Shown: positions 1 to 64,000 of the stretch, piece after piece
Layout of the letters: each line of letters starts with the position of its first letter
How positions within the stretch are numbered: position 1 is the first letter of the stretch
From: Acetomicrobium sp. S15 = DSM 107314
Lineage (GTDB): Bacteria > Synergistota > Synergistia > Synergistales > Thermosynergistaceae
Length of the DNA: 64,000 bases
Direction: 5' to 3'
NCBI RefSeq assembly: GCF_016125955.1
Contig: NZ_JADEVE010000289.1
Span: forward strand, 1-64,000
Notes under the pieces: model-generated
What the model saw: the letters and a program-made list of their open reading frames with translations, nothing else
Database searches by the model: none
Told to the model about the DNA's origin: nothing
Translations under genes and position numbers: made by a program

Positions 1-1
1 C

Positions 2-277
2 GGCGGCTTGGGGAGCCTCTTGGGCGCCATCGTGGGCGGCGTCATCCTGGGCGTAGTGGAGACGTTCATATCTGCCTATGTGTCGAGCGTCCTCCGCGAT
101 TCTCCTCTGGGACTGTATTTCAGAGGTGATCTCTTTCTAACTCCACGCCCCCGCGTGGGGGGCGACCGCGTCAATGTTTTTTATAGTTACTGCAAAGGTT
201 TACAAGAAGGATTCCGCGAATCTTCTGAATCAAAACGTTTCAGAAGGGGGGGAGCGAAGACGATTTCTCCTTTTTAG
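2..277 (+). pseudogene. livH: 3' remnant of branched-chain amino acid ABC permease (LivH type), C-terminus replaced
   Basis: The frame is open from the window edge and encodes the start of a LivH-type C-terminal segment: GGLGSLLGAIVGGVILG, then an ETFISAYVSS helix ending in LRD. In LivH this Gly-rich segment is followed by a last hydrophobic helix and a 'RPxGLxG' end. Here the match stops at about base 111. The frame then reads unrelated sequence (SPLGLYFRGD...), crosses the CRISPR-like repeat at 135-166 and stops at 277. The permease therefore appears to have lost its last 20-25 residues at the junction with the cas locus. The 5' part lies outside the window, so I cannot tell whether the rest of the gene is intact. 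LivH is an inner-membrane subunit of the Liv high-affinity transporter. Confidence 0.6.
135..166 (-). CRISPR. Single type I-C-like CRISPR repeat, 3' end divergent; no array
   Basis: Read on the minus strand, the first 25 bases (166 down to 142) begin GTCGCCCC, contain the palindromic core CCCCACGCGGGGG and end GTGGA. This is the usual type I-C repeat form, which normally finishes ATTGAAAC. Here the last seven bases read GTTAGAA, so the 3' end is divergent. It lies downstream of cas2 in the same orientation, where a type I-C array is expected. No second copy occurs in the window, so there is no spacer flanked by two repeats. It could be a degenerate terminal repeat, or repeat 1 cut by a deletion. 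Confidence 0.7.
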
Positions 278-363
278 TGGTCCATGCCTGCTGTTTCCTG
301 AAAGCGCGAACCTGGCGGGAATAGAGCACGCATTTGGGGTTCGCGAAGGCCAACAAAATATTG
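167..363 (-). other. Presumed CRISPR leader between cas2 and the solo repeat
   Basis: This 197-base gap between the cas2 stop and the repeat has no credible gene. It has two inverted repeats. CTTCTGAA (222-229) pairs with TTCAGAAG (239-246) across a 9-base loop. CGCGAACC (305-312) pairs with GGTTCGCG (338-345) across 25 bases. Type I-C leaders lie in this position and carry the array promoter and integration signals. Assigning that role here is inference from position. Confidence 0.45.
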
Positions 364-654
364 CTATAGTATTAAAGGGCCTTCAGGATCATACGTTTCC
401 TTGGCACCCTGATGCTCTACACGCCTCTTCCAGTTGGCTCCAAGGAAATAAAACCTCAAGCTGTCTTTTGACGAGTCATAGGCCTGAAGCAATTCGTGAC
501 GTAACATAGCCCATTGGGTTGGATCGACAAGACACTCGAATACGGAATTTTGGACTCTCTGGCCATAATTCTGGCAGATTCTGGCCACTTTCCGGAGTCT
601 TCGTGTCCCTCCTTCAGAAGTAATGTTTACATCGTAAGTGATGAGTACCATCAT
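364..654 (-). CDS. cas2: CRISPR-associated endonuclease Cas2, type I-C
   Basis: A 96-residue Cas2, normal for the family. It opens MMVLITYDVN, with the first beta strand and the conserved Asp at residue 8, and has the LRKVARICQNYG and QNSVFEC segments typical of I-C Cas2, ending DPEGPLIL. Cas2 forms the Cas1-Cas2 integrase that inserts new spacers. The ATG at 654 is chosen because a GAGGTG ribosome site lies 7 bases upstream and the family begins at this methionine. A longer frame starting at 678 would overlap the cas1 stop by 10 bases and lacks support. It is the last cas gene before the leader and repeat. Confidence 0.95.
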   Translation of the reverse strand: MMVLITYDVNITSEGGTRRLRKVARICQNYGQRVQNSVFECLVDPTQWAMLRHELLQAYDSSKDSLRFYFLGANWKRRVEHQGAKETYDPEGPLIL

Positions 655-668
655 TAGACAACACCTCG

Positions 669-1700
669 CTATCGCCACCGAAAGGGGGGGTAGGCATCCA
701 GATCCCCGCGCAAATGCCTGGCCAAGAGCAGAGATTGAACATGCGGCACGAGCCCGAAGGAAATCCGTTCGTTGATGAAGGGATGCATGATCTCTTCCCG
801 TTTTCTCTTTTGCCAGGCCATGAGCACTTCTTTACGGGCTTCATCGCTCATAAACACTGCTCCGGTTTCGGTAACAGTGAAGTCCTTTGCCTTCACTTGT
901 TGTCTGTTGACTAAACTCAGAGCCAGCCGGTCAGCAAGGGGCGGCCGCAATTCTTCCATGAGGTCCAATGCAAGGCTTGGTCGTCCTGGCCGATCCCGAT
1001 GCAGAAAACCGACTGCCGGATCGAGGCCGACCCCCTCGAGGGCTGACGTGACATCGTGGACAAGTAACGTGTATAAGAATGACAGCAACGCGTTCATCGG
1101 ATCCATCGGGGGGCGACGCGTTCGTTCAGTAAATCGAAAGTCATCTTTTTGTGACGTTATAAGGTGGTCAAACACGCTGAAGTATTGTCTCCCTGCGTCT
1201 CCCTCGATACCCCTCAGAGTATCAAGAGGAGCCTGATTTTCAAGGTTCTTCAAATGTCTTACCAGCAAAGCCGCGGTATTGGAAAGCACGCCTGATGCTC
1301 CGGGATCGTCATTCTCACGTGCCGCCCTCAAGAGGACCGTACGGCTGTTCGCTATTTTTGCTATAACTACGGAACGCGCAATTTCGGCCGATTTTATCTG
1401 ATCATCAGCCCTTCGGTATTGTTCCCTTCGTAAGAGGACGTTGCCGGAAACGGGACCTTGAACGCGAGCTAGGAATCGACCGTTTTCAGATAAAAAAGAG
1501 ACAGCCACGCCCCTTGCTCCGCATAAACCGAGCAGCGGAGGACTGCACGCAACCTGTCCGAAACAAATAATACTACATAGTGTATGTATTGGAACGCGCA
1601 ATTTCGTTTCCTGCTCTACTTTAATAAGGACCGTTTCACCGTCGCGAGAGAGATAACTGCCCTGAGTCGTCACGTATAGCGTGTTCAGCAAATGCTTCAT
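669..1700 (-). CDS. cas1: CRISPR-associated integrase Cas1, type I-C
   Basis: A 343-residue Cas1 with the N-terminal beta-sandwich (MKHLLNTLYVTTQG) and the all-alpha C-terminal domain. Metal-binding residues are visible as the Glu in LRGIEGDAGRQYF, the His in GFLHRDRPGRP and the Asp in LALDLMEELRP. Cas1 is the catalytic subunit that joins protospacers to the leader end of the array. Its ATG overlaps the cas4 stop (ATGA), so the two are translationally coupled. Length and motifs look intact, so adaptation enzymes are present even though the array is missing. Confidence 0.96.
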   Translation of the reverse strand: MKHLLNTLYVTTQGSYLSRDGETVLIKVEQETKLRVPIHTLCSIICFGQVACSPPLLGLCGARGVAVSFLSENGRFLARVQGPVSGNVLLRREQYRRADDQIKSAEIARSVVIAKIANSRTVLLRAARENDDPGASGVLSNTAALLVRHLKNLENQAPLDTLRGIEGDAGRQYFSVFDHLITSQKDDFRFTERTRRPPMDPMNALLSFLYTLLVHDVTSALEGVGLDPAVGFLHRDRPGRPSLALDLMEELRPPLADRLALSLVNRQQVKAKDFTVTETGAVFMSDEARKEVLMAWQKRKREEIMHPFINERISFGLVPHVQSLLLARHLRGDLDAYPPFRWR

Positions 1701-2362
1701 CTATTTTCTTCTCCATCCATATCTTGCTTCAGCGATGAGGAAATAATCGATCCGAGATATCTGCTTGCCTTTCTTCTCTTCTCTGTGGATTTCGGAAGAC
1801 ACACGTCAATCAGCGAACAACTTTCACAACGTTTGCCGTAATGGGCATGCGGTGTAGTTTTTTCTTCGGATAGCTCATGCAAACGCCTGGCTAAGGTTTT
1901 AGTTTCCTCCCGCAGTGCATCTGTGAAAATGATTTGATATCTACACCTTGACTTTCCGTAGAAGAAACAGCCTTCGGAAACGAGCGCCCTGAGCATCTCC
2001 TCCAAACAAAGAGCCTGTGCACAGAGCTGCACTTCGTCGCAATGGTCTATTTTCGGCCGACCTCGCTTATATTCAATGATCCGAATAGAGGCATTTCCTG
2101 GGTCAGACTCCTCGAATTCCACAACATCGGCCTGCCCGACAAGGCCCAGACTGAAAGACCTAAGACGAAGGGACCGTATGATCTTTACGCCCCCTCTACA
2201 TTCCGAGTCGGCTTCGTGGACTTTCTCGTGCAATTGTTTTCCTTCCACGGTAAACACATTGTCCTGCCAAACCCGCTCAAGGTGTATCAAAGCCCATTGG
2301 CGCTCGCAAAATGCCAAGTGCTGGAGTGCAGAAATCGGCAGCAATTCGTCCTCAGAATACAT
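1697..2362 (-). CDS. cas4: CRISPR-associated exonuclease Cas4, type I-C
   Basis: A 221-residue Cas4, RecB-type nuclease with an Fe-S cluster. FCERQWALIHLE near the N-terminus carries the first cluster Cys, IIEYKRGRPKI holds the catalytic Lys region, and CESCSLIDVCLP near the end gives the remaining Cys ligands. In I-C systems Cas4 trims prespacers and selects PAM-adjacent ends together with Cas1-Cas2. The ATG at 2362 (MYSEDELLPI) matches the family start. A GTG at 2371 is also in frame and would sit just past the cas7 stop. The Shine-Dalgarno site is weak, so coupling to cas7 is likely. Confidence 0.94.
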   Translation of the reverse strand: MYSEDELLPISALQHLAFCERQWALIHLERVWQDNVFTVEGKQLHEKVHEADSECRGGVKIIRSLRLRSFSLGLVGQADVVEFEESDPGNASIRIIEYKRGRPKIDHCDEVQLCAQALCLEEMLRALVSEGCFFYGKSRCRYQIIFTDALREETKTLARRLHELSEEKTTPHAHYGKRCESCSLIDVCLPKSTEKRRKASRYLGSIISSSLKQDMDGEENR

Positions 2363-2372
2363 ATGAATCACT

Positions 2373-3461
2373 TCAGTTGGTGACAGGTATAATATTAAAA
2401 ACTTGCTTCAATGGTTCACTATCAAGCGCTATCCGGTAATCAGAGAAAGAGCGCGCAGGGCCTTCCGAAACGCGTTCCGCGCTCACCCGAGAGAAAAGCT
2501 CGTATGCAGCTTTGTTGCCAAGGGCCGACTGATGCTCGAAGGCAACAACTGCTCGGGTGCACATCATGCCACGCGCCGCCGAACGGTCATGTTCGAACAT
2601 GTTAACAAGCGCCTCCCAGAAGAGATCCAGGTCTTCCTGAGAGAATCCTGTTTGCGCGGCAAGATGTGCGGAGATAAACCCGTGTGCCCGATAAAGGGCG
2701 TAAGGTACAGTGAATTTTCGGCCCATGGTGCGGTTATCTCCGCTTTGTCTTTCGGCTTCGGCCTCAGTCGCTACGGCCATCCGCGTTATACTGTGTTCTA
2801 AAGCGACGATTGGTTCGACAGAGCGTGCAAAGGTAAGCTGAACGGGACCACGAACCTGTCCGCAATTGGGAGCTGTTTTTAGTGAAAGCACTGCGCCGAA
2901 AGTTCTAATGTCATAAAAATTCTTACACATCCACTCCCTTCCTTTTTCGGTTTCCTCCGCGGTCGGCTTTCTTGCTTTTGATCCCTTAAGCACGTTATCA
3001 ACAAACTTCTTTACTTCTTTTCCGAGGTTCATATCTTTGATCAAGTCTTTGATCAACTTAACATCAGCGCTAGCTTCAACAACGAGCAACGATTGATTGT
3101 CTTCTTCCACGATTTTTAAACCCTCAGGCAAAGCCAAATCGTTTATAGCATCCTCGAGTTCTTTGGGAATCAGATTACGACTCTCTTGCCCTAAGGGGAT
3201 GCCAAGATTTTCGAACGCTTCCCAGTGTGACTTACCAAGCACAGCCTTTTCTTTAATGTATATGTCGTATGGTCTATGGTAGTTTTTGGTTAACGCAACA
3301 TAATTTCGCACTTTTCGTTTCAAACAAACATCGGTCACTAGCCCCATGCCGGTTTCTGCGTCAATTCGAGGCAGATTCCCGGCGTCTGGATCGCCGTTAG
3401 GGTTACCGTCCTGCACATCAAAGAAAATAACAAAATCGTACCTTTTGTTGATCTGGCCCAT
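2373..3461 (-). CDS. cas7: Cascade backbone protein Cas7 (Csd2), type I-C, enlarged
   Basis: A 362-residue Cas7/Csd2. The N-terminus has the family signature FVIFFDVQDGNPNGDPDAGN, followed by DAETGMGLVTDVCLKRKVRNYV; later come WMCKNFYDIRTFGAVLS and GPVQLTFARSVEPI. Cas7 coats the crRNA spacer in Cascade. As I recall, family members usually have about 280-300 residues. The extra length lies between roughly residues 88 and 170, a Lys/Glu-rich stretch just before the WMCKNFYDIRTFG motif. No frameshift or stop is seen. It is preceded by GGGAGGG and followed directly by cas4. Confidence 0.94.
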   Translation of the reverse strand: MGQINKRYDFVIFFDVQDGNPNGDPDAGNLPRIDAETGMGLVTDVCLKRKVRNYVALTKNYHRPYDIYIKEKAVLGKSHWEAFENLGIPLGQESRNLIPKELEDAINDLALPEGLKIVEEDNQSLLVVEASADVKLIKDLIKDMNLGKEVKKFVDNVLKGSKARKPTAEETEKGREWMCKNFYDIRTFGAVLSLKTAPNCGQVRGPVQLTFARSVEPIVALEHSITRMAVATEAEAERQSGDNRTMGRKFTVPYALYRAHGFISAHLAAQTGFSQEDLDLFWEALVNMFEHDRSAARGMMCTRAVVAFEHQSALGNKAAYELFSRVSAERVSEGPARSFSDYRIALDSEPLKQVFNIIPVTN

Positions 3462-3496
3462 TTTTTTTAATGCCCTCCCTATTAATTGAAATTAGA

Positions 3497-5233
3497 CTAC
3501 TGATCGTTTTTCCTTTTTTGGAAAAAATCTTGACGTTGATGGTAGTATCCTATGGCAAAAAGAGCCTGTTGGTCTATTGTCAAATACCTGGGAAAGCTGT
3601 TGATCTCCTCCATGATTTCACCGATTTCTCTTTCAAAGTATAGCTTGCGACTTTTGCTTTCGAGCTTGGCAAGATGGTGATTTTTTAACTTAAGCAGCTG
3701 AGGGAAAACCGAAACTGGGCTTGATGAGGCAGCCCCGTAAAAACGATCACGAATAGTCGTATTGATATTTGGATGTGATTCCTCCTGAATTTTTTCCAAC
3801 ACGGAAAATAGCCTGCCGAGCCTGTAAGCCGTGTTCTTGTTGCTTTTGTCCAATCCCACACCTAAAGCCTCCTTTCTCAAACCTGCATAATTTTTCTGGA
3901 AACGATTAATACAACCCTTTAAAATTGCGGCACGCGTCCTGCCTACCCTGCGTTCTGCTCGTATGCGGGAAATGCATTGTTGCAGAAGAGTCCTCGGGTA
4001 TGGAGTGCCGTCTATCACACTTGCCAATACGTCGCCCGCAAGTTTTGGGAGAACGTTTTCTGTTTTGTTATCCAATGCTGTCGAACGAACGAGTTGGCTC
4101 AGCGTCAGGTACTCTGGATCGTTAGGACTCTTGATTATGTTGATGTCTTCAAAATGCTGGATTATCTTCTCTGCGAATTCTTTGAGTGTGCCCGATCTCC
4201 AAAGACGGACTGAAATTCTTGCAGTGTTCGGAGCTAAACCGAGTACATAAAAACGTTCTTCACTGGCTGCGGGCATTTTGCCGGAGGTCGCAAACTCATA
4301 TAGCGCACGAACCGCCCTCACTCCACGATCGGGATCATCTTTCGGGGGATCTGCAATGAACCAGGGGAAATTGCCTTCCATGTCGAATGTCTGTTCATCC
4401 CTTTTCTCCGCCCAAAAGACAATCGTAGTATTTCCAACTGTTACATTGTTTTCTGAATCTTTCCCTAGCAGGAAATTTAATGCCGTTGTATATTCGAAAG
4501 TGGCACGCTTGGAAAGTGGTGCGTTGAGATTTTGCTCTTTTCCATAGGAAGAAAAGGCGTCAAGGTTAAAAGAAACGACTGCCGCCCCCGAGGTATTTGT
4601 GCCTCTAACCCCTTTTATTGCAGGATGCGTCCTGGGTATGTAAGCTTTTTTACCAGAAACCAGACAAACACTCCATTTCATACCGCTATCCTCTTTTTCT
4701 TTGGGCAGCGTATCGCGCAAGTCATCAAATATCGTCATAGAGTCATTGCCTTCGAGCTTGAAAGTGACAAAGGCATTGCTATTCAAAATTTCCTTCCATA
4801 GTTCTGAATACTCGGTCTTTTGCTCAATCTGCTTTATAGGGTTATTCTCCAAAAATTTTTTAACGGCCAAAACAACTGTTGGTTCCTCTCCTTCGGTAAA
4901 CTCCTCGGCAATTCGCCTTTTAAAGGCTTCGTGTCTTTTAGATATATCTTTTCTGCCGCGTGGATTTGCACCCAAGACGTATTCAACGTTGTCCCAAAGC
5001 AAATTCGGTTTTATTGCTGAGCTACGCTTTTCTCCCTGCATGACCAGGAAAGCCTTTGCCCGCAGCCTGTTCCCTTTCTGCTCGCGGGTGTCCTGTATTG
5101 CCTGGAGCTCTCCCCTCTCGTTGATTACCAAGAGAAAGGGAATCTCCTTCCATTCCCATCCTATCGGGGCCATACTGTTTTCCGGGTCAGCCATTTTTCG
5201 TTGATAGTATTCTGCAAGAGCCTGCAGTATCAC
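3497..5233 (-). CDS. cas8c: Cascade large subunit Cas8c (Csd1), type I-C
   Basis: A 578-residue Csd1/Cas8c, somewhat below the 590-630 often seen. Family features include MILQALAEYYQRK at the start, the CLVSGKKAYIPRTHPAIKGV segment, the AAVVSFNLDAFSSYG stretch and the C-terminal YLTIDQQALFAIGYYHQRQDFF helix. Cas8c recognises the PAM and recruits Cas3. In some I-C loci an internal start also yields Cas11c from the 3' part, and the Lys/Arg-rich helical C-terminal third here fits that. The GTG start at 5233 overlaps the cas5 stop (GTGA) and lies behind GAGGAGG. Confidence 0.95.
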   Translation of the reverse strand: MILQALAEYYQRKMADPENSMAPIGWEWKEIPFLLVINERGELQAIQDTREQKGNRLRAKAFLVMQGEKRSSAIKPNLLWDNVEYVLGANPRGRKDISKRHEAFKRRIAEEFTEGEEPTVVLAVKKFLENNPIKQIEQKTEYSELWKEILNSNAFVTFKLEGNDSMTIFDDLRDTLPKEKEDSGMKWSVCLVSGKKAYIPRTHPAIKGVRGTNTSGAAVVSFNLDAFSSYGKEQNLNAPLSKRATFEYTTALNFLLGKDSENNVTVGNTTIVFWAEKRDEQTFDMEGNFPWFIADPPKDDPDRGVRAVRALYEFATSGKMPAASEERFYVLGLAPNTARISVRLWRSGTLKEFAEKIIQHFEDINIIKSPNDPEYLTLSQLVRSTALDNKTENVLPKLAGDVLASVIDGTPYPRTLLQQCISRIRAERRVGRTRAAILKGCINRFQKNYAGLRKEALGVGLDKSNKNTAYRLGRLFSVLEKIQEESHPNINTTIRDRFYGAASSSPVSVFPQLLKLKNHHLAKLESKSRKLYFEREIGEIMEEINSFPRYLTIDQQALFAIGYYHQRQDFFQKRKNDQ

Positions 5234-5940
5234 CTTCGCACCTCCTCACTTTCCCAAGGTGGCACGTCTATTACTCCTTGTCGGAGAAAGGCTCTGAAAA
5301 ATGCAGGTTTTATGTCATCGGGAGTTGAGAAATCCAGGTCATAAAGCATGAAGCCCAAATCTCTCGTTTCGTCAATCGGTTTCGGTTCGCTCGAAAGATC
5401 TTCGATTAGCCGAAAGGCACAGCTGAACTCCCGACAGCCAAGGTATGGCTGGTTGAAGCACTGACCCTTCCTTGCCCGCCGCTCGAAAATGGCATTATAT
5501 TTCCCTGGGTTCTCGTCTTTTCGGTATTCCTCTTCCTCTGGGATAAACTCCTCAGGAGTTTTCCAAAAGGTTTTACTCCTGTCTTTTGGATGAATAAACT
5601 CCAGCTCGGCGTGGAGCCTATAGCGAACATCACGCAAGAAAAGTCCTGCCCTTTGCTGTCTTTCATTCTCGATAAAAATTTCTTTTCTCCTCTCGCTCAT
5701 GGTTGCCCCAACTTCGTTCCTGCGCACTGAAATCCACGTTATCGGATTGAGAACTTCGATTTTTCTCACACGCCATCGCACGGCAGGTTTCCAGAAAACT
5801 GCCTCAAATATCCCCCGCGCTGCAGATGGAGTAATAACGTCATAGCTGACCCGCTCAACCTTCATTTCTGGTCTCGTGAAACAGGCGTAATCACCGGCTA
5901 CCTCGAGACAGAAGACCTTGTTGAAAAACGTTCCGTTCAT
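5230..5940 (-). CDS. cas5: crRNA-processing Cascade protein Cas5 (Cas5d/Cas5c), type I-C
   Basis: A 236-residue Cas5d. The N-terminal ferredoxin-like fold and the SYDVITPSAARGIFEAVFW segment are characteristic, and the middle contains FLRDVRYRLHAELEF and the C-terminal half GCREFSCAFRLIED. In type I-C systems Cas5 replaces Cas6 as the endonuclease that cuts pre-crRNA and holds the 5' handle; no cas6 is present here, as expected. The ATG at 5940 is chosen because AAAGGAGG sits 5 bases upstream. A longer frame from 5973 has no such site and an N-terminal tail foreign to the family. Confidence 0.94.
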   Translation of the reverse strand: MNGTFFNKVFCLEVAGDYACFTRPEMKVERVSYDVITPSAARGIFEAVFWKPAVRWRVRKIEVLNPITWISVRRNEVGATMSERRKEIFIENERQQRAGLFLRDVRYRLHAELEFIHPKDRSKTFWKTPEEFIPEEEEYRKDENPGKYNAIFERRARKGQCFNQPYLGCREFSCAFRLIEDLSSEPKPIDETRDLGFMLYDLDFSTPDDIKPAFFRAFLRQGVIDVPPWESEEVRR

Positions 5941-5985
5941 GGCTACCTCCTTTGCTGTTTCCTGACATTTCACAAGGAGCTTTTT

Positions 5986-8352
5986 CTAAACCATCAAAAA
6001 CTCTTCGCTCCACTTTTTCTCGTCGGGAAGCAATCCCAAACCCTTGCGATACAAAGCTGGGCTCACCTGAATATAAAACCCTCCGATCTCTTCGATCATG
6101 CCCTTGTTGAAAAGATCTTGGGAAAGATATCGGGGAACGGTAACGGTAAAGCGCTGGAGTCTTCTCAGAAGCGACCTGCTCGGCCCTTGACGCCTAAGCT
6201 GCTCTATTAACGGATTGCTCGAGTTGCGGCTTCCTTCGTATTGGACGACGATGCTTTCCCGTTCGCTGCCATCGATGAGGTTGAACTGGCGCGCGAGGGT
6301 TCTGAATTGAAACTTGAAATCAAGGGCTTCCTTGACAACCCTGTTGTCAAAGTGCGGTTGATCGAAATCAACGACCTTTCCATAGAAGATCTTGAAGTAC
6401 TCTCTAAAAAGTTCAGGTGCTATGTTCGAAATTTTTCTCAACCTCAACATTTCAAGGGTGGCATCCTCTCCTTTTCTCAATAGACCCGGCGGGGTCGGAC
6501 AAGGAGGCATGAAGACGACAACCCTTCCCCTTTCCCCAAGGGAGTCAAGTTTGCCCTCCCTGTTACACCTGCCCGCGGCTTGGGCAATTGAATCAAATCC
6601 GCCAAGGGCCCTGTAGACGACGGGAAAATCGATGTCGACACCTGCTTCCACCAATTGCGTGCTGATGACACGGACTAGCTCTCCCTTGCGAAGCTTTTCC
6701 TTGATCCGACTGATCGTTTCGCTCCGCTCTTCTGCACACATAAAACCGGAAAGGTGGACTGTGCCATCGGGCATGAGTGAGTGAAGCTCACGACAATCAC
6801 GGCGCGTGTTAACAATACAAAGTAGTTGATCATAAACACAAATTTCTGCGGCGAGATCTTCCCACGTTCTGCGCTTTAGATTTTCAGGGCCGGGAAGATC
6901 GAGGTCTACTCTCCTAAACGATTCTGCGAGAGAGGATGGATCGTCGATAATCTCTATTGCCCTCGGAAGGCCCGAAAAGATGCTTTTCCCAGAACCTATC
7001 GAGTCTTCCAGAGCTGGCTGTGTGGCGGTACATAAAAGAATGGTTACGCCAAAATGGGAGACAAGCCCTCTCAATACCGAAAGAATGGGTTTTAAGAATT
7101 CCGGCGGAAGCATCTGGGCTTCATCTAAAATGATCACGCTGTTGACAATGTTGTGAAGTTTCCGACATCGAGAGGGACGACTTGCGAAGAGCGATTCAAA
7201 GAGCTGGACATTCGTGGTAACGATTATTGGAGCGTCCCAGTTTTCAGCAGCAAGGCGGTTTTTGTAATCTTCATGATTAGGGTCCATGTTGCTGTGGTGT
7301 TCCAGAACAGCAGATTCTCCGAACAGCCAGTTCTCACTCTGTTTTGCTTCTTTTGCCCCCTCGTCATCGTCGGTGCCGTATTTATAGACCTTTGCGGTTT
7401 GTTCAATGATGCTCGTGTAAGGAATTGCCACTATGATCCTGTCTTTGCCGTACCGAAGGGCATGCTCCAGGGCAAACGCCATAGACGACAGGGTTTTGCC
7501 TCCTCCGGTGGGAACCGTCAGAGTAAAAAAACCGGGTGCCAGGGAAGCCTTCTTTCGGCACAATTCAAGTATTTTCTTCCTCTGCAGGTTTATAGGCGTC
7601 TGTGAAGCCGATTGAGTTTTCTTCGACATAAATTCGTCAAATCGCTTTTTCAGCGCCGCAAGGTTTATCTTATTTGCCCCATCAGTGTATGTGCTTTCAT
7701 CGGCCCTGGCTTTTGCTTTCGAAGGATCCATAAATTCTTCGGTATCGAGAAAATCCGCATCAACAAGGCAAGAAAAGAGCATCCGTATCCATAAATGTAG
7801 AAATTCTTTGTCTTCTCCGTTCGGTTTGGAAATGCCAAATGGTCCTGTTTTCGGCTTTGGACATGAAATAAAGGGCGCTGCTTCTGGTAGGTTCTTAATA
7901 ATTTTAAGGGTTTCCAAATTAAGTTCCTGGTTTAACGGGTTCTTGTAAACCCGATTAGGCAATGGATCACCTGAAGCATCTTCGGGATACCAATCCGGAA
8001 GGCCTGTATGATGTCCCGCGATCGGATATCCAAGCGCACGAGCCAGAGGGAGAAAACGGCTAAATTCGAGAAATGCCAACACGGCACCGGCCGAGCTGTG
8101 ATTTCCTTTCCCTGTGGCCCCTTCGATGTGGGCATTCGGGTCAAAACCTGAGCTTGTTCTAATGTGTTTTTGCCACCCCGGGGTGAATTTCCCCAAATCA
8201 TGCCAATAGGCAATTATTCTGACCCAATCCTGGTTCCCGAATTTTGAAGCAAATATCTCAGCCCTGCGAGCGGTTCCTTCCAAATGACTTTTCAAGCTCT
8301 GCGTGGTCCAAGTTCCATTTTCTTCTCTTCGAACATGTGCAATAAATTCCAT
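5986..8352 (-). CDS. cas3: CRISPR helicase-nuclease Cas3, type I-C
   Basis: A 788-residue fused HD nuclease and SF2 helicase. The HD pair is in AYWHDLGKF (residues 51-52), with more metal ligands in GHHTGLPDW. Walker A is VPTGGGKT (about 280), the DEAQ box about 410, LLCTATQP follows, and the helicase C-domain has STQLVEAGVDIDFPVVYR and QAAGRCNREG. Cas3 unwinds and degrades the target after Cascade binding. It is the first gene of the operon. The ATG at 8352 follows AGGAGG by 5 bases. The 230 bases upstream carry no promoter I would name with confidence. Confidence 0.96.
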   Translation of the reverse strand: MEFIAHVRREENGTWTTQSLKSHLEGTARRAEIFASKFGNQDWVRIIAYWHDLGKFTPGWQKHIRTSSGFDPNAHIEGATGKGNHSSAGAVLAFLEFSRFLPLARALGYPIAGHHTGLPDWYPEDASGDPLPNRVYKNPLNQELNLETLKIIKNLPEAAPFISCPKPKTGPFGISKPNGEDKEFLHLWIRMLFSCLVDADFLDTEEFMDPSKAKARADESTYTDGANKINLAALKKRFDEFMSKKTQSASQTPINLQRKKILELCRKKASLAPGFFTLTVPTGGGKTLSSMAFALEHALRYGKDRIIVAIPYTSIIEQTAKVYKYGTDDDEGAKEAKQSENWLFGESAVLEHHSNMDPNHEDYKNRLAAENWDAPIIVTTNVQLFESLFASRPSRCRKLHNIVNSVIILDEAQMLPPEFLKPILSVLRGLVSHFGVTILLCTATQPALEDSIGSGKSIFSGLPRAIEIIDDPSSLAESFRRVDLDLPGPENLKRRTWEDLAAEICVYDQLLCIVNTRRDCRELHSLMPDGTVHLSGFMCAEERSETISRIKEKLRKGELVRVISTQLVEAGVDIDFPVVYRALGGFDSIAQAAGRCNREGKLDSLGERGRVVVFMPPCPTPPGLLRKGEDATLEMLRLRKISNIAPELFREYFKIFYGKVVDFDQPHFDNRVVKEALDFKFQFRTLARQFNLIDGSERESIVVQYEGSRNSSNPLIEQLRRQGPSRSLLRRLQRFTVTVPRYLSQDLFNKGMIEEIGGFYIQVSPALYRKGLGLLPDEKKWSEEFLMV

Positions 8353-8582
8353 CAAGTCCTCCTGCCAAATATGCCTTTAAGAGCACATCCAACCAAGATC
8401 TCGGAATATCTAGACCGTGGGTTTTCGCTCTATTTAACCGGCTTCACTATCTTAAATCCGAATTTCTTAATAGTGCACTTGTCTTGTCTTCGGCGTCGGG
8501 AAGCCCCTTCCCCTTTGGGTTGTAGTTCTAATAGAGCATATGTCAGACCGGAACGCGACCCTCTCCCATTGGAGCATATCCT

Positions 8583-9157
8583 TCAGGCACACTCAGGGTT
8601 GGTGAATTTGACTTCATCGATATCGAAGTAGTCAGGGTCGAAGTCGTCGCCGAGCCATTCGAGCATTTCTTCGTGGTCTTCGTGTTTTGGGTCTTTGATG
8701 ACATCTAAGAGTTCTTCGTATCCCCAAGAGCCTCCGCAGTCTTCGGGCGAACATGCCCTTTACCGCCGATGCACCTCGGGTACTTGACACCTTCTCCCCT
8801 CGGTTGGATTTTCTCTAACTGTATTAGATGCCTCCAATCATCACCGAAATCATAGGTGTGGTTCGCCTTCGGGTTATCCTCTGAGAAAATTTCAGAGATC
8901 TTCACTTTCCAGTCCGGTAGGATTTCATGAACGCTATCTCCGTCGGGAATGCCGACTCTTACCCTTTTTCCGGTCTTTTGATCTTTTATCTTGAATTTGT
9001 GGAGATGGGAATCGGTCCAGCCCATGGCGTCTTGGATGGCGACGTGTAAATCCCAAAATGTGTATGTCTCTGGCACCTGTATTCGCCGCCAAATCGGCGG
9101 CTTTGTCTCTCTCGGGGTAATCTTGAACTGATATGTGTTATTGAACCGCTTTTTCAC
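8583..9157 (-). pseudogene. Plasmid pRiA4b ORF-3-like protein, single-base frameshift
   Basis: The first frame encodes the start of a pRiA4b ORF-3-like protein (NNTYQFKITPRE, PPIWRRIQVPETYTFWDLH, YDFGDDWRHLIQ) and then leaves the family at CIGGK. From there another minus-strand frame continues it with ACSPEDCGGSWGYEELL and ends at 8583 after a run of acidic residues. The break is at about 8757-8763, where the sequence reads AAAGGGCA. One extra A would restore GGKRACSPEDCGG. It is a recent mutation or a homopolymer error. The GTG at 9157 has GGAGG 7 bases upstream. Such genes are often passengers of plasmids and insertion elements, and their function is unknown. Confidence 0.8.
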
Positions 9158-9197
9158 CTTAACTCCTCCATTGCATCGACCACCCTTATATAACTTG

Positions 9198-9881
9198 TCA
9201 TCCACTCGAAGACAGGGCAGCGCTCCTTTCCCTCAATAGCAGTTTGGCGTCGACTGCGACGCACCTGTCCTCATATACGATGACGGGGTTCAAATCCATC
9301 TGGGCGATGCGCTCGCCCAACTCCTCGCCCAGGCGCGATACGGCGAGGAGGAGTGAGGCGAGGGCGCTTTTGCTCGCTTTGAAATTCCTGAAGCCCTCAA
9401 AAAGGCGACTGCCCCGCAGGAGCGATATCATTTCGTATGCATCGCTTTCGTCTATGGGAATTACTCTAAACGTGACATCTTGATAAAGCTCCGTTAAAAC
9501 GCCGCCCATGCCGAGCATTATAGAAGATCCGAAGGCGGAGTCGTGGATCAGGCCCACGATGGCCTCCACGCCTGGAGGCTCCTGGACCTCAATGAGGACG
9601 GCCTTTCCCGGAAAGTCTTCCCTCATGCTGGAGACGGCCCTTTCCAGCTGGGCGCGGTTTTTGATGCCAAGCCTTACCCCGCCGACTTCGCTTTTGTGCA
9701 GAATTTGCGGGTCCGACACCTTTACTGCGACGGGATACGGAAACGGCAGACGCCTCGGCAGGCTTTCGTCTCCTTCTAAAACGAGGCGCTGCGGCACAGG
9801 CACACCGTAAGATTGGACGAGTTCTTTGACTTGGTGCTCGGCGAGCGGCATACATGAGAGGAGCAGATCTTTTGCTTTCAT
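9198..9881 (-). CDS. acdB: ADP-forming acyl-CoA synthetase, beta subunit (ATP-grasp)
   Basis: A 227-residue ATP-grasp subunit. Seen: FPYPVAVKVSDPQILHKSEVGG (nucleotide-binding strand and substrate loop), the Gly-rich MLGMGGVLTEL segment, and the C-terminal MDLNPVIV with the Asp/Asn metal ligands. Together with the alpha subunit encoded upstream it converts acyl-CoA, ADP and phosphate to the free acid, CoA and ATP. The ATG at 9881 is preferred over the one at 9887 because GAGGG lies 6 bases before it, whereas at 9887 the site would touch the start codon. It is the last gene of the 2-oxoacid oxidoreductase operon. The acyl substrate cannot be read from sequence. Confidence 0.9.
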   Translation of the reverse strand: MKAKDLLLSCMPLAEHQVKELVQSYGVPVPQRLVLEGDESLPRRLPFPYPVAVKVSDPQILHKSEVGGVRLGIKNRAQLERAVSSMREDFPGKAVLIEVQEPPGVEAIVGLIHDSAFGSSIMLGMGGVLTELYQDVTFRVIPIDESDAYEMISLLRGSRLFEGFRNFKASKSALASLLLAVSRLGEELGERIAQMDLNPVIVYEDRCVAVDAKLLLRERSAALSSSG

Positions 9882-9893
9882 AGTCATCCCTCT

Positions 9894-11312
9894 CTATCGC
9901 TTTGAGTTTGCGCTTGCCCAGACTCCGCGCTTGTAGAGCGCGCTTATGGCTCGGACGCCCCTCCATATGGACGGGTAAGCGGGCACTCCGCTTTCTGTAA
10001 GGTTTTTTAGCGCGCGCTGGGAGAGCTCTCCTCCTATGCTCGTGACCACGATGGATTTTTCGCCGCGATGAAACCAGTCGGTAACGATACCCATTAGGCG
10101 CTCATCGACAAAGGGGCTTTGAAACTGCATTACGCACAGGATAGCATCCACATCCGGCTCGGATTCGAGCACCTCAAGCGCGGCGGCGTAGTGGTCATTG
10201 CTGGCGTTGGCGGTCACGTCCACCGGGTTGTTGGCCGAGGCGAAGGGGAGCAGGAGGGAACGCAGCTTAGCCCTGCCTGTCTCGGATAAGGGCGCTAATT
10301 TCAAGCCCACCCCTCTGTCGCTCGATTCCAAGAGATCGGCGGCGATGACGCCCATCCCGCCCGCCGTGGTAAGGATCGCCACGCGGCCTCCTGTGAAAGG
10401 GCGACCATGGTCGAGGGCGCGCGCCAAATCGACCAGCTCTTCCTCGTCATAGGCGCGGAAAACCCTTGCCTGCACAAGGGCTCCATCCGCGACCCTGTCG
10501 GAACCGGCCAGAGAGCCCGTGTGAAGCGCCGCAGCCTTGGCACCGCTTTCCGATCTGCCGGCTTTCAAGACTATGACGGGTTTTTTGGGCACGATTCGTC
10601 GGCAGCTTTCCAAAAAGGCCCGTCCGTCTTTGAAGCTTTCGAGATACATTATGATGGTCGACGTCTCAGGATCGGCCGCGAAGTAATCGAGGAGCTCGTT
10701 TTCGTCCACATCCAATTTGTTGCCTATGCCCACAAAGGCGGAAAAGCCCACTCCCACAGCTGCCGCGGCTTCCATGATACATACAGCCGTAGCTCCGCTT
10801 TGGGAGATAAAGGCTATGCCGCCAGGTCCCGGCCTCGGATTGCGCTCTCGCGACGTGAAGATCGTCTCGATCCGCCGCCTCGGGACGTATACCCCAAGCG
10901 TATTCGGTCCCAAAAACCTCGGACGCCTCTCCGGAGGAGCGCTTGCGAGCATCTTTTTGATCTCCTCCTCGAGGCGTTTCCCCTCGCTTCCCGTTTCGCC
11001 GAACCCTGATGCCAGGCAGACTATGGCCTTTACGCCTTTATTCACGCACTCTCTGACGGCCTGCGACGTTGCACTTGCAGGCAGGGCCAGGACCGCCATA
11101 TCCACGTCTTCCGGTATGGACATGAGGCTCGGATAACATCTGTGGCCGAGGATCTCGCCCGCTGAAGGGTTGACGGGAAATAATTTGGCTTCGCTGTCGA
11201 GCATATACCTAAAGACAAGGTGGCCTATTTTTGAGGGGTCTCGAGAGGCTCCGAGTACTGCAACGGTGCGCGGGTCGAACAGGGCATTTAAGTTTGAATG
11301 GGTCCTTTTCAC
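9894..11312 (-). CDS. acdA: ADP-forming acyl-CoA synthetase, alpha subunit
   Basis: A 472-residue alpha subunit. It begins with a CoA-binding Rossmann domain (FDPRTVAVLGASRDPSKIG), then the PFLGPNTLG-type loop, the AFISQSGATAV segment, and a second ligase domain with the phosphohistidine region VIVLKAGRSESGAKAAALHTGS. With the beta subunit it makes ATP from acyl-CoA by substrate-level phosphorylation. The GTG at 11312 overlaps the iorB stop (GTGA). A much longer frame reaching 11684 is out of register with family N-termini and runs over iorB, so it is rejected. Fusion and split forms of this enzyme both exist; here it is split. Confidence 0.92.
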   Translation of the reverse strand: MKRTHSNLNALFDPRTVAVLGASRDPSKIGHLVFRYMLDSEAKLFPVNPSAGEILGHRCYPSLMSIPEDVDMAVLALPASATSQAVRECVNKGVKAIVCLASGFGETGSEGKRLEEEIKKMLASAPPERRPRFLGPNTLGVYVPRRRIETIFTSRERNPRPGPGGIAFISQSGATAVCIMEAAAAVGVGFSAFVGIGNKLDVDENELLDYFAADPETSTIIMYLESFKDGRAFLESCRRIVPKKPVIVLKAGRSESGAKAAALHTGSLAGSDRVADGALVQARVFRAYDEEELVDLARALDHGRPFTGGRVAILTTAGGMGVIAADLLESSDRGVGLKLAPLSETGRAKLRSLLLPFASANNPVDVTANASNDHYAAALEVLESEPDVDAILCVMQFQSPFVDERLMGIVTDWFHRGEKSIVVTSIGGELSQRALKNLTESGVPAYPSIWRGVRAISALYKRGVWASANSKR

Positions 11313-11950
11313 TCTATCGCGCTCCCTTCGCTTATAAGGCGTTTTAAAGTGAGCTCTCGCGCCATGCAGAAAGCGCTCATATTCGCACTCAATGCTTTCT
11401 CGGAGACCGAGGCGCGGATAGCCTGTTCCCATTCCTCCTCCGAGGCGTCCAAAAATGGCGATGAGGCCCCAAGGAGGGCCACATTGCTCGCTCTGGCGTT
11501 GCCGGCCTCTCTGGCTATCCTCGAGGCTTCGACCCATACCAGTATTCCTGCCTTCCGCATTGCCTTCTCCTTCGCGTCTTCGGGGTACTTCTCGCCTCCC
11601 AGCGTAACGGTCACCGGCATAATCCGCTCGTCGCTCGTTACACAGAGTCCTCCTTTTTTCATCCACGGCAAGTAGCGAAGGCATTCCAGCTGCTCTAAGG
11701 CTAAGAGCATATCGGCCTTGCCGAAAGGAACGAGGGGAGAGTAGACAATTCTTCCTCGACGCACGTGCGTCTCCACACTGCCCCCCCTCTGGGCCATACC
11801 GTGGACCTCAGATGCCTTTACCTGCCACCCTTGGGCCAAAAAGAGCGAAGTGAGGATGCGCATCGTCATTATGCTCCCTTGTCCTCCTACACCGGCTATG
11901 ACGATGTCGTTTATTCGACCTATGCGTTGGTTTAAAGCGACTTCGACCAT
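11309..11950 (-). CDS. iorB: Indolepyruvate ferredoxin oxidoreductase, beta subunit
   Basis: A 213-residue IorB belonging to the gamma-type (pyruvate/ketoisovalerate oxidoreductase) family. IAGVGGQGSIMTMRIL at the N-terminus and SEVHGMAQRGGSVETHVR are diagnostic. With IorA it forms the enzyme that oxidatively decarboxylates aryl 2-oxoacids (from Trp, Phe, Tyr) to aryl-CoA, reducing ferredoxin. The start lies 3 bases after the iorA stop, with its AGGAGG inside the iorA 3' end, so translation is coupled. The resulting CoA ester is a plausible substrate for the acyl-CoA synthetase encoded next. Confidence 0.93.
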   Translation of the reverse strand: MVEVALNQRIGRINDIVIAGVGGQGSIMTMRILTSLFLAQGWQVKASEVHGMAQRGGSVETHVRRGRIVYSPLVPFGKADMLLALEQLECLRYLPWMKKGGLCVTSDERIMPVTVTLGGEKYPEDAKEKAMRKAGILVWVEASRIAREAGNARASNVALLGASSPFLDASEEEWEQAIRASVSEKALSANMSAFCMARELTLKRLISEGSAIE

Positions 11951-11953
11951 CGC

Positions 11954-13732
11954 TCACGCCTCCTGCTCCGCCAAGGCCCCGCTCTTGCAGAGCTGGACGC
12001 ACATATAGCAGCCGTTGCAGAGCGTCTCGTTCACCCGCGGCCGCTTGTTTTCTTTTTCCAACGCCGGACAGCCTATGCGGAAGCAATTTCCGCACTCTAT
12101 ACAAAGTTCGCTTAAATAATGCACAGGCGGTTTTGCGGTGCCGGATGTGAGGGCACAGGATCTCCTGGTGATGACCACAGATGGCTCCTCGCGCGATACG
12201 GCCTCTCTTATCGCTTTCTCCGTGCCTTCGAGGTCGTAGGGATCTGCTATGCTGACGTCTTTGACGCCGCAAGCGCGAACCAGCGCCTCGAGATCCACCC
12301 TCGGGGCCGGTTTGCCGCGCGCATCTCTGCCCGATGCAGGGTTGTCTTGATGGCCTGTCATGGCAGTGGTGCCGTTATCGAGGATGACGACGGTGACGGT
12401 GCCGCGGTTGTAAACCACATCTATGAGGGGAGCTATGCCGGAGTGCAGGAAGGTGGAATCGCCTATCACGGCCACGGTTCTCCGTGAAAATTCTGTCCCC
12501 ATTGCTTTCTCTAAGCCCATTGCCTCTCCTATAGAGGCGCCCATGCACGTGCACGTGTGCAGGCTGTTGAAGGGCGGAGATGCCCCGAGGGCATAGCAGC
12601 CGATGTCTCCTGTCACGTTCAGACGGCACTTCGCGAGCACGTAGAATACGCCCCGATGAGGGCACCCTGCGCAAAGCGTTGGAGGCCGCAGTGGCAGGGC
12701 ATCCCGAGGCTCTTCTTCTACCGGTGGTTTTGCGCCCAAATGCGTTTCCACCGCCCTGCGGACTATATCCGTAGAAAGCTCCCCTGTGCGCGGAAAAACG
12801 GCAGGGCCCGTCAAGCCTTGTCCGATTACGTCAATTCCCATGGCCAAGATCTCTTTCTCCCAAAACGGATCCCCCTCCTCGACCACGAAGAGGCGATCTA
12901 CCTGCGAGGCGAAATCCGCGATGAGCTTCTTCGGCAGGGGGTAGGCCAACCCGAGCTTGAGCACAGAGGCTTCTGGGAAGGCCTCTTTGACGTATTGGTA
13001 TGCGATGCCTCCGGTGACGAAACCTATGTCCCTGTCTTTTAGCTCCATTTTATTGAATTGGCAGTTTTCGGCGTATTCCTTAAGCGCATCGAGGCGCTGC
13101 TCTACGATAGGGTGCCTCTTTCTGGCGTTGGCCGGAACCATTACGAAGTCTTGAATCCTGGGCACAAACTCCAGTGTTCGTGACGGCTTTATGCGTTTAC
13201 CGAGTGAAACCGCGCTACGCCCGTGGGAGAGGCGCGTAGTCGTGAATAGGATCACCGGAGTGGAGAAGTGTTCTGAAATGTCAAAAGCGGCTATCGTAAA
13301 GTCCTTCGCCTCTTGGCTATCCGAGGGCGCCAGTACGGGAATGCGCGCTATACAACCGTAATGGCGGTTGTCCTGCTCGTTTTGTGACGAGAACATCCCC
13401 GGGTCGCCTGCGGAGACTATAACCGTGCCGCCCTTGACCGGCATGTAGCAAAAGGTAAGCAACGGATCGGCGGCCACGTTTAGGCCAACGTGCTTCATGG
13501 CGACCAAGGCCCTGGCTCCGGCGAAGGAAGCGCCTGTGGCCACCTCTAAGGCTACCTTTTCGTTCGGCGACCATTGAACCCAAATGTCCGGCATCTTTGC
13601 AAGCGCCTCTATTACCTCGGTGCTGGGAGTGCCGGGATATCCCGTGGCCACAGCTACGCCAGCCTCGTAAGCTCCTCTCGCTATGGCCTCATTCCCAAGC
13701 AGGATCGCTACCGACTCTTTTTCGGGGGGCAT
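11954..13732 (-). CDS. iorA: Indolepyruvate ferredoxin oxidoreductase, alpha subunit
   Basis: A 592-residue IorA. Domain order: pyrimidine-binding domain (ILLGNEAIARGAYEAGV, TGYPGTPSTEV), a middle domain, a TPP-binding domain (TGDIGCYALG, then AVIGDSTFLHSG with the metal-binding Gly-Asp), and a C-terminal ferredoxin domain with CIECGNCFRIGCP and CNGCYMCVQLC, ligands for two 4Fe-4S clusters. It oxidises aryl 2-oxoacids. The ATG at 13732 follows GGAGGTG by 5 bases; a longer frame to 13837 overlaps the upstream gene and is not used. The Fe-S-rich, oxygen-sensitive design fits a strict anaerobe. Confidence 0.95.
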   Translation of the reverse strand: MPPEKESVAILLGNEAIARGAYEAGVAVATGYPGTPSTEVIEALAKMPDIWVQWSPNEKVALEVATGASFAGARALVAMKHVGLNVAADPLLTFCYMPVKGGTVIVSAGDPGMFSSQNEQDNRHYGCIARIPVLAPSDSQEAKDFTIAAFDISEHFSTPVILFTTTRLSHGRSAVSLGKRIKPSRTLEFVPRIQDFVMVPANARKRHPIVEQRLDALKEYAENCQFNKMELKDRDIGFVTGGIAYQYVKEAFPEASVLKLGLAYPLPKKLIADFASQVDRLFVVEEGDPFWEKEILAMGIDVIGQGLTGPAVFPRTGELSTDIVRRAVETHLGAKPPVEEEPRDALPLRPPTLCAGCPHRGVFYVLAKCRLNVTGDIGCYALGASPPFNSLHTCTCMGASIGEAMGLEKAMGTEFSRRTVAVIGDSTFLHSGIAPLIDVVYNRGTVTVVILDNGTTAMTGHQDNPASGRDARGKPAPRVDLEALVRACGVKDVSIADPYDLEGTEKAIREAVSREEPSVVITRRSCALTSGTAKPPVHYLSELCIECGNCFRIGCPALEKENKRPRVNETLCNGCYMCVQLCKSGALAEQEA

Positions 13733-13797
13733 CGCATCACCTCCAAAGGCTTCGCGCTCTTTCCGCCCGAGGGGGCGAGACCCCTTTCTCTTCATCC

Positions 13798-14661
13798 TCA
13801 GGCGTAATTTTCCAGCAATTTGTTCAACCGGTCCCATACCACATCGCGCTCATATAGTGGCGCGCTCGAGGCCTTATAGGCAGGAAGGGTTTCTTCGAAA
13901 ACTTCCTTCTCTCTCACATATATTACACCGAGGGGGAGCTTCTCGGTCTCAAAAGCCTTTCTCATCGCCGCCATGCGGTCGGTGGGGTCGTAATCGTCGC
14001 CCAAATAGTAAGTATGTTGTTTGAACCATTGGTAAGTATTGACCCTGTTAAACGTGACACAGGGTTGCAGGACGTTGATCAACGAAAACCCTTTGTGGGA
14101 GACTGCCTTCTTTATGATCTCCTTGGTCTGTTCTATGTCGCCGGCTGAGGCTTGTGCCACGAATGAGGCATCTAAGGCGACGGCCACGGCTATGGGGTTA
14201 AAGGGCACGCTGGTTACTCCCTTTGGGGTGGTGGGAGATACGAACCCCAAAGGGCTCGTGGGTGACGCCTGACCTTTCGTGAGGCCGTAAACCCTGTTGT
14301 CGTGGGCGAGTACTGTGATGTCGGGGTTTCGCCTTATCGTGTGGATCATGTGGTTGCCGCCCTCGGCATACATATCTCCATCCCCTCCCACGTCAAGCAC
14401 GACGAGGCGGGGGTTTGCCGCCTTGGCTCCGGTGGCGTTGGAGATGGAGCGCCCATGAAGCCCGTGAAGGAAGTGGGTGTTCACGTAGTGGTTAAGTTTG
14501 GCAGCCTGGCCTATCCCGGAGCATATGAGCACCTCTTGGGGTTTCAGATCAAGTTCCGCCAGCGCTTTTTTCACAGCCTCCAATATCGGAAAGTTCCCGC
14601 AGCCCGGGCACCACATTATGTCAACCGGTCCAGGCACGTCGAAGAGCTTTAGATCGGTCAT
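13798..14661 (-). CDS. korB: 2-oxoacid:ferredoxin oxidoreductase, beta subunit (TPP-binding)
   Basis: A 287-residue TPP-binding subunit. IMWCPGCGNFPILEAV near the start carries the CPGCG motif, LDVGGDGDMYAEGGNH holds the TPP/Mg site, and DNRVYGLTKGQASPTSP is the typical phosphate loop. It works with the adjacent gamma-alpha subunit to turn a 2-oxoacid plus CoA into acyl-CoA, CO2 and reduced ferredoxin. The preferred substrate (2-oxoglutarate, branched-chain 2-oxoacids or pyruvate) cannot be fixed from sequence, so the gene symbol is provisional. AAAGGAGG lies 9 bases before the ATG, and it starts 15 bases after the upstream gene. Confidence 0.9.
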   Translation of the reverse strand: MTDLKLFDVPGPVDIMWCPGCGNFPILEAVKKALAELDLKPQEVLICSGIGQAAKLNHYVNTHFLHGLHGRSISNATGAKAANPRLVVLDVGGDGDMYAEGGNHMIHTIRRNPDITVLAHDNRVYGLTKGQASPTSPLGFVSPTTPKGVTSVPFNPIAVAVALDASFVAQASAGDIEQTKEIIKKAVSHKGFSLINVLQPCVTFNRVNTYQWFKQHTYYLGDDYDPTDRMAAMRKAFETEKLPLGVIYVREKEVFEETLPAYKASSAPLYERDVVWDRLNKLLENYA

Positions 14662-14676
14662 TTCTCTCTTCCTCCT

Positions 14677-16401
14677 TTAAATCGCTATTTCACGAAGGCG
14701 CTCAAGCAGCTCCTCCACCGTCATCTCCATGCCGGACCAACTCAATAATTTGTGGTCCACTGTCACATCCGCGTGGAGCTTCAAGAGCTTCGCAAGCTGC
14801 CCCGTCGCGTTGCACTCCACGTCTATGACGACCTCGGCTTTTCGCAAGAATCCCTCGACGGAGCTGTGAAGCGGGAAGGGTTGTTTGATCTGGAGGAAAG
14901 CCGTCTTGGGCCGAGCGAATCGAAGTAGCGCCTCTTCTATGATGTAGCGCGTGGACCCCCACCCTACCAAGAGGAGATCATAGTTATCGTCGCCGTAAAG
15001 GGCTGGCGGGAGGGAGGCTTGCGCGAGCCCTTTCAGCTTTCGCAGCCTCTTGGCGTTCATGGCTGTGCGGATCTTGGGGTCTTCGTCCATGTTCCTGCCG
15101 GTGTCGCCATGCTCGTTGCTGTCGAAGGCTATTAGGCCTTCGCCGTAGCCCGGTATCCCTCTTGGCGAGACGCCGTCATCGGTGATGAGATAGCGTTTGT
15201 AGTCTTTGTCGGTTTTTACGATGTGTTTTTCTACCCTCAAGCCGTCAAAAGAGAGCCTTTGGGTGTTATAGGAGGAATCCAAGAGATATTGATCCGTTAG
15301 GACGAAGACAGGCACTTGGAAACGGGCGGCCAGGTTGAAAGCGTGCTGAGTCATGTAAAACGCCTCTTCTATGGACCCGGGGGCGAGGATTGCCCTGGGG
15401 AACTCCCCGTGCCCAGCATAGAGGGCCAGTTCCAGGTCCGCTTGCTCCGTGCGTGTGGCGAGTCCCGTAGCTGGGCCGGGTCGTTGTCCCAAGTGGATCA
15501 CCATGGGACTTTCTCCTATGCCTGCCAAAGACAGCCCTTCGCTCATCAGGTCAAATCCGCCGCCCGAGGTCGTCACCATTGCGCGCCCGCCGGCATACCA
15601 GCCGCCTATGGCCATGTTCATTGCGGAGATCTCATCCTCCGTCTGCTCGGTTACAATGCCGAATTCCTCGGCCTGCTGCGATAAAAAGGAGAGCACTCCC
15701 GTCGCTGGAGACATGGGATAGCCGAACGCCATGTTGCAACCGCCTGCTATAGCTCCGAGCGCCACGGCGTCGCTTCCGCTCAGTAGATATTCGGAAGCGG
15801 CTTTTGTATCGCGGTCCACCTTGACCGAGATCTCCTTAGCCAGGTCGCGAGCGATCTCATACCCCTTGCGGGCCGCCTCGGCGTTCTTCGAGACTACGTC
15901 GTTGCCCCTCGCCCCGAAGCGCTCCTCGAAAAAGCCTTCCATCAAGGAGAAGTCCACGTCGAAGAGGGCAGCTACTATTCCTGCGGCTATTACATTTGCG
16001 TAGACCGGATTTCCCAATTCCTTGGCCATCGACGACAGTGGGACATGGAAAAAGCGAAGGCCGTGCCCGGCCAGCTCGTCTCCCATCTCTTCTGCGTCGC
16101 CCACGATCACTGTCCTATCGCCTATGCGTCCCTTTAGGTAATCCCTTAGGCCTTTGTTCAGGCACACGAGGAGGTCGATCCGATCCACGAAGGCCCTCAC
16201 CCTCTGCGAAGAGACGCGGATTTCGGTAGAGTTGTTTCCGCCTCTCACGCGGGACATAAATTCGCGGGTGGCGAAGATGTGGAACCCGCTTCGCTTTAGA
16301 ACCTTGCCCAAGATCTCCTCCGCCGTCTGTATACCCTGGCCGGCTGCTCCAGTTAAGACGACAGAGACGTCTCTTTCTCCTTCGCGAGGCAAGAGAATCA
16401 T
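14677..16401 (-). CDS. korA: 2-oxoacid:ferredoxin oxidoreductase, fused gamma-alpha subunit
   Basis: A 574-residue fusion. The first 190 residues are the gamma domain (VVLTGAAGQGIQTAEEILG, then REFMSRVRGGNNSTEIRVSS). The rest is the alpha pyrimidine-binding domain (GSDAVALGAIAGGCNMAFGYPMSPATG, EQTEDEISAMNMAIG, TTSGGGFDLM) followed by the transketolase C-terminal domain. It is the first gene of a six-gene operon and is preceded by a strong promoter. Fused gamma-alpha forms are common in 2-oxoglutarate- and 2-oxoisovalerate-type enzymes of anaerobes. The product feeds reducing power to ferredoxin and acyl-CoA to ATP synthesis. Confidence 0.91.
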   Translation of the reverse strand: MILLPREGERDVSVVLTGAAGQGIQTAEEILGKVLKRSGFHIFATREFMSRVRGGNNSTEIRVSSQRVRAFVDRIDLLVCLNKGLRDYLKGRIGDRTVIVGDAEEMGDELAGHGLRFFHVPLSSMAKELGNPVYANVIAAGIVAALFDVDFSLMEGFFEERFGARGNDVVSKNAEAARKGYEIARDLAKEISVKVDRDTKAASEYLLSGSDAVALGAIAGGCNMAFGYPMSPATGVLSFLSQQAEEFGIVTEQTEDEISAMNMAIGGWYAGGRAMVTTSGGGFDLMSEGLSLAGIGESPMVIHLGQRPGPATGLATRTEQADLELALYAGHGEFPRAILAPGSIEEAFYMTQHAFNLAARFQVPVFVLTDQYLLDSSYNTQRLSFDGLRVEKHIVKTDKDYKRYLITDDGVSPRGIPGYGEGLIAFDSNEHGDTGRNMDEDPKIRTAMNAKRLRKLKGLAQASLPPALYGDDNYDLLLVGWGSTRYIIEEALLRFARPKTAFLQIKQPFPLHSSVEGFLRKAEVVIDVECNATGQLAKLLKLHADVTVDHKLLSWSGMEMTVEELLERLREIAI

Positions 16402-16439
16402 CGACTCACACTCCTTTACTTTGGGGTCTGTATAAGCCG

Positions 16440-16468
16440 ATTATATCAAAAACTTGAAAAGGCTTCAA
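16440..16468 (-). promoter_or_regulatory. Sigma70-type promoter of the fermentation operon
   Basis: On the minus strand TTGAAG (16468-16463) and a perfect TATAAT (16445-16440) are separated by 17 bases, and the -10 is preceded by TGA, giving an extended -10. It lies about 40 bases upstream of the first oxidoreductase gene. The match is the best-formed promoter on the minus strand of this window. Confidence 0.75.
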
Positions 16469-16511
16469 AAATAGATTGCCGGCGGGAAACAGCCGCGCAG
16501 GCAACTTACAG

Positions 16512-17441
16512 TTACAGGAATGTTGCGACCTTCGAAAGCCCTTCTATGCCGTCTACGTCGGTATCGAGCAAAGGGATCTCAGTTATCCAAAGGCCGGAGA
16601 ATTTCGTGCGCGCCTCCGCCAGATATTTTTCCTGGATCGCCCGTCGCTTCTCCAAGAGGCCTCCGGCTTCAGGGGGAATTACCTTGTTTATGACGATGCC
16701 GTCTGCTGCTATTCCGTATTTGCGAAGGATAAAGAGAGCTTTTGCGGTCTCAGCTATGGGCAATTTCTCTGCGTTTATGACGAAAACGAAGCTCGTAACA
16801 GAAGGATCCGTCAGGATAGCCCGTGCCTTCTCAAAGCCGGCCTTCCTCTTCTCTAAGACCTTTATGATGGGGTCATCTCTTGAGCCGCTCGAGGCCATCC
16901 TGAGGAGTTTTACGGCGCGACTCCTGCGCGCGATGAGGCTATCCATCCATGCCCCCAATATCTCCGGCAGGGTGAGGAGTCTCAGCGTATGGCCGGTAGG
17001 AGCCGTGTCGAAAACGATGAGGTCGTAGGGATTTCCTGCCTCGTCCATCAACTCCACGAACTTATCGAACGTGGCAGCCTCCTCGGAGCCGGGCGACAGG
17101 TACGCCGCGTCTATCTGCCTTTCTATCTCCTGGATAATGACGCTGCTCACCACGCCCTGCATCTGCTCTTTGACGCGGGTGATGTATTTCTTGGCCTCTT
17201 CTTCGGGATCTATCTCTATGCCGTAAAGCCCCCGGGATATAGGCCTTTCTTTGGGCCCTATGGCGACGCCGAAGATGTCCGACAGAGAATGAGCAGGGTC
17301 GGTGGAGGCTATGAGGGTTTTCCTCCCGTCGCACGATGCGCGCAGGGCGAAAGCCGCCGCGCATGTAGTCTTTCCTGTGCCGCCCTTGCCTCCGAAGAAG
17401 ACGAAGCTGCGCCCTTTTAGTTTTTCTGCCAGTTCTCCCAT
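16512..17441 (-). CDS. ArsA/Get3-family P-loop ATPase
   Basis: A 309-residue single-domain ATPase. It has the deviant Walker A GGKGGTGKTT near residue 18, the switch I segment STDPAHSLSD, the A-domain signature FDTAPTGHTLRLLTLPEI around residue 145, and no second ATPase half. Family members energise arsenite efflux or chaperone membrane proteins; no arsB, arsC or arsR is nearby, so arsenic resistance is unsupported. It lies downstream of a small unknown gene and cstA on the same strand. A perfect GTCGCCTCG/CGAGGCGAC hairpin (17458-17476) precedes its ribosome site AAGGA. Its partner is unknown; context suggests a link with CstA. Confidence 0.85.
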   Translation of the reverse strand: MGELAEKLKGRSFVFFGGKGGTGKTTCAAAFALRASCDGRKTLIASTDPAHSLSDIFGVAIGPKERPISRGLYGIEIDPEEEAKKYITRVKEQMQGVVSSVIIQEIERQIDAAYLSPGSEEAATFDKFVELMDEAGNPYDLIVFDTAPTGHTLRLLTLPEILGAWMDSLIARRSRAVKLLRMASSGSRDDPIIKVLEKRKAGFEKARAILTDPSVTSFVFVINAEKLPIAETAKALFILRKYGIAADGIVINKVIPPEAGGLLEKRRAIQEKYLAEARTKFSGLWITEIPLLDTDVDGIEGLSKVATFL

Positions 17442-17486
17442 TCTTGCGCTTCCTTTTGTCGCCTCGCCGAGGCGACGTCGCTAACA

Positions 17487-17756
17487 TCAAAAGTTAAATT
17501 GGGCAGCCTTTTCCTCTATCACCGAACCCCTATTCTGGATCCTCCTCTCCCATCCTTCAATCTCTGGAGCCAGGTATGGTAAGAGCTCTAAGGTGTAATA
17601 AGAGACGGGGTTTGGGATACCCAGCAGGTCGCCGTAAAGGATGAGGAAGAAGTTGTCGTTGGCGTCGAATGCCTCCTTGCGCGTGATCGCATTTTCTGCG
17701 GGAGCCTTCAGGATCGCCGAAAATACGTCTTTCAGGAAGGAGATCGCTTTTTTCAC
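17487..17756 (-). CDS. Small unknown protein between cstA and the ArsA-type ATPase
   Basis: I do not recognise a domain in this 89-residue protein. It begins with a basic amphipathic helix (VKKAISFLKDVFSAIL), has a hydrophobic middle (FFLILYGDLLGIPNP, then YYTLELLPYL) and a charged tail ending QFNF. There is no clear signal peptide or full membrane span. The GTG at 17756 is chosen because GGAGGT lies 6 bases upstream; that same GGAGG makes an ATG at 17771 look like a start, but it would have no ribosome site. It is separated from cstA by a terminator-like hairpin and followed by the ATPase gene. Confidence 0.65.
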   Translation of the reverse strand: MKKAISFLKDVFSAILKAPAENAITRKEAFDANDNFFLILYGDLLGIPNPVSYYTLELLPYLAPEIEGWERRIQNRGSVIEEKAAQFNF

Positions 17757-17776
17757 AAAATTACCTCCCATGCTTT

Positions 17777-17810
17777 CAAAAAAAGGGGGGCGGTGCCCCC
17801 CCTTTTTGAA
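17777..17810 (-). terminator. Terminator-like hairpin after cstA
   Basis: A G6/C6 stem with a short CGGTG-type loop is flanked by A-rich and T-rich runs. On the minus strand the hairpin lies just after the cstA stop and is followed by CTTTTTTTGAAAG, a usable U-tract. It should end or reduce cstA transcription before the small gene and the ATPase, making them less expressed than cstA or dependent on read-through. Confidence 0.7.
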
Positions 17811-17813
17811 TCG

Positions 17814-19463
17814 CTAAACCGGTGCTCCGGCCCTTTTCTTCTTCCCCGTGAGGACGTTGTAGGCGAGGGCTATGAGTATGATCGCCAGAATGAAAAGCAG
17901 CGCGCCGAAGAAGACGAGCGCATAGTTTCCGCGGGCGACGTTGTCCCTGATAAGGAAGCCCAGGGCCGTCAGCGTCACGATGAACATGAAAATCATGGGG
18001 AAGATGAGCATCTTGTTGTTTTTCCCTGCATTTGCAAGCCAAGCGGCCACGGCCAAAAGTGCCACTGCCGCCAAGAGCTGGTTTGCAGAACCGAACATCG
18101 GCCAGATCACGGACCAACTCGTGAAGGCAAGCCATACAGATATTGCCACGGTGACTATTGATGCTACATACCTGTTAGCCAGAAAGCTAACTGTGGTGAC
18201 GGGCCTTGCCTCTGCAGCCTCGGCCTGAGACGGGGTTGCGGCTGTGGCGAAAAACTCCTGAAAGGCGAATCTCCCGAGCCTCGTAGCCGTGTCGAGCGTG
18301 GTCAAGGCAAAAGCCGAAACGGCCAAAGCCGTAAACGTTTTCCCTGTGGTGGCGTCCAAGCCGAAGCTCGTCATAAACGTGGCAAGCCCGGTGGCGAAGA
18401 CGTTTACGGGGCCTCCCTTCAGCAGTGCGCCATAGTTTTCTTTAGTCAAGTATACTGCAGTCAATGTCGCCAGTATCGCGAGGACGCCTTCGATGAGCAT
18501 GCCGCCATAGCCTATGACTTTTGCATCCCCCTCTTTATCCAACTGCTTGGCCGTTGTACCGGAGGCCACAAGTGAGTGGAAGCCCGATATGGCGCCGCAC
18601 GCTATGGTTATGAACAGCATTGGGAAAAGATAATTCGATCCCACCTTGAAGCTCGTTATGGCAGGCATTTGGATAGTGGGGTGGTATAGTATTACCCCGA
18701 TTACGCCGCCTAAAATCATGGCGTAAAGCAAAAAGGAGTTCAAGTAGTCTCTCGGCTGGAGCAGTATCCACACAGGCAGAATGGACGCCGCGATAATATA
18801 AAACGAAAGTATGATCAGCCACGCGGTTTTGGAGAGGTGAAGGGGCATGTATACCCCTAACACCACGCACAGGAAGAGTATAACTACCCCTACGATAGTG
18901 CTTAAAAACAGTGGAGCGTTGCGCCTATATATGGCGAAACCAAACACCACAGCAAGAGGCATGAACAAAAGCGATGATGTGGCCGCCTGAGGCGTAGAAA
19001 CGAAGGTGTCCGCTACGATATTTCCGAAGGCCGCTATGATTAGCACGAGTGTGAGCCATGAGAAGAGCAAAAACAACCTCTTAGCGGCTGTGCCCACGTT
19101 AAGCTCTATTATCCCTCCTATTGACATGCCCTTATGTCTTATCGATGCCAAAAGCGACCCAAAATCGTGGACGGCGCCGAAGAAGATATTGCCCAAGATG
19201 ATCCAGAGCGTAACGGGTATCCAACCGAAGGTCGCCGCCAAGATTGGCCCGTTGATAGGCCCCGCGCCGGCTATGGAGGCGAAATGGTGCCCCAACAACA
19301 CCGGTGCCTTGGCGGGCACATAGTCGACGCCGTCGTACATGGTGTGCGCCGGCGTCTCGCGCGTTACGTCCAGCCCCCACTGCTTTCCTAACCAACCCGC
19401 GTAGTAGACGTAAGCCAAGGCAAAAAGGATTATTGCAATCACCAACAGTAAAATTCCACTCAT
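17814..19463 (-). CDS. cstA: Carbon starvation protein CstA (peptide/pyruvate transporter family)
   Basis: A 549-residue polytopic membrane protein with about 14-16 hydrophobic segments. Family motifs: VDYVPAKAPVLLGHHFASIAG near residue 45, GPINGPILAA, FGAVHDFGSLLASIRHKG, and the later ISGFHSLVASGTTAKQL. CstA proteins import peptides or pyruvate through the inner membrane, which fits a peptide-fermenting cell. The usual small partner (YbdD/YjiX family) is not seen beside it; a different small gene follows. The ATG is preceded by GGGAGGTGGAG. Downstream is a terminator, then the small gene and the ATPase. Confidence 0.95.
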   Translation of the reverse strand: MSGILLLVIAIILFALAYVYYAGWLGKQWGLDVTRETPAHTMYDGVDYVPAKAPVLLGHHFASIAGAGPINGPILAATFGWIPVTLWIILGNIFFGAVHDFGSLLASIRHKGMSIGGIIELNVGTAAKRLFLLFSWLTLVLIIAAFGNIVADTFVSTPQAATSSLLFMPLAVVFGFAIYRRNAPLFLSTIVGVVILFLCVVLGVYMPLHLSKTAWLIILSFYIIAASILPVWILLQPRDYLNSFLLYAMILGGVIGVILYHPTIQMPAITSFKVGSNYLFPMLFITIACGAISGFHSLVASGTTAKQLDKEGDAKVIGYGGMLIEGVLAILATLTAVYLTKENYGALLKGGPVNVFATGLATFMTSFGLDATTGKTFTALAVSAFALTTLDTATRLGRFAFQEFFATAATPSQAEAAEARPVTTVSFLANRYVASIVTVAISVWLAFTSWSVIWPMFGSANQLLAAVALLAVAAWLANAGKNNKMLIFPMIFMFIVTLTALGFLIRDNVARGNYALVFFGALLFILAIILIALAYNVLTGKKKRAGAPV

Positions 19464-19498
19464 TCCTACTCCACCTCCCTTTTAGATATATTACCGTT

Positions 19499-20002
19499 TT
19501 ATACCGTCGCTTCGCCGACCTTAAAGTCATCGACCACCTGCCTTCCTCTCCCGTTTGCGACGACGCTGCCGGTAGACAGGTCCACGGCTAAAAGCCTCAC
19601 CTCTTGCCACCCTCTGAGGCCGAAGGCGTGATATTTGACGTGCTTGAACTTTTTGACGAACCGCTTCACGTCTTCTTCTATGGGGGTTTCCGATATAGCC
19701 GCGCCGGTTACGATTGTGCACATATGCTCTTCATTGGGCCTCGCCCTGCGATGCGCCTCTCCGACGAGCAACTGGGCGAAACGCTCAGTCTCCTCTAATG
19801 AAAACTTATCATAATACTTGATCATACGATATTCATGGGCCTCGTAAGCATCCATCACCATCGTGAGGAGATGACGTTCGGTCCTTGCGTGAAATTCAGC
19901 GACTATGTCGAAAAATTCTCCTCCGATCCTGCGATCTCTGAAGACATCGAAATATAATGCATGCTTTTTCTCCAGCACTCTCAGGTATTGCTCTTTGTCC
20001 AT
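19499..20002 (-). CDS. Unknown conserved-looking soluble protein upstream of cstA
   Basis: I recognise no domain in this 167-residue protein. It is soluble-looking, rich in charged residues and aromatics, with a helical N-terminal half (VFRDRRIGGEFFDIV, HARTERHLLTMVMDAYEAHEY) and a beta-rich C-terminal part (MCTIVTGAAISETP, EVRLLAVDLSTGSVV). The ATG at 20002 (MDKEQYLRVL) has GGTGA 5 bases upstream; an ATG at 20029 has no ribosome site. It lies 35 bases before the cstA start region on the same strand, so it may share its transcript. The divergent DUF554 gene starts 86 bases away. Confidence 0.7.
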   Translation of the reverse strand: MDKEQYLRVLEKKHALYFDVFRDRRIGGEFFDIVAEFHARTERHLLTMVMDAYEAHEYRMIKYYDKFSLEETERFAQLLVGEAHRRARPNEEHMCTIVTGAAISETPIEEDVKRFVKKFKHVKYHAFGLRGWQEVRLLAVDLSTGSVVANGRGRQVVDDFKVGEATV

Positions 20003-20088
20003 TGCTTTCACCGGCTTGTAGTATAACATATAATGACTAATTATTCTATATTTTGACTCATTTTTTTCTATGCGAGGAGGTTCGATCG

Positions 20089-20796
20089 ATGGAAGGTTTT
20101 TTGCTTTTGATACCTATGGCGGGCAGCATCGTAAATGCCCTTTCTGTCGTCGTCGGGAGCCTGATAGGCCTTGCCGTCCGCTCAAGACTCCCAATGCGCT
20201 ATTCGAACATCGCCTTTCAGGCCATAGGGCTTTTTACCCTTTATCTCGGCGTCCAGATGGCCACAAGCGCCAGGAACGTCCTCGTCTTGATATTCAGCCT
20301 CGTCGTGGGCTCCATTCTGGGCGAGTTTCTGGCCCTCGAAGATCGGATCAACGGGGCTGCCGAACGCCTCAAGCGAAGCTTGAACGTCGGCGAGAGCAGC
20401 TTTGTCGAGGGCTTCATGACCGCCTTTTTGCTCTTTTGTATGGGCTCCATGACGATATTGGGGGCCTTTGAGGAGGGATTGGGTGGCTATCCTCGTCTGC
20501 TTTTTGCCAAGTCATTTTTGGACGGAGTTTCCTCCATAGCCCTGTCGGCCTCTTTAGGCGTGGGTGTGATATTTTCCGCTATCCCACTCCTCATCTATCA
20601 GGGCGGTTTGACGCTGTTTGCCCATGCGCTGCGCTCCCTCCTCTCAGAAGCGGTGGTCGCTGAAATAACAGCGGCGGGAGGCATAATGCTGTTGGGTTTG
20701 GGCCTTTCGATTTTGGAGGTAAAGCGCCTGCGCGTCACAAACATGTTGCCGAGCCTATTGGTGGCGGCGCTGTTGGGATTGGCCTTGCTCAATTAA
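20089..20796 (+). CDS. DUF554 family membrane protein
   Basis: A 235-residue integral membrane protein with 6-7 hydrophobic segments. The family pattern is visible in AGSIVNALSVVVGSLIGL near the N-terminus, the LGEFLALEDRINGAAERLK stretch, and FVEGFMTAFLLFCMGSMTILGAFEEG. Members are putative transporters of unknown substrate. The ATG at 20089 follows GAGGAGG by 8 bases; an in-frame start at 20053 is unsupported. The gene stands alone, with a terminator after it. Confidence 0.88.
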   Translation: MEGFLLLIPMAGSIVNALSVVVGSLIGLAVRSRLPMRYSNIAFQAIGLFTLYLGVQMATSARNVLVLIFSLVVGSILGEFLALEDRINGAAERLKRSLNVGESSFVEGFMTAFLLFCMGSMTILGAFEEGLGGYPRLLFAKSFLDGVSSIALSASLGVGVIFSAIPLLIYQGGLTLFAHALRSLLSEAVVAEITAAGGIMLLGLGLSILEVKRLRVTNMLPSLLVAALLGLALLN

Positions 20797-20824
20797 ACGT
20801 GTGCCTTTGAACGGTGGGACAGGT

Positions 20825-20845
20825 CGCCCTCAGAGGGGCGTTTTT
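20825..20845 (+). terminator. Terminator after the DUF554 gene
   Basis: CGCCC and GGGCG (20825-20829 and 20836-20840) form a short GC stem with a TCAGAG loop, followed directly by TTTTT. It lies 29 bases after the DUF554 stop. Confidence 0.7.
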
Positions 20846-20870
20846 AAGATTAATCAAAGTCGACGACGTC

Positions 20871-20879
20871 TGCTATAAT
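20871..20879 (+). promoter_or_regulatory. Extended -10 promoter of the zinc-ribbon gene
   Basis: TGCTATAAT is a perfect extended -10, 33 bases before the start codon. The -35 position (17 bases further upstream) is weak, as is common with extended -10 promoters. Confidence 0.6.
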
Positions 20880-20911
20880 AAAAGCGATAAGAAACTATGG
20901 GGAGGGAACGA

Positions 20912-21079
20912 ATGATGAGGAAGTTTCGCTGCCTCACCTGTAAGTATGAGTTCGAAACGGAAGAAGCACCGGCCGTTCTCAAGTGTCCGAAATGCTTGAA
21001 CCGCTTCGTGGAGTTGGTTTCGGGGGAACCGCTGAAAGGTAAGCCCTGGAGCAGCAAGACCTACAGCGTTAAGAAGTAG
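20912..21079 (+). CDS. Small rubredoxin-like zinc-ribbon protein
   Basis: A 55-residue protein with two CxxC knuckles: CLTC near residue 7 and CPKC near residue 27. The FRCLTCKYEFET opening resembles FmdB/rubredoxin-type ribbons, binding Zn or Fe. It could be a small redox carrier or a nucleic-acid-binding protein; the sequence alone does not decide. GGAGGG stands 5 bases before the first ATG (20912), and a second ATG follows at once. The tail is basic (SSKTYSVKK). It is a single-gene unit with its own promoter. Confidence 0.8.
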   Translation: MMRKFRCLTCKYEFETEEAPAVLKCPKCLNRFVELVSGEPLKGKPWSSKTYSVKK

Positions 21080-21225
21080 TGCGCGTAGCGGCCTTTATCC
21101 TGGCCTCGCCCGTCGCAGACCCTCAGACCTAACGGGGACCTTGACATGGTTTTGGGACTCTCGCTGCTCGAGGGTTGCGTTGAAAGCGGTGAGGAAGAGC
21201 TGTGGAGTACCAGCTAAAAACTGAA

Positions 21226-21253
21226 AGAGGCAGGTTCCTTTCGGCCTGCCTCT
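21226..21253 (-). terminator. Terminator of the tRNA-Gln/tRNA-Glu operon
   Basis: AGAGGCAGG and CCTGCCTCT form a perfect 9-base stem with a 10-base loop. On the minus strand it follows tRNA-Glu and is itself followed by CTTTCAGTTTTT. On the plus strand it is followed by TTGGATTTTCTT, so it may also stop transcription from the zinc-ribbon side. Confidence 0.75.
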
Positions 21254-21263
21254 TGGATTTTCT

Positions 21264-21339
21264 TGGTAGCCCCAAGGGGATTCGAACCCCTGTTGCCGGA
21301 CTGAGAACCCGGAGTCCTAGACCACTAGACGATGGGGCC
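21264..21339 (-). tRNA. tRNA-Glu (anticodon CTC)
   Basis: A 76-base cloverleaf. The acceptor GGCCCCA pairs with TGGGGCT (first pair G-U), the anticodon arm is CCGGG-TTCTCAG-TCCGG with CTC in the loop, the T arm AGGGG-TTCGAAT-CCCCT is standard, and CCA is encoded. It reads GAG codons and is the second tRNA of a two-gene unit. Confidence 0.96.
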
Positions 21340-21348
21340 TCCACTCTT

Positions 21349-21423
21349 TGGCTGGGGGAGGTGGACTCGAACCACCATTGCGTGATCCAGAGTCACGTGT
21401 CCTGCCAATTAGACGATCCCCCA
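21349..21423 (-). tRNA. tRNA-Gln (anticodon CTG)
   Basis: A 75-base cloverleaf with acceptor TGGGGGA/TCCCCCA, anticodon arm CGTGA-CTCTGGA-TCACG (anticodon CTG), T arm GGTGG-TTCGAGT-CCACC and encoded CCA. It reads CAG codons. It precedes tRNA-Glu by 9 bases and shares its promoter. Confidence 0.96.
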
Positions 21424-21435
21424 TTGGCGAGGATG

Positions 21436-21464
21436 ATAATAGCATGAGATCTTTTTTCGCGCAA
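21436..21464 (-). promoter_or_regulatory. Promoter of the tRNA-Gln/tRNA-Glu unit
   Basis: On the minus strand TTGCGC (21464-21459) and TATTAT (21441-21436) are separated by exactly 17 bases and end 12 bases before the tRNA-Gln 5' end. Confidence 0.7.
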
Positions 21465-21527
21465 GGCCCAAAGGGTGCCCAGGTTTAAGACATGATTCGC
21501 TCTCTTTGTGTTATATTGAAGTCCCTT

Positions 21528-21554
21528 TTGACAACGTCTTCGAAAGGATATAAA
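21528..21554 (+). promoter_or_regulatory. Probable fprA promoter
   Basis: A perfect TTGACA (21528-21533) is followed by TATAAA 15 bases later, or TAAAAA at the ideal 17. It lies 44 bases before the fprA start. Confidence 0.5.
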
Positions 21555-21597
21555 AATTTAGGTGTTACCAAGCCGAGATAAAGGGGGAGGAGAAGCG

Positions 21598-22815
21598 ATG
21601 AATTGCGGCATTCCTGTAGCTAAAGATACGTATTGGGTCGGCGTAAACGATCGCCAGACGGACCTCTTCGAATCCATATGGCCCCTGCCCAGAGGGGTCT
21701 CTTATAACGCGTACCTGGTGGCAGACGAAAAGGTGGCCCTCATAGATACGGTGAAAAACTGCTACGAGGCGGACCTCATAGGGAAGATTCAAGGCATATT
21801 GGGGAAGGATCGCGGCGTTGACTACCTGGTTGTAAACCACATGGAGCCCGACCATTCCGGGGCCATCAAGGTGCTCAAGGGTTTTTTCCCTCAGATGAAG
21901 ATCGTGGGCAATGCTCAAACCAGAGAGTTTTTGAAGAGCTTCTACGCCGTAGACGATAGCAATATCCTGGTCTTTAAGGACGGGGAGAGCCTGGACCTCG
22001 GAACGCACAAACTCTCTTTTCATTTCATACCCATGGTTCACTGGCCCGAAACCATGGTTACTTTCGACTGGGCGACCGGCGTTGCTTTCACGTGCGACGC
22101 CTTCGGCGGCTTTGGGACCCTCGACGGCGGCATCTTCGACGATGAGGTCGATATGGGCTATTACGAGGGTGAGATCTTGCGCTACTTCTCCAACATCGTC
22201 GGCAGGTACGCCCCTCAAGTGGAAAAGGCGATCGATAAGTTAAAAAGTTTGGATTATAAGATTATAGCTCCCTCTCACGGGCCCATACACCGCAAAAACC
22301 CGAACTATATCGTGGGGCAATACGCGAGGTGGAGTCGCCACGAGACCGACTGCGGTGCCGTAATAGCCTTCGGTTCCATGTACGGCAACACGCAAAAGGT
22401 GGCCGAACAAGTTGCTCGAGCGCTGTCGGCTGAGGGGATAGAGCATATCATTCTTCACGATACTTCTCGGAGCCATCCGTCTTTTATAGTGAGGGACATA
22501 TGGCGGTACAGCGGTCTCGTGTTGGCAGCTTGCACGTACAACATGATACTTTTCCCGCCTGTGCAGACGCTCGTCGAACATTTGAAGAACAAAAACATGA
22601 AAAATCGTATCTTGGGGGTTTGCGCTTCCTACAGCTGGAGCAAGGGCGTAGCGCTTAAAGCCTTGAAGGAGCTTGCCGCATCCGGCGGATGGGAGCTCTT
22701 GGAGCCGCAGGTGGAGGTGAAATCCTCCCCCGCGCCGGAAGACCTCGAACTGTGCAACCAGTTGGGCAAAAACCTGGCGCAACGCCTTAAGGCATGTCAA
22801 TCTACGGCTGGTTAG
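21598..22815 (+). CDS. fprA: Flavodiiron protein (A-type flavoprotein FprA)
   Basis: A 405-residue flavodiiron protein. The N-terminal metallo-beta-lactamase-like domain has the diiron ligands in NHMEPDHSG (H-x-E-x-D-H, around residue 82), HWPETM, CDAFGGFG and SHGPIH. The C-terminal flavodoxin domain begins around residue 255 and binds FMN at AFGSMYGNTQK. The enzyme reduces O2 to water (or NO to N2O), protecting the oxygen-sensitive ferredoxin enzymes of an anaerobe. GGGGGAGG precedes the ATG at 21598; the longer frame from 21562 is not supported. It stands alone between two tRNA loci. Confidence 0.95.
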   Translation: MNCGIPVAKDTYWVGVNDRQTDLFESIWPLPRGVSYNAYLVADEKVALIDTVKNCYEADLIGKIQGILGKDRGVDYLVVNHMEPDHSGAIKVLKGFFPQMKIVGNAQTREFLKSFYAVDDSNILVFKDGESLDLGTHKLSFHFIPMVHWPETMVTFDWATGVAFTCDAFGGFGTLDGGIFDDEVDMGYYEGEILRYFSNIVGRYAPQVEKAIDKLKSLDYKIIAPSHGPIHRKNPNYIVGQYARWSRHETDCGAVIAFGSMYGNTQKVAEQVARALSAEGIEHIILHDTSRSHPSFIVRDIWRYSGLVLAACTYNMILFPPVQTLVEHLKNKNMKNRILGVCASYSWSKGVALKALKELAASGGWELLEPQVEVKSSPAPEDLELCNQLGKNLAQRLKACQSTAG

Positions 22816-22891
22816 CGCTGACTTGACCTGCGGTGTATAAGTGTGGTAGAAAATGTGTGAAGAGAGCGCAAGTTGGTGAGGATGTAGCATT

Positions 22892-22967
22892 TGGGGCGTA
22901 GCCAAGCTGGCAAGGCAGCGGACTTTGGATCCGCGATTCGCAGGTTCGAATCCTGCCGCCCCAGCCA
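22892..22967 (+). tRNA. tRNA-Gln (anticodon TTG)
   Basis: A 76-base cloverleaf with acceptor TGGGGCG/CGCCCCA, anticodon arm GCGGA-CTTTGGA-TCCGC (anticodon TTG), T arm GCAGG-TTCGAAT-CCTGC and encoded CCA. It reads CAA and can wobble to CAG. A possible promoter lies near 22829 (TTGACC, then TAGAAA after 18 bases). The other Gln isoacceptor lies 1.5 kb upstream on the opposite strand. Confidence 0.96.
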
Positions 22968-22982
22968 TTTTTGAGAGATAGA

Positions 22983-23010
22983 GGGGAAGCTTATCGCTTC
23001 CCCCATTTTA
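22983..23010 (+). terminator. Terminator after tRNA-Gln (TTG)
   Basis: GGGGAAGC (22983-22990) and GCTTCCCC (22996-23003) form a perfect 8-base stem with loop TTATC, followed by CATTTTATT. It starts 15 bases after the tRNA. Confidence 0.75.
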
Positions 23011-23125
23011 TTGTGCTTTGCGCGGCACTTTTTAGAAATTGTGCTGCGAAGCGAGGGTTAGCGTGTAAACTTATTGTGTGGACTTGTGGCGTTGAATTTA
23101 AGAAAATGGGGGGAGAAAGGCGCAA

Positions 23126-24508
23126 ATGGGGAGGGTAGGTGCTCTTGTCCTGGCTGCTGGCAAGGGGACGCGCATGAAGGGAAGCCTTAGCAAAGTGATG
23201 CTCCCGGTATTGGGAGAGCCTATGCTCTATTATCCCTTGAGGGCTCTCAGCGAGGCCGGCATAAAGGACATAGCTGTCGTAGTCGGTTGGGGCGGCGAGG
23301 CGGTGGAGTCATACCTGGCCTCCAGATGGCCAGATGTGGCGGTGCTCTGGCAGAGAGAGCAGTTGGGTACCGGACATGCCTTGATGGTTGCCGAGCCTTG
23401 GTGGGCATCGCTTGATGAGCTGCTCGTTTTACCTGGCGATGTCCCGCTCGTCGGCGCAGATGTATTGGAGGCACTGTCGAGGCGTCATATGGACGAGATG
23501 ACCGAGGCCACCTTTTTGACCATGACCCTCGACGATCCGTCAGGCTACGGCAGGGTGATCCAGGTGGACGGAAGGGTGCGCATAGTCGAGGACAAAGATG
23601 CCTCTCAGGCGGAGCGTTCGATCCAGGAGGTCAATAGCGGCATATATGCCTTCAACGCGGCTTCTTTAGCGGATTTGATCCACCGCTTGGATAACGATAA
23701 CGCCCAAAAGGAGTATTACCTCACTGACGTGGTTCGATTGCTCTCTGCGGATGGAAAGCGCGTGGCCGTGTTGAACTGGCCGGATCCCGAAGAGCTCATG
23801 GGAGTCAACGACCCCGTTCAGCTCGCTCAAGCTGCTGTCATGCTGCGAGACAGGTTGCTTTACCGTTGGATGAAGGAATTTGGCCTGAAGTGCCTCGATC
23901 CTAACAGCGTGTGGATCGGCCCCGAGGTCTCCTTCGAGGAGGACGTGTGGATAGATCCGTGGGTCGAGCTGTGGGGCAAAAGTTCAATCGGGGGCGGCAG
24001 CCGCATCGCCAGCTTCACCGTAATAAGGAATAGTAAGCTCGGAAGCGGCGTGCAGGTGCGCGGACATGTGGTTATGGAAGATAGCGTCGTGGGCGATGGT
24101 GCCGCTATTGGCCCCTTTGCGCATCTTCGTAACGGCGCGGAGGTTGGCGAAGGGGCTCACGTGGGGAAATTCGTGGAGATCAAGAATTCCACCATAGCTC
24201 ACGGCAGCAAGGTCCCCCATCTTTCTTATATAGGCGATGCTGTCATAGGCGAGGAGACGAACATAGGAGCCGGAACGATAACGTGCAACTTCGATGGCCG
24301 CAGGAAGCATCAAACACGCATAGGTGACCGTTGTTTCGTGGGCAGCGACACGATGCTCGTGGCTCCGGTGTCGCTCGGCGACGATTCATATACCGGGGCG
24401 GGGTCGGTCATCACGCGCGATGTCCCAGAGGGCGCCCTCGCCATAGCCAGGGCGAGGCAGCGCAACCTGAAAGGATGGGCAAAGAAAAAGAAGGAGGAAG
24501 AAAGGTAG
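23126..24508 (+). CDS. glmU: Bifunctional GlcNAc-1-P uridyltransferase / GlcN-1-P acetyltransferase
   Basis: A 460-residue GlmU. The N-terminal pyrophosphorylase domain has LVLAAGKGTRMKG (residues 5-17) and QLGTGHALM. The C-terminal part is a left-handed beta helix of hexapeptide repeats with IGAGTITCNFDGRRKHQT and the acetyl-CoA site near the end. It makes UDP-GlcNAc for peptidoglycan and lipopolysaccharide. GGGGGG precedes the ATG. It is the first gene of glmU-prs-rplY-pth-mfd-mazG, the order also known from Firmicutes, and its stop abuts the prs start codon. Confidence 0.96.
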   Translation: MGRVGALVLAAGKGTRMKGSLSKVMLPVLGEPMLYYPLRALSEAGIKDIAVVVGWGGEAVESYLASRWPDVAVLWQREQLGTGHALMVAEPWWASLDELLVLPGDVPLVGADVLEALSRRHMDEMTEATFLTMTLDDPSGYGRVIQVDGRVRIVEDKDASQAERSIQEVNSGIYAFNAASLADLIHRLDNDNAQKEYYLTDVVRLLSADGKRVAVLNWPDPEELMGVNDPVQLAQAAVMLRDRLLYRWMKEFGLKCLDPNSVWIGPEVSFEEDVWIDPWVELWGKSSIGGGSRIASFTVIRNSKLGSGVQVRGHVVMEDSVVGDGAAIGPFAHLRNGAEVGEGAHVGKFVEIKNSTIAHGSKVPHLSYIGDAVIGEETNIGAGTITCNFDGRRKHQTRIGDRCFVGSDTMLVAPVSLGDDSYTGAGSVITRDVPEGALAIARARQRNLKGWAKKKKEEER

Positions 24509-25495
24509 ATGGCGGATAGGCTTAGGGAAATAAAGATTTTTTCTGGTAGCGCCCATCCGGAGTTTGCCCAAAGGGTGAGCGAAAACCTTCGCGTGCCCCT
24601 CTCGAGCGCGAAGGTCGGCAGGTTTTCCGACGGCGAGGTCAGCGTCTCAATCGAAGAGAGCGTCAGGGGTGCAGACGTCTACGTTATACAGCCGACCTGC
24701 CCCCCGGTGAACGAAAACCTAATGGAACTGTTAATCCTCATAGATGCGCTCAAGCGGGCCTCGGCCTATCAGATAAACGTGGTGATGCCCTACTTCGGCT
24801 ATGCCAGGCAGGACAGGAAGACGCGGTCGCGAGAGCCGATCACGGCGAAGCTCGTAGCGAACCTTTTGGAAAAAGCCGGAGCCAATCGCGTCATATCCGC
24901 CGACCTCCACGCGGGGCAAATACAGGGTTTCTTCGATATCCCGGTTGACCATCTTACGGCCATTCCTCTTATGGCTTCTTACTGCCACAAAGCGCTCAAG
25001 GAAGAACTTAAGGAGGGGAAAGTGGCCGTGGCCGCGCCCGACATAGGCGGCGTGGTCAGGGCGCGTCGCTTTGCCCTTCAGATAAATGCGGATCTCGCTA
25101 TAATAGATAAGAGGCGCTCCTATGAGGTGGCCAATTACTGTGAGGTCTTGGAGATCATAGGCGATGTGAGGGGCAAGACTGTCGTGATGATCGACGACAT
25201 GATAGACACGGCAGGAACGGTCTCTAAGGCGTCTGAGGCGCTGATCAAAAGAGGGGCCGAAAAGGTCTACGTGTGCGCCACTCACGGCATTTTGTCCGGG
25301 CCGGCCATAGAGAACTTGAGCAAGCTCGACGAAAACGGCAGGCCCTTTATAGACCAGGTGGTGCTCACGGACACGATCCCCTTGCCCAAGGAAAAAAGAC
25401 TGGATAAAATCATACAGCTTTCGATAGCCTCGCTATTTGCGGAAGCCATAAACCGAGTCCATTCGGATCATTCGGTGAGCATTCTCTTCAGATGA
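24509..25495 (+). CDS. prs: Ribose-phosphate pyrophosphokinase
   Basis: A 328-residue PRPP synthetase. IKIFSGSAHPEFAQ at the start, the flexible loop with YARQDRKTRSREPITAK, the PRPP/metal loop DLHAGQIQGFFDIP, and the PRPP-binding motif VVMIDDMIDTAGT are all present. It makes PRPP for purine, pyrimidine, histidine and tryptophan synthesis. Its ATG follows the glmU stop with no gap, and the ribosome site AGGAGG lies inside the glmU 3' end, so the two are coupled. Confidence 0.97.
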   Translation: MADRLREIKIFSGSAHPEFAQRVSENLRVPLSSAKVGRFSDGEVSVSIEESVRGADVYVIQPTCPPVNENLMELLILIDALKRASAYQINVVMPYFGYARQDRKTRSREPITAKLVANLLEKAGANRVISADLHAGQIQGFFDIPVDHLTAIPLMASYCHKALKEELKEGKVAVAAPDIGGVVRARRFALQINADLAIIDKRRSYEVANYCEVLEIIGDVRGKTVVMIDDMIDTAGTVSKASEALIKRGAEKVYVCATHGILSGPAIENLSKLDENGRPFIDQVVLTDTIPLPKEKRLDKIIQLSIASLFAEAINRVHSDHSVSILFR

Positions 25496-25510
25496 GGGAG
25501 ATGGTGTGCG

Positions 25511-26164
25511 GTGTCGATGGTTAATATAGAGCTCAAAGAGAGAAGTGTAGTGGGCAAAGAGGGGAACAAAAAGCTCAGAGCTCAAGGGTATGTGCCGGCG
25601 GTGTTCTATGGCCCGAATTATAGTGAGGGCCTGCCCGTGCAGGTGGTGGAGAAGGAAATAGAACCCTACGCCAATTCGGCGCACTGGGAGACCGTGATGT
25701 TCGAGGCGCTTTTGCCGAACGGGGGCAGGGAGATGGCCATAATGAGGGAGATCCAGCGCAATCCCGTCACAGACCGGATCCTCCACATCGACTTCTATCA
25801 ACTGATCAAAGGCCATACGGTGGCTGTCGAGGTTCCCGTCGAGCTCATCGGCAGGGAGCGGTGCGAAGGGGTTAAGAAGGGCGGAATGTTGGAGCAGTAC
25901 GTACACGCGCTTGAGATAGAGGTACTGCCCGCGCATATGCCGGATGTCCTGAGGGTCGATGTCTCCTCCCTCGACCTCGGCGGAGCGATTCACGCCTCCG
26001 ATGTCCCTTTGCCCGAGGGTGCCGCGCTGCTTTCTGATCCCCAGGCCTTAGTGGTAGCAGTATACGTCCCAGCAGCAGTTGAGGAAGCGGTTACAGAAGA
26101 GGTCCCCGTCCAAACCGAACCTGAAACGATCAAAGTAAAGGGCATAAAGGAGGAAGAGGAGTAG
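25511..26164 (+). CDS. rplY: 50S ribosomal protein L25, CTC form
   Basis: A 217-residue CTC-type L25: an N-terminal 5S-rRNA-binding domain (VNIELKERSVVGK, RAQGYVPAVFYGP) and a C-terminal TL5-like beta domain from about residue 95, with an acidic tail ending in KGIKEEEE. It binds 5S rRNA in the large subunit. The GTG at 25511 has GGGAG 10 bases upstream; an ATG two codons later is an alternative start. It sits between prs and pth as in Bacillus (ctc). Confidence 0.93.
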   Translation: MSMVNIELKERSVVGKEGNKKLRAQGYVPAVFYGPNYSEGLPVQVVEKEIEPYANSAHWETVMFEALLPNGGREMAIMREIQRNPVTDRILHIDFYQLIKGHTVAVEVPVELIGRERCEGVKKGGMLEQYVHALEIEVLPAHMPDVLRVDVSSLDLGGAIHASDVPLPEGAALLSDPQALVVAVYVPAAVEEAVTEEVPVQTEPETIKVKGIKEEEE

Positions 26165-26169
26165 AGAGG

Positions 26170-26760
26170 GTGAGCCTTCGCCTCTGCGTGGGGTTGGGAA
26201 ACCCCGGCCCTCGTTATGCCATGACGCGACACAACATGGGATGGCTCGCCATTGATGCCCTTTTGGAGCATTTAGAGGTATCGACTGAGGCTACGTTTGC
26301 CTGCTCGGCCATGCTTTGGGGGCCATTGAGTTGGAAAGAAAGAGAGCTCTTGCTCTTGAAGCCCATCACTTATATGAACTTGAGCGGCAAGGCGGTAAAA
26401 GCCGCCTCGGCTCGGTTTAGCGTTCCCGCTGAGCATATTTTAGTGATCTACGACGATGTCGCGCTGCCGTTCGGGCGGCTCAGGCTGAGAGCAGCGGGGA
26501 GCGCAGGCGGGCACCACGGCATGGCTTCGATTCTCGGCGCCATGGGGACGCTTGCCGTGCCAAGGCTTCGCATAGGCATAGGTTCGCCGGCAGATGGCGA
26601 TGTAGCCTCTTGGGTGCTCAGCGACTTTGTCGATGAAGAATTGGCCCAGTTGCCTGAGGTGATGAGCCGTTGCGTGCAGGCGGTTGAGGCGTGGTTTTCT
26701 ATGGACGTGGAGAGGGCTGTGTCTTATGTGAACGACAGATTGCGGGGGGGATCTTCGTAG
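26170..26760 (+). CDS. pth: Peptidyl-tRNA hydrolase
   Basis: A 196-residue Pth. It shows VGLGNPGPRYAMTRHNMGW (Asn and catalytic His near residues 10 and 20), the KPITYMNLSG loop, VIYDDVALPFGRLRLR and GSAGGHHGMASI. It recycles peptidyl-tRNA released from stalled ribosomes. The start is GTG at 26170, six bases after the rplY stop, within an AGAGAGGGTGAG context. The mfd gene starts 4 bases after its stop. Confidence 0.96.
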   Translation: MSLRLCVGLGNPGPRYAMTRHNMGWLAIDALLEHLEVSTEATFACSAMLWGPLSWKERELLLLKPITYMNLSGKAVKAASARFSVPAEHILVIYDDVALPFGRLRLRAAGSAGGHHGMASILGAMGTLAVPRLRIGIGSPADGDVASWVLSDFVDEELAQLPEVMSRCVQAVEAWFSMDVERAVSYVNDRLRGGSS

Positions 26761-26764
26761 AGAG

Positions 26765-29700
26765 ATGCCACATCAGGTTGCCGTAGGGGCTGCTTCCACG
26801 CGCCTTTGGGATCTGGATTCTGGCCTGTGGGCTGCGGGGGAAGCCATTTCTCTCCTTTCGGAGGGGGCGTCCAGGCCTTGGATATGCAGGGATCCTGAAG
26901 GCCCCTTACTTGTCGTGTTGCCCGATTCCAGGCAGGCGAAGGAGTTTTCAAGCGACTGGAAAGGGCTTTTCGGCAGGGCGCCGTTTTTGCTAGAGGAATT
27001 ACCTCTCCTTCCCGAGAAGGTCTTACAGCAGGCCATGTGGGTCAGGAGAGGCGAAATGCTCCGCCAATGGTATAGGAGCGGCGGTGTCCTCGTAGCCACT
27101 CCGGGGGCCTTGGTCGCTCCATTTCTGCTTGCTGAAACCTTCTTTGCGCTCGCAGTAGGAGAAGAGGTAGGGCGAGACAGGTTCATCAGGTGGCTTTCCG
27201 AAGCCGGTTACGAACGAGTCGATGTGGTGTGGGCACCCGGTCAGTTTGTGGTGAGAGGAGGCATAGTGGACCTCTTCGATCCGGGCTTGCGCCATCCCTT
27301 GAGAGTGGAATTTTTCGACGAGACCGTAGAATCGATGCGCGCCTTCTCGCCGGAGAACCAGCGCAGCCTCTATAGCCTCGAAGAGGTCGAGCTCTGCTCG
27401 CTGACGGGCGAAGAGGAGCGCTCGCTGCTCGACTTCTTGGCGGAGGACACCCATATCGTAGTCTTCGACCCGGACAACGTGGAATCGCAGGCCGATTCGT
27501 TCTTGTGGTTGTGGGAAAACCTGCGGGAGGAAACCCGGTCCCTCCCCGCCCTTTCGTCTTGGCAGGAGCTTTTCCTCTCCCTGGCCCGTTTTCCGAGGCT
27601 TCGCGTTTCGTCCGCTGCCGGCAAGGGGGCGCGCTTGCCTGTATCTTCCTTACCGACCTTCCACGGCAGATTCGAGGAGGTAGAGGGGTTCCTCAAGCTT
27701 TGGAAGGAACAAGGTTACGAAGTTTGTCTCTACTCCAAAAACGAGGAGCTAAAAGAATGGCATCTCGCTCGCGGCGTCGAATGTCGCGCCGCCGACATCT
27801 CCTGCGGCTTTATAGATCACGCCGTGAGGAAGGTCTTTTTGGCGGGGTCCGCCCTCGGCGATATCTACCTTGCGCCGCAGGAAGAAGCGATACGTCCGCC
27901 TGCCGACTGGGATGAGGTCTTATCTGTAGGGCAGTGGGTGGTCCACGAGGATTACGGAGTGGCGCAGTTCCTTGGCACCCAGCCCGTAGAGGTGGACGGC
28001 GGACCTCAGGAGTTCTTGAAGCTCGAGTTCGCCGAGGGAAAGCGCCTCCTTTTGCCCGCCTTTCAGCTTTATAAAATTTCACCTTATGTGTCACCTTCAG
28101 GTTTAGAGGCATCTCCGGACCATCTGGATAGGAAGACATGGAAGCGTTCCCTCGAGAGCGCCAAGCGGAGGGCTGAGGAGGCGGCTAAGGAGCTCGTCGA
28201 GCTTTACGCCAAAAGAGAAGGGTTAAAGGGTTACGCCTTTCCTCCAGATGGCGAACTCCTTGCACGCTTCGAGCGCACCTTTTCCTACGACGAGACGCCA
28301 GATCAGCTCAGGGCAATTGAAGCCATAAAGAGGGATATGGAAAGCCCGCTGCCGATGGATCGCCTTGTCGTGGGCGACGTGGGTTACGGCAAGACAGAGA
28401 TAGCGATGCGGGCCGCCTTTAAAGCCGTAGAGGGCGGCAAGCAGGTGGCGATTTTGGTTCCCACGACGCTCTTGGCTCAGCAGCATTATGCGACCTTCAA
28501 ATCTCGCCTTGTAGGTTTTCCCGTATCCGTTGAGGTCCTATCCCGCTTCGTCCCTCAACGGCGCCAGGCGCAGATCTTGCGCGATGTGGAAGAGGGAAAA
28601 GTGGACATCTTGATAGGCACTCACAGGCTGCTGCAAAAAGACGTGCGCTTCAAGGACCTCGGCCTCGTTGTCATAGATGAGGAGCATCGCTTTGGCGTGA
28701 AGCATAAAGAGCATCTAAAGAAGATGAAAAGCCAGGTCGACGTGCTCGCCATATCGGCCACGCCCATACCGAGGACGCTTCACATGGCTCTCAGTGGATT
28801 GCGCGATATATCCGTGATCTCCACGCCGCCCAAAAACAGGCGCCCCGTCATAACGGTGGTCAACCCGTGGAGGGATGAGCTCGTCAAGAAAGCCATCGTG
28901 CGGGAGATGGCGCGTGGGGGACAGGTCATCTTCGTACATAATCGCGTGCAGAGCATAAAGGAGTGTGCCGCCAGGTTGCGGGCGCTCTTGCCGAGCGCGA
29001 GGATAGGCATAGCCCACGGCCAGATGGAAGAAGGTCGCCTTGATAAGGTCATGGTGGACTTTTTGGACGGAAAATTGGACGTTTTGGTCTGCACCACGAT
29101 AGTAGAAAGCGGACTCGACATAGCGAGGGCCAACACGCTCATCGTCGACGACGCAAAGCGGTTCGGCTTGGCACAGCTCTACCAACTGCGCGGCCGCGTG
29201 GGCAGGAGAGACGAGCAGGCCTTCGCCTACTTCCTTTACCCTGCCGAGCATCCCCTGTCTCGGGAGACCCAGGAGAGGTTAGAGGCCATAGCTGAGTTCA
29301 CCGAACTCGGCTCTGGGTATCAGCTTTCCTTAAGGGATCTGCAGATCCGCGGCGGCGGCGAAATGTTGGGCCTGTCTCAGCATGGCCACGGGGACAAGGT
29401 CGGCCTCTATCTGTATTACAAACTCCTTGAGGAGGCAATACTTAAGGCCAGGGGAGAAGCAGCTCGGAAGGTTGCCTTGGTAGAGGTTAAACTTCCCTTG
29501 GGCATACCTCCGTCTTACATACCCCAGGACAGCGTGAGGGTCGCGCTCTACCGCAGGCTCTTAAAGGCGGATTCGGGACCAGAGGTGGATGAGCTTGCCA
29601 TAGAGATCGGGGATCGCTTCGGCCCGCCGCCGGAAGCGGTGCGCCTTCTTTTGGCTTGCGCTCGCTTGCGAGCGCAGCTCCACCTCGTTGGGGTAGAATA

Positions 29701-29887
29701 TGCTCGCTGCACTTGGGATGAAACGTTGGTTACGGGTGAGGCGGAAGGGCTTAAATCTTTAGTCTCGGGGCTTCCAGGTTGGGTCGTTCAAGGCAACAAA
29801 GCCATAGGCCCAGGAGGCCCAAGAGCCGTTATGGCGTTGGCCTCTCGCCTCGAGGCGTTCTCTGCAGAAGGGATATCAGGCCGTTGA
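26765..29887 (+). CDS. mfd: Transcription-repair coupling factor Mfd
   Basis: A 1040-residue Mfd, slightly short of the usual 1100-1180. Order: UvrB-homology region, RNA-polymerase-interacting domain (VLSVGQWVVHEDYGVAQF, about residue 385), SF2 translocase with Walker A VVGDVGYGKTEIA (about 535), VIDEEHRFG, ISATPIPRTLHM, and RecG-like motifs ending QLRGRVGRRDEQA, then the TRCF C-terminal domain. It releases stalled RNA polymerase and recruits UvrA. It ends 17 bases before mazG. Confidence 0.97.
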   Translation: MPHQVAVGAASTRLWDLDSGLWAAGEAISLLSEGASRPWICRDPEGPLLVVLPDSRQAKEFSSDWKGLFGRAPFLLEELPLLPEKVLQQAMWVRRGEMLRQWYRSGGVLVATPGALVAPFLLAETFFALAVGEEVGRDRFIRWLSEAGYERVDVVWAPGQFVVRGGIVDLFDPGLRHPLRVEFFDETVESMRAFSPENQRSLYSLEEVELCSLTGEEERSLLDFLAEDTHIVVFDPDNVESQADSFLWLWENLREETRSLPALSSWQELFLSLARFPRLRVSSAAGKGARLPVSSLPTFHGRFEEVEGFLKLWKEQGYEVCLYSKNEELKEWHLARGVECRAADISCGFIDHAVRKVFLAGSALGDIYLAPQEEAIRPPADWDEVLSVGQWVVHEDYGVAQFLGTQPVEVDGGPQEFLKLEFAEGKRLLLPAFQLYKISPYVSPSGLEASPDHLDRKTWKRSLESAKRRAEEAAKELVELYAKREGLKGYAFPPDGELLARFERTFSYDETPDQLRAIEAIKRDMESPLPMDRLVVGDVGYGKTEIAMRAAFKAVEGGKQVAILVPTTLLAQQHYATFKSRLVGFPVSVEVLSRFVPQRRQAQILRDVEEGKVDILIGTHRLLQKDVRFKDLGLVVIDEEHRFGVKHKEHLKKMKSQVDVLAISATPIPRTLHMALSGLRDISVISTPPKNRRPVITVVNPWRDELVKKAIVREMARGGQVIFVHNRVQSIKECAARLRALLPSARIGIAHGQMEEGRLDKVMVDFLDGKLDVLVCTTIVESGLDIARANTLIVDDAKRFGLAQLYQLRGRVGRRDEQAFAYFLYPAEHPLSRETQERLEAIAEFTELGSGYQLSLRDLQIRGGGEMLGLSQHGHGDKVGLYLYYKLLEEAILKARGEAARKVALVEVKLPLGIPPSYIPQDSVRVALYRRLLKADSGPEVDELAIEIGDRFGPPPEAVRLLLACARLRAQLHLVGVEYARCTWDETLVTGEAEGLKSLVSGLPGWVVQGNKAIGPGGPRAVMALASRLEAFSAEGISGR

Positions 29888-29904
29888 CGGACGGGGGGAT
29901 TGGC

Positions 29905-30693
29905 ATGTGCGAAGGCGAACTCTTCGAAAGGATCGTCGCTATAATGAAACGCCTCAGATCTCCGGACGGATGTCCCTGGGATCGTAAGCAGACGTTTCAA
30001 ACCCTGACATCGCATGTCATAGAAGAGGCGTACGAGCTCGTGGATGCGCTGGACAGAGAGGACAAAAACGGCATGTGCGAGGAGAGCGGAGACCTGCTGC
30101 TTCAGGTGGTCTTCGTCTCGCAGTTGGCGGAAGAGGAAGGGCTTTTCGATATAGCTCAAGTGCTGAAAAGGCTCGAAGAAAAACTGATCCGCCGCCACCC
30201 CCATGTCTTCGGGGATCTGAAGGCGGCCGACAGCGACGAAGCGAGACGAAACTGGGATCGCATAAAGGCGAGCGAGCGCGCCGATAAGGAGGACAACTCC
30301 GTAATAGCCGGAGTGCCGCGCGGCATACCTGCGCTCCTCAGGGCCTTTCAAATCCAGGAGAGGGCTGCAAGGGTAGGTTTTGACTGGCCGAAGGAGGGTC
30401 TATTGCCCCTTTGGGAGAAGATTTCCGAGGAGGCACAGGAGCTCAAGTGCGCCATAGATGGAGAGTGCTCAGAGGAGATAGAAGAAGAGGTAGGGGATCT
30501 TCTCTTCGCGACGGTGAACCTGTCGCGCCATCTGGGTATCGACCCGGAGCGAGCCCTTCAGCGGACGAACGAAAAGTTTTCGACTCGCTTTCGGTTTATC
30601 GAGGAGCGCGTGAGGGAGAGTGGCCGCCAGTGGAGCAGCTTCTCATTAGAAGAACTTGATTCGTTGTGGCGATTGGCCAAGACGAAAACTTAA
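29905..30693 (+). CDS. mazG: Nucleoside triphosphate pyrophosphohydrolase MazG
   Basis: A 262-residue tandem MazG. The N-terminal domain has CPWDRKQTFQTLTSHVIEEA and EESGDLLLQVVF (E-x2-E and E-x2-D metal ligands), and the C-terminal domain repeats the pattern with EKISEEAQELK and EEIEEEVGDLLFA. It hydrolyses aberrant or excess NTPs to NMP and PPi. The ATG at 29905 (MCEGELFERIV) lies behind GGGGGG; a longer frame starting inside mfd at 29779 is rejected because its extra residues are unrelated to MazG. Confidence 0.94.
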   Translation: MCEGELFERIVAIMKRLRSPDGCPWDRKQTFQTLTSHVIEEAYELVDALDREDKNGMCEESGDLLLQVVFVSQLAEEEGLFDIAQVLKRLEEKLIRRHPHVFGDLKAADSDEARRNWDRIKASERADKEDNSVIAGVPRGIPALLRAFQIQERAARVGFDWPKEGLLPLWEKISEEAQELKCAIDGECSEEIEEEVGDLLFATVNLSRHLGIDPERALQRTNEKFSTRFRFIEERVRESGRQWSSFSLEELDSLWRLAKTKT

Positions 30694-30714
30694 AAGTCGA
30701 GGTGAAACGACAGG

Positions 30715-32142
30715 ATGATGAGTGACAAGGGATTTGGAGAGAATGCAACTCAAAAGACAGTTGGCATCACGGAAACATCGTTGAGGGATGGACATCAGTC
30801 CCTCATGGCCACGCGCATGCGCACAGACGACATGCTCCCCGTGGTCGATATGATGGACGAAGTGGGGTTTCACTCTTTGGAAGTGTGGGGAGGGGCCACG
30901 TTCGACACCTGCATGCGATTCCTCGATGAGGATCCGTGGGAGAGGCTCCGCACGCTGAGGAGGCACTTCAAGAAGAGCAAACTTCAGATGCTGTTGCGCG
31001 GGCAGAACGTCGTAGGTTACCGCCATTATGCCGATGACACAGTAAGAGAGTTCGTGAAGCGCGCCGTCGGCAATGGCCTCGACATCATCCGCATCTTCGA
31101 CGCCTTGAACGACTTGCGCAATATGGAGATAGCTGCGGATCAGGTCAAGAAGGAGGGTGCCCACCTTCAGATGGCGATCTCATATACCATATCGCCGGTC
31201 CATACGCTTGAAGCCTTCCTTCAGATGGCCCTCGACATGGTCAGCATGGGGGCGGATTCCATATGCATAAAGGACATGGCTGGCCTGCTCGGCCCCGTGG
31301 ATGCCTACAACTTGGTCAAAAACATAAAAGAAAAGGCGAATGTACCTGTTCAAATGCACACTCACTACACGAGCGGTTTGGCCTCTATGGCGTATATGGC
31401 AGCTATAATGGCCGGGGCCGATGTGGTCGACTGTGCCATTTCTCCTTTCGCTATGGGAACGAGCCAACCTGCGACGGAGACCTTCGTCGCAGCCCTTCGC
31501 GGTAGCCCTTACGACACCGGCTTAAACCTGGGAAAGCTGATCCCCATAGCGGAATACCTTAAGAAGGTGCGCGAAAAGTACAGCCATCTCTTCATGGGAA
31601 TGCAAGGCGTGGATGTGAACGTCCTCGCCTACCAGATTCCGGGCGGCATGTATTCCAACTTCGTAAGCCAGCTCAAGGAGCAAAACGCCTTGGACAAGCT
31701 CGATACCGTGCTGAAAGAAGTCGAGCGCGTGCGCCGCGAGATGGGCTACCCGCCGCTCGTAACGCCCACCAGTCAGCTCGTGGGGACGCAGGCCACCCTG
31801 AACGTCTTGGTGGGGGAGCGGTGGAAGGTGGTGCCCAGGGAGGTACAAAACTATTTCCTTGGGCTTTACGGCAGGCCACCTGCTCCCGTTGACCCCGAAG
31901 TACAGCGCAAGGTCATCGGCGATCAAGAGCCCATATCGTGCCGACCTGGCGAAGTCATAGAGCCGGAACTCGAGAAGGCGAAGGAAGCGATCGAACCGTG
32001 GATCTTGCAGCCAGAAGATGTCCTATCCTATATTCTCTTCCCGGCGGTTGCAAAGGACTTCTTGGTCCGCAAATACGCCAGGACCGTAAAGCGCGACGTA
32101 GGGTTGGGGGAGGCGTTGGAAGGGGTAGCCTATCCCATGTAA
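30715..32142 (+). CDS. Biotin-dependent carboxyltransferase subunit (oxaloacetate decarboxylase alpha / PycB type), no biotin domain
   Basis: A 475-residue carboxyltransferase. ITETSLRDGHQSLMATRM is the catalytic TIM-barrel opening; LEVWGGATFDTCMRFL, the metal ligands MHTHYTSG and the conserved KDMAG with its Lys follow. The family's C-terminal biotinyl domain (with a MKM-type motif) is absent, as the protein ends in the conserved alpha region (LGEALEGVAYPM). It would need a separate biotin carrier encoded elsewhere. Candidate roles are oxaloacetate decarboxylation, pyruvate carboxylation or transcarboxylation. AGGTG precedes two ATGs. Confidence 0.88.
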   Translation: MMSDKGFGENATQKTVGITETSLRDGHQSLMATRMRTDDMLPVVDMMDEVGFHSLEVWGGATFDTCMRFLDEDPWERLRTLRRHFKKSKLQMLLRGQNVVGYRHYADDTVREFVKRAVGNGLDIIRIFDALNDLRNMEIAADQVKKEGAHLQMAISYTISPVHTLEAFLQMALDMVSMGADSICIKDMAGLLGPVDAYNLVKNIKEKANVPVQMHTHYTSGLASMAYMAAIMAGADVVDCAISPFAMGTSQPATETFVAALRGSPYDTGLNLGKLIPIAEYLKKVREKYSHLFMGMQGVDVNVLAYQIPGGMYSNFVSQLKEQNALDKLDTVLKEVERVRREMGYPPLVTPTSQLVGTQATLNVLVGERWKVVPREVQNYFLGLYGRPPAPVDPEVQRKVIGDQEPISCRPGEVIEPELEKAKEAIEPWILQPEDVLSYILFPAVAKDFLVRKYARTVKRDVGLGEALEGVAYPM

Positions 32143-32150
32143 GCTGCGAG

Positions 32151-32159
32151 TGATATAAT
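32151..32159 (+). promoter_or_regulatory. Extended -10 promoter before the NifU-like gene
   Basis: TGATATAAT is a perfect extended -10 located 8 bases after the carboxyltransferase stop. The -35 region is weak. It would start a transcript for the NifU-like gene and the phoH run. Confidence 0.5.
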
Positions 32160-32203
32160 AACAGCGAAAAAGGAAGAGATGTTGCCATAAGGAGGTTTAT
32201 GGC

Positions 32204-32434
32204 GTGACCGTAGAGAAGATTCAGGAAACCATCGATAAGGACATTCGCCCGGCGCTTCAAAGCCACGGCGGAGATGTGGAGTTCTTGGGCTACGACGATG
32301 CTACTAAGACGGTGCGTATTCGTCTCACTGGGGCTTGCGGTTCGTGCCCCTTTGCACAGGAGACGCTTCGTCTTCATGTAGAAGCGACCTTGAAAAAAGC
32401 GTTCCCCGAGATCTCCAAAGTAGCGCGGGCATAA
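32204..32434 (+). CDS. NifU C-terminal-domain Fe-S scaffold protein (Nfu type)
   Basis: A 76-residue single-domain Nfu protein. KDIRPALQSHGGDVEFLGY and the cluster-binding GACGSCPFAQETLR (C-x2-C) are diagnostic. It holds a 4Fe-4S cluster for delivery to apo-enzymes, apt for a cell rich in ferredoxin-dependent oxidoreductases. The start is GTG at 32204 behind AAGGAGG. It lies 11 bases before phoH. Confidence 0.93.
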   Translation: MTVEKIQETIDKDIRPALQSHGGDVEFLGYDDATKTVRIRLTGACGSCPFAQETLRLHVEATLKKAFPEISKVARA

Positions 32435-32445
32435 AACGAGGGTAA

Positions 32446-33465
32446 TTGCAGAAAGGCATGGCAGGCTACATTCGCAATAAAGAGGCAGAGACCATTCCGT
32501 CGTCGCGGACTTTAGTGGTTCCCGGCGATGATGCCCTGAGGTTGCTCTTGGGGAAGCAGGATGAAAATCTGCGCATCCTCGAAGAGCGGTTCCCGGTGAG
32601 AGTTGTGGTGCGGGGAAACGAAGTCACCGTGCAGGGGAAAGACGAAGATGTGGTGTCCCGCGTGGCCGATTTTCTGGAACAGATCATAGACGCGGCCGAA
32701 CACGGACATCGTATCGCACCCTCCGACCTGAACTACGGCATGGACGTCCTGGCAGAGGGCGAAGTGGCGAACATGCGCTCGCTTTATGACGATGTGGTCT
32801 GTGTCACCACTCGGGGTAAGCCTGTGAGGCCCAGGACGTTGGGGCAAAAGGCTTATGTCGAGGCCATGAGAAAGAACGACGTGACGTTTTGCATAGGACC
32901 GGCGGGCACCGGAAAGACATATCTGGCTGTGGCCATGGCTGTGACTGCCCTGAAGGGTGGCCAAGTGAGCCGCGTGGTATTGGTGCGTCCCGCCGTGGAG
33001 GCCGGGGAGAATTTGGGGTTTCTGCCCGGGGACTTGAGGGAAAAGGTCGAACCCTACCTTCGTCCGCTATACGATGCCTTTTACGATCTTTTCCCGCCGG
33101 AGCGTTTCCTGCGCTACGTCGAAAAGGGTGTTATCGAGATAGCGCCTTTGGCCTATATGCGAGGGCGCACGCTGAACGAGAGCTTTATCATCCTCGACGA
33201 AGCCCAAAATACCACCACCGAGCAGATGAAGATGTTTTTGACGCGCATCGGGTTGGGTTCCAGGGCCGTCGTCACGGGCGACATAACGCAGGTCGATCTT
33301 CCGGCAGCGAAGGAGTCGGGCCTTAAGGCTGTCCAGAAGGTCCTCGTGGAGATACCGGGCATAGCTTTCGTCATGCTCGATGCTCACGATGTGGTGAGGA
33401 ACGAGATCGTACAGAAGATCGTGAAGGCTTATGAGATTTACGAGCTACAGAAAACCGAAGGGTAA
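32446..33465 (+). CDS. phoH: PhoH-like ATPase
   Basis: A 339-residue PhoH/YbeZ protein: a short N-terminal KH-like region (about residues 20-85) and a P-loop ATPase with Walker A IGPAGTGKTYLAVAM and Walker B FIILDEAQNTT. It probably acts in RNA processing with YbeY, whose gene lies two genes downstream. The start is uncertain: TTG at 32446 lies 3 bases after GAGGG, while ATG at 32458 lies 1 base after AGAAAGG; the spacing is poor for both. Confidence 0.93.
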   Translation: MQKGMAGYIRNKEAETIPSSRTLVVPGDDALRLLLGKQDENLRILEERFPVRVVVRGNEVTVQGKDEDVVSRVADFLEQIIDAAEHGHRIAPSDLNYGMDVLAEGEVANMRSLYDDVVCVTTRGKPVRPRTLGQKAYVEAMRKNDVTFCIGPAGTGKTYLAVAMAVTALKGGQVSRVVLVRPAVEAGENLGFLPGDLREKVEPYLRPLYDAFYDLFPPERFLRYVEKGVIEIAPLAYMRGRTLNESFIILDEAQNTTTEQMKMFLTRIGLGSRAVVTGDITQVDLPAAKESGLKAVQKVLVEIPGIAFVMLDAHDVVRNEIVQKIVKAYEIYELQKTEG

Positions 33466-33502
33466 GGGGCATCATTGGTCCACCATCCCAAGCGGCAGGG
33501 CA

Positions 33503-35248
33503 ATGAGCCAAAAAGAGGGAGAGCTGCCCGATCCCCGCTTTAAGCGTTTCGCGATCGGCATTCTCGTAGTGGTGGCCGTGCTGCTTGCCTGTGGCAGTTG
33601 GCGCATTGAGGTTGGGCGTAGGGGGTTTGTCGTTGGACGCCCTGCGCCCAGAACTTATGTCGCTCTTCGTCCGATGACACATGTAGATGAGGAATCTACC
33701 GCAGACCTTCGAGATATGGTCGCATCGAGGGTTATGGGTGTCTATGTGAGGGATGGGCTTATAGTAGTGGATGAAAAAGCCACCGAGCGCCTGAGAGATG
33801 AGATCAGGCGAACGATCTCGCCTATAGAGCGCCACATTTCCCCCGGTGATATCTTGGTCAGCAATGGGGAGGTTATAACGCCAGCCGATGCCGATCTTCT
33901 CGCGAGGCAGGGATACCTCTCATCTGATTTCCCCTGGAGGCGTCTCCTGTTGACGGCTTTGGTGGTGGCGCTGTGGAGTTATTGGCAATTTCACTTCACT
34001 GCGGCTGAAGGCAACAAGCTTGCTCTCAGGGAGGAAAGCTATCTGCTGGCGCTGGTGATCGTCGGATGGGCGCTACAGTTTTTTGCAGGAGGCCTTAAAT
34101 ACGAGGCGACGCCCCTTGGATCCTTGCCGGTAGCGGGATGGAGTTTTCTCACACTGCCCGCGGGGATGGCGTATCATCTCGTGACCAGTGCGGGCGTGAT
34201 GGGCCTCTTGATCGTGATGAGCCTGGAGTCCCTGGAATTGATGGTGGCCTTGCTCGTCTTGGCTGTAATCGGCTTCTTGGGTTATTCACTGCTGCGCTGG
34301 AAGACCGATACGCGTTTTAAGCTGTGGAAGGGTCTTTTTGCCTCCGGCTTGGTGGGGGTTTTGATGTGGTCCTTGGCGGCTTGGAGCTTACAACGGCAGA
34401 TCATGCTGAAAGATATGCTGGTTTTGGCCGCGTTTGGCGCCGCTTTTAGCGCCTTGGGCGTTCTCTTGCTTCCGGTCTGGGAAGAGCTCTTCGGAATCTT
34501 GTCGCCCATTCGCCTTATGGACCTGTCTTCCCCTGCTCATCCTCTTTTGAGACGCCTCGAGGTGGAGGCACCAGGCACGTATCATCACTCTCTCATAGTG
34601 GGGGCTCTCGCCGAAGGCGCTGCCAGCAAATTGGGTTTAAACAGCCTCCTCGTGCGCGTTGGAGCGTATTATCATGATATAGGCAAGCTCAAACGCCCTC
34701 ATTTCTTCGTGGAGAATCAGCTTCAAGGCTCGAACGTTCATGATGACTTTTCGCCCACGCTTTCCGCCCTTTCGATAATAGCTCACGTCAGAGAGGGGTT
34801 AGAGGTGGCCAGGGAGTATCATCTGCCCAGCAGGATCTGCGACTTTATCACGGAACACCAGGGCACCGGTTGCCTGACCTACTTTCATCAGAAGGCCCAA
34901 TCCATGGGGGAGAACCTTCCCAAGGAGCAGTTCTGCTACCCTGGACCCCTTCCCAGCTCTAAGGAGACCGCCTTGGTGATGCTGGCCGATTCGACAGAGG
35001 CGGCAGTGCGGGCGCTCGACATCAGCGGCAAGGAAGTGGCCCATTTAGAAGAAGTCGTCTCTCGGGTTGTGGAGAACAAAGTGCGCGACGGGCAGCTGAA
35101 GCGCGTGGATTTTACGTTGAGAGAGCTGGAGATCGTTAAAGAGGCCTTTGTGGCTGTGCTGCGCTCCATGTACCACACGCGCCAGGTCAAGGCCATAGAG
35201 GAGGAGAAACCGCTTCTGGCGTTAGCCTCGTCGGAGAGGGCGATTTAA
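33503..35248 (+). CDS. 7TM/HD-domain membrane phosphohydrolase (PgpH type)
   Basis: About 581 residues. An N-terminal transmembrane helix (FAIGILVVVAVLLACG) is followed by an extracytoplasmic 7TMR-HDED region, about seven membrane helices, then a cytosolic HD domain with HHSLIVGALAEGA, GAYYHDIGKLKRPHFF and EHQGTG. Homologues such as PgpH degrade c-di-AMP. The ATG at 33503 is favoured because it lies just outside phoH; an in-frame ATG at 33431 is inside phoH. It belongs to the phoH-ybeY block and ends one base before ybeY. Confidence 0.9.
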   Translation: MSQKEGELPDPRFKRFAIGILVVVAVLLACGSWRIEVGRRGFVVGRPAPRTYVALRPMTHVDEESTADLRDMVASRVMGVYVRDGLIVVDEKATERLRDEIRRTISPIERHISPGDILVSNGEVITPADADLLARQGYLSSDFPWRRLLLTALVVALWSYWQFHFTAAEGNKLALREESYLLALVIVGWALQFFAGGLKYEATPLGSLPVAGWSFLTLPAGMAYHLVTSAGVMGLLIVMSLESLELMVALLVLAVIGFLGYSLLRWKTDTRFKLWKGLFASGLVGVLMWSLAAWSLQRQIMLKDMLVLAAFGAAFSALGVLLLPVWEELFGILSPIRLMDLSSPAHPLLRRLEVEAPGTYHHSLIVGALAEGAASKLGLNSLLVRVGAYYHDIGKLKRPHFFVENQLQGSNVHDDFSPTLSALSIIAHVREGLEVAREYHLPSRICDFITEHQGTGCLTYFHQKAQSMGENLPKEQFCYPGPLPSSKETALVMLADSTEAAVRALDISGKEVAHLEEVVSRVVENKVRDGQLKRVDFTLRELEIVKEAFVAVLRSMYHTRQVKAIEEEKPLLALASSERAI

Positions 35249-35249
35249 C

Positions 35250-35723
35250 ATGGCCCTCAAGGTCGATATCTCCGGGACAGAACTGGTTGAGGCTGCCATT
35301 CCCCTTCGGGAATCGTGGGAAAAAGATATAAGAGAGCTCTTTTTGCAGATACTGGCCGATGAGGGGTTAGATGTGGATAAGGACAACTTTTACATCTCCG
35401 TATCTTTCGTATCAAGCGGAGAAATGCGAGAGCTCAACAGGCTTTACAGAGATATCGATGCCCCCACGGATGTGCTTTCCTTTCCGTTGTGGGAAGATAT
35501 GGAACTGCCAGAAGGATGGGGCGAAATCGCCTTGGGAGATATAGTTATTGCGCCGGATGTAGTCAAGGAGAACGCCTCGAATTCGGAGCTTTTCCCTGAT
35601 AGAGAGCTGTTCTTCGTCTTGGCGCACGGGTTGCTTCATCTTTTGGGGTGGGATCACCAGGACGAAGAGACCGAGTCGACGATGATCGAGCGACAGGAAC
35701 AATACCTTGAGCGCATTTTTTAA
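35250..35723 (+). CDS. ybeY: Endoribonuclease YbeY
   Basis: A 157-residue YbeY. The zinc-binding motif HGLLHLLGWDH near residue 131 (three His) and the preceding NRLYRDIDAPTDVLSFP are diagnostic. It matures 16S rRNA ends and takes part in ribosome quality control. The ATG is one base after the upstream stop codon, so the genes are coupled. Confidence 0.96.
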   Translation: MALKVDISGTELVEAAIPLRESWEKDIRELFLQILADEGLDVDKDNFYISVSFVSSGEMRELNRLYRDIDAPTDVLSFPLWEDMELPEGWGEIALGDIVIAPDVVKENASNSELFPDRELFFVLAHGLLHLLGWDHQDEETESTMIERQEQYLERIF

Positions 35724-35758
35724 GAAACGACACAAATTCGAGGAGGAATAGGAAAGTA

Positions 35759-37039
35759 TTGGGCGAAGACCTTCCTGAAAGTATCTACCTGCTGGTGTTC
35801 TTGTTGTGCTTTTCGGCCTTCTTTAGCGCCAGCGAAAGCGCTATAACCGCTGTGAGGCGGAGCAAACTCTTGAGCCTGACAGAAAACTTCCCTAAGCGGA
35901 AAAAAGTGTTGGATTGGCTCATAGAAGATATCCATCGACCTCTCACGATCACTTTGATCTCAAACAACCTGGTCAATATAGCGGCCAGCTCTGTCGCGAC
36001 TTCTATTGCGGTGGCCTTTTTTGGCGACAAAGGGATATTCTTGGCCATAATCGCCATGACCATTCTCATCGTGGTCTTCGGGGAGATTCTGCCAAAGAGC
36101 ATAGCCATTGTCCATGCTGATAAGATGGTCCTCTTGGCCTCGCCGTTGCTTAGGGTTTTGAGCATACCCCTTTCTCCCGTGGTGTGGTGCCTTGTGGGCA
36201 TGGTTCGTGCAATAGGCAAGGCCTTCCACATAGAAATGAGTCCCCATCGCGTGACGATCACCCGTGAGGAGATAGAGCAGATGATCAAAGCCGGCGAGGC
36301 TTCCGGCAGCCTGGAGGCGGATGAAGAACGGATGATCCGAGGCGTGATCGAATTCGAAGAGACGAGGGTTTACGAGATTATGGTGCCTCGCACGGATATG
36401 GTGGCCATCTCTTCGACGACCCCTATAGCGCAAGCGGCGCGCACGTTCTGCGAGTGCGGCCACTCTCGTTTGCCGGTATACGAGACCGACACAGATCACA
36501 TTGTGGGCATACTTCACGTCAAAGATATCCTGGAATCCTTGGCCTCCGGAAGAGCCGATGATCCGGTTTCGTATTTTATGCGAGAGCCCCTCTTTGTGCC
36601 GGATAGTGCGAAGATCTCCGAGGTCTTCGACACGATGCGCACCAAAAAGGTCCACATGGCGATAGTTGTCGATGAGTACGGCGGCACGGCCGGGCTCGTG
36701 ACGTTGGAAGATCTCCTCGAGGAGATAGTGGGCGAGATCCAAGACGAATACGACGAGGAAAGTTTGCCCGTCGTCAAGGAATCGGAGAACAGCTACCTGG
36801 TGGAAGGACAGCTCAACTTGGACGACCTGTCCGAATATTTGGGTTATCCCTTTGAGTCGGAGGAGGCGGACAGCGTTGCCGGCTTTGTCCTGGCCTTAGC
36901 GGGGCGCTTCTTGGAGCCTGGCGAAGAGGTGAGATACGGCCCTTGGACCATTGAGGTGGTAAACGTAGAGGGGTATAGAGTTAAACTCCTTAGGTTTCGC
37001 AGGGAGGAGGAGAGGGAAGAAGAGCCCCAAGGATCTTAA
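35759..37039 (+). CDS. CNNM/CorC-type transporter with CBS domains
   Basis: A 426-residue protein of the DUF21-CBS-CorC/HlyC family. Four hydrophobic segments in the first 140 residues (DUF21, with FFSASESAITAV and FGEILPKSIAI), two CBS domains from about 205 to 325 (MVPRTDMVAIS, MAIVVDEYGGTAGLVTLEDLLEE) and a CorC C-terminal domain. Members are linked to Mg/Co export or sensing; 'hemolysin' labels are historical. The start is TTG at 35759, after AGGAGG and AGGAAA. Two terminators follow the stop. Confidence 0.92.
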   Translation: MGEDLPESIYLLVFLLCFSAFFSASESAITAVRRSKLLSLTENFPKRKKVLDWLIEDIHRPLTITLISNNLVNIAASSVATSIAVAFFGDKGIFLAIIAMTILIVVFGEILPKSIAIVHADKMVLLASPLLRVLSIPLSPVVWCLVGMVRAIGKAFHIEMSPHRVTITREEIEQMIKAGEASGSLEADEERMIRGVIEFEETRVYEIMVPRTDMVAISSTTPIAQAARTFCECGHSRLPVYETDTDHIVGILHVKDILESLASGRADDPVSYFMREPLFVPDSAKISEVFDTMRTKKVHMAIVVDEYGGTAGLVTLEDLLEEIVGEIQDEYDEESLPVVKESENSYLVEGQLNLDDLSEYLGYPFESEEADSVAGFVLALAGRFLEPGEEVRYGPWTIEVVNVEGYRVKLLRFRREEEREEEPQGS

Positions 37040-37041
37040 AG

Positions 37042-37066
37042 ATGTTGCGTTTAGCGCAACATTTTA
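37042..37066 (+). terminator. First of two tandem terminators after the CBS gene
   Basis: ATGTTGCG (37042-37049) and CGCAACAT (37055-37062) form a perfect 8-base stem with loop TTTAG, followed by TTTTAG. Confidence 0.65.
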
Positions 37067-37070
37067 GCTG

Positions 37071-37100
37071 AGGGCTGGATGAAGCATCCGAGCCCTTTTT
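37071..37100 (+). terminator. Second tandem terminator before era
   Basis: AGGGCT-GGATG pairs with CATCC-G-AGCCCT (11 pairs with one bulged G, loop AAG) and ends in TTTTT. With the first hairpin it isolates era from the upstream run, so era needs its own promoter or read-through. Confidence 0.8.
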
Positions 37101-37137
37101 ATGTGATGTATGAAGATGTCGAACCGGAGGTTTTCGG

Positions 37138-38064
37138 ATGGAAGCGAACTCTCTTAGCGATTTTAGATCTGGTTTTGTCACGCTTGTAGGAAGGCCTAAC
37201 GTGGGTAAGTCTTCGCTGATAAACGCGATAATGGGAGAAAAGATAAGCATAATCTCGGACAAGCCTCAAACTACCCGCCATCAAATTCGTTGCATTTACA
37301 GCGCAGAAGGTGTCCAGATCGTGTTTGTGGATACGCCAGGCCTACTGCGACGTCCGCGCCACAGACTCGGAGAGTTCATGGTCGACGAGGCAGTGCGATC
37401 GCTCGAGGGCGTCGACGTAGTTTGTTATGTAGTCGAAGCGGGCGATAGAGAAATATGCGGGGACGACATGGCGATCGTCGAGATCTTGAAGAAGACATCG
37501 ACCCCCGTCTTTTTGGTGGTCAATAAGATAGACTTGCTGCAGAAAAAAGGGTCGTTTTGGCATGCCGTGGCCTTATACCAGGATCTCGTGAAACCTAAAG
37601 AGATAGTGCCCGTATCGGCCGTGACGGGCACGAATCTGGATATCCTGATCGAAAAGATCATCAGCTACCTGCCACAGCAGCCCCCTCTTTATCCGGAGGA
37701 TATCGTCACAGACAAAGATGAACGCTTTATAGCTGCGGAGACCATCAGAGAGAAGATCTTTCTCCTTACCGGCGAAGAGGTTCCCTATAGCGTGACCGTG
37801 GATGTGGAGGAGTATAAGACTCCCGAAGAGTATCCCGACAGGAAAGCGGTCTACATTCGCGCCACGATATATGTGGAGCGTGACGGGCAAAAAGCGATCA
37901 TAATCGGCTCTGGCGGGAAAATGCTAAGGGAGATCGGGCGGCTGGCCAGAGAGGAGTTGGAGTTCAAGTTGGGGCATAAAGTCTATCTTGAGCTTTGGGT
38001 AAAGGTGAGGCCGCATTGGAGAAAATCGGAAAGAGAACTCCGCAGACTCGGCTATCGCGCATAG
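37138..38064 (+). CDS. era: Ribosome-assembly GTPase Era
   Basis: A 308-residue Era. GTPase motifs: GRPNVGKSSLIN (G1), TTRHQ (G2), FVDTPG (G3), NKIDL (G4), and the KH domain with AIIIGSGGKMLREIGRLAR near the end. It binds 16S rRNA 3' ends in 30S assembly. The family length matches. It heads era-recO-glyQ-glyS-ppdK. Confidence 0.97.
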   Translation: MEANSLSDFRSGFVTLVGRPNVGKSSLINAIMGEKISIISDKPQTTRHQIRCIYSAEGVQIVFVDTPGLLRRPRHRLGEFMVDEAVRSLEGVDVVCYVVEAGDREICGDDMAIVEILKKTSTPVFLVVNKIDLLQKKGSFWHAVALYQDLVKPKEIVPVSAVTGTNLDILIEKIISYLPQQPPLYPEDIVTDKDERFIAAETIREKIFLLTGEEVPYSVTVDVEEYKTPEEYPDRKAVYIRATIYVERDGQKAIIIGSGGKMLREIGRLAREELEFKLGHKVYLELWVKVRPHWRKSERELRRLGYRA

Positions 38065-38076
38065 GAGGATGCGCAG

Positions 38077-38793
38077 TTGGAGTCCATAAAGCAGGGTTTT
38101 TTCAAGGCAAGGGGAACGGCGTTGCGGAGGGTAGAATCGAGGGAGGGAGACCTGTCTCTTTACCTCTTTTTGGAAAAGACAGGCCCTATCTGGGTTGCAG
38201 CGCCCGGTGCCGCCAAAGGAAGGCGGCGCTTCGGCGGAGCGGCAGAACCGCTGATCTTCGGCATTTATTCCCTTTACAGCGGACGGAATCGCCTTTATCT
38301 TAGAGATATCGACGTGAAGGAAGATTTTTGGACGCTTCGCAAGAAGCCTCTCCACTTGAGGGGCGGCCTGGCGCTCGCCAAATTGATCGTGGATTATCTT
38401 CCGCCCAATCATCCATGTAACGAGCTGCTCTCTCTCTTTTTCTGGGCTCTCCGGTCGCTCGAAGATGGCGTAAGCCCGGACATCGTCAAGTGGCGTTTCC
38501 TGTGGCGTTGGCTCAAATATTGGGGCATTGCCCCTGACTTCGACCGCTGCGCGAAGTGCGGCGCTCCCCTTGAGGATGCCCGGTGGGGAGGGGAAGGGTT
38601 TTACTGCTCCAACTGCAGCGAGCCGGGGACAGGTATTTCGTTTTCCGGAACGGCCTTGCAAGAAGTGCGAAGGGCTGCTATCCTGTCACGAAGAGTTTTT
38701 GTAAAATGGACTACGCAAGAAGAGCCTTGCTTTTCTAAATGGAGCGAATTGAACGAAAAACTTGTCTATCTTTTGGAGAAAGAGAGACGTTGA
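38077..38793 (+). CDS. recO: DNA repair protein RecO
   Basis: A 238-residue RecO with an N-terminal OB fold, a helical middle and a zinc finger made by CAKCGAPL and CSNCS near residues 155-180. It loads RecA on SSB-coated DNA with RecR. Sequence conservation is low, as usual in the family; the position between era and glyQ supports the call. The start is TTG at 38077, 8 bases after ATAGGAGG. Confidence 0.88.
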   Translation: MESIKQGFFKARGTALRRVESREGDLSLYLFLEKTGPIWVAAPGAAKGRRRFGGAAEPLIFGIYSLYSGRNRLYLRDIDVKEDFWTLRKKPLHLRGGLALAKLIVDYLPPNHPCNELLSLFFWALRSLEDGVSPDIVKWRFLWRWLKYWGIAPDFDRCAKCGAPLEDARWGGEGFYCSNCSEPGTGISFSGTALQEVRRAAILSRRVFVKWTTQEEPCFSKWSELNEKLVYLLEKERR

Positions 38794-38812
38794 CGAAGGA
38801 GCTCGATAGTGG

Positions 38813-39715
38813 ATGAATTTTCAAGAGATCATATTCCGCCTGGAACGTTTTTGGGCGGGGCGCGGGTGCGTGATTCAGCAGCCTTACGACATAGAAGTAG
38901 GGGCTGGGACGCTCAACCCGGCGACGACGCTTCGCGCGTTGGGTCCAGAGCCGTGGAGGGTGGCTTATGTGGAGCCATCTCGCAGGCCTGCCGACGGCCG
39001 TTATGGCGAAAATCCCAACAGACTGCAACATTACTATCAATACCAGGTGCTGATAAAACCGGCTCCCAGCGATATTCAGGACATCTATCTCGAAAGCTTA
39101 GAGGCCTTGAATATAGACCCCGCCGATCACGACATCAGATTCGTCGAAGACGACTGGGAGGCGCCGACTATAGGGGCTTGGGGCCTGGGGTGGGAGGTCT
39201 GGGTCGATGGCATGGAAGTTACCCAGTTTACCTACTTCCAGCAGGTAGGCGGCATAGACATGAATCCGGTTCCTGCCGAGATCACCTATGGGCTTGAGAG
39301 GATCGCCATGTTCGTCCAGAAGGCCGAAAGCGTGTTCGATCTCGCATGGGTCGGCGATATAACCTATGGCGACATCCACCATAGGGGAGAGGTTGAGCAT
39401 TCGCGCTACAATTTCGACGAGGCGGACACGGACATGCTCTTTCAGCTCTTTTTGATATACGAAACCGAGGCTCGTCGCCTGGCCGATAAAGGGTTACCGC
39501 TGCCCGCGTACGATTACGTCCTCAAGTGCTCGCACACTTTTAACCTCTTGGAAGCTCGCAAAGCCATCAGCGTGACCGAGCGCACTGGTTATATCTCCCG
39601 CATCCGAGCCATAGCCGGCCTTTGCTGTTCCGCTTACCTGCGCCAGAGGGAGGAGATCGGCTATCCGTTGACGAGCAAGTTCTCCGCCGTCGAAAGGGGA
39701 GGCGCCGAAGCATGA
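38813..39715 (+). CDS. glyQ: Glycyl-tRNA synthetase, alpha subunit
   Basis: A 300-residue alpha subunit of the tetrameric bacterial enzyme. Seen: [51 protein letters not shown] and [15 protein letters not shown], the class II catalytic core. GAAGGAG lies before the ATG. The stop overlaps the glyS start (ATGA). Confidence 0.97.
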
Positions 39716-41811
39716 AAGCCTGTGATCTGGTCTTTGAGATCGGAACCGAAGAAATGCCGGCTTCGTATGTGGTTTGGGCTTTAGGGGAGGTGAAGCGCCT
39801 GGCCGAAGAGGAGTTTAAGGCCTCTCGCATTACCTTTTCATCGATGGAATCTTACGGCACGCCGCGCCGCTTGGCCCTTATCGTCAAGGATGTGCCCGAG
39901 AGGCAGGAAAACCTCTACGAGGAACACCGCGGCCCTGCATGGAATCAGGCCTACGATGCGAACGGTAACCCCACGAAGGCCGCCTACGGTTTCGCCAGAG
40001 GGAAAGGGGTGCCCTTAGAGAGCCTCAGGGTTAAGGATTACAACGGCACTCAATATGTCGTTTCAGTGATAGAAAGGGAAGGGCGCCCCACAACTGAAGT
40101 CCTGCCCGAGGTCATGGTGCGCATCACGAAGGGGCTCGTATTTCCGAAGAACATGTATTGGGACGACCCGGCGCTGCGCTTCGCTCGCCCTATAAGATGG
40201 ATCCTCTGTCTGTGGGGTGAAAGCGTGATCCCCTTTGAGATTGGGAGATCCTCGAGCGGCCGGGTCACTCGGGGGCATCGCTTTATGGGGGCCAAGGGCA
40301 TAGAGATCCGCACCGCCGACGAATATATGGACAAGCTTTACGACAACTATGTGATCGTAGACCATAACAAGCGCAGGGAAAAACTCTTAAGCGGAATATC
40401 CGCCATAGGGAAAGAGCTCGCTGCGACGGTGGATGCCCAACCGCGCTTGGTAGAGGAAAACTGTTTCCTCGTAGAATATCCGGTCCCCTTTTATGGTTCC
40501 TTCGATAAATCCTTCCTCGAGCTGCCCGAAGAGGTCCTCACGACCGTGATGGTCCACCACCAGCGCTATATGCCTGTTAGAGGAAGCGATGGCAAGCTCA
40601 AACCTTATTTCGTCGGCATAAGCAACAACAGGGCTACAGAGATGGGTGTGGTGGTCGATGGCAACGAGAGGGTCCTCCGCGCCAGGTTTGCCGACGCCGC
40701 GTTCTTCTGGGAAAAAGACCTGGAAAGGCCTCTCTCAGGTCGCGTAGTGGATTTGAAGCATATAGTCTATCAAGAGCAATTGGGCTCGCTTTACGACAAG
40801 ACGCTTCGCATTCGCGAGCTTTCGATTTGGCTTTGCGAGGCCTTGGGTAAGGACGAAGTCAAGGAGCTCGTGGAGAGAGCTGCGTATCTCTCCAAAGCGG
40901 ATCTGGTCACGCAGATGGTCTATGAATTTCCCGAGCTCCGGGGAGTGATGGGAAGGGAGTATGCACGCAGGAATGGGGAGCCCGATGCTGTTGTAAAAGC
41001 GCTCTATGAGCAATACCTCCCAGCCTATGCCGGAGATAGGCTGCCATCAGATGTCGTGGGCGCCATAGTCGGAATCGCCGACAGGATAGACTCCATAGTC
41101 TCGTGCTTCAAGGTCGGCCTCGTGCCCACCGGGTCGCAAGATCCTTATGGTCTTCGCCGCGCCGCCCGCTGCGTGACGGAGGTCATCTGGGGACTCGCTC
41201 TCGATGTGGATCTGAAAGAAGCGGTACGCCAAGCCGGCACGCTCGTCGAAGCGAGCGACGAAGTGATAGAAGTGGTATACGATTTCTTGCGCCAGAGGCT
41301 TTATGTGCAGATGAGGGAGCGTCGCGACGACCACTCATCGGTAGCGCTTGCCGTATCAATTGCGTGGCATCGTCCGCTGCAGGCGCTGTTGCTCTTGGAG
41401 CGGCTCTTCGCCTTAAAGGACGAAGAATGGTTCGAAGAGCTCGTCACATCTGCAGTGCGCGTGCGCAACATTTTGACCAAAGCCTCATCTTTCTCTGCGA
41501 AGTTGGAGGAGGGAGATTTGAAATTAGAGGCGGAGAGAGAACTTTACGAAGCGGTGAAAGAAATTAGCCCTCTGGTGAACGATTGCCTAAAGAGATGCGA
41601 CTGGGAAGGGTTGATGAAGCTTTTGAGCAGACTTTCCCCGGTGATCTCGCGCTTTTTCGACGAGGTTTTCGTGATGTCAGAGGACGCCCGGGAGAGGCAA
41701 AGCCGACTTTCGCTGTTATCTTTGTGCAACGACCTCTTCCGCACCCTGGGCGACTTGGGAAGCCTTAGGGGGAGCAAGGAAGCTGCGACCAGAGGGCAGG
41801 AGAGCGAATAA
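39712..41811 (+). CDS. glyS: Glycyl-tRNA synthetase, beta subunit
   Basis: A 699-residue beta subunit. It begins [16 protein letters not shown], has the [20 protein letters not shown] segment, the HD-like domain around [19 protein letters not shown] and a C-terminal anticodon-binding region. It binds tRNA-Gly and supports editing and assembly with GlyQ. The ATG at 39712 overlaps the glyQ stop and has AGGGGAGG upstream; the longer frame from 39622 is rejected. Confidence 0.97.
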
Positions 41812-41840
41812 TTTTAAGTGAGTTTGGGAGGTGTAATTGT

Positions 41841-44507
41841 ATGGAAGTGAAAGAGAGAACAGGCGTAAAGTATATCTACGAGTTCAGCGAGGGCAGCGCC
41901 AAAATGCGGGACCTTTTGGGCGGCAAGGGTGCCAACTTGGCGGAGATGTGGCGAATAGGCCTTCCTGTCCCGCCTGGCTTCATAATCACCACCGAGGGAT
42001 GCCGGGAATACCAGAGAGAGGGCTCCAAGTGGCTGGACTCCATATGGCCTGATGTCGTCGAAGCCATGCGGAGGCTTGAGAAGGCGACAGGGAAGACTTT
42101 TGGCGGTGGCGATAATCCCCTCCTCGTTTCGGTCAGGTCCGGTGCGCCTGTATCCATGCCAGGGATGATGGACACCATACTGAACCTCGGCTTAAACGAC
42201 GAGACCGTCAAAGCCTTGGCAATAGCCTCCGGGGATGAGCGGTTTGCCTACGACAGCTACAGGCGCTTCATTCAGATGTTTTCAAACGTCGTCCTGGGCA
42301 TTTCTTCAGAGAGATTTGAGTCCATCTTGTCTGATGCCAAAAAGAAACTTTCTCTCCAATATGACAATCAAATACCCGCTTCTGCTTGGAAGGATATCAT
42401 CTCTGCGTTTAAGGAGGTCGTCAAGGAAGAGACCGGCAATCCCTTCCCAATGGATCCGTGGGTTCAACTGAAACAAGCCATAGAGGCCGTTTTTAAGAGT
42501 TGGAATACAAAGCGCGCCATAACCTATCGCCGGATCAATAACATATCCGACGACCTGGGCACGGCCGTCAACGTGGTCACTATGGTCTTCGGCAACCTTG
42601 GCGACGACTGCGGCACGGGTGTGTGTTTTACCAGGGATCCGTCGACAGGCGAAAAGGGGCTGTATGGGGAGTTTCTCACCAATGCTCAAGGGGAAGACGT
42701 GGTCGCGGGCATCAGGACGCCGCAGCCCATATCCGACCTCAAGAAAGTCATGCCCGAGATCTACGACGAACTCCTGAAAGTGGCCGATCTCTTGGAGAGG
42801 CACTATAAAGATATGCAAGACATAGAGTTCACCGTCGAGAAGGGCAAACTCTACATACTCCAGACCAGGAACGGCAAGCGCACGGCTAAGGCTTCCGTCA
42901 AGATTGCAGCCGATATGGCTGAGGAAGGGTTGATCGACGAAAGGACTGCCGTGTCGAGGGTTACGCCATATCAGGTGGAACAACTCCTCCACCCGCAGGT
43001 CGATCAAGACGCCGACTTGAAGGAGCTCGCCAAAGGTCTTCCCGCTTCGCCCGGAGCGGCGGTGGGAAAGGTGGTTTTTGAGGCCGACGAGGCCGAAGAG
43101 CTCGGCGAAGCTGGAGAGGCTGTCATATTAGTGCGACCGGAGACGACGCCCGATGACATACATGGGCTTTACAGGGCCCAAGGGATCCTGACGAGTCGCG
43201 GCGGCATGACCAGCCATGCGGCTGTGGTGGCGAGGGGCATGGGCAAACCGTGCGTTGCGGGGTGCGAGTCCATCGTCATAGACTTGGAGAAGGAGCAATT
43301 TGTCGCAGGCGATGTGGTGGTCAAAAAAGGGGACGTCATCACCATAGACGGCACCAGGGGGTTGGTCTTTTTGGGCCATGCACCGTTGGTTCAGCCGTCC
43401 TTCGACGAGGACTTTAAAAAACTTTTGGATATGGCCGACAAGTGCGCGAAGCTCGAGGTTTGGGCCAACGCCGACACGCCGGAAGATGCGCGCCGGGCCA
43501 GAGAGTTCGGCGCCAAAGGGATAGGCCTATGCCGCACGGAGCATATGTTCATGCAGCCGGAACGCCTGCCCATCATGCAGGAGATGGTTGTAGCTCGCAC
43601 GAGGGAGGAGCGAGTGAAGGCCCTGGACAAGCTCGAGGTTATGCAGAAAGAGGACTTCGTGGGCATCTTTGAGGCCATGGATGGGCTTCCCGTTACGATA
43701 AGACTTCTCGATCCCCCCCTTCATGAGTTCTTACCCAAGAAAGCTGACCTCCTGTCGAGGCTTGAGGAACTTAAGAAAGAAGGCAAAGGAGATTCCGAAG
43801 AGGCCCGAGAGATACTGTCCGTCTTGGCGAGGGTGGATGCGCTCCACGAAGCGAACCCGATGCTCGGCTTCAGGGGTTGCCGCCTCGGCATAGTCTATCC
43901 AGAAATCTACGAGATGCAGGTGAGGGCTATATTTGAGGCGGCCTGCGACGTGATCGAAAAAGGCAAGGTGGTCAAGGCTAAGGTCATGATGCCCCTCGTC
44001 GGTACGGAGGAGGAGATGAGGCGGCTTAAAGAGCTCACCGACAAAGTCGCCGATGAGATCATGAAGAAGAGGAAGAAGGAGTTTTCCTATGAGGTCGGGA
44101 GCATGGTGGAGGTGCCGAGGGCTGCAGTCGCGTCAGACGAGGTTGCCAAACATGCCGAATTCTTCAGCTTTGGCACGAACGATCTCACTCAGACCACCTT
44201 CGGCTATTCCCGCGATGACGCGGAGGGCAAATTCCTGGCCGAATACATACGCCTCGGCGTTTTGCCCGATAACCCATTCCATACGCTCGATCGTAAAGGC
44301 GTCGGCAGGCTTATGGCGATAGCGGTGGAAGAGGCCAAGAAGGTGCGGGAGGACATAGAACTGGGGATATGCGGGGAACACGGTGGCGACCCGATGAGCA
44401 TAGCCTTCTGCCACAGTATAGGGCTCGACTACGTGAGCTGCTCTCCGTTCCGCGTCCCTGTGGCGCGCCTTTCGGCTGCCCACGCGGCCTTGAACCTACT
44501 GAAGTAG
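41841..44507 (+). CDS. ppdK: Pyruvate, phosphate dikinase
   Basis: An 888-residue PPDK. Order: N-terminal ATP-grasp domain (GGKGANLAEM, LLVSVRSGAPVSMPGMMDT), phosphohistidine swivel domain with ILTSRGGMTSHAAVVARG (catalytic His about 458), and the PEP/pyruvate TIM barrel with LCRTEHMF and GTNDLTQTTFGYSRDD near the end. It interconverts pyruvate, ATP and phosphate with PEP, AMP and PPi. In fermenters it can run toward ATP or gluconeogenesis. It starts 29 bases after glyS behind GGGAGGTG. Confidence 0.97.
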   Translation: MEVKERTGVKYIYEFSEGSAKMRDLLGGKGANLAEMWRIGLPVPPGFIITTEGCREYQREGSKWLDSIWPDVVEAMRRLEKATGKTFGGGDNPLLVSVRSGAPVSMPGMMDTILNLGLNDETVKALAIASGDERFAYDSYRRFIQMFSNVVLGISSERFESILSDAKKKLSLQYDNQIPASAWKDIISAFKEVVKEETGNPFPMDPWVQLKQAIEAVFKSWNTKRAITYRRINNISDDLGTAVNVVTMVFGNLGDDCGTGVCFTRDPSTGEKGLYGEFLTNAQGEDVVAGIRTPQPISDLKKVMPEIYDELLKVADLLERHYKDMQDIEFTVEKGKLYILQTRNGKRTAKASVKIAADMAEEGLIDERTAVSRVTPYQVEQLLHPQVDQDADLKELAKGLPASPGAAVGKVVFEADEAEELGEAGEAVILVRPETTPDDIHGLYRAQGILTSRGGMTSHAAVVARGMGKPCVAGCESIVIDLEKEQFVAGDVVVKKGDVITIDGTRGLVFLGHAPLVQPSFDEDFKKLLDMADKCAKLEVWANADTPEDARRAREFGAKGIGLCRTEHMFMQPERLPIMQEMVVARTREERVKALDKLEVMQKEDFVGIFEAMDGLPVTIRLLDPPLHEFLPKKADLLSRLEELKKEGKGDSEEAREILSVLARVDALHEANPMLGFRGCRLGIVYPEIYEMQVRAIFEAACDVIEKGKVVKAKVMMPLVGTEEEMRRLKELTDKVADEIMKKRKKEFSYEVGSMVEVPRAAVASDEVAKHAEFFSFGTNDLTQTTFGYSRDDAEGKFLAEYIRLGVLPDNPFHTLDRKGVGRLMAIAVEEAKKVREDIELGICGEHGGDPMSIAFCHSIGLDYVSCSPFRVPVARLSAAHAALNLLK

Positions 44508-44534
44508 GGAGAAGGGCTACTTTTAGAGCATACG

Positions 44535-44568
44535 TTGCAGGCGTGGGGTTGATGACCCATGCCTGCAA
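44535..44568 (+). other. Strong hairpin between ppdK and dgt, without a U-tract
   Basis: Bases 44535-44547 (TTGCAGGCGTGGG) pair with 44556-44568 (CCCATGCCTGCAA) over 13 pairs, one of them G-U, around an 8-base loop. Only TGTTTAGG follows, so it is a poor intrinsic terminator. It ends 5 bases before the dgt ribosome site and could stabilise ppdK mRNA or attenuate dgt. Confidence 0.6.
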
Positions 44569-44584
44569 TGTTTAGGTGGTAAAG

Positions 44585-45637
44585 ATGACCTTGAGGGAGA
44601 GATGGGAGAACTTAGAAAATGACATCCTGGCACCCTACGCCGCCAGGAGCGCGTGCAGCAGGGGAAGGGTTAGAGAAGAAGAGCCCTGTCCGATCCGAAC
44701 GTGTTTCCAGAGAGACAGGGATAGGATCCTTCACAGCAAGGCCTTCAGACGCCTTAAGCACAAGACCCAAGTACTCCTCTTGCCAGAGGGAGATCACTAC
44801 AGAACTCGCCTCACGCACACGCTCGAGGTGGCTCAAATCGCCCGCACCATCGCTCGGGCCTTGCGCCTGAACGAAGACCTCACTGAGGCCATAGCCTTGG
44901 GGCATGACCTCGGGCATACCCCTTTCGGCCATATGGGTGAGGAGGTGCTGAACGAACTCGCCCTGAGAGAGGGGCTCGATGGATTTAGCCACGCGCGACA
45001 AAGCCTACGGGTGGTCGATATTTTAGAGAGGGATGGCAAGGGGCTTAACCTCACTCGGGAGGTGCGCGAGGGAATATCGCAGCATTCTAAGGGGCAAGTG
45101 GACGTGAGGCATGGTTTTAGATTGAGTGCACCTTCGACCTATGAGGCTTGGGTAGTGCGCCTCTCGGACTCCGTAGCGTATCTGAATCACGACCTCGACG
45201 ATGCTCTGAGGGCCAACATCGTTTCGCTGAGCGACGTGCCGAGGATCGTGATAGAAAAAATGGGCGATTCCCACAGCAAGCGCATAGGCAATCTCGTAAT
45301 GGACATAGTAGCTTCGAGCGGCGAAGGCGGCATAACGATGAGCGACTCCATGTTAGAGACCGCCGAGATCTTGAGGGATTTCCTATTCAAGCGCGTGTAT
45401 TCGGCCGAACAGGCACGGAAGGAGGAGCCAAAAGTCAGACACCTCCTCTCCACGCTCTTCGACTTCCTACTCAAGGAAGCCACAGACCTTCGCTCCGCCG
45501 GTGATGATCCGCCGGCAAGGCAGGTGCTGGACTTCATTTCCGGCATGACGGATCGCTATGCCGTGGCCTACTTCCAACGTCTAACTGTGCCATCGCCTTG
45601 GCCGTTTGACATGGGTGACTTTCCCAAGCTGCCTTAA
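44585..45637 (+). CDS. dgt: dGTP triphosphohydrolase-like HD protein
   Basis: A 350-residue HD-domain dNTPase. HSKAFRRLKHKTQVL, the ligands TRLTHTLEVAQ and LGHDLGHTPFGHMGEE, and the later RLSDSVAYLNHD are typical of the Dgt family shorter form. It removes triphosphate from dNTPs. The ATG at 44585 has AGGTGG 5 bases upstream; a GTG at 44576 would place the start inside that site. It overlaps the convergent penicillin-binding gene by 4 bases. Confidence 0.93.
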   Translation: MTLRERWENLENDILAPYAARSACSRGRVREEEPCPIRTCFQRDRDRILHSKAFRRLKHKTQVLLLPEGDHYRTRLTHTLEVAQIARTIARALRLNEDLTEAIALGHDLGHTPFGHMGEEVLNELALREGLDGFSHARQSLRVVDILERDGKGLNLTREVREGISQHSKGQVDVRHGFRLSAPSTYEAWVVRLSDSVAYLNHDLDDALRANIVSLSDVPRIVIEKMGDSHSKRIGNLVMDIVASSGEGGITMSDSMLETAEILRDFLFKRVYSAEQARKEEPKVRHLLSTLFDFLLKEATDLRSAGDDPPARQVLDFISGMTDRYAVAYFQRLTVPSPWPFDMGDFPKLP

Positions 45638-47865
45638 TTCACGAGGCCATATTCTTTCAAGAGCTCCTGAAATCGGCGCTCTACCTCATCAGGCGGGCTT
45701 GGGTCTTTTTTATAGGGTTTTTCCGCAGGCGATGGCGGCGCAGCGCCTTTGGAAATTTGCGGCAGGCTTTCGGCAGATGGAGCGACTATCGAAGGTGCGC
45801 TGAGTTCTGGCGCTGCTTGGCCGCTGGCCATATAAGTGTAATCCTGAGGCGCGAGCAAGAGTCTTGGGGCATTCGGATCTTCGGCGATGCCCGCGAAGGC
45901 CATCCCGCCGTGGTGGGGACACGTATTCAGAGGAGCGGAGCCGATTTGCAGAATGAGCGTTCCGCGAGGGCAGTTGGGCGCTGCGAGGAAGCCGCTATAC
46001 CTGCACACCGTCACCTCTTCCACATCATATTCGGGCTTTATCGTGAAACTTTTGGGCAGATTTAGATCCTTCGCGGCAGCGCTGACGAACTCCTTCCATA
46101 CGGGAGCCGCGATCCTTCCTCCTGTGGCCTTGTCGCCGAGGGGTTTGTGATCGTCGTGACCTGCATATACCACCGCTACTAATCCAGGCACGCCGCCGAC
46201 AAACCATGCATCGTTCCATTCGTTCGTCGTTCCTGTCTTCCCAAAGGTTTCGTATCCCTCTATCCTCGCTGGCCTCCCCGTGCCGTAGAGGACTACGTCT
46301 TTGAGGGCGGAGAGCATGGTCATGCTGACGATCGGGTCAAGGGACGGCTCGAGCACGGGACCGTTTGACTCCAAAATGACTCCTTCTCTGTCGCGTATCT
46401 CCTTTATGGCGAAAGGTTTTACGCGATAGCCTCCGTTGGCAAAGCATGCGTAAGCCGTCGCCAGCTCCATGGGCGTAAGGCTGCCGGACCCAAGCGCTAT
46501 GGATAGATCATAAGGGAGGTAGGGACTCGTTATGCCGACTCTTCGAGCCAGATTCTTAACTTTGTCCAAACCCACAATTTCGGCTACACGGATGGCGGCG
46601 ACGTTGTATGAGTGGATCAACGCCTCCAGCGCTGTAACCTCCCCGTGAAATTTGTCGTCGTAATTTGTGGGTGCCCATCCATTTTCGTAGACCAGCGGGG
46701 CGTCCAAGAGGTGGTCGACAAAACGGATGCCCGATTCAAGCGCCGCCGCGTATATGATGGGCTTGAAGGCTGAGCCGGGCTGGCGATATGCTTGGATCGC
46801 GCGGTTGAATTTGCTCTTTTCGAAGTTTTTGCCGCCCGCCATGGTCAATATCTCGCCAGTGGCTGGGTCAAGAGCCACTATGGCACCTTCGCTCGGAAGC
46901 TTTTGGATGACCTCATCTGCCTTTTGTTGGAGAGCGAGGTCGAGAGTGGTGTACACCCTAAGTCCCCCTTGATAGACCCTCTCGCCTCCGTATCGCGGCA
47001 GGAGGTGGCCGAAGAGGATATACGAAACGAAATATGGTGCTTTATTGTTGCTCAGCGTTGGCGCCTTTTTTGACGCAAAGGTGAGCTTTTGTGCCAACGC
47101 CTCGCTTCCTTCCTTTGCCGATATCCACTCTAACTCTACGAGCCTTCTCAACACGTAGGCTTGCCTGGTCTTGGCTTCCTCTGGATGGCGAAGGGGGGTA
47201 AAGCGCTCCGGCGCCGCGATTAGGCCGGCCAGCATGGCAGATTCGGCGAGAGAGAGTTCAGACGGTTTCTTGCCATAGTATTGTTGCGAAGCTGCGAATA
47301 CACCGTAGGCACCGTGGCCGAAGTAGATCGTATTCAGATACATTTCGAGTATTTGGTCTTTCGAGAATATCCTCTCCATGCGAAGCGCGAGGATTGTCTC
47401 TTTAATCTTCCTGTCGAGCGTCCTGTCGAGCGTCAAAAAGAGGTTGCGGGCCAATTGTTGCGTGATCGTGCTGCCCCCCTGAATCGCCTCTCTGCGGCTG
47501 AAGTTGACCCAAAGCGCCCTGATGATTCCGGAAATGTCGACGCCGTGGTGCTTGTAAAAGCTGCTGTCTTCGGCTGCCATGGTCGCCTTTATCATCCACG
47601 GAGAAATCTCTTCTAAGCGAACCCAAGTGCGGTTTTCCCTGAAGAGCCTGGCTATCTCACGACCGTTGCGGTCGTATACCACCGTGGAGAGGTTTGGCTC
47701 GTAGGATATCATCTCGTCAAAGGTCGGCAAGTCACGACCGTATTTAAAGAGAAAATAAGTGACTGACGCTGCACCGACTGCCGCTAAAAAGAGCACCGCC
47801 AGCAGCACAAACGTAAATATCTTTCGCATCCAACCTCGATGTTTTTTGGCGTCTGTCTTAGCCAT
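45634..47865 (-). CDS. mrcA: Penicillin-binding protein 1A, bifunctional transglycosylase/transpeptidase
   Basis: A 743-residue class A PBP. A cytoplasmic basic tail, one membrane helix (FTFVLLAVLFLAAVGAAS), a GT51 domain (AAEDSSFYKHHGVD, GGSTITQQLARNLF, EMYLNTIYFGHGAYG) and a transpeptidase domain with SxxK in PGSAFKP, SYN and KTGTTNEW. A Pro/Ser-rich tail follows. It polymerises and cross-links peptidoglycan. The ATG at 47865 follows GGAGGG by 6 bases; the longer frame from 48030 is rejected. Its stop codon shares TTAA with the dgt stop. Confidence 0.96.
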   Translation of the reverse strand: MAKTDAKKHRGWMRKIFTFVLLAVLFLAAVGAASVTYFLFKYGRDLPTFDEMISYEPNLSTVVYDRNGREIARLFRENRTWVRLEEISPWMIKATMAAEDSSFYKHHGVDISGIIRALWVNFSRREAIQGGSTITQQLARNLFLTLDRTLDRKIKETILALRMERIFSKDQILEMYLNTIYFGHGAYGVFAASQQYYGKKPSELSLAESAMLAGLIAAPERFTPLRHPEEAKTRQAYVLRRLVELEWISAKEGSEALAQKLTFASKKAPTLSNNKAPYFVSYILFGHLLPRYGGERVYQGGLRVYTTLDLALQQKADEVIQKLPSEGAIVALDPATGEILTMAGGKNFEKSKFNRAIQAYRQPGSAFKPIIYAAALESGIRFVDHLLDAPLVYENGWAPTNYDDKFHGEVTALEALIHSYNVAAIRVAEIVGLDKVKNLARRVGITSPYLPYDLSIALGSGSLTPMELATAYACFANGGYRVKPFAIKEIRDREGVILESNGPVLEPSLDPIVSMTMLSALKDVVLYGTGRPARIEGYETFGKTGTTNEWNDAWFVGGVPGLVAVVYAGHDDHKPLGDKATGGRIAAPVWKEFVSAAAKDLNLPKSFTIKPEYDVEEVTVCRYSGFLAAPNCPRGTLILQIGSAPLNTCPHHGGMAFAGIAEDPNAPRLLLAPQDYTYMASGQAAPELSAPSIVAPSAESLPQISKGAAPPSPAEKPYKKDPSPPDEVERRFQELLKEYGLVN

Positions 47866-47899
47866 TAAAAACCCTCCATAGCGTTTTTCCTGTAAAATC

Positions 47900-47908
47900 A
47901 TTATAACA
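47900..47908 (-). promoter_or_regulatory. Extended -10 promoter of the PBP gene
   Basis: On the minus strand TGTTATAAT gives an extended, perfect -10, 35 bases before the start codon. The -35 region is GC-rich and weak. Confidence 0.6.
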
Positions 47909-48181
47909 TGTGGTCCCAGGCGCCGCGCCATCTTCTTGTGACTTAGGCTGCGACGAGGCAGAGGAGCGCAAGGCAAGTGCCCTTGCAGCTCAAGCTTCAT
48001 GCCGAAGATAAAGTTGCCCGCGAGGCGCACCTGTTCGCACGGGATAAACCGACAGGGACGCTATACTCTGTCAGCTAATCCAGCGCAGGTTACGGAGGTG
48101 CGGCTAAAACACTTAAATAGCCTTTAGTATTTTACAAAATCATCAATACATGCTACTATCATCATTCGCCAATAGCCAGGT

Positions 48182-48210
48182 TTAAAGTTTGAGGCTAAAT
48201 TCTGTATAAT
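48182..48210 (+). promoter_or_regulatory. Promoter of the SYLF-domain gene
   Basis: TTAAAG (48182-48187) and a perfect TATAAT (48205-48210) are separated by 17 bases. A long leader of about 135 bases would precede the start codon. Confidence 0.55.
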
Positions 48211-48350
48211 AGACAAAATCAAAAAAGCAAAAGTCTGACTCCAAAAGTAACCATCAAAGCCAGTATTTATACTGTTCCAAAAACGAGTCATATCGATACG
48301 ATAAAACGCAAGATAGGTTTTACAAACGAACGGAAAGAGGTGATGAGCCT

Positions 48351-49049
48351 ATGAAAGGGGCGAAGAAGGTAGGGTTAATATTGTTGTTGGCGCTCTTTAC
48401 GACGAGCGTTTCCTTTTCTGCGGCCGATGCCAAGACTCCAGAACAAAGAATTACATTAGCAACGCAGCTTCTTCAGGATATGAAAGGACAAAGCGACGTC
48501 GAAGGCCTGACAGATTATTTGAAGGATTGCGTGGGCGTTGCGATTTTCCCGAATGTCACGAAGGCGGGTTTCGTCTTCGGGGCGGAGTACGGAGAGGGAT
48601 TGTTGCTTCGCCGAGCCCCAAATTCGACCAAATGGTACGGGCCCTCTTTTTTAAGCATCGGCGGGGTCTCTCTGGGCCTCCAAATAGGTGTGCAATCGAC
48701 TGCGCTGGTATTGGTGATAATGGATGAAGCAGGGTTGGAAGCGCTCAAGAAAGAGCACGTTAATTTGGGAGCCGACGTCTCTATAGCAGCAGGGCCGGCC
48801 GGGCGCAGAGCAGGTGTGGCCACGAGTTCTATCTACAGTTATTCTATGGCAAAAGGTGTTTTTGCTGGGGTTTCCTTGGGTGGTGGAACAGTGGATACCG
48901 ATGAAAACGCCAATATAGCTTACTGGGGCAAGAAGTATACCCCCGAAGAGATATTGCAGAAACGCGCGACGAGTGACAAGGTAAAGCCCTTAATTAATGA
49001 GTTAAATTCTCTTATAGCCATGGCAAAATCGAATAGCGAGAAAAAATAA
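48351..49049 (+). CDS. Secreted SYLF (Ysc84-like) lipid-binding domain protein
   Basis: A 232-residue protein with a signal peptide (KKVGLILLLALFTTSVSFSAADA, cleavage near residue 27) and a SYLF domain. The domain core shows GVAIFPNVTKAGFVFGAEYGEG, then LVLVIMDEAGLEAL and the Gly/Ala-rich VSIAAGPAGR segment, followed by IYSYSMAKGVFAGVSLGGG. Family members bind phosphoinositides in eukaryotes; bacterial roles at the envelope are little known. AGAGGTG precedes the ATG. It is a single-gene unit in an AT-rich context. Confidence 0.9.
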   Translation: MKGAKKVGLILLLALFTTSVSFSAADAKTPEQRITLATQLLQDMKGQSDVEGLTDYLKDCVGVAIFPNVTKAGFVFGAEYGEGLLLRRAPNSTKWYGPSFLSIGGVSLGLQIGVQSTALVLVIMDEAGLEALKKEHVNLGADVSIAAGPAGRRAGVATSSIYSYSMAKGVFAGVSLGGGTVDTDENANIAYWGKKYTPEEILQKRATSDKVKPLINELNSLIAMAKSNSEKK

Positions 49050-49409
49050 AGACTCCCAAGAAACGGATCACGAGAAATAAGTCAAAAGAGAGGCTCCTCT
49101 ATCGCTTAAGGCCAGCATTCCCTAATGCGAAGCATCGAACGGAATAAAGATGTGCAAGTAAGGACAAACCTCGAATGGCGTGTAGGGGCCTCTCTCAAAA
49201 TGTTTTCATAATGGCGCCACCTATGACCTTACAGGTATTACAACGCCACAATAAGGCCAAAAAGCGCCACTTATTTGGCTTTGAGAAGCCATCATTGTGT
49301 CGCTCCCTATGTTTTATGGATGATTTTACCAGCAGCGCCTCTGACTCAGACCGTGCGAAAGGGAAAGCTTGAGAAGTGGCTTTAATACCATTGATGTCTA
49401 TCGGATGGG
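49050..49409 (+). other. Intergenic region, 360 bases, no gene seen
   Basis: This lies between two genes pointing toward each other. I see no credible gene, tRNA or strong terminator. AAAAGAGAGGC (49084-49094) and GCCTCTCTCAAAA (49188-49200) form a spaced inverted repeat about 93 bases apart, possibly the ends of a decayed element. Short minus-strand frames here have no family resemblance. Confidence 0.4.
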
Positions 49410-50519
49410 CTATTTTTCTATCCACCTCTCTAACTTCCCCATATCCAACTCCACCCCTATGCCGGGCTCTGAAGGCGGGGTTATGACGCCATTTACGGGC
49501 TTGGGTATTGGGGTGGTGAAAATATCCATAAGAGGGTGGTTTACCTCCATAAACTCGAACATGAAAAAGCCGGGCGCAGCCGCTGCAAAGTGCATAGTAG
49601 CTACGATGTTTAAGGCCGAGCACATCCCCGTGTGGGGAGCGAGGTAAACGTTACTTGCATGCGCCAAGGCTGCAACTCGCATGCCCTCAGTAAAGCCACC
49701 CACTCGCCCCAAGTCGGGCTGAGCGTACGATATGGCTCCAGTAGCAAGCAGGTCCCTAAACCCATAGGTCGTGAACTCGCCCTCTCCTGACGCCAAGGGT
49801 ATGGGTTGCCCTGCCCTCACAGCCTCGTACCCTTTGAGGTCATAGGGAGGGACTGGCTCCTCGAGCCACTCTATCTCGTACTTCTCAAGGCGCCGCCCTA
49901 ACCTTACGGCGGTGCCGGCATCGTAGGCGCTATTGCAATCGACCATGAGCTTGACCGAGTCGCCCACGGCCGATCTAATCGCCTTGACGGCCTCTTCGTC
50001 GCGGTCGATGTCAGCTCCTATCTTTATCTTCATGGTTCTATATCCTGACTCCATGAAGCGCTCCGCCTGTGAAGCCATCTCGGCCACGTCCCCCATGAAG
50101 ATCGAGGAGGCGTAGGCTGGCAGCACTCTCCTGCCGTAACCGTGCAAAGCCTTAAACGTGGGCATGCCGGTGGCCTTCCCGATGATGTCCCAAACGGCTA
50201 CGTCTATCCCGCTCATGGCTTCCAATACGACTCCCTTAGTATGGCCCCTCGTGCGCATAGCGGAGAACATCTCCCACCAAATTGAGCCCGCATCCATGGG
50301 ATCCATCCCTATAATCCTGGGGGCCAACATATCCTCTACTATGGAGGCTGTGGCCCTCGGCGCAGACCTTACGAGGCATTCCCCTATGCCTACCAGGCCT
50401 TCGTCAGCGGTGACCCTCACGATCGTAGCTCTCACCTCTGTAAAGACCGTCGTAGCGATGCGCACCGGCTCATCTATCATTGCTGTCACGGGCAGAGCTT
50501 CCACCTTAGTTATCCTCAT
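49410..50519 (-). CDS. Mandelate racemase / muconate lactonizing family dehydratase (enolase superfamily)
   Basis: A 369-residue enolase-superfamily enzyme. The N-terminal capping domain is followed by a barrel with KIKIG (Lys164, Lys166), metal ligands in MVDCNSAYD (Asp194), EWLEEPVPP (Glu220) and ASGEGEF (Glu246), and a His-Asp pair from QPDLGRVGG (Asp269) and APHTGMC (His296). That pattern is the mandelate racemase subgroup, mostly acid-sugar dehydratases. The substrate cannot be told, and there are no sugar genes nearby. The ATG at 50519 follows AAAGGAG by 7 bases. It is monocistronic. Confidence 0.9.
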   Translation of the reverse strand: MRITKVEALPVTAMIDEPVRIATTVFTEVRATIVRVTADEGLVGIGECLVRSAPRATASIVEDMLAPRIIGMDPMDAGSIWWEMFSAMRTRGHTKGVVLEAMSGIDVAVWDIIGKATGMPTFKALHGYGRRVLPAYASSIFMGDVAEMASQAERFMESGYRTMKIKIGADIDRDEEAVKAIRSAVGDSVKLMVDCNSAYDAGTAVRLGRRLEKYEIEWLEEPVPPYDLKGYEAVRAGQPIPLASGEGEFTTYGFRDLLATGAISYAQPDLGRVGGFTEGMRVAALAHASNVYLAPHTGMCSALNIVATMHFAAAAPGFFMFEFMEVNHPLMDIFTTPIPKPVNGVITPPSEPGIGVELDMGKLERWIEK

Positions 50520-50548
50520 CAAGGCTCTCCTTTCTTGTTTTTGGTTCT

Positions 50549-50577
50549 ATTATACTAATAATATGACGTCCATTTAA
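50549..50577 (-). promoter_or_regulatory. Promoter of the enolase-superfamily gene
   Basis: On the minus strand TTAAAT (50577-50572) and a perfect TATAAT (50554-50549) are 17 bases apart, ending 30 bases before the start codon. Confidence 0.6.
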
Positions 50578-50706
50578 CCCATCTAATAGAACAAAGAGAA
50601 GACATGGCTACGAGGATGCTGGCCATACACAGATGGGCATACTTTAATTTTTATATGAGGCAACGAATCCGTTTCGCTTTGATTTTAAGTGAGGCAACTC
50701 GGGGGG

Positions 50707-50735
50707 TTGACAAGTTGGAAAATGTCATGTAAAGT
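50707..50735 (+). promoter_or_regulatory. Promoter of the T-box/lysW operon
   Basis: A perfect TTGACA (50707-50712) and TAAAGT (50730-50735) are separated by 17 bases; TG directly precedes the -10. Transcription would begin near 50742, just ahead of the T-box leader. Confidence 0.75.
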
Positions 50736-50741
50736 TCACTC

Positions 50742-51034
50742 AAGCGGAAGGAACCTGAACAAGAGTACATAACGTAAATGGCGATGAAGCGAGATGCCCG
50801 AAGGGGCGACGCGTTTACAGAGAGGGTCGTTCACCGGCTGAGAGGCGACCTAAATGCGCTGGAGGGCTCAAAGCTCGCGGAGCTGGCGCCGAAAGGGTTT
50901 ATTTCCTGGAGTAAGCGCTCGGTTCGGATCCCCGTTATAGGATCCAGAGAGGGGCGTGAAAGCGCCCAAGTTGGGTGGTACCACGGGCTGTTATGGCAGC
51001 TCGTCCCTGTGGGGACGGGCTGCCAATTTTTTTA
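50742..51034 (+). promoter_or_regulatory. T-box riboswitch leader upstream of lysW, likely lysine-specific
   Basis: The T-box sequence TTGGGTGGTACCACGG (50971-50986) is near-consensus, and a terminator follows directly. Stem I is recognisable. CGCGTTTA (50810-50817) pairs with TAAATGCG (50851-50858), enclosing CAGAGAG and a GGTCG/CGACC hairpin. The base GCGAG (50789-50793) pairs with CTCGC (50874-50878). Just before that 3' base strand, separated by one purine, is AAA (50870-50872), where the specifier codon is expected. I read it as a lysine codon, though the 5' AGUA-type motif is imperfect (an AGAGTAC also occurs at 50762). UGGU in the bulge would pair with a tRNA having A73. Uncharged tRNA should allow read-through into the operon. 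Confidence 0.85.
50995..51033 (+). terminator. T-box-controlled intrinsic terminator
   Basis: GGCAGCTCGTCCC (50995-51007) pairs with GGGACGGGCTGCC (51012-51024) in a 13-pair stem with one U-G, loop TGTG, then AATTTTTTT. Its 5' strand lies just after the T-box, as required for exchange with an antiterminator. Confidence 0.9.
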
Positions 51035-51052
51035 ATGAAGAGGTGACTAAAG

Positions 51053-51220
51053 ATGAAGGTTACCTGTGTAGTATGCGAGGCCGAGATCACACTACCATCG
51101 GGGGCTGTGGTGGGGGAGCTTTTGGTTTGTCCGGATTGCGGCACGGAACTCGAGCTGATTTCACTGGATCCTCCCACCGTTGAAGAAGCTCCTCAGGTGG
51201 AGGAAGATTGGGGGGAGTGA
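51053..51220 (+). CDS. lysW: Amino-group carrier protein LysW
   Basis: A 55-residue acidic protein. Four cysteines in two CxxC pairs (C5, C8, C26, C29) form the zinc ribbon (KVTCVVCEAE, LVCPDCGTELEL), and the C-terminus is exactly EDWGE, whose last Glu is joined to the substrate amino group. LysW protects and carries alpha-aminoadipate (or glutamate) through kinase, reductase and aminotransferase steps. GAAGAGGTG lies 8 bases before the ATG. It directly follows the T-box terminator and is followed 2 bases later by lysX. The gene is easily missed because of its size. Confidence 0.95.
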   Translation: MKVTCVVCEAEITLPSGAVVGELLVCPDCGTELELISLDPPTVEEAPQVEEDWGE

Positions 51221-51222
51221 AA

Positions 51223-52092
51223 ATGCCACGGATACGCATTTTTTACACGCGCCTTCGCAAGGAGGAGAAGCTCCTCGCAGAGGCTGCCGAGAGGGAGGGC
51301 ATTCCTTATTCCTTGGAGGATGCCAGAGAAATGCATTTCGGCGCCACGACGGGTTTGTCTGACGACGTCATACTGTGTCGTTGCATAAGCCACAGCCAGA
51401 ATGTAGCCTTGGCGCACTTCTTTGAGGGGATGGGACACAGGGCCGTAAATCCGGCGTCTGTCATGGAAAAGTGCGGTGATAAACTGGCCACCAGCATGGC
51501 CTTGGAAAGGGCGGGAATACCACAGCCGGCCTTTCGCTTTGCCCTCTCGCCCGAGGCAGCGTTATCGGCTGCAGAGGAGTTGGGATATCCCGTAGTTTTT
51601 AAGCCTCTGACCGGGAGCTGGGGAAGGCTTTTGGCGAAGGCGAACGACAAAGATGCCGCTGAAGCCATCATAGAGCACAAGTTCAATATGGGCCCATTGC
51701 ATCAAGTTTTTTACGTTCAAGAGTATATCGAAAAGCACGGCTACGACGTTAGGGCTTTTATAGTGGGCGGTGAACCCATAGCAGCTATCCGCCGGCTGAG
51801 CGACCATTGGATAACGAACACCGCTCGTGGTGCCAAGGCCGTGGCAGAACCGGTAGAGGGCGAACTGGAGCATATATTGCGCAGGGTTCACGCAGCCATC
51901 GGCGGCGATATTTTGGCGGTGGATGTCTTCCCGACCGATGACCGTGGGTGGCTGATCAACGAAGTAAACGACGGTGCTGAATTTAGGAACTCAATCGAGC
52001 CGACCGGCGTCGATATCCCCGGCGAGATCATGCACTTTTGTTGGAAGCTTTGTTGCGGCCTTTCCGGCGAATTGGCGCTTGCGAGGGGGTAA
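51223..52092 (+). CDS. lysX: LysW ligase, LysX/ArgX family (RimK-like ATP-grasp)
   Basis: A 289-residue ATP-grasp ligase. KCGDKLATSMALERAGIPQP and YPVVFKPLTGSWGRLL mark the nucleotide site; AVDVFPTDDRGWLINEVND contains metal ligands, and EFRNSIEPTGVDIPG follows. It ligates the amino group of alpha-aminoadipate or glutamate to the C-terminal Glu of LysW. The TGVDIPG ending looks more like LysX than ArgX as I remember these families, but that is not proof. The ATG at 51223 uses GGGGGGAG inside the lysW 3' end. A 199-base gap with a repeat structure follows. Confidence 0.9.
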   Translation: MPRIRIFYTRLRKEEKLLAEAAEREGIPYSLEDAREMHFGATTGLSDDVILCRCISHSQNVALAHFFEGMGHRAVNPASVMEKCGDKLATSMALERAGIPQPAFRFALSPEAALSAAEELGYPVVFKPLTGSWGRLLAKANDKDAAEAIIEHKFNMGPLHQVFYVQEYIEKHGYDVRAFIVGGEPIAAIRRLSDHWITNTARGAKAVAEPVEGELEHILRRVHAAIGGDILAVDVFPTDDRGWLINEVNDGAEFRNSIEPTGVDIPGEIMHFCWKLCCGLSGELALARG

Positions 52093-52180
52093 TCTTTGGT
52101 GGCTAAAAAGGCGCTCACATTGCCGTTAAAACAGAAAAGATGCCCCGAGGACAAACCGAAGGGGAGGATTGACATTTTCG

Positions 52181-52267
52181 CTGCGGGCTAAACATAGCGA
52201 TAACGACTCAAGTCTTCATCCATAAAAGCTATTTTTAGCCCGCAGGGTAAAACCCCTTGCGGGCTAA
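52181..52267 (+). repeat. Three-part inverted/direct repeat forming two mutually exclusive hairpins, lysX-lysY gap
   Basis: Element A is CTGCGGGCTAAA (52181-52192). Element B is its exact reverse complement (52234-52245). Element C repeats 10 bases of A, TGCGGGCTAA (52258-52267). A-B pairs over 12 bases and continues, after one mismatch, with ATAGC/GCTAT, giving 17 pairs. B-C pairs over 10 bases, plus GGG/CCC near the loop. The two hairpins cannot coexist. No U-tract follows either one. The lysY ribosome site starts 10 bases after C. A TTGACA (52169-52174) just upstream could belong to an internal promoter. Confidence 0.8.
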
Positions 52268-52291
52268 GCCATTTATAGAGGAGGTATAGCC

Positions 52292-53332
52292 TTGCCACGT
52301 GTAGCGGTGTGGGGTGGGGCCGGCATGACAGGGGGAGAGCTGCTTCGTCTGTTGGCCCGCCACCCATCTTTAGAACTTGCGGTAACTGTGTCGCGGAGTC
52401 AAGCCGGAAAACCGATTTGGCATCAGCATCCCATTCTGCGACCCGACTATCCGGATATGACCTTTTCCAACCCTGAGGATGCGCTCAAGGAAGAGGTAGA
52501 TCTGGCGTTTCTCGCCTTACCTCATGGCACATCTTGTCCCATCATCGAGGGGTATCGCAAAGCGAACGTGCCGGTAGTTGATCTTTCGGCGGACGTGCGC
52601 CTCAGGGATGAAGGTATTTACAGACGATGGTATGGCCGTGCTCACCCCAGCCCCGAGCTTCTGAAAGAAGCGGTCTATGGCCTGCCGGAGCTGCACAGGG
52701 AAGAGCTCAAAGGTGCAACACTTGCCAGCGGCGTCGGGTGCAACGCCACCTGTGCTATATTAGGGCTATTTCCCCTGGCCAGGGAGGGCCAGATAGAGCG
52801 CCTTCACTTGGAGGTGCGCGTAGGTTCTTCCGAGGGAGGGGCCAGCCCGACGCAGGGGAGCCATCACCCTTATCGCAGCAGGGCGATGCGCGTGATAGAT
52901 CCCTTTCGCCACAGACACCTCGCCGAGATACTCCAGGAGCTTAAACTCCCCGAGGAATCCGTGGCGATGACGACTACCGCGGTGGAGATGGTGAGGGGCG
53001 TTCAGATGATGGCGTACGTGACGCTTAAAGATAAGGTTTCCGAAGCCGAGCTGTGGAAGCTCTACAGGAAGGCGTTTCGCAACGAACCGTTCCTGCATCT
53101 GTGCCCGGCACAGCCTGCCCACCTGAGGTTTCCGGACCCGCGCTATGTGTTGGGGAGCAATAGGGCGCTCGTGGGGTTTGCCCTCCACGATGATGGCCGC
53201 AGGCTCTTGGTTACGAGTGCTATAGACAATTTGATGAAGGGAGCCTCGGGCACAGCGCTCCAGGCTGCCAACGTCATGCTGGGCCTCCCAGAAGAAGCCG
53301 GGCTTGAGATGATGCCGGTTTTCCCAGCGTGA
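52292..53332 (+). CDS. lysY: LysW-aminoadipyl/glutamyl phosphate reductase, ArgC/LysY family
   Basis: A 346-residue NADPH-dependent reductase. It opens VAVWGGAGMTGGELLRLL (dinucleotide-binding Gly motif; usually GASGYxG) and carries the catalytic Cys in GVGCNATCAI, the VRVGSSEGG and THAEM-like TTAVEMVRG segments. It reduces the LysW-bound acyl phosphate to the semialdehyde. The start is TTG at 52292, behind GAGGAGG by 7 bases. lysZ follows after 16 bases. Its reference homologue in arginine synthesis is ArgC; the LysW context supports LysY. Confidence 0.92.
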   Translation: MPRVAVWGGAGMTGGELLRLLARHPSLELAVTVSRSQAGKPIWHQHPILRPDYPDMTFSNPEDALKEEVDLAFLALPHGTSCPIIEGYRKANVPVVDLSADVRLRDEGIYRRWYGRAHPSPELLKEAVYGLPELHREELKGATLASGVGCNATCAILGLFPLAREGQIERLHLEVRVGSSEGGASPTQGSHHPYRSRAMRVIDPFRHRHLAEILQELKLPEESVAMTTTAVEMVRGVQMMAYVTLKDKVSEAELWKLYRKAFRNEPFLHLCPAQPAHLRFPDPRYVLGSNRALVGFALHDDGRRLLVTSAIDNLMKGASGTALQAANVMLGLPEEAGLEMMPVFPA

Positions 53333-53348
53333 GTGCTGAAGGGGTGAT

Positions 53349-54188
53349 ATGAAAGTGATCGGAGTTGTAAAGATCGGAGGAGCCATCGGGAACGCTCTGG
53401 AACCCTTGATGGAGGAACTCGCAAGTCGGACTACGACAGAGCATTGGGTCCTCGTCCACGGAGCGAGCGGAGTAACCGACGAGCTGTGCCGCGTCTGCAA
53501 TGTGGAGCCCAGATACGTCACCAGCCCGAGCGGATATAGAAGCCGCTATGTTGGAGAGGTGGAGCGCGCTATCTTCGAAGCCGCTTCTTATTCCTTTTCC
53601 GCCCACTGCGCCACGCTGCTTGCCATGAAGGGCACGCCTGCCGTGCCGCTGCGCCCAGATGTGGCCGGCACGGCTTTTGCCAAGCGAAAGGAAAGCTTGC
53701 GCGTCGTTTCCGAGGGGCGGCAGATGATCCTGCGCGGGAATTACAGCGGCACCGTCACGCGTGTGGATCCCAAGCTCATATTGAAACTTTTGGGAAAGGG
53801 TTGCATCCCAATCTTGCCCCCTTTGGCGATGGACGAAGCAGGAGAATTTTCCTTAGATGTGGATGGTGACCGCCTCGGCGCGGCTGTGGCCGGTGCCCTC
53901 GGTTCTCAGGTGCTGGTCATCTTGAGCAACGTGCCGGGATTGTTGCGCGACCCTTCAGACCCTGATTCTCTCATCGCCGAGGCGACGTTGGACGATTGGG
54001 ATGATCTCGAATCTTGTGCTGAGGGCAACATGAAGCGAAAACTTTTGGCCTGCAAGGAAGCCCTCGACGCTGGGGTCCCCCGCGTTATACTTGCAGACAG
54101 CAGACTTTCAAGGCCGCTCTCTGCGGCCCTATCGGGAGGAGGCACACATATATGGCGTACGCGGCCGTCTATGACGCAAACGGGTTGA
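53349..54188 (+). CDS. lysZ: LysW-aminoadipate/glutamate kinase, ArgB/LysZ family
   Basis: A 279-residue amino acid kinase. VVKIGGAIGN (phosphate loop Lys), VLVHGASGVTDELC, and SLDVDGDRLGAAVA with the ATP-binding Asp are visible. It phosphorylates the side-chain carboxylate of LysW-bound alpha-aminoadipate or glutamate. Loops that bind the free N-acetyl group in ArgB are replaced, consistent with a carrier-bound substrate. Its 3' end overlaps lysJ by 37 bases. Confidence 0.92.
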   Translation: MKVIGVVKIGGAIGNALEPLMEELASRTTTEHWVLVHGASGVTDELCRVCNVEPRYVTSPSGYRSRYVGEVERAIFEAASYSFSAHCATLLAMKGTPAVPLRPDVAGTAFAKRKESLRVVSEGRQMILRGNYSGTVTRVDPKLILKLLGKGCIPILPPLAMDEAGEFSLDVDGDRLGAAVAGALGSQVLVILSNVPGLLRDPSDPDSLIAEATLDDWDDLESCAEGNMKRKLLACKEALDAGVPRVILADSRLSRPLSAALSGGGTHIWRTRPSMTQTG

Positions 54189-55288
54189 TGGTAAACGGGG
54201 GAGATGGAGCTGAGCTTTTAGGCGAAGATGGCAGGCGTTATATCGACTTCTCTTGTGGTCATGGGGCAGCCATCTTCGGACATGCCCATCTCAGACTCGT
54301 GGAGGCCCTCGAAGAAGCGTCCAGGAGGCCGTGGACGATAGGGTCAAGGCTCAGGGAACCCCATAGAGAAGCGCTCTTAGAGAAACTCGGCAGCTTGTTG
54401 GAAGGCGGCAAGGCCTTTTTGTGCAACAGCGGCGCCGAGTCTATAGAGGCTGCCCTCAAGCTTGTAACTGTCGTTAGGCCGGATCGCAAGAAGATTTTGG
54501 CCCTTCGCAGGAGTTTTCACGGGAGAACGCTCGGGGCGCTATCGCTTACCTTCAACCCTCGTTATCGTAATCCCTGGCAGCGCCTGCTCGTGCCCGTTGA
54601 ACACGTATCCATGGAGGAAGCGGCTGGGGCCATAGACGAAAATACTGCGGCTGTCTTCGTAGAGCCCGTGCAGGGCGAGGGCGGCGTCCACGTGATGCCT
54701 AAAGATGTGGGTTCGGCCATAACGAGCGCCTGCAGGGAATACGGTGCGATCTTGGTGGTTGACGAGATCCAGACAGGCTGGGGCAGGTGCGGGGAGATCC
54801 TCGCGAGCCCGCTTGTGGGGCTTGAGCCCGATATCGTGTGTCTCGCCAAGGGCATGGCAGGCGGCCTTCCTATAGGCGCAACCGTATGGAAAGGGTCTTT
54901 GGGGGATTTCCCCACGATGGGACACGGCAGCACGTACGGGGGCAACCCCTTGGTCTCCTCTGTGGCTCTCGCATCTTGGGAGATCCTTCACGAAGAGGGC
55001 TTTTTGGAGGGAGTCATGGAGCGCGCCGAGAGATTTCGTGCGTCGCTTTTGCGGATAAAGTCGCCTCGAGTCAAGGAAGTGCGCGGCATAGGGCTTATGT
55101 ATGGGGTTGAGCTTTCTTCGATCAAGGCCACGCCGGTTCTGCAAATCTTGCAGGACGAGGGGGTCGTCGCCCTTCCGGCCGGACCGACTGTCGTGCGTTT
55201 CCTGCCTCCGTTGGTGGCTCAAGACCACCACTTCGACCGCGTCGCTTCCGCCCTCGCCGAGGCTTTGGAGGAATGCACCGATGAGTGA
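54152..55288 (+). CDS. lysJ: LysW-aminoadipate semialdehyde/ornithine aminotransferase, ArgD/LysJ family
   Basis: A 378-residue class III aminotransferase. PLP-binding motifs: FLCNSGAESIEAALKL, SFHGRTLGALSLT, VDEIQTGWGRCGE and the Schiff-base Lys in CLAKGMAGGLP. It transfers an amino group to the LysW-bound semialdehyde. The ATG at 54152 has GGAGG 9 bases upstream, inside lysZ, and the N-terminal MAYAAVYDANGLMVNGGDGAEL is plausible, so the 37-base overlap seems real. The ribosome site of lysK is in its 3' end. Confidence 0.93.
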   Translation: MAYAAVYDANGLMVNGGDGAELLGEDGRRYIDFSCGHGAAIFGHAHLRLVEALEEASRRPWTIGSRLREPHREALLEKLGSLLEGGKAFLCNSGAESIEAALKLVTVVRPDRKKILALRRSFHGRTLGALSLTFNPRYRNPWQRLLVPVEHVSMEEAAGAIDENTAAVFVEPVQGEGGVHVMPKDVGSAITSACREYGAILVVDEIQTGWGRCGEILASPLVGLEPDIVCLAKGMAGGLPIGATVWKGSLGDFPTMGHGSTYGGNPLVSSVALASWEILHEEGFLEGVMERAERFRASLLRIKSPRVKEVRGIGLMYGVELSSIKATPVLQILQDEGVVALPAGPTVVRFLPPLVAQDHHFDRVASALAEALEECTDE

Positions 55289-56366
55289 GTCTGTGCGCTG
55301 CAGCGCGGGAATCAAAGCGCTTGCTGACACCGAGACCATCTTTTTGGCGCGTCTGGTCTCGGTGCGCAGCGAAAGCGGGAACGAAGGACCTGCTTGCCGG
55401 CTTTTGGCGTCGATGTTGCCGGACTTAGGGTGGGAGCGCGTGGAGATCGACGACGCCGGCAGCGTCGTGGCCACGAGGGGGAGCGGAGAGAAAGAGCTCC
55501 TCCTGCTGGGGCACATAGATACGGTGCCAGGTGGGCCGGAGGTGCGCCTCGATGGAGATATCCTTTGGGGCAGAGGCAGCGTCGATGCGAAGGGCCCGCT
55601 TTGCACCTTCGCCGTGGCCGGAGGGAGCGTTGATGTCCCTCGAGAGTGGAGGATAACGCTCGTGGCAGCGGTAGGCGAAGAGGCGAACTCTATCGGAACG
55701 CGCACGCGCCTCCCTCTGCACAAGCCGAATGCGTGCATAATCGGAGAGCCATCGGGGACCGACGGCGTAACCATAGCGTATCGTGGTAGCCTGTGGCTCA
55801 AGCTCCATGCCGAAGATGGGGGCGCCCATTTGAGCGGCGACGGGGGGCCACTCACGGCCACGCTTAGAGCCGCCGCCAAGATATTGGATGAAGTAGAGGC
55901 CTTGGACGATCCTCAAAAGCCGATCATAGAGCGGCATAGCGGTGCCGTCGCCGCCATGGGCGGGCGCGACGAGGGAGAAAGGGAGGCCTCGATCCTTTTA
56001 AACCTGCGCATCCCTCTGGGTGTTCGACCGGAGGATATGGTCGAACTTGCCTCGCAAGCGGCTCGCGCCCGTGGCGTGACGCTTGAGGTGGTAGAGGCCA
56101 CACCGCCGCACGCTGAATCTAAAGACAACGTCGTCGTGCGGGCCCTGCGGACGGCCATCCGAATGAAAGGATGCAAGCCGCGCCTCTTGGCCAAGGGCGG
56201 CACGGCCGATTTCAATCTGGCCGCTCAATGGGGATGTCCCATGGCCGCCTACGGCCCTGGCGACAGTCATTTGGATCACACCAGCGAGGAGCGCATTTCT
56301 TTGAGCGATTACACAAAAGCTATAGATATATTGCAAGAGGCGCTGCGCCTCATAATGACACAATGA
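55281..56366 (+). CDS. lysK: LysW-lysine/ornithine hydrolase, LysK family (M20 metallopeptidase)
   Basis: A 361-residue M20 peptidase. Metal ligands sit in LLLGHIDTVPG, WGRGSVDAKGPLC and VGEEANS, and near the end in SHLDHTSEE. It frees lysine (or ornithine) from LysW, regenerating the carrier. The ATG at 55281 overlaps the lysJ stop by 8 bases and follows GGAGG. A longer frame from 55101 lies in lysJ and is rejected. csaA starts 4 bases after its stop. Confidence 0.92.
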   Translation: MSESVRCSAGIKALADTETIFLARLVSVRSESGNEGPACRLLASMLPDLGWERVEIDDAGSVVATRGSGEKELLLLGHIDTVPGGPEVRLDGDILWGRGSVDAKGPLCTFAVAGGSVDVPREWRITLVAAVGEEANSIGTRTRLPLHKPNACIIGEPSGTDGVTIAYRGSLWLKLHAEDGGAHLSGDGGPLTATLRAAAKILDEVEALDDPQKPIIERHSGAVAAMGGRDEGEREASILLNLRIPLGVRPEDMVELASQAARARGVTLEVVEATPPHAESKDNVVVRALRTAIRMKGCKPRLLAKGGTADFNLAAQWGCPMAAYGPGDSHLDHTSEERISLSDYTKAIDILQEALRLIMTQ

Positions 56367-56369
56367 CAC

Positions 56370-56708
56370 ATGGCGACGATAAACTTCGAGCAGTTTGAAG
56401 CTGTTGAGATGCGGGTTGGGTGCATTTTGAGGGCCGAGCGCAACGAAAAGGCACGCAAGCCTGCCTATAAGTTGTGGATAGACTTTGGCGAGGAAATCGG
56501 CCTAAAACAGAGCAGCGCCCAGATTGTAGACCTCTACGCCCCAGAGGAGTTAGCTGGGCGCCTCGTGGTGGCCGTGACGAATTTCCCTCCGAAAATGGTG
56601 GCAGGATGGGTTAGTGAGGTCCTGGTCTTGGGCGTCCCTGATGACGAAGGAAGGGTTTGCCTCCTCAGCGTGGATGATTCGCCCCCTTTAGGAGCCCGCG
56701 TGTTTTAA
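56370..56708 (+). CDS. csaA: CsaA-type tRNA-binding (EMAP-like) protein
   Basis: A 112-residue OB-fold protein: FEAVEMRVGCILRAERNEKARKPAYKL, then VAVTNFPPKMVAGWVSEVLVLG. CsaA is a proposed secretion chaperone related to tRNA-binding domains. It is translationally coupled to lysK, so it appears to be in the lysine operon, though its role there is unclear. Confidence 0.9.
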   Translation: MATINFEQFEAVEMRVGCILRAERNEKARKPAYKLWIDFGEEIGLKQSSAQIVDLYAPEELAGRLVVAVTNFPPKMVAGWVSEVLVLGVPDDEGRVCLLSVDDSPPLGARVF

Positions 56709-56737
56709 GGAGGAGTTGCGTTTTTATTTTTTATACT

Positions 56738-56816
56738 CTCACTTCCACTTCCACATCCACTCTCACTCTCACTTTCACATTCACTTTCACATTCACATTC
56801 ACCCACCCTCACTTTC
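56738..56816 (+). repeat. Six-base-period, G-free C-rich tract after csaA
   Basis: The tract is made of about 13 units of the pattern YYCACW (CTCACT, TCCACT, TTCACA, TTCACT and so on) with one 2-base break near 56804. There is no G on the plus strand from 56721 to 56820 (100 bases) and about 45 percent C in the repeat. Such RNA is unstructured and C-rich, as in Rho loading sites. There is no intrinsic terminator hairpin after csaA. Slippage of the 6-base unit could change spacing before the efflux operon. Confidence 0.8.
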
Positions 56817-56923
56817 TTACGTCTTTTGCGAAGACGTAGGCGAAAATGCCGAGGTGTTTTCTGCAATGGGGGATAAAATTGTAGAAAGACCATTGACTAA
56901 GTGACGGGGGTAAAGAAGATAAA

Positions 56924-58204
56924 ATGAGACGCTCGGTATTGCTCTCTTTTGCGCTCGCGGTGTCGCTCGTCTCACAGTGTTTCGCTCAAGGAGACATAGC
57001 TCAAGGAGAAGTCTTAACCCTCCAGAAGTGCCTTCAGATAGCCCTGGCACGCCATCCTGATGTGTTGGCAGCCGGCAGGCGTGTCGAATCGGAGATAGCC
57101 CGCACCGGGCAAATAGCGGCGGCAGACCGCATTAACGTGGACGCCTCGGCGAGCTATGCCAGGCGCTCTCCTGCGTCTGCTGTTGATCGAACCTACGACG
57201 ACTATACTGCGAGTGTGGCACTCTCGCAAAAGATCTCCGATTCCGGAAGGAATGCTGCTCAACTTCGCGTTCAGAGCGAGATGACGACCGCCTCTCGAAG
57301 CAACTTTATGGGCGTGGCCGAGCAGGTCGCTTACGGCGTTAGAGAGGCATATTTCGGCGTGTTGGCCGCCAAAAGGAATGTAGAGGTCGCCAGTGAGGTG
57401 GTCAAGCAGTTCGAAGAACATCTCCTCCAGGCTCAGGGTTTCTATGAAGCAGGTGTGGCACCGCGCTTTGACGTGACGAAAGCGCAGGTGGATCTTAGCA
57501 ATGCGAAGCTTGAGCTCATAAGGACGGAATCCGCACTGGAACTGGCATGGCGAACGCTTGACAACGCGATGGGCATGCCCCGCGCTCCCAATTACGACAT
57601 AGAAGAAGCGCTGACTTTTGAGCCCCACGAGATCTCCGTGAACGAGGCAGCCTCCCGCGCTTATTCCCACAGGCCGGACCTCAAGGCCATGGAAGCTCAG
57701 AGGCGCGCCGCCGAAGAGTCGGTTACATTTGCAGCCAAGGGAGATGCTGCAGTTTTGTCGCTCTTCGCCGCCTACAGTTTTCAAGGGGAGAACTTTCCGT
57801 TGGAAGAGGGGTGGAATACGGGGCTTTCCATCTCCATCCCTGTCGTCGACGGCAGGCTCGTCCAAAACCAGGTAAAGGAAGCTCAGGCGAACCTGCAAGC
57901 TGCCATGGCCGACGAGGAATCGCTTCGCCAGAAAGTGCTACTGGAGGTGCAAGACGCCTACCTAAGCTTGGTGGAGTCGAGAGAGCGCATAGCCGTGGCC
58001 GAGCTGGGGGTGAAGCAGGCTATGGAAAACTTGGAGTTAGCCATGGGGCGCTATGCCGCGGGCGTAGGGAGCCCTATCGAGGTGACGGACGCTACCGTTA
58101 GCTATCGCGACGCCCAGAACAACCATGTCCAGGCGCTATACGATTACAACATAGCCCATGCAGCGCTTTTGAAAGCGATGGGGGAAGGTGCGTTATCGTT
58201 ATGA
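56924..58204 (+). CDS. TolC-family outer-membrane efflux protein
   Basis: A 426-residue TolC/OEP protein. A signal peptide (VLLSFALAVSLVSQCFA, cleavage about residue 21) is followed by two OEP repeats of long helices: LTLQKCLQIALARHPDVLAAG at the start and the second at about residue 215 (VNEAASRAYSHRPDLKAMEA). The C-terminal half ends ATVSYRDAQNNHVQALYDYN. It is the outer-membrane channel for the MacAB-like pump encoded next. Its stop overlaps the macA ATG. The presence of such a protein supports a diderm cell. Confidence 0.92.
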   Translation: MRRSVLLSFALAVSLVSQCFAQGDIAQGEVLTLQKCLQIALARHPDVLAAGRRVESEIARTGQIAAADRINVDASASYARRSPASAVDRTYDDYTASVALSQKISDSGRNAAQLRVQSEMTTASRSNFMGVAEQVAYGVREAYFGVLAAKRNVEVASEVVKQFEEHLLQAQGFYEAGVAPRFDVTKAQVDLSNAKLELIRTESALELAWRTLDNAMGMPRAPNYDIEEALTFEPHEISVNEAASRAYSHRPDLKAMEAQRRAAEESVTFAAKGDAAVLSLFAAYSFQGENFPLEEGWNTGLSISIPVVDGRLVQNQVKEAQANLQAAMADEESLRQKVLLEVQDAYLSLVESRERIAVAELGVKQAMENLELAMGRYAAGVGSPIEVTDATVSYRDAQNNHVQALYDYNIAHAALLKAMGEGALSL

Positions 58205-59358
58205 AGAAGAGGTGGGTTTTTGTCGTTGTGGCAGCCGTGATAGCCATCTTCGTCGCAAGCAGGGCCTTTCGTGGCGACGGCGAAAATGTGGTTTACCGGA
58301 CCGAACCGGCAACCAGGGGAGAAATTGTAGCATCCGTGTCGGCCACGGGGACGCTTTCTGCCGTGACGACGGTGGAGGTCGGCACTCAGGTTTCGGGCAC
58401 GATAAAAGAGATCTACGTGGACTACAACTCGCAAGTTGAGAAAGGGCAGTTGATCGCGCTCATAAACCCTGAGACCTTCGAGGCTCAGGTGGAACAGGCT
58501 AAGGCAAACCTCGCGCTTGCCCAAGCCGGTGTGCTCAAGGCCAAAGCGACGCTGGATGACGCTAAGAGAAATCTGGAGCGCATGAAGCAGCTTGCCAACC
58601 GAAATCTCATCGCGCAGAGCGAGCTTGACGCGGCGCAGACCCAGTATGCCTTGGCCGAAGCAGGCCTCTCCGAGGCTCAGGCCCAAGTGGCCCAGGCTCA
58701 GGCAGCGCTCAAGAAAGCGCAAGTAGACCTGAAAAATACCAGGATCTATTCGCCTGTCAACGGCGTGGTCATCTCCAAGAGCGTGGACGTAGGCCAAACC
58801 GTGGCGGCCAGCTTTCAAACCCCTACCCTGTTTACGATTGCGGAGGACTTGACGAAGATGCAGATTGAAACCAGCGTGGACGAGGCCGACATAGGCCGTG
58901 TTTCCGTGGGCCAGGAAGTGGTCTTTACAGTCGATGCATATCCGAGCATTACCTTTTCCGGTAGCGTCTATCAGGTGCGGATAGAGCCTATCAAAGTGGA
59001 AAACGTCATCACCTATACCACGGTAGTATCCGTCGAAAACCCTGAGCTAAAACTCAAGCCTGGCATGACCGCGAACGTGACGATCATAACCGATAGGCGC
59101 CCTCAGGCACTCAGGGTTCCAAGTGCCGCCCTGCGCTTCCGTCCGTCCGATCATCCGTTGGCCGGTAAGATAAGCGGAGAGGCTGTTTGGATCGTGAAGG
59201 ACGGCGGCATCCATCCCATAGCGATCGAAAGCGGCATCTCGGATGGTCGTTACGTGGAGGTCGCTTCCGGCGAAGTGAAAGAGGGAGATTTGGTTGTGGT
59301 CGAGGAGGGGCGTTCGACCAAAAGTTCGACCTCGCGCGGCAGGAGGTTTCCGTTTTAA
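58201..59358 (+). CDS. macA: Periplasmic adaptor protein (MacA/HlyD family)
   Basis: A 385-residue membrane fusion protein. One N-terminal membrane helix (WVFVVVAAVIAIFVA), then lipoyl half (VEVGTQVSGTIKEIYVDYN), a long coiled-coil hairpin from about 90 to 165 (KANLALAQAGVLKAK, ALAEAGLSEAQAQVAQ), the second lipoyl half (IYSPVNGVVIS) and a beta-barrel domain. It links the inner-membrane MacB to TolC. It overlaps tolC by ATGA. Confidence 0.93.
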   Translation: MKKRWVFVVVAAVIAIFVASRAFRGDGENVVYRTEPATRGEIVASVSATGTLSAVTTVEVGTQVSGTIKEIYVDYNSQVEKGQLIALINPETFEAQVEQAKANLALAQAGVLKAKATLDDAKRNLERMKQLANRNLIAQSELDAAQTQYALAEAGLSEAQAQVAQAQAALKKAQVDLKNTRIYSPVNGVVISKSVDVGQTVAASFQTPTLFTIAEDLTKMQIETSVDEADIGRVSVGQEVVFTVDAYPSITFSGSVYQVRIEPIKVENVITYTTVVSVENPELKLKPGMTANVTIITDRRPQALRVPSAALRFRPSDHPLAGKISGEAVWIVKDGGIHPIAIESGISDGRYVEVASGEVKEGDLVVVEEGRSTKSSTSRGRRFPF

Positions 59359-59359
59359 G

Positions 59360-60064
59360 ATGGCCCTGATCGAGGCAGAAGGGGTTCGTAAGGTTTACCG
59401 TATGGACGGGGTGACCGTGGAGGCCCTTAAGGGGGTGAGCTTCGGCATAAACAAGGGGGAGTTCGTAGCGATCATGGGGCCCTCTGGCTCCGGCAAGTCC
59501 ACGCTTATGCACATTTTAGGCTGCCTCGACGTGCCGACGAGCGGGCGCTATCTGCTCGATGGTGTAGATGTAGGGTCTTTATCTCGAGATGGGCTGGCTG
59601 GGATTAGAAATCGCAAGATAGGCTTTGTCTTTCAGGGCTTCAACCTTCTCCAGCGCATGTCTGCGCTGGAGAACGTGGAACTCCCCATGCTCTACGGCGG
59701 TGTGCCTTCGAAAGAGCGTGCAGAAAAGGCGCTTGCGGCCTTGAAGACGGTCGGCCTGGAAGAGAGGAAGGACCACCGGCCCAATCAGCTCTCCGGTGGA
59801 CAGCAGCAAAGGGTAGCTATCGCGAGGGCGCTTGTGAACGATCCGCCCCTAATTTTGGCAGACGAGCCTACGGGCAACCTCGACACCAAAACCAGCGTAG
59901 AAGTGATGGAATTGTTGGTCTCGCTGAACGAAGAGCATGACAAGACGATCGTCCTCGTCACGCATGAACCCGACATCGCCTCTTTCAGCAAACGCATCAT
60001 CCGCGTCTTAGACGGCTCCATTTCATCGGATGAGGCGGTGATAAAACATGATGGGATTGCTTGA
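59360..60064 (+). CDS. macB: MacB-type ABC exporter ATPase
   Basis: A 234-residue LolD/MacB-like ATPase: GPSGSGKSTLMHILGCLD (Walker A), the Q-loop IGFVFQGFNLL, LSGGQQQRVAIARAL, ADEPTGNLDT and the H-loop VTHEPD. It energises export of macrolide-like or peptide substrates or lipoproteins by a mechanotransduction pump. Here ATPase and permease are on separate genes, unlike E. coli MacB. AGGAGG at 59341 is 13 bases before the ATG, and it starts right after the macA stop. Confidence 0.95.
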   Translation: MALIEAEGVRKVYRMDGVTVEALKGVSFGINKGEFVAIMGPSGSGKSTLMHILGCLDVPTSGRYLLDGVDVGSLSRDGLAGIRNRKIGFVFQGFNLLQRMSALENVELPMLYGGVPSKERAEKALAALKTVGLEERKDHRPNQLSGGQQQRVAIARALVNDPPLILADEPTGNLDTKTSVEVMELLVSLNEEHDKTIVLVTHEPDIASFSKRIIRVLDGSISSDEAVIKHDGIA

Positions 60065-61277
60065 GACGGCAAAAATTTCCTTGAGGTCGCTGTGGGCCAA
60101 CAAGATGCGCTCTGGGCTTGCCATCCTGGGTGTAATCATCGGCGTTGGCGCCGTCATAGCCATGATCGCAGTTGGGCGCGGCGCCAGCCTGCAGATAGAG
60201 AGCCACATCTCCAGCATGGGGAGTAACATCCTCATAATCGTGCCTGGGACCACCACCTCCGGCGGAGTGCGCATGGGAGCAGGCACACAGCAATCCCTTT
60301 CCCTCGATGACGCCATTGCGATCGAGAAAGAGTGTTCTGCCGTATCGCATGTCTCACCCGAGCTATCCGGCGTGGCTCAAGTGGTCTACGGCAATCGGAA
60401 CTGGTCGACAGGCGTGATAGGCACGACGGAGGGGATGATGGACGTGCACAACTGGAGCGTCTCTTCGGGCAGATTTTTGACAGACCAAGATGTGCGCAGC
60501 AGCACGAAAGTGGCCGTCATAGGCGAAACGGTGGCCTATGAACTCTTCGGCAACGCGAATCCGGTCGGAGAGATCATAAGGATAAAGAAGGTGCCATTTC
60601 AGGTGGTAGGAGTTCTGGCTCCTAAAGGTCAGTCCGCCTTCGGTTCTGATCAGGATGACGTGATATTCGTTCCTGTCACGACGGCGCAGAAGCGCCTCTT
60701 CGGCACGCCATTTCCGAGGATGGTGCGGCGGATCAGCGTGAAGGCTCGCGATGCCGAAAGCATATACCTCGCCCAAGAGCAGATAACGGCGCTGCTGAGG
60801 CAGAGGCACCGCATAGGGCCAAATCAGGATGACGATTTCACAGTCAGAAACCTCACCCAGGCGATGGAGGCGGCACAACAATCCACTCAGGCCATGACGC
60901 TCCTTTTGGGAGCAATAGCTTCGGTTTCCCTGTTGGTGGGCGGCATAGGTATAATGAACATAATGTTGGTTTCAGTCACAGAGCGCACGAGGGAAATAGG
61001 CATACGCATGGCCGTGGGCGCAAGGCCGCGCGACATAAGGCTCCAATTCCTCATAGAGGCGTTTTTGCTCTCTGTCATTGGCGGAATAGCGGGAATCGCT
61101 TTGGGAACGTTTCTTTCGCAAATGCTGGTGCTCCTTTTTAACTGGAGCACGTCAATTTCCCCCTCCTCGATACTGCTGGCCTTTGGTTTTTCCGGCTTTG
61201 TTGGCGTATTCTTCGGCTTTTACCCAGCTTACAAAGCCTCCCTCATGGACCCCATCGAGGCCTTACGTTACGAATGA
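60048..61277 (+). CDS. MacB-type ABC exporter permease
   Basis: A 409-residue permease with one N-terminal helix (SGLAILGVIIGVGAVIAMIA), a large extracytoplasmic MacB core domain (about residues 45-275) and three C-terminal helices (LLLGAIASVSLLVGGIGIMN, then EAFLLSVIGGIAGIALG, then LLAFGFSGFVGVFFGFYPAY). TEREREIGIRMAVGA-type coupling sequence is seen as TERTREIGIRMAVGARP. It overlaps the ATPase gene by 17 bases. Confidence 0.95.
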   Translation: MMGLLETAKISLRSLWANKMRSGLAILGVIIGVGAVIAMIAVGRGASLQIESHISSMGSNILIIVPGTTTSGGVRMGAGTQQSLSLDDAIAIEKECSAVSHVSPELSGVAQVVYGNRNWSTGVIGTTEGMMDVHNWSVSSGRFLTDQDVRSSTKVAVIGETVAYELFGNANPVGEIIRIKKVPFQVVGVLAPKGQSAFGSDQDDVIFVPVTTAQKRLFGTPFPRMVRRISVKARDAESIYLAQEQITALLRQRHRIGPNQDDDFTVRNLTQAMEAAQQSTQAMTLLLGAIASVSLLVGGIGIMNIMLVSVTERTREIGIRMAVGARPRDIRLQFLIEAFLLSVIGGIAGIALGTFLSQMLVLLFNWSTSISPSSILLAFGFSGFVGVFFGFYPAYKASLMDPIEALRYE

Positions 61278-61358
61278 CGCGCTCCTTTCGCTCTTAGGAA
61301 CTTGGTATGGACGCTTTGTTTTTTAAAGCGCTCTCTGTATATTCTTAAAAACGAAAAA

Positions 61359-61379
61359 GGGGAGACTAACAGTCTCCCC
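61359..61379 (-). terminator. Terminator of the amidase gene (bidirectional)
   Basis: GGGGAGACT (61359-61367) and AGTCTCCCC (61371-61379) form a perfect 9-base stem with loop AAC. On the minus strand it is 20 bases after the amidase stop and is followed by TTTTTCGTTTTTAAG. On the plus strand CACGCCATCTTTTC follows, a weaker stop for the efflux operon. Confidence 0.85.
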
Positions 61380-61398
61380 ACGCCATCTTTTCTTGCAC

Positions 61399-62883
61399 TT
61401 AGCCCAGCGGAGGGGTGCTATAGGGCGGTTTACGACAAAAGGTTCGCTGCTCAAAAGCGTAAGCAATGGAGATCAGTGCCCCTTCGCTCCACGGACGGCC
61501 AAGGATCTCCAAACCGATCGGAACTCCTTCAGGGGCCGTTTTTGTGGGGTGGGAAAAGCCGCCAGGCAAAGTGATTGCTGGAAATCCGGTGACTGATCCA
61601 AGAACTCCATTGCGTTCCACTTGCGGTTCCCCAACGGGGACGACAAGTCTTTTTTGGTGCGGGTAAACAAAGGCATCAAGCTTTAAATCTGCCATAAGCT
61701 TCATTATCTGAGTGCGGAGGGTTAGTCGTTTGAGCATCCTTGTTTTGTAGGCATCGCTGTTTCTGCCCAAAATTGCAGCGGCTTTCATGTTCTCTACAAT
61801 GCTCGGATGTATCTCCCCTGAGTCGATTAATTCAGATATCGTGTGGTATTTGACTTTCTCTCCGCAGCTTCGCAGATAGAATTCGAGGTCGTCTTTTAAG
61901 GTATGAAGATGGACGCTCACTTCAGATGTGAGGTAGTTTGTGTCAATTGGCTCATCCACATCCACGAGCACCGCACCACCGTCTTTCATTGCGTTGAGGC
62001 TCCGCTTTACGGCGAAGTTCACCTCTTCGTGTTCTGGTTTATCGCCAAAGAGGCTCCACAACACGCCAATACGCTTTCCTTGTAGGCCGTCAGGGCATAG
62101 GAAGTTGGTATATGTAGGAGGGATATTCCCTACCGCCCAGGCTGTTTCGGGGTCAGCCGGGTCATATCCAGCGATTACATCAAGAACGCGCACCGCATCT
62201 TCAACGGTTCGGCAAATAGGACCGGCTGTGTCCTGGTCGAGCGAATAGGGGCAGATACCATCTCGACTTACAAGGCCAATGGTGGGGCGAATGCCGACAC
62301 AGCTGCATGCAGAGGCAGGAGACCTGATGGAATTAATGGTGTCCGTTCCGATGCCTACAGCAGCGAAGTTGGCCGCCATGCCCGCACCGGTGCCACCACT
62401 TGATCCTCCAGGAGTTCTGGTGAGGTCGTAGGGGTTGAGCACCTGTCCGAGAACAGAGCTTACACTCTCTCCCCATATGGCAAATTCGTGCATGTTGGCC
62501 TTGGCTAAAATAATGGCTCCAGCCGTTTTAAGCCTTTTTACGATGAATGCATCGTCATCAGGCAAGTAGTTTTTAAGGGCAAGAGAACCGCTGGTGGTCA
62601 CCATGTCGCCAGTTTCTACGTTGTCCTTTAAAAGAACTGGAATGCCATGGAGGGGTCCAATTGGCCCATGTTTGCGAAAGGCTGAGTCGATCTCCTCTGC
62701 TTCCTTCAGCGCCTTAGGATTAATTAGGATAACGGCGTTCAATGAGGGACCCTTTTTATCGTAGGCTTCGATACGGCGGAGATATTCTTCAACGATACTC
62801 CTGCATGAAGTGCGTCCTTCTTTCATCGCCTCGTGGATCTTTTGTATAGTGGTTTCTTCGATTCGAAAATCTATTCCAGACAA
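61399..62883 (-). CDS. Amidase signature family hydrolase
   Basis: A 494-residue amidase. The Ser-cisSer-Lys triad is visible as Lys86 in PVLLKDNVETGD, Ser162 in PGGSSGGTGAG and Ser185 in GTDTINSIRSPAS. The GGS found before the nucleophile in GatA-like enzymes is replaced here by INS, seen in peptide-amidase-like members. It hydrolyses an amide of unknown identity. The start is TTG at 62883, 10 bases after AAAGGA. It lies 45 bases after the transporter gene and is likely cotranscribed with it. A GatA role is unlikely, since gatB and gatC are not nearby. Confidence 0.88.
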   Translation of the reverse strand: MSGIDFRIEETTIQKIHEAMKEGRTSCRSIVEEYLRRIEAYDKKGPSLNAVILINPKALKEAEEIDSAFRKHGPIGPLHGIPVLLKDNVETGDMVTTSGSLALKNYLPDDDAFIVKRLKTAGAIILAKANMHEFAIWGESVSSVLGQVLNPYDLTRTPGGSSGGTGAGMAANFAAVGIGTDTINSIRSPASACSCVGIRPTIGLVSRDGICPYSLDQDTAGPICRTVEDAVRVLDVIAGYDPADPETAWAVGNIPPTYTNFLCPDGLQGKRIGVLWSLFGDKPEHEEVNFAVKRSLNAMKDGGAVLVDVDEPIDTNYLTSEVSVHLHTLKDDLEFYLRSCGEKVKYHTISELIDSGEIHPSIVENMKAAAILGRNSDAYKTRMLKRLTLRTQIMKLMADLKLDAFVYPHQKRLVVPVGEPQVERNGVLGSVTGFPAITLPGGFSHPTKTAPEGVPIGLEILGRPWSEGALISIAYAFEQRTFCRKPPYSTPPLG

Positions 62884-62928
62884 TCATTTCACATCCTTTC
62901 GTTGCAAAATGCCGATATCTCAGTATTG

Positions 62929-64000
62929 CTACGCATTGAGGAAAAGAAGAGGAAGGGCAAAAACCAAAAAGCTTAAGATCATAATAGCTGTTGAATAACC
63001 AATAACGTCTCTAGCCTTTAGCCCTGTTATTCCAAGAAGAGCAATAGCCCAGAAGGGTTGAACCATATTTGTCCAGGTGTTGCCATAGGCTACTGCGAGG
63101 GCAGACTTAATATAACTTGCACCCATCATTTCGGCCGATTTCATGGCGATGGGGCCTTGAACAGCCCATTGGCCACCGCCGCTAGGCACAAAGAGATTAA
63201 CTATAGATGCGGTAATAAATGTCCATAGATAGAATGTATTTATAGTGCTAATCGAAACGAGGGCTGCGGATAGGACATCTACTAACCCAGAATAACGCAC
63301 CATACCCATAATACCCGCATAGAGAGGGAATTGAAAAATTATGCCGCTAACCCCTGGAGTGGCGTCTTTTACCGCCTGAACATAGTCTGCCATTGTGCCG
63401 TGAAGGGCAATTCCAGCGAAGAAAAAGATGGTATTCACTATGTTCAGGTCGAGGCTAAATCCCTTCGTAGCGAAGTGGTAAACGATATAGGTAAAGCCGA
63501 GTAGGGCTAGAATATAGGCTATCGCTTTACTGTTGTTCATCTTATCACCGATGGTGACCACTGAACGAGTTTTGCTAACTATATCATCTGCCTTGTCCAA
63601 GTAGGCAGCCACGTCAGGTTCGAGAGGTTTAATTTCACCGTCCTTGGGGTGAATCATCCATGCGAAGAGGGGCGGGAAAACCAGTATTGCGATGGTTACT
63701 ACAATGTTCATAGGATTAACCATGTAGTCCCAGATTGGGATGACGCCAATCTGTTTTTCTAGGAAATGCCCTGGTGTTGCAATGAGAAGACCTATGGAGG
63801 CCGACATGCCACCGTGCCATGTCATTTGTCCCAGATAGGCTGCCGCGCCAATGAGGCCGTATTCAAAGGGTACATTCCGCCTCCTCAGAGATCTACCCAC
63901 CTCACGTGCCAAAAGCGCGCCGAGTACAAGACTTAAACCCCAGTGGACTATTGAAACTGCTACCGAAATCAGGGCGACGAAATAGACCGCTTGTTTACTG
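62929..64000 (-). CDS. Short-chain fatty acid transporter, AtoE family (5' end beyond the window)
   Basis: At least 357 residues of a polytopic protein with about 10 hydrophobic segments. The frame continues upstream to the window edge (AVYFVALISVAVSIVHWG), so the N-terminus is missing. The family pattern is seen in FEYGLIGAAAYLGQMTWHGG, the loop NVPSGGGQWAVQGP-like VPSGGGQWAVQGPIAM, and the C-terminal NTWTNMVQPFWAIALLGI. It is a short-chain acid permease and fits a cell that excretes or takes up volatile acids. It overlaps no other gene and precedes the amidase. Confidence 0.9.
   Translation of the reverse strand, partial: SKQAVYFVALISVAVSIVHWGLSLVLGALLAREVGRSLRRRNVPFEYGLIGAAAYLGQMTWHGGMSASIGLLIATPGHFLEKQIGVIPIWDYMVNPMNIVVTIAILVFPPLFAWMIHPKDGEIKPLEPDVAAYLDKADDIVSKTRSVVTIGDKMNNSKAIAYILALLGFTYIVYHFATKGFSLDLNIVNTIFFFAGIALHGTMADYVQAVKDATPGVSGIIFQFPLYAGIMGMVRYSGLVDVLSAALVSISTINTFYLWTFITASIVNLFVPSGGGQWAVQGPIAMKSAEMMGASYIKSALAVAYGNTWTNMVQPFWAIALLGITGLKARDVIGYSTAIMILSFLVFALPLLFLNA

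Follow-up and report, generated by a model that had tools for sequence, protein, structure and literature searches.

A probable lysine-rich leader-peptide attenuator between lysX and lysY in the LysW lysine operon of Acetomicrobium sp. S15

Leader-peptide attenuators of the trp, his, thr and ilv type combine a short ORF, rich in codons for the product amino acid, with mutually exclusive helices that have one arm in common. Attenuators can also lie inside an operon, as in the pyr operon of Bacillus subtilis, where internal attenuators are repeated downstream of a leader attenuator and work through the PyrR protein with no leader peptide. In the LysW-type lysine pathway, attenuation by a leader peptide is known for the homocitrate synthase gene of Thermus thermophilus. 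Our literature search, in which subscription journals were thinly covered, found no paper on attenuation in LysW operons or in lysine genes of Synergistota.

Here we analyze the gap between lysX and lysY in a 64,000-nucleotide stretch of the Acetomicrobium sp. S15 genome (the window; contig NZ_JADEVE010000289.1). We consider it likely that this gap is a ribosome-mediated leader-peptide attenuator located inside the operon. The leader ORF, both alternative pairings with their non-randomness, the plan shared by five families and the covariation within a single family are observed, and ribosome stalling with a response to lysine is inferred. The features of the locus are collected in Table 1.

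Table 1. Features of the lysW-lysX-lysY region, in coordinates of the window
Feature	Position	Strand	Basis or remark
Likely operon promoter, TTGACA-17-TAAAGT	50707..50735	+	Consensus match only; about one expected by chance
T-box leader upstream of lysW, apparent specifier AAA (Lys)	50775..51011	+	RF00230
T-box terminator with U-tract	50994..51025	+	14-bp stem, then ATTTTTTT
lysW	51053..51220	+	TIGR01206 over cut-off
lysX	51223..52092	+	TIGR02144 over cut-off
Leader-ORF ribosome site GAGGGGG	52083..52089	+	Within lysX 3' end; 9 nt before GTG 52099; sequence
Leader ORF, MAKKALTLPLKQKRCPEDKPKGRIDIFAAG*	52099..52191	+	30 codons, GTG start, 6 Lys and 2 Arg, TAA inside element A
Element A (antiterminator 5' arm), CTGCGGGCTAAA	52181..52192	+	12 perfect pairs with B; 0/1000 shuffles
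A-B inner helix 5' arm ATAGC	52194..52198	+	Pairs with 52228-52232; sequence
A-B inner helix 3' arm GCTAT	52228..52232	+	Pairs with 52194-52198; sequence
Element B (arm common to both helices), TTTAGCCCGCAG	52234..52245	+	Pairs with A or C
Element C	52258..52267	+	10 pairs with B plus GGG/CCC; 0/1000 shuffles; no U-tract after C
lysY ribosome site GAGGAGG	52278..52284	+	Sequence
lysY (ArgC-like reductase)	52292..53332	+	TIGR01850 over cut-off

The genes downstream of the gap are lysY-lysZ-lysJ-lysK in that order. The likely operon promoter is the only sigma-70-like site within 50600-53000. The T-box leader scores 58.3 bits against RF00230 (E 1.3e-10), short of the gathering score of 93. In the alignment, the specifier position is AAA in the window and AAG or AAA in relatives, and by this reading of the alignment the specifier appears to be a lysine codon. 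A preliminary description of this DNA, made from the sequence alone, had taken the lysX-lysY gap for a candidate second switch, and the analysis supports a second switch behind the leader T-box. The combination of a T-box before lysW and an attenuator arrangement between lysX and lysY occurs in the window and in family f5, whose attenuator is of the terminator type. No T-box was found in the tested loci of family f4, apart from weak matches in G053 and in genus g12.

Within the gap, the A-B helix consists of 12 bp, a C/U mismatch (52193/52233) and a further 5 bp, as read from the sequence. In the B-C helix, B 52235-52244 pairs with C over 10 bp, and GGG 52245-52247 pairs with CCC 52253-52255. 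The antiterminator A-B and the second helix B-C are mutually exclusive, since both use B. In order to compare these pairings with chance, B was tested for duplex formation against each side of the gap using 1000 dinucleotide shuffles per side. The best duplex with the upstream side has an energy of -31.1 kcal/mol (shuffles -14.8 +/- 2.5; 0/1000; z -6.5), and that with the downstream side -26.2 kcal/mol (shuffles -13.3 +/- 2.9; 0/1000; z -4.4). The gap as a whole has a folding z of -3.57. The hairpins formed by A, B and C are real and well beyond chance. Both pairings had been placed correctly in the preliminary description, and its attenuator layout with mutual exclusion through B stands, each helix being reached by 0/1000 shuffles.

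That description did not include the leader ORF, which opens directly after the lysX stop and ends with a TAA at 52189-52191 within element A. A short ORF with a ribosome site therefore stands ahead of the alternative hairpins, which is the arrangement of a ribosome-mediated attenuator. Lysine makes up 20% of its residues, versus 3-4% in the operon enzymes (binomial P about 0.002), so that codons for the pathway amino acid are concentrated here; lysine columns are also conserved in the leaders of family f4. A distance of 22 nt separates the last lysine codon from A downstream. Judged by ribosome footprint sizes for a stalled versus a terminating ribosome, the geometry fits: a stall at the last lysine codon would spare A, and the stop codon lies in A. 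The preliminary description matched the gap to no known class of regulator; the lysine-rich mini-ORF ending in A, together with U-tract arrangements in relatives, points instead to a leader-peptide attenuator.

In the mechanism that we propose, ribosomes would translate the 30-codon leader starting right after lysX. When charged Lys-tRNA (possibly also Arg-tRNA) is scarce, a ribosome would stall at one of the six lysine codons and leave A free. Free A would pair with B and block B-C, and lysYZJK would be expressed. When lysine is plentiful, the ribosome would reach the stop inside A and mask it, allowing B-C to form and lowering downstream expression. In relatives, B-C with its U-tract would act as an intrinsic terminator.

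The only other species of the genus in our data (G001) has the leader copy MAKKALTLPSKLNKPKRCPEGKPKGRIGIFAAG*, with a net in-frame insertion of 9 nt; every lysine is kept and one is gained. A single base is deleted from the GGG run of the B-C hairpin, which is untranslated. Identity to the window genome is 93.5% in the gap versus 92.5-93.0% in the flanking genes, and the core pairs of A-B and B-C show zero substitutions between these two sequences. Conservation of the gap between two sequences of the same genus is compatible with constraint, short of proof. No U-tract follows C in either species and no terminator is called there; the preliminary description had already noted its lack in the window.

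The same gap was then extracted from Synergistota genomes with lysX. In about 35 genomes from five families (f1, to which the window belongs, f4, f5, f6 and f8) it contains a Lys/Arg-rich mini-ORF followed by A, B and C, and the leader ORF of the window thus has positional counterparts in four other families. In f4, f5, f6 and f8 the mini-ORF opens at the lysX stop or close to it, and nearly all of these loci have a U-tract behind C. Relatives devoid of A or C would, by the preliminary description, have counted against its reading; both elements are present in the nearest relative, although f2, f3 and f9 have no lysX-lysY gap at all. The A-B duplex beats shuffles at the 5% level in just 11 of 38 single loci, partly because the gaps are GC-rich. 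The perfect pairs of the window, 12 in A-B and 10 in B-C, make both helices stronger than in most relatives.

Other arrangements and elements were noted at some loci. Families f7 and f10 (L017, L028, L029, L035) have bare intrinsic terminators about 30 nt past the lysX stop, with no leader ORF. In f6, the Lys/Arg-rich frame of L022 and L023 (76 codons) runs on without a stop past the terminator hairpin and into the start of lysY, unlike the frames of other families. At L036 16-193 (G168), the sequence upstream of lysX contains a strong cobalamin riboswitch (92 bits) on the same strand. At L059 (G039) and L078 (JAJUIT010000131.1), a T-box-like GGGTGGTACCGCG is found downstream of one of two lysX copies, which suggests two separately controlled LysX operons.

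Family f4 is the best sampled, with an alignment of 22 sequences. Its leaders have the core (N)KCKRGIKR or similar, with lysine in 21/22, 20/22 and 22/22 sequences at the core lysine columns; AAA and AAG are mixed in the first column, and the other two are mostly AAG. Element A is kept as GGGYCG, and the leader frame across it differs by 2 nt between subgroups. As the frame shifts while A stays, A is conserved at the RNA level and the Lys/Arg cluster at the peptide level. The A-B helix is paired at 86%, versus 38-55% when the partner is slid; five of its pairs show changes on both sides, and the six core pairs are 98% paired. The B-C helix is paired at 91% with three pairs changed on both sides, although most of its pairs vary little; its covariation score was reached by 136/500 shuffles, so that support for B-C comes mainly from pairing and the U-tract. 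Hairpin 1, within the leader around the lysine codons, has 11 doubly changed cells versus 4.7 in shuffles (0/500). All three helices are kept in f4, with compensatory changes. The covariation suggested as a check in the preliminary description is seen in f4, which keeps both pairings with double changes; in the window genus no core pair varies (n=2). The f4 leaders terminate 20-35 nt beyond the first base of A; a terminating ribosome would thus leave A unmasked, and control there would have to be kinetic.

A covariance model built on f4 (R1) detects the lysX-lysY gap in 30 genomes of f4, f5 and f6, a single time in each. Its remaining matches are weak, and the one that was checked (G060) is an ordinary terminator behind an unrelated gene. 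The model gives no match to the window, and the link between f1 and the other families is therefore one of position, plan and leader composition, not of sequence.

The U-tract that marks the second helix of relatives as an intrinsic terminator is absent in the window genus; intrinsic termination is accordingly not supported there. The gap would work like a leader-peptide attenuator, yet in this genus it falls outside the terminator class. Our best guess is that B-C acts there by weak or factor-assisted termination, or by pausing. A missing U-tract in both species would also be expected if the genus had lost an ancestral one because the T-box already provides lysine control, leaving hairpins that are nearly idle or that stabilize or process the mRNA. 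The T-box with its apparent lysine specifier and a gap no more conserved than its flanks agree with such decay. We nevertheless think it unlikely, given that the 12 and 10 perfect pairs exceed those of most relatives, that the leader frame, lysine codons and core pairs are intact in both species, and that f5 retains a T-box plus a terminator. Control could instead be translational, as the preliminary description had allowed, with B-C extended by 52214-52226 / 52272-52284 to hide the lysY ribosome site after full translation of the leader. Attenuators with a ribosome-site-sequestering structure in place of a terminator have been described (PMC9413887), and a fold of 52204-52300 does place the site in an extended stem. 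However, the complementarity of 52214-52226 to the site (11/13 pairs) is no better than that of shuffles, 689/1000 of which reach it in the window and 830/1000 in the relative. Opening energies for the site also fail to tell the two states apart consistently in the two species. Sequestration was rejected on these grounds, and translational control of this kind appears quite improbable.

Direct sensing, in which lysine, tRNA or LysW would bind the RNA and A, B and C would serve as the expression platform of a riboswitch, draws on the alternative-hairpin layout and on the T-box earlier in the operon. We judge it very improbable: the Rfam search of the gap returned neither a riboswitch aptamer nor a T-box, RF00230 being matched only upstream of lysW; an apparently translated ORF fills the space upstream of A; and what f4 conserves ahead of A is a Lys/Arg codon cluster with a hairpin. 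The riboswitch option of the preliminary description finds no support in the same search. There is next to no likelihood that the perfect inverted repeats reflect chance or a dispersed, REP- or MITE-like repeat, a prospect that the preliminary description had itself raised. Both genomes of the genus contain a single copy of the B-C hairpin, which refutes a dispersed repeat; no shuffle out of 1000 matched the pairings, and the same plan recurs at the equivalent site in other families. An internal promoter was likewise considered and rejected. The TTGACA that the preliminary description had pointed out is present at 52169-52174, but it is unsupported as a promoter because it falls within the leader ORF, lacks a good -10 and is replaced by TTGGCA in the relative.

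The arginine codons of the leader raise the question of a second amino acid. ArgJ is missing from the window genome and from 180 of 188 Synergistota genomes (present in 8/188), and ArgH is present in 171 of the 188; this near-absence and near-universality suggest that arginine is made by a LysW-type or an ArgE-type route throughout the phylum. A second LysX-like ATP-grasp gene was observed in the window genome (L051 620-1561; contig C184:85334-86161). Its product is 58% identical to the operon LysX and just over the TIGR02144 cut-off, and it is a candidate ArgX for arginine synthesis on LysW. With ArgJ missing, ArgH present and a second LysX-like protein at hand, it is plausible that LysYZJK also serve arginine synthesis. 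How the arginine and LysW-type lysine pathways are related has been examined in an archaeon (PMC10433800). Sharing of LysYZJK with arginine would explain why lysine and arginine codons stand in a leader directly before those enzymes. As a tentative extension, which we hold to be possible though doubtful, the leader would be a two-amino-acid (Lys and Arg) sensor governing only the shared LysYZJK, with lysW-lysX under the lysine T-box; in the window genus it would operate in the absence of a U-tract, terminating or pausing by a route undescribed for such leaders.

If the attenuator reading is true, Synergistota carry an undescribed family of lysine (perhaps arginine) leader-peptide attenuators within the LysW lysine operon. 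In lineages where it is stacked on a T-box, a single operon would sense one tRNA in two ways, directly and via the ribosome, and the second reading point would separate the carrier and the first enzyme from enzymes that act later and may be shared. The genus lacking the U-tract would offer a natural test of leader function in the absence of an intrinsic terminator.

The gap resembles the trp, his, thr and ilv-type attenuators in its short ORF rich in the product amino acid and in its mutually exclusive helices with a common arm, and its relatives further have a pause-type hairpin in the leader, as those systems do. Unlike them, it sits between operon genes 2 and 3 behind a T-box, its codons are for lysine and arginine, and in the window genus its second hairpin lacks a U-tract. 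The T-box upstream of lysW likewise senses tRNA charging, apparently that of tRNA-Lys, but does so directly and without translation, and it is absent from the lysX-lysY gap. The B. subtilis pyr operon shares the placement of an attenuator inside an operon behind a leader attenuator, and differs in relying on PyrR rather than on a leader peptide. The T. thermophilus leader is of the same regulation type and belongs to the same pathway, and differs in the gene controlled and in phylum. The kind of attenuator is thus known, and what sets this locus apart is its place within the operon, its Lys/Arg leader, its stacking on a T-box and its U-less form in the window genus.
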